Origin: Anaerolineae bacterium
GTDB lineage: Bacteria; Chloroflexota; Anaerolineae; B4-G1
Direction: 5' to 3'
Assembly: GCA_030612585.1 (NCBI GenBank)
Contig: JAUWNP010000241.1
Location: 1-6,147 of the forward strand
Length of the DNA: 6,147 nucleotides
Part shown: positions 1-6,147 of the stretch, in pieces
How positions within the stretch are numbered: position 1 is the first letter of the stretch
Layout of the letters: every line of letters starts with the position of its first letter
Notes under the pieces: model-generated
Told to the model about the DNA's origin: nothing
Seen by the model: only the letters and a program-made list of their open reading frames with translations
Database searches by the model: none
Translations under genes and position numbers: made by a program

Positions 1-364
1 GAACTAGGTCATATTGCTGTATGAGGGTTTCCGCTGGAATGCCAAGCCCTGTTTCAAGATTCCGAATCATCCTCAGTGTAAGGCGACGCTTACGGTTCAG
101 AATCTCAGAAACGCGGGCACGGCTCCCAATGTAAGGCTCCAGGTCCCGACGCGACAGACCACGGCTTTCCACGTGGTATTCAATGGCCTCAATAGGGTCT
201 GGCGGAGGGATGGGGTAATGTTTGTTTTCGTAGGCTTCTACAAGCGTTACCAATATTTCCAATCGGTCCCCTTCGGGCGTATCGGGCTCAGCGTCAAAAA
301 GGCGGTCTATCTCTTCCAGTGCAGCCTGATAGTCCTCATTGGTTTTAATGGGTTTAATATTCAC
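1..364 (-). CDS. higA: HigA-type antitoxin, 3' end cut by the window edge
   Basis: The antitoxin of a type II toxin-antitoxin pair; it should bind and neutralise the HigB mRNA interferase and repress the operon promoter. 121 codons are visible, close to the usual family length, with no stop before the edge. The N-terminus reads NIKPIKTNEDYQAALEEIDR, the typical start of the COG5499 HigA group. A helix-turn-helix region follows at about residues 70-115 (LSRRDLEPYIG, then SRARVSEILNRKRRLT, then IRNLETGLGIPAETLI). The start is GTG at 364-362: a GGGAGG lies 7 nt upstream and the family N-terminus begins exactly there. An in-frame ATG at 406-404 would add 14 residues but has no ribosome-binding site. 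Only one base separates this start from the higB stop codon, so translation is probably coupled. Base composition is visibly less GC-rich than the ABC genes, compatible with separate acquisition. Confidence 0.9.
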   Translation of the reverse strand, partial: MNIKPIKTNEDYQAALEEIDRLFDAEPDTPEGDRLEILVTLVEAYENKHYPIPPPDPIEAIEYHVESRGLSRRDLEPYIGSRARVSEILNRKRRLTLRMIRNLETGLGIPAETLIQQYDLV

Positions 365-365
365 A

Positions 366-671
366 CTAAGACCTCCCACACAGTCTCGCAACGTCTGTTT
401 TGTCATATTCATTATGGGTGTCAGCGAAGAGGATTTCAATAAGGCCAAATTCGTAGTTTATCTTAACCACTATGCGATAGCTGTTGCCCTTAATATTGAA
501 CACCACGCACTTACCACTGATAAAGCTTGCTGTAGCATAACGCGCTTTGATGTCACGTGATGTTTTCCAACTTGCACTTTTAATATCTGCACGCCAGGCT
601 CGCAATCGCCCTCGGACATCCGCGTGCTTTCTTTCGCATTCATCGAGAATTGACGCACCAACGATACGCAT
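366..671 (-). CDS. higB: HigB-type toxin (RelE-superfamily mRNA interferase)
   Basis: A 101-residue protein matching the HigB_toxin family (PF09907), ribosome-dependent mRNA interferases of the RelE/ParE fold. Recognisable segments are the N-terminal MRIVGASILDECERKHADV, then LRAWRADIKSASWKT, DIKARYATASFI, VVFNIKGNSYRIVVKINYE and the C-terminal THNEYDKTDVARL; the NIKGN-YR-VVK strand and the HNEYDK motif are the family's strongest marks. Toxin precedes antitoxin, the standard higBA order, opposite to most relBE pairs. The length is normal and nothing looks broken, so the toxin is probably functional. I see no good Shine-Dalgarno sequence before the ATG, and the candidate promoter lies so close that the leader would be only about 14 nt. 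That may hold toxin translation low relative to the antitoxin, whose ribosome-binding site is strong. Confidence 0.92.
   Translation of the reverse strand: MRIVGASILDECERKHADVRGRLRAWRADIKSASWKTSRDIKARYATASFISGKCVVFNIKGNSYRIVVKINYEFGLIEILFADTHNEYDKTDVARLCGRS
372..377 (-). promoter_or_regulatory. Ribosome-binding site of higA, inside the end of higB
   Basis: GGGAGG, 7 nt before the GTG at 364. It is the only strong site near the junction and decides for GTG over the upstream ATG at 406. Confidence 0.75.
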
Positions 672-691
672 ACTATACCACTGTGATCTAT

Positions 692-720
692 ATTATACAA
701 CAGTCCCAATTTGGGAACAA
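692..720 (-). promoter_or_regulatory. Probable sigma-70 promoter of higBA
   Basis: On the minus strand a perfect -10 box TATAAT (697-692) stands 17 bp downstream of TTGTTC (720-715), a partial -35 match (first three bases). A transcription start near 685 would leave a very short leader before the higB ATG at 671. A second -10-like TATAGT at 677-672 abuts the ATG and is probably chance. Confidence 0.6.
704..716. promoter_or_regulatory. Palindromic operator candidate in the higBA promoter spacer
   Basis: TCCCAA-T-TTGGGA is a perfect 6+6 inverted repeat with a 1-nt centre. It lies between and partly over the -35 and -10 boxes. HigA proteins bind palindromes in their own promoters, so this is the natural candidate for autorepression. 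The site is seen; its role is inferred. Confidence 0.5.
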
Positions 721-810
721 GTGACAAATGTCACACTTACGTTGTTGAGTATAGCCTCACTTTGCTCAGGAGTCAAACTCCGCAGCGCCAGCACCGCAAG
801 CCAGGCAACA

Positions 811-845
811 CAAAACCGCCCCAGCCGTTTGCCGGTCGGGGCGGT
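811..845 (-). terminator. Probable intrinsic terminator after the second ABC gene
   Basis: Read on the minus strand, ACCGCCCC (845-838) and GGGGCGGT (822-815) form a perfect 8-bp GC-rich stem around a 15-nt loop, followed by a short T run (TTT at 814-812, then G). It lies about 80 bp after the stop of the ABC gene and before the higBA promoter, where an operon end is expected. The T-tract is short, so efficiency is uncertain. I see no gene in the rest of 721-926. Confidence 0.55.
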
Positions 846-926
846 CGTTTCGCCGTCACTCACGCGCCCACAGCGCCAGCGCCCACCAGCACAAGGCCGA
901 TGGACGCATCTGTGCGAGACCTAGCG

Positions 927-2777
927 TTACTCCTGCCGGATGTCAACTTCCAACGGCATGCGCAAGTCTGTTTCTTCAAAGTCCCAAGGTCTGTACTCCA
1001 GCGACTGGTGACGGAAGTAGGTATTATATAACTCGGCGTAGTGACCGGACTGGGCCAGCAGCCCCTCGTGGTCTCCCTCCTCGATGATGCGGCCATCGCG
1101 GATGACGATGATGCGGTCGGCATGCCTGACGGTGGAAAGGCGGTGCGCGATGACGATAGATGTGCGGCCTCGCATCACCATCTCCAGCCCATCCTGGATC
1201 TGCGCCTCGGTGAAGGGGTCCACGCTGGCGGTGGCCTCGTCGAGGATAAAGATGGCGGGGTCGTGCAGGAGCACCCGCGCCAGCGCGACCAGTTGTCGTT
1301 GACCCATCGAAAGCCGCGCCCCTCGCTCCCCCACGTCGGTCTGCAGGCCGTCGGGCAGGGTCTCCAGCCAGTCGCCGCCGCCCACCTGGCGGGCTGCCTC
1401 CTCGACCTCGGCTTCGCCGGCCTCGGGCTTGCCGTAGCGGACGTTGTCACCCACCGTGCCGGAGAAGAGAAACGGCACCTGGGGCACGATCCCCAACCGT
1501 CGCCGGTACTGGGCCAGATCGAAGGAGCGGATGTCCTGTCCGTCCACCAGGATCTGCCCAGACTGAAACTCGTAGAAGCGCGCCAGGAGCCGTGCCAGGC
1601 TGGTCTTGCCCGCGCCGGTATGGCCCACCAGCGCCACGTTCTCCCCCGCTTCTACGGTCAGCGAGAAGTCGGGCAGTACCACCTCGTCACCGGTATAGGA
1701 GAAAGTCACGTCGCGGAATTCGACCCGCCCCTTCAACTCCGGCACCGGCCTGCTCCCGGGCTGGGCGACCCTGGGCTCAGCATCCATCAGCGCGAAGACC
1801 CGCTCGGCAGCCGAGAGGCCATCCTGGAACTGGCTCCAGAAGGAGGCGATGCCGACCAGCGGGAACCAGAAGTAGCCCATCGCCATCGTAAAGAGGAACC
1901 ACTCGCCTGGCGAGATGGCCCCCCGCAGCGCATTGTGCCCGCCGAAGTAGAGCGTGACCGCCAGGGCGATACCGAAGGTGCCCCCCAGCAGGGGGAAGAT
2001 GGATATGAGCGTCAGCCCACGTACCAGGTTGACCTTGTAGGTCCGCCGGTTCAACGCGGCGAACTCGTCGTACATCGTCGCTTCCTGACGGAAGGACTTG
2101 GCGACCCCGATACCGCTGACCGATTCCTGAATATTGGCGTTGACCTGGGCCAGGATACGGCGGGCGTTCTGCGTGACCCGGCGGGCGATACGCCGGAAAC
2201 CCAGCGCCAGCACGACGACAACGGGACTCATCGCCAGCATCAGCAGCGTCAACCCTGGCTGGATGGTGAACAGCGCGACCACCATGATGAACACTACCAG
2301 CACCTGGCTCAACAGGTTCATCGCCAGGTCCACGACGGCGGCAAAGTCCTGCGTATCCGAGGTGACGCGGCTGACGATCTTGCCGCTGGGGTGTTCGTCG
2401 AAGAAGGAGAAGTCACGCCGGGTGACGGCGCTGAAGACGTCCTCGCGCAGTTGCAGCACCACATCGCCGATGGCACGCGCGGAGAAGGTCTGGCGGACGA
2501 AGTTGAAGAGCCACGAGAACAATCGCAGCCCCAGGATGCCAGCCGCCAGCACAACCAGGAGCCGTGAAGTCGGGGTCTCCAACAGCAAGTCCAGGCCCCG
2601 CGAGATGAGGATCGGCACGCCGGTATCAAGCAGCGAGCCCAACGCGATCATCAGGGCGACGAGCAGCATGGCGCGCAGTTGCGGGCGGAAGTAGCCCAGG
2701 ATGCGGCGCAAGAGTTCGACGTCGCCGTACTCCCGGTCGTAGGATTCAGTGTCGAGGCCGTCCAGAATAAAAGCCAA
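927..2777 (-). CDS. ABC exporter half-transporter, consensus-Walker-B subunit (permease-ATPase fusion)
   Basis: 616 residues, normal for a type IV (B-family) exporter half. The membrane domain has six likely segments near residues 36-58, 73-93, 153-172, 175-192, 255-278 and 290-313. The ATPase domain starts near 351: A-loop Tyr361, Walker A GHTGAGKT (385-392), Q-loop Gln433, signature LSMGQ (489-493), Walker B ILDE with catalytic Glu514, D-loop SVD (518-520), H-loop His545. The signature departs from LSGGQ by Met for the first Gly; all else is consensus. In heterodimeric exporters the consensus-Walker-B partner typically carries the weakened signature, so this is probably the partner of the gene at 3237-5207. 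The substrate cannot be told from sequence (drugs, lipids or peptides are all possible). The start is TTG at 2777-2775, the first start-type codon after an in-frame stop, with AGGAGG 4 nt upstream. The C-terminal ~20 residues are acidic (EETDLRMPLEVDIRQE). Confidence 0.95.
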   Translation of the reverse strand: MAFILDGLDTESYDREYGDVELLRRILGYFRPQLRAMLLVALMIALGSLLDTGVPILISRGLDLLLETPTSRLLVVLAAGILGLRLFSWLFNFVRQTFSARAIGDVVLQLREDVFSAVTRRDFSFFDEHPSGKIVSRVTSDTQDFAAVVDLAMNLLSQVLVVFIMVVALFTIQPGLTLLMLAMSPVVVVLALGFRRIARRVTQNARRILAQVNANIQESVSGIGVAKSFRQEATMYDEFAALNRRTYKVNLVRGLTLISIFPLLGGTFGIALAVTLYFGGHNALRGAISPGEWFLFTMAMGYFWFPLVGIASFWSQFQDGLSAAERVFALMDAEPRVAQPGSRPVPELKGRVEFRDVTFSYTGDEVVLPDFSLTVEAGENVALVGHTGAGKTSLARLLARFYEFQSGQILVDGQDIRSFDLAQYRRRLGIVPQVPFLFSGTVGDNVRYGKPEAGEAEVEEAARQVGGGDWLETLPDGLQTDVGERGARLSMGQRQLVALARVLLHDPAIFILDEATASVDPFTEAQIQDGLEMVMRGRTSIVIAHRLSTVRHADRIIVIRDGRIIEEGDHEGLLAQSGHYAELYNTYFRHQSLEYRPWDFEETDLRMPLEVDIRQE

Positions 2778-2781
2778 AGTG

Positions 2782-2787
2782 CCTCCT
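2782..2787 (-). promoter_or_regulatory. Ribosome-binding site supporting a TTG start
   Basis: AGGAGG 4 nt before TTG at 2777. The in-frame TGA at 2789-2787 overlaps it, so no longer start is possible. It sits just outside the left cassette repeat, which therefore left it intact. Confidence 0.7.
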
Positions 2788-2791
2788 CAGA

Positions 2792-2872
2792 GCCCCCCCT
2801 CAGTCCCCCCCAATTCTGGGGGGGAAGGACTCCCCTCCACCAGAGTTGGGGGAGGGGCCGGGGGTGGGGGCT
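2792..2872. repeat. Left hairpin-rich inverted repeat of the DUF559 cassette
   Basis: From outside inward: hairpin H1, stem CCCCCCCA (2805-2812) with TGGGGGGG (2817-2824) and a 4-nt loop; hairpin H2, CCCCTCCACCA (2832-2842) with TGGGGGAGGGG (2847-2857), one mismatch; then a G-rich stretch ending at 2872, 3 bp before the DUF559 stop codon. Positions 2792-2827 match the reverse complement of 3332-3367 at 34 of 36 bases. Positions 2850-2872 match 3369-3391 directly at 22 of 23. The run GGGGG-A-GGGG-CC-GGGGG-T-GGGGG (2848-2870) meets the usual G-quadruplex pattern on the plus strand. Confidence 0.85.
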
Positions 2873-2875
2873 TGT

Positions 2876-3232
2876 CTACCCACAGGCCGTCGCGATCTCC
2901 ACCAGTACCGTTTCGATATCCCGTTCCACTTGCTCATTGCTGAACCGAATCACGTGATAACCATACGCTTCAAACTGCTCCGTGCGCGCCTCGTCATGCT
3001 CTGCCTGAGATTTGTGGATGCCGCCGTCAATTTCGACAACCAGCCGATGCGCTGGACAATAGAAGTCGGCAATGAATGGCCCCAGGGGATGTTGTCGCCG
3101 AAACTTCAGACCATTGAGTTGCTTGGCTCGCAGTCTCTGCCACAGAGCCTTTTCGGCTGGTGTCATTCGCTGCCGCAATTCCTTGGCTCGCTGCTGTACC
3201 GCTGCCGATGTGCGGATACGACGGGTTCTCAT
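2876..3232 (-). CDS. DUF559 endonuclease-domain protein (Vsr-like)
   Basis: 118 residues, matching the DUF559 family (PF04480), related to Vsr mismatch endonuclease and the wider PD-(D/E)XK fold. Visible marks in order: MTPAEKALWQRLR (about 23-35), LKFRRQHPLGPFIADFYCP (about 42-60) with the conserved Asp of ADF, VVEIDGGIH (about 65-73) with the conserved Glu-x-Asp, and the C-terminal GYHVIRFSNEQVERDIETVL. The N-terminus is very basic (RTRRIRT), fitting nucleic-acid contact. The start is ATG at 3232-3230 with AAGGAG 8 nt upstream; a longer frame from 3292 would only translate repeat DNA into Gly/Arg. The stop codon of the upstream ABC gene (3239-3237) lies between this ribosome-binding site and the ATG, so the genes are probably coupled. 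The biological role of stand-alone DUF559 proteins is not established. It has no obvious link to transport. Confidence 0.88.
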   Translation of the reverse strand: MRTRRIRTSAAVQQRAKELRQRMTPAEKALWQRLRAKQLNGLKFRRQHPLGPFIADFYCPAHRLVVEIDGGIHKSQAEHDEARTEQFEAYGYHVIRFSNEQVERDIETVLVEIATACG

Positions 3233-3236
3233 TCTC

Positions 3237-5207
3237 CTAACTCCTTTTCTCTGCCCCCCTCCGCGCCCTCTCCCCCCGGCCCCCTCTCCCAAAACTGCTG
3301 GGAGAGGGGGAGCAGGCTCTCCCCTCCCCTACTTCCCCCCCAGGATTGGGGGGGATTGAGGGGGGGCAGGGAGGGGCTGGGGGTGGGGGCTGCAGCGGCA
3401 GCAATGCAACGTCGTAGCGGGCGAAGATGCGGCGGTACGGTTCGCAGCGGGCCAGTAACTCATCGTGCGCACCCTCGTCCACCAGTTCACCCCGGCGCAG
3501 GACCAGGATACGATCGGCCCAGCGAATCTGCGAGAGGCGGTGGGTGATGATAAAGGTGGTACGCCCTTCCTGGACAGCACGCATCGCCCGCTGAATCTGA
3601 TCTTCGGTGGCGCTATCTATCGCGCTCGTCGAGTCGTCGAGGATCAGGATGCGCGGGTCGGCCAGAAAGGCGCGGGCGATGGCGATCCGCTGTCGCTGCC
3701 CGCCGGAGAGGGTCACGCCGCGCTCGCCGACCTCCGATTCGTACCCCCCAGGGAAGCCGGTGATGAACTCGTGGGCCTGCGCCTGGCGGGCATAAGACTC
3801 GACCTCCTCCAGGCTGGCCTGTTGCCCAGCGCCGAAAGCGATGTTTTCGGCGATGGAACGGGAGAAGAGGAAGATGTCCTGCTCGATGGCCGAGATCTGC
3901 GAGCGCAACGATTGCAGGTTCCAATCGCGCACGTCCACGCCGTCTACGAGTATGCGCCCCTCAGTCACGTCGTAGATGCGGTCAATCAGCCGGGTGAGCG
4001 TCGTCTTACCGGAGCCGGTCTGCCCAACGATGGCGATGGTCTCGCCGGGGCGGGCGTGGAAACTGACGTTCCTGAGCACCGGCTGGCCGTCGTAGCCGAA
4101 ACTGACGTTCTCAAAGACCACCTCGCCCCGGATCGGTTTAGCCGCGCCGGCCTCGTTCTCGTCCAGTTCGGTCTCAGTGTTGAGCACGGCCAGGATGCGC
4201 GTTGCGCTGGAGACCCCCATCTGCATCAGGGTGAACGTGAAGAGCGAAAAGAAGGTGGGAAAGCGCAGCAGGCCGAGCAAGCCGACGTAGGCGACGACGT
4301 CGCCGGCGGTCAGCGCCCCTCTCTGGAAGAGGAGCAGCGCCTGCAGGATGCCGCCGGCGAAGGCGAAGGCGAAAACGAGGAAGGGGAGGTAGCGCGCCTG
4401 GATCTCGCCCCGCCGCACGAAGAAATCGCGGAACTTGCGGGCGTCGCCGGCGAACTTGTGCTGCTCCTGGGTTTCCTGCGCGTTCGCTTTGACCACCTCG
4501 ATGCCGGAGATCGTCTCAGCCAGGCCGGCGTTCATGGCGCCGAACTGTTCGCGCAGCGCACCGGAGACGGGATTGAGTTCACGGGTGTAGCGGCGCAGCG
4601 TGACGGCAAAGAGCGCGACGTAGACCAGCGGTATCAGCAGCAGTTGGGCCTGCAACATCCCGATGGCGACGATGGGCACCACCAGCCCCAGCAGTGAGTC
4701 GAACATCAGGCTGACGCCGGGGCTGAGCATCAGGTTGAGTTGGTGCACGTCGTTGGTGGCGCGCGCCATCAGATCTCCGACGCGCTGCCGGCTGTGAAAG
4801 GTGAGGCTCTTGCCCAGCAGGCTGACGTAGAGTTCGTCGCGCGCGTCCCGCTCTACGTGTTGGGCCAGGAACTCCACCGCCACGTTGCGGGCCAGGCCGA
4901 GCAGTCCCTGACCAATGCGGGCACCCATCACGCTCAGCGCGATCCAGAGTAAGGTCTGCGAACTGGCTTCCAGGCCGAACCACTCAAAAGGTAGCCCTTC
5001 GAGCAGACCCAGCATGCCAAGAACGCAGTCGAAGGCTCGCCCGGGCAACACGCGGGCCCAGGAGGCCATCGTATTGGCCAGGATGCCAGCCAGCGCCATC
5101 CCCAGCGGCGGGAGCGGGTAACGTAGGATGTGCGAGAGGATCCAGCGCACAGGGCTGGTGCGGTTGTAGCGGTATTCGGTGGTGGGGGTGAACTCTCGTT
5201 TGGTCAA
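3237..5207 (-). CDS. ABC exporter half-transporter, degenerate-Walker-B subunit, with a repeat-encoded C-terminal tail
   Basis: 656 residues, about 50 more than usual. The membrane domain has six likely segments near residues 33-55, 85-106, 163-185, 187-205, 273-296 and 300-330. The ATPase domain begins near 362: Walker A GQTGSGKT (395-402), Q-loop Gln443, consensus signature LSGGQ (500-504), Walker B LILDD, D-loop AID (529-531), H-loop His556. The catalytic Glu position is Asp525, as in the degenerate subunit of TM287/288-type heterodimers. Paired with the gene at 927-2777 it gives one consensus ATP site (that gene's Glu514 with this LSGGQ) and one degenerate site (this Asp525 with that LSMGQ). 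The family-like end is near YRRIFARYDVALLPL (591-605). Residues from about 606 onward, Pro-rich then Gly/Arg-rich, are translated from the cassette repeat and look acquired. The start is TTG at 5207-5205 with AGGAG 5 nt upstream; the next Met is residue 37, inside the first membrane segment. Substrate unknown. Confidence 0.95.
   Translation of the reverse strand: MTKREFTPTTEYRYNRTSPVRWILSHILRYPLPPLGMALAGILANTMASWARVLPGRAFDCVLGMLGLLEGLPFEWFGLEASSQTLLWIALSVMGARIGQGLLGLARNVAVEFLAQHVERDARDELYVSLLGKSLTFHSRQRVGDLMARATNDVHQLNLMLSPGVSLMFDSLLGLVVPIVAIGMLQAQLLLIPLVYVALFAVTLRRYTRELNPVSGALREQFGAMNAGLAETISGIEVVKANAQETQEQHKFAGDARKFRDFFVRRGEIQARYLPFLVFAFAFAGGILQALLLFQRGALTAGDVVAYVGLLGLLRFPTFFSLFTFTLMQMGVSSATRILAVLNTETELDENEAGAAKPIRGEVVFENVSFGYDGQPVLRNVSFHARPGETIAIVGQTGSGKTTLTRLIDRIYDVTEGRILVDGVDVRDWNLQSLRSQISAIEQDIFLFSRSIAENIAFGAGQQASLEEVESYARQAQAHEFITGFPGGYESEVGERGVTLSGGQRQRIAIARAFLADPRILILDDSTSAIDSATEDQIQRAMRAVQEGRTTFIITHRLSQIRWADRILVLRRGELVDEGAHDELLARCEPYRRIFARYDVALLPLQPPPPAPPCPPSIPPNPGGEVGEGRACSPSPSSFGRGGRGERARRGAEKRS
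3241..3246 (-). promoter_or_regulatory. Ribosome-binding site of the DUF559 gene
   Basis: AAGGAG 8 nt before ATG 3232, at the very end of the upstream ABC reading frame. It decides the start against the longer frame from 3292. Confidence 0.7.
3272..3391. repeat. Right hairpin-rich inverted repeat of the DUF559 cassette, with an extra outer G-rich copy
   Basis: From the gene outward: a CCCCCCGG stretch; hairpin H2, a perfect 12-bp stem CCCCCTCTCCCA (3280-3291) with TGGGAGAGGGGG (3299-3310) and a 7-nt loop; hairpin H1, CCCCCCCA (3335-3342) with TGGGGGGG (3347-3354) and a 4-nt loop. Positions 3332-3367 are the inverted partner of 2792-2827. Beyond the cassette end, 3369-3391 repeats 2850-2872 in direct orientation. 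On the plus strand 3348-3389 contains six runs of three or more G. All of this lies inside the reading frame of the upstream ABC gene. Confidence 0.85.
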
Positions 5208-5212
5208 TTGGT

Positions 5213-5217
5213 CTCCT
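5213..5217 (-). promoter_or_regulatory. Ribosome-binding site supporting a TTG start
   Basis: AGGAG 5 nt before TTG 5207. There is no ATG nearby in frame; this site is the reason for choosing TTG. Confidence 0.65.
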
Positions 5218-5236
5218 GGGTGGGCCGCGCCGTGAA

Positions 5237-5263
5237 GTAGGGGCGCAGTAACCGCGCCCTTAC
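5237..5263. repeat. Imperfect palindrome in the ABC operon leader
   Basis: GTAGGGGCGC (5237-5246) pairs with GCGCCCTTAC (5254-5263) at 9 of 10 positions, the tenth being a G/T wobble, around a 7-nt loop. It resembles dispersed REP-like palindromes with GTAGGGGCG arms. It lies 30 nt before the ABC start, so in RNA it could affect translation. A single copy is seen in this window. Confidence 0.55.
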
Positions 5264-5295
5264 AGGGCAGTGTGGCCCGGCTTGCCGATAGGGGT

Positions 5296-5324
5296 AGTAC
5301 AGCGGAAAGTGGGGATTAAGGCAA
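5296..5324 (-). promoter_or_regulatory. Weak promoter candidate for the ABC operon
   Basis: On the minus strand TTGCCT (5324-5319), 17 bp, TGTACT (5301-5296), each matching consensus at 4 of 6 bases. It lies just after the 5330-5360 hairpin. This is the best candidate I see upstream of the TTG start, but such matches arise by chance. Confidence 0.22.
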
Positions 5325-5329
5325 AGCGA

Positions 5330-5360
5330 AGCCCGGCGCGAGAGGGGGGAGCGCCGGGCT
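5330..5360. terminator. Strong GC-rich hairpin, possible terminator of the GxxExxY transcript
   Basis: AGCCCGGCGC (5330-5339) and GCGCCGGGCT (5351-5360) form a perfect 10-bp stem around an 11-nt loop. On the minus strand it is followed by TCGCTTTGCC, T-containing but not a clean U-tract. It lies about 85 bp after the GxxExxY stop codon and 120 bp before the ABC start, so it could end the first transcript or act as a leader element of the second. Confidence 0.4.
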
Positions 5361-5381
5361 CTCAGCACACCGGCGGAAATT

Positions 5382-5435
5382 GGAACCACTGAGTCACTGA
5401 AAAACACTGACAGCACTGATACAGTGCCTCAGTGA
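5382..5435. repeat. Left CACTGA repeat next to the GxxExxY gene
   Basis: Four CACTGA words (5387, 5395, 5405, 5414) at 8-10 nt steps, then TCAGTG at 5429. Positions 5385-5419 match 5897-5931 directly at 31 of 35 bases. GCACTG-ATA-CAGTGC (5413-5427) is a perfect small hairpin. It lies just after the gene's stop codon at 5447. Confidence 0.85.
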
Positions 5436-5446
5436 TCCCAATACTC

Positions 5447-5830
5447 TCAATTCGCCAACCGCTTGATCTGCAACTTCCTGGCCCCAAAGTTGAGTAGGAG
5501 CCCTACCTTGTAGCCAGATGCTTTGAGGTATGACAACGTCTGCACAAAGTCCACGTCCTCAAGCGCCGACTTGGCCTTGATCTCGACCATTGCCTCATCA
5601 ATCACGAAGTCCACCCGCTTGCGCCCCACCTTCGTGCCCTTGTAGTACACGTCCATCCAAACCTCGCGGTCAAATTCCAGGTCGTGCGCTGGCAACTCGA
5701 GAGCCAGAGCGCGCTGGTAGATTACCTCCCTGAAGCCGGGGCCAAGTGTACGATGTACTTCTGTAGCGGCCGCGATAATCCGCGCCGTCACGTCAGAAAG
5801 CGGATATTCGTCCTTCACGTATTGCTGCAC
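5447..5830 (-). CDS. GxxExxY family protein (PD-(D/E)XK nuclease-like)
   Basis: 127 residues, the usual length for the GxxExxY family (TIGR04256; PDDEXK_3 group). The name motif is present as GFREVIY (Gly32, Glu35, Tyr38) within LGPGFREVIYQRALALEL. The nuclease-type core follows: RVDFVID with Asp74, then VEIKAKS with Glu83-x-Lys85, the D...ExK pattern of PD-(D/E)XK enzymes. A C-terminal strand reads YKVGLLLNFGARKLQIKRL. All expected residues are intact, so the protein could be active, though no confirmed activity is known to me for the family. The start is GTG at 5830-5828 with AAGGAG 8 nt upstream. CACTGA repeats bracket the gene on both sides. It lies upstream of and in the same direction as the ABC operon, with 239 bp and two hairpins between, so co-transcription is uncertain. 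Confidence 0.88.
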   Translation of the reverse strand: MQQYVKDEYPLSDVTARIIAAATEVHRTLGPGFREVIYQRALALELPAHDLEFDREVWMDVYYKGTKVGRKRVDFVIDEAMVEIKAKSALEDVDFVQTLSYLKASGYKVGLLLNFGARKLQIKRLAN

Positions 5831-5838
5831 CTCTTTTT

Positions 5839-5844
5839 CTCCTT
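5839..5844 (-). promoter_or_regulatory. Ribosome-binding site supporting a GTG start
   Basis: AAGGAG 8 nt before GTG 5830. There is no in-frame ATG close by; this spacing fixes the start. Confidence 0.65.
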
Positions 5845-5865
5845 CAGCGTATTCATTTGCTCAAC

Positions 5866-6007
5866 GATTCAGTGGTTCAGATATCATGCATGTAGGACCA
5901 CTGAATCACTGAAGGTCACTGACAGCACTGACCACCCTTCAGTGTCCTCATCCTCTTTCAGTGCTTCAGTGGTTCAGATACCCCCACGCAGGACCACTGA
6001 ATCACTG
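5866..6007. repeat. Tandem pair of palindromic units, right CACTGA repeat
   Basis: Two units about 97 bp apart. Each has TTCAGTGGTTCAGATA (5868-5883 and 5965-5980, identical), a 10-11 nt gap, then GGACCACTGAATCACTG (5895-5911 and 5991-6007, identical). Within each unit the arms are complementary: GATTCAGTGGT (5866-5876) with ACCACTGAATC (5897-5907), and TTCAGTGGT (5965-5973) with ACCACTGAA (5993-6001). Further CACTGA/TCAGTG words fill the stretch between. The first unit continues into the long match with 5385-5419. No gene is seen in this stretch. Confidence 0.88.
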
Positions 6008-6055
6008 GGCTCTTTGGGATTTCGCATGGGAGGGCCACATATGGGGGTACTCCGG

Positions 6056-6147
6056 CTAGGCGAATCGGCGATAGCCCTCAAGGTCAAGGTAAATGCGTTG
6101 GAATAGAGTTGTGACCCTGGTAATGCCATAACAGCGCCGCTTAATCG
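6056..6147 (-). CDS. Possible C-terminal end of an unidentified gene, cut by the window edge
   Basis: An open minus-strand frame enters from the right edge and gives 29 residues ending at TAG (6058-6056), including RVTTLFQRIYLDLEGYRRFA. The basic and aromatic make-up looks protein-like and is more natural than the Ser/Pro-rich alternative frame. I do not recognise the family. It could be a genuine gene end, a transposase remnant, or chance. From 6008 to 6055 I see nothing further. Confidence 0.3.
   Translation of the reverse strand, partial: IKRRCYGITRVTTLFQRIYLDLEGYRRFA

Follow-up and report, generated by a model that had tools for sequence, protein, structure and literature searches.

The window, the 6,147-nucleotide stretch of DNA analysed here, carries a DUF559 gene flanked by two ABC exporter genes. 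DUF559 is the only gene between two sets of repeat arms. The features are as follows.

927 to 2777, minus strand: ABC exporter gene 2, starting 7 bases away from the extended left arm (ORF list, repeat search, Pfam)
2792 to 2824, no strand: outer left arm, a triplex-type hairpin with tag (repeat search, triplex-motif scan, flank comparison)
2832 to 2870, no strand: inner left hairpin with tag GGGGGTGGGGG (DNA folding, flank comparison)
2879 to 3232, minus strand: DUF559 (Vsr-like) nuclease gene, 118 aa, ATG at 3232, stop at 2876-2878 (Pfam PF04480, E=1.2e-40)
3266 to 3307, no strand: inner right hairpin with tag (CCCTCTCCC / GGGAGAGG) (DNA folding, triplex-motif scan, flank comparison)
3334 to 3366, no strand: outer right arm, an inverted copy of 2792-2824 (repeat search, triplex-motif scan, flank comparison)
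3369 to 3391, no strand: extra tag copy outside the right arm, a direct repeat of 2850-2872, 96% (repeat search)
3411 to 5207, minus strand: ABC exporter gene 1, whose frame continues into the right arms to 3237 (ORF list, Pfam)

Direct comparison of positions 2792-2827 with the reverse complement of 3332-3367 gives 34 identities in 36, and a repeat search of the window extends these arms to 2785-2827 and 3332-3374 (43 nt, 88% complementary). The inverted-copy score of the flanks is 62. When both flanks were shuffled 1000 times with their dinucleotides preserved, the score averaged 24 and never exceeded 44; low-complexity C/G runs alone are thus insufficient to produce the observed value. An earlier note on this DNA had described 36-bp flanks that are inverted copies and enclose a Vsr-like DUF559 gene as their sole gene, and both observations hold. 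It had also described a two-hairpin layout mirrored on the two sides, which is correct in part. A second, inner hairpin is present on each side, but the sequences of the two are not the same, and the inner left tag recurs as a 23-nt direct copy beyond the outer right arm. DNA folding z-scores of the arms are modest (-1.87 and -2.50). Under a relaxed definition made for the present analysis (a purine-motif hairpin followed by a mirror block) the arms contain four triplex-type matches. The window holds no match to the strict BoxC/TMECO motif and nothing from Rfam at gathering scores, and PADLOC gave weak matches only.

The predicted structure of the DUF559 protein is close to 3hrl, I-Bth0305I and Vsr. 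Residues E27, D56, H73 and D80 are invariant across 42 aligned DUF559 sequences and are kept in 92 of 97. No cytosine methyltransferase was found among the six window ORFs scanned, and no HUH transposase lies inside the arms. Across 30 orthologous loci, none carries DUF559 at the site that it occupies in the window.

The association of DUF559 genes with repeats is well supported. Around 106 hits from many phyla, hairpins are enriched about 25-fold within 100 bp of the gene: their density in the first 100 bp is 4.8 per kb on one side and 5.1 per kb on the other, against 0.2 per kb at a distance of 2-8 kb. Inverted-copy flanks (score at least 40) were counted at the 95 of these 106 hits with at least 60 bits and 250 bp on each side; 54 of the 95 have them and the other 41 lack strong inverted flanks, whereas among 950 matched placements 3 have them. 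Control small ORFs have them in 1 case of 194, and a second, Anaerolineae DUF559 set in 8 of 18. Of 97 DUF559 loci, 48 have a triplex-like motif in their flanks and 49 lack even its relaxed form; the motif accompanies 6 of 194 control ORFs, and one block shuffle left it at 0 of 97. Flanks were examined in printed form for 22 of 43 loci. Inverted repeats of different sequence also enclose other small genes, PDDEXK_3 and a four-helix-bundle IVP. In the comparison of these genes, which used loci of at least 3,100 bp (18 of 29 for DUF559, 24 of 30 for PDDEXK_3 and 24 of 30 for IVP), the arm type is private to each gene family in the loci listed.

The association includes a well-known genome. In E. 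coli, ycjD, a DUF559 gene, adjoins an exact BoxC copy. The strict motif CCCTCNCCC N3-6 GGGNGAGGG N3 GGGNGAGGG (PMC4666352) is matched in 18 of 406 loci scanned and missing from 388, many of the 406 not being DUF559 loci; those matched include ycjD and a Bipolaricaulota DUF559 gene (L006), the latter on both flanks. Some ycjD-negative E. coli strains have BoxC at 2-7 places, and O157:H7 keeps 15. Strain EcN_Sk has no ycjD after fabI; a tetR-type regulator and efflux genes take its place. Alleles at three E. coli sites were considered as markers of precise BoxC ends and rejected: at yihS/yihR the BoxC-less relatives have a different spacer, at ygfF/gcvP the relatives miss more than the doublet, and at aaeR/tldD a single strain differs, its BoxC being 12 bp shorter. 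BoxC/triplex repeats came to light in E. coli during the 1990s, and later lists run to thousands of copies; in the accessible part of the published catalogue the BoxC/PIT/TMECO repeats appear without a partner gene, mobile element or means of spread (PMC4666352). No report tying DUF559 to flanking repeats was found in the literature searched, judged mostly from search results rather than full texts.

Repeat load also follows DUF559 across genomes. In a class-level sample, at least 5 repeat copies are present in 52 of 92 strong-DUF559 genomes versus 26 of 206 others (OR 9, p=1e-14, kinship uncorrected); the link is significant in all four genome-size strata, and a reversed-pattern control gave 4 matches in the 298 genomes. 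The same sample contains 17 genomes with at least 10 copies and no strong DUF559, and the pattern is missing altogether from 19 of the 92 strong-DUF559 genomes. Among Hyphomonadaceae, 20 of 36 genomes with the DUF559 type are repeat-rich versus 11 of 55 without it (OR 5.0, p=7e-4, strict rule, kinship uncorrected), and 8 are repeat-rich with no DUF559 of at least 60 bits. The earlier note had allowed that the repeats might be dispersed with no preference for DUF559; the counts at matched placements and control ORFs and these two odds ratios show that the preference is strong. Plasmids rarely carry DUF559: it is present in 43 of 72,556 records, which include some of chromosome size.

The type of repeat is linked to the type of nuclease. 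Type-specificity and doublet counts were made among 150 copies listed from 91 Hyphomonadaceae genomes, with DUF559 rows from the 10 genomes whose copies are fully listed. In these 10, each of the 11 rows (10 distinct loci) that represent the 60-93-bit DUF559 type has a repeat copy no more than 202 bp away; at the same limit the count is 0 of 6 for the >93-bit type and 1 of 8 for weak rows. Mantel comparisons of repeat type with DUF559 type over 97 DUF559 loci, a set that includes one spurious 72-bp fragment (L100), gave r=0.27 between genomes (0/500) and r=0.25 within genomes (14/2000). The RAYT family PF01797 was considered as the mover of the repeats in Hyphomonadaceae and rejected: 5 of 18 genomes with PF01797 are repeat-rich versus 26 of 73 without, and the family is present in only 5 of 31 repeat-rich genomes.

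Gene-less inverted doublets are dispersed, in the manner of REPINs, in the DUF559-carrying genomes of Hyphomonadaceae relatives. Among the copies listed, 52 of 55 close repeat pairs are inverted, each consisting of a type A and a type B repeat, and the doublets fall into two main spacing classes. The repeats reach dozens of copies in related genomes, and DUF559 paralogues in eight genomes compared are 32-81% identical (the spurious L100 row being left out); RAYTs are likewise diverged genes with multi-copy repeats. One Hyphomonadaceae site has full, internally deleted, doublet, single-hairpin and empty alleles, and a second has doublet and empty alleles.

Relocation of the cassette is well supported in Deinococcus, where a nuclease of the same type (87.5% aa) with its inner arms occupies two different junctions of the hpa cluster; the oxidoreductase next to the nuclease is 80% identical. 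No DUF559 is annotated at those junctions in D. radiodurans, D. ficus or D. deserti. The named loci behind this comparison are 10 chosen from 43 records, two further Deinococcus records and 4 of 22 later records. No clean whole-cassette duplicates were found within one genome; a near-identical pair in G374 (97% aa) was rejected as a clean cassette copy, lying within a duplication of at least 1.1 kb. No insertion in progress was seen among the loci compared, and in some clades synteny and identities agree with long vertical inheritance accompanied by losses; one such comparison covered 59 of the 60 rows of an E. coli strain survey, the remaining row being a 132-kb record.

The proposal of a minimal mobile element gains support from the occupied and empty alleles at single sites, the Deinococcus cassette at two junctions and the dispersed gene-less doublets; a vertically conserved layout devoid of empty sites, the contrary outcome foreseen in the earlier note, is not what these loci display. 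Aligning loci with and without the cassette, also suggested there, did yield occupied and empty alleles; visual inspection of Hyphomonadaceae and Deinococcus junctions revealed no recognisable target duplication.

These features suggest that the window probably holds one member of a widespread two-part element resembling REPIN-RAYT, in which a Vsr-like DUF559 nuclease replaces the HUH transposase. We infer that the nuclease drives the spread of repeats and cassettes. It would recognise its own hairpin/triplex arms, probably on single-stranded or extruded DNA at replication forks, and nick or cut there; host repair or recombination would then copy the unit into a new intergenic junction, and the doublets would be gene-less copies served in trans. 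No PD-(D/E)XK nuclease is known to join strands unaided.

Several other explanations were weighed against this one. The arms are G/C-rich hairpins at gene ends with modest folding z-scores, as ordinary terminators or regulatory hairpins, alike through base composition, might be. Such flanks are nevertheless rare at control small ORFs and random placements, the window's score lies beyond all shuffles, and terminators would not account for A+B doublets of fixed size or for presence/absence alleles; moreover, an earlier report, as cited in Holder 2015 (PMC4666352), found no promoter or terminator activity of the motif. This explanation is highly improbable. It is unlikely, with less force, that DUF559 serves in repair, with specificity for structures or mismatches, and removes the replication blocks that hairpin/triplex repeats cause, the repeats spreading otherwise and the gene being kept, and located, where they are frequent. 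Such a role does not explain why DUF559 itself lies between inverted arms, why these are type-specific or why the Deinococcus cassette occupies different junctions.

A further possibility is that an enzyme acting in trans moves the repeats, with DUF559 genes as captured cargo or as targets for insertion. The repeat-rich genomes without DUF559 (17 class-level, 8 Hyphomonadaceae) and the inverted repeats of other sequence around PDDEXK_3 and four-helix-bundle IVP genes speak for it. However, in the loci listed the arm type differs from one gene family to the next, DUF559 types go with repeat types, and Y1/RAYT transposases have no link to the repeats in Hyphomonadaceae. We consider this quite unlikely.

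A dedicated DUF559 nuclease, if real, would provide a partner enzyme and a means of spread for the orphan BoxC/triplex repeats and a role for DUF559, a large family of 'unknown function', and would show that pairings of a repeat with an enzyme, as in REPIN-RAYT, have arisen around unrelated enzymes. More tentatively, and with somewhat less than an even chance, the loci could represent a class of transposase-free mobile DNA in which a stand-alone Vsr-fold nuclease has triplex-forming hairpins as its own ends, and cassettes and gene-less doublets spread by cut-and-repair, from Chloroflexota to E. coli K-12 (ycjD, BoxC). DUF559 would then be one of several small genes (GxxExxY, four-helix-bundle IVP), each with a private family of inverted arms.

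Known systems share some of these features. A classical transposon or MITE has terminal inverted repeats together with a target-site duplication; the ends in the window and in the Deinococcus cassettes are inverted, and the junctions inspected gave no recognisable duplication. One small gene with hairpin ends recalls IS200/IS605, but the window element has no HUH transposase (TnpA). The fold is that of Vsr and of Caulobacter VsrA, which carries a DUF559 domain; unlike these, the window gene lies between repeat arms, with no cytosine methyltransferase among the six window ORFs scanned. It differs from the EDxHD homing endonuclease I-Bth0305I in lying outside any intron or intein and in having dispersed repeats as arms. 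The BoxC/PIT/TMECO repeats, as described by Holder et al. 2015 (PMC4666352), are of the same motif class and also pair type A with type B in inverted orientation, but here they are tied to DUF559, and the window's arms are a variant outside the strict motif. REPIN-RAYT systems (PMC3116915) have extragenic palindromes, inverted doublets with spacers and a repeat type tied to the neighbouring gene. At DUF559 loci, likewise, the gene lies between palindromic repeats that are inverted relative to each other, and Hyphomonadaceae relatives have dispersed inverted doublets of fixed spacing. The differences are that RAYT is an HUH Y1 transposase and the enzyme here a Vsr-like DUF559 nuclease (PF04480), and that the tag here is CCCTCACCC-like, with repeats that, judged by sequence, may form purine-motif triplexes. 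A logic like that of REP-RAYT with an unrelated fold, as the earlier note had suggested, is borne out by the inverted flanks, the doublets and the tracking of DUF559 type by repeat type, with PF04480 in the place of HUH.

Bracketing of DUF559 genes by inverted repeats is a general arrangement, not confined to the window. DUF559 loci found in a single scan numbered 43 and came from Chloroflexota, Bacteroidota, Planctomycetota, Patescibacteria, Pseudomonadota and others; in the 22 loci whose flanks were viewed, most of the genes have C-rich palindromes on at least one side. Searching 40 of the genomes yielded 109 DUF559 matches. Around 106 distinct matches with retrieved surroundings, the window among them, perfect hairpins number 4.8 per kb upstream and 5.1 per kb downstream in the first 100 bp, versus 0.2 at 2-8 kb. 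The flanks are inverted copies of one another (score at least 40) in 54 of 95 DUF559 loci, versus 3 of 950 matched placements within those loci, and at 1 of 194 control small ORFs. The same score is reached in 8/18 loci of a further Anaerolineae set and by 7/10 named records (Azospirillum, Sphingomonas, three cyanobacteria, two Deinococcus, Sinorhizobium, Qipengyuania).

A literature text search with the repeat letters linked the arms, the repeats flanking the gene, to the BoxC/PIT/TMECO motif. The available text of Holder et al. 2015 (PMC4666352) describes 3610 copies in 262 proteobacterial genomes, a motif that can form an intrastrand triplex in vitro, and neither an associated mobile element nor a class of flanking genes; a word search found no word starting "DUF" or "nuclease" in it. 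Of 97 DUF559 loci, 48 have a relaxed form of the motif in their flanks (28 of them on both sides), compared with 6 of 194 control ORFs and no shuffled flanks. The window's arms have four matches to the relaxed motif and none to the strict published one. The strict motif is found in 18 of the 406 loci of the analysis, many of them not DUF559 loci; among the 18 is a Bipolaricaulota locus (L006) where it flanks the DUF559 gene on both sides. In E. coli K-12 the DUF559 gene is ycjD, an exact BoxC copy lies 0.2 kb away, and CCCCTCACCCTAACCCTCTCCCC is common to this copy and the S. meliloti pSymB arms. Judged from these motif matches, the repeat class of the arms is an already known orphan repeat, BoxC/PIT/TMECO. 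Upstream of E. coli ycjD lies a 16-bp-stem hairpin of non-BoxC type (L264:6759-6801, read by eye).

Repeat load and repeat type follow the DUF559 gene, with real exceptions. The pattern GGGAGARGGN{2,8}GGGNTGAGGG was counted in 298 genomes of one class. Of 92 genomes with a strong match to DUF559 (E<1e-15), 52 have at least five copies, versus 26 of 206 others (odds ratio 9, p=1e-14, kinship ignored), and p is <0.001 in every one of the four size strata. The reversed control pattern has 4 matches in total. Seventeen genomes have at least 10 copies and no strong DUF559 match, and 19 of the 92 have no copy. Among 91 Hyphomonadaceae, repeat-rich genomes (at least five copies) make up 20/36 of those with the 60-93-bit DUF559 type, the other 16 having fewer copies, versus 11/55 of those without it (odds ratio 5.0, p=7e-4, kinship ignored). 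Other DUF559 types alone have no effect there (3/9 versus 28/82), and the RAYT family PF01797 (Y1 transposases) shows no link to load in Hyphomonadaceae (5/18 with versus 26/73 without). In ten of these genomes a repeat copy lies within 202 bp of the gene in 11/11 rows of the 60-93-bit type, 0/6 of the >93-bit type and 1/8 weak rows; one contig is self-overlapping, and the 11 rows represent 10 distinct loci. Across all loci, arm similarity rises with DUF559 protein identity both between genomes (r=0.27, 0/500 permutations) and within them (r=0.25, 14/2000). Of 5426 E. coli genomes, 3333 have the ycjD stretch at a cover of at least 80%; a ycjD plus BoxC query has a median of 22 BLAST places in 37 ycjD+ chromosomes versus 6 in 22 ycjD- ones (sampled rows, p=4e-8), a difference that follows lineage, and ycjD- O157:H7 has 15.

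The repeats also occur as gene-less doublets. Among 150 listed copies from Hyphomonadaceae, 52 of 55 close pairs are inverted and join a type A (GAGAGGGG) to a type B (GAAGGG) hairpin, with spacings of 71-76 in 32 pairs and 108-116 in 17. Eleven aligned doublets have hairpins and short spacer motifs in common and flanks that differ, except for one pair from a single genome (G374; L343/L346), alike in its flanks too.

Loci with and without the cassette were compared, as the earlier note had proposed for finding ends and any target duplication. Empty, doublet and cassette alleles were found at single sites; no target duplication was recognised at the compared junctions. At one Hyphomonadaceae site the cassette is complete in four genomes; others of the 22 sequences have a cassette whose gene carries an internal deletion, a doublet, a hairpin alone, or an empty junction. 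An old insertion with many losses would fit the flank tree and the DUF559 identities (64-91%), as would a few gains. A second junction has a doublet insert of ~190 bp in genomes G411 and G383. It is missing (0-7 bp) from G339, from G416 and from G386, which is closely related to G411; G349 and G380 have other sequence there. Two Hyphomonas genomes (L086, L090) have matching flanks on both sides of different DUF559 types, 49% identical, with unlike arms. In two other Hyphomonas loci (L042, L183) the right arm stops about two bases before the putative start codon of the next gene, whose ribosome-binding site it might provide.

Deinococcus is the best case for cassette movement. The cassette lies between hpaB and an oxidoreductase gene in D. 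proteolyticus, where the oxidoreductase gene and hpaE overlap by 4 bp. Strain NW-56 has the same type (nuclease 87.5% identical, oxidoreductase 80%) between the oxidoreductase gene and hpaE, and a VOC-family gene at the hpaB/oxidoreductase place. No DUF559 is annotated at the hpa cluster places of three species, whose hpaB/oxidoreductase spacings are -4 bp (D. radiodurans), 33 bp (D. ficus) and 12 bp (D. deserti); in the first of these, hpaE is preceded by an SMI1/KNR4 gene. At the hpaB/oxidoreductase place D. wulumuqiensis carries a copy that is short and truncated. The D. aetherius cluster, which lacks the oxidoreductase, has its copy beside the VOC gene, and the D. psychrotolerans cassette is within paa genes. 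Inner arms are alike among these copies, D. aetherius being a variant, and the outermost bases vary. The same type at different junctions that are empty in relatives argues strongly that cassettes change place.

The window's genes are as follows.

2-671, genes for a HigB-like toxin and, beside it, a helix-turn-helix protein that may be its antitoxin
927-2777, minus strand, ABC gene 2
2879-3232, minus strand, DUF559 nuclease gene
3411-5207, minus strand, ABC gene 1
5447-5830, minus strand, GxxExxY nuclease gene (PF13366), the second small nuclease gene

The 30 top-ranking orthologous ABC loci (drawn from 298 genomes, 63-68% identical) have no DUF559 within the stretch retrieved for each. In 27 of them the stretch reaches to where the second ABC gene starts, and the junction has a median of 49 extra bases, versus 630 in the window; two of these 27 have long inserts (600 and 1165 bases) whose content differs from the window's cassette. 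Closer relatives of ABC gene 1 (proteins 77-96% identical) have variable C-terminal tails, some with a translated repeat like the window's and others with a clean stop. The missing DUF559, short junction and variable tails indicate that the window's cassette was inserted where two genes meet. At 3237-3410 the ABC gene 1 frame reads through the arms, giving a Pro/Gly-rich tail that is translated repeat. Other repeats occupy this ABC junction in several relatives. Different repeat families are found at one gene junction in different species (L235, L236, L239, L243, L257; L359, L360), a pattern that would be expected if stop/start junctions served several families as landing sites.

Other small genes have repeat brackets. 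The window's GxxExxY gene is enclosed (5383-6007) by another inverted/direct repeat family (CCACTGAATCACTGA...), and 12 of 24 GxxExxY loci in the class Anaerolineae have inverted-copy flanks (score at least 40), with arms unlike BoxC. Four-helix-bundle/23S IVP genes (PF05635; L306-L335) have inverted repeat flanks in 14 of 24 loci, where the arms are again of a distinct type (GCTGATTGCTGAC-like).

Most likely, the DUF559 nuclease would bind and cut its own arms in single-stranded or extruded form, after which repair would copy the unit into junctions between genes. The chief rival is that DUF559 is a repair enzyme guarding against the repeats; a guard would leave unexplained both the type-specific arms around the gene itself and the cassettes at different places.

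Both parts, the BoxC/PIT/TMECO repeat and DUF559, are already known; their pairing was not found in the open-access literature searched. The A-with-B pairing in Hyphomonadaceae is that described for E. coli in the available text of PMC4666352, and the gene-less doublets there have the REPIN layout as outlined in the available text of PMC3116915. These inverted doublets, and a repeat type tied to DUF559 type, bear out the earlier note's idea of REP-RAYT-like logic with an unrelated fold. The enzyme here is a Vsr-like DUF559 nuclease, not the HUH enzyme that defines REPIN-RAYT, so the system would be REPIN-RAYT-like by logic, not by membership.
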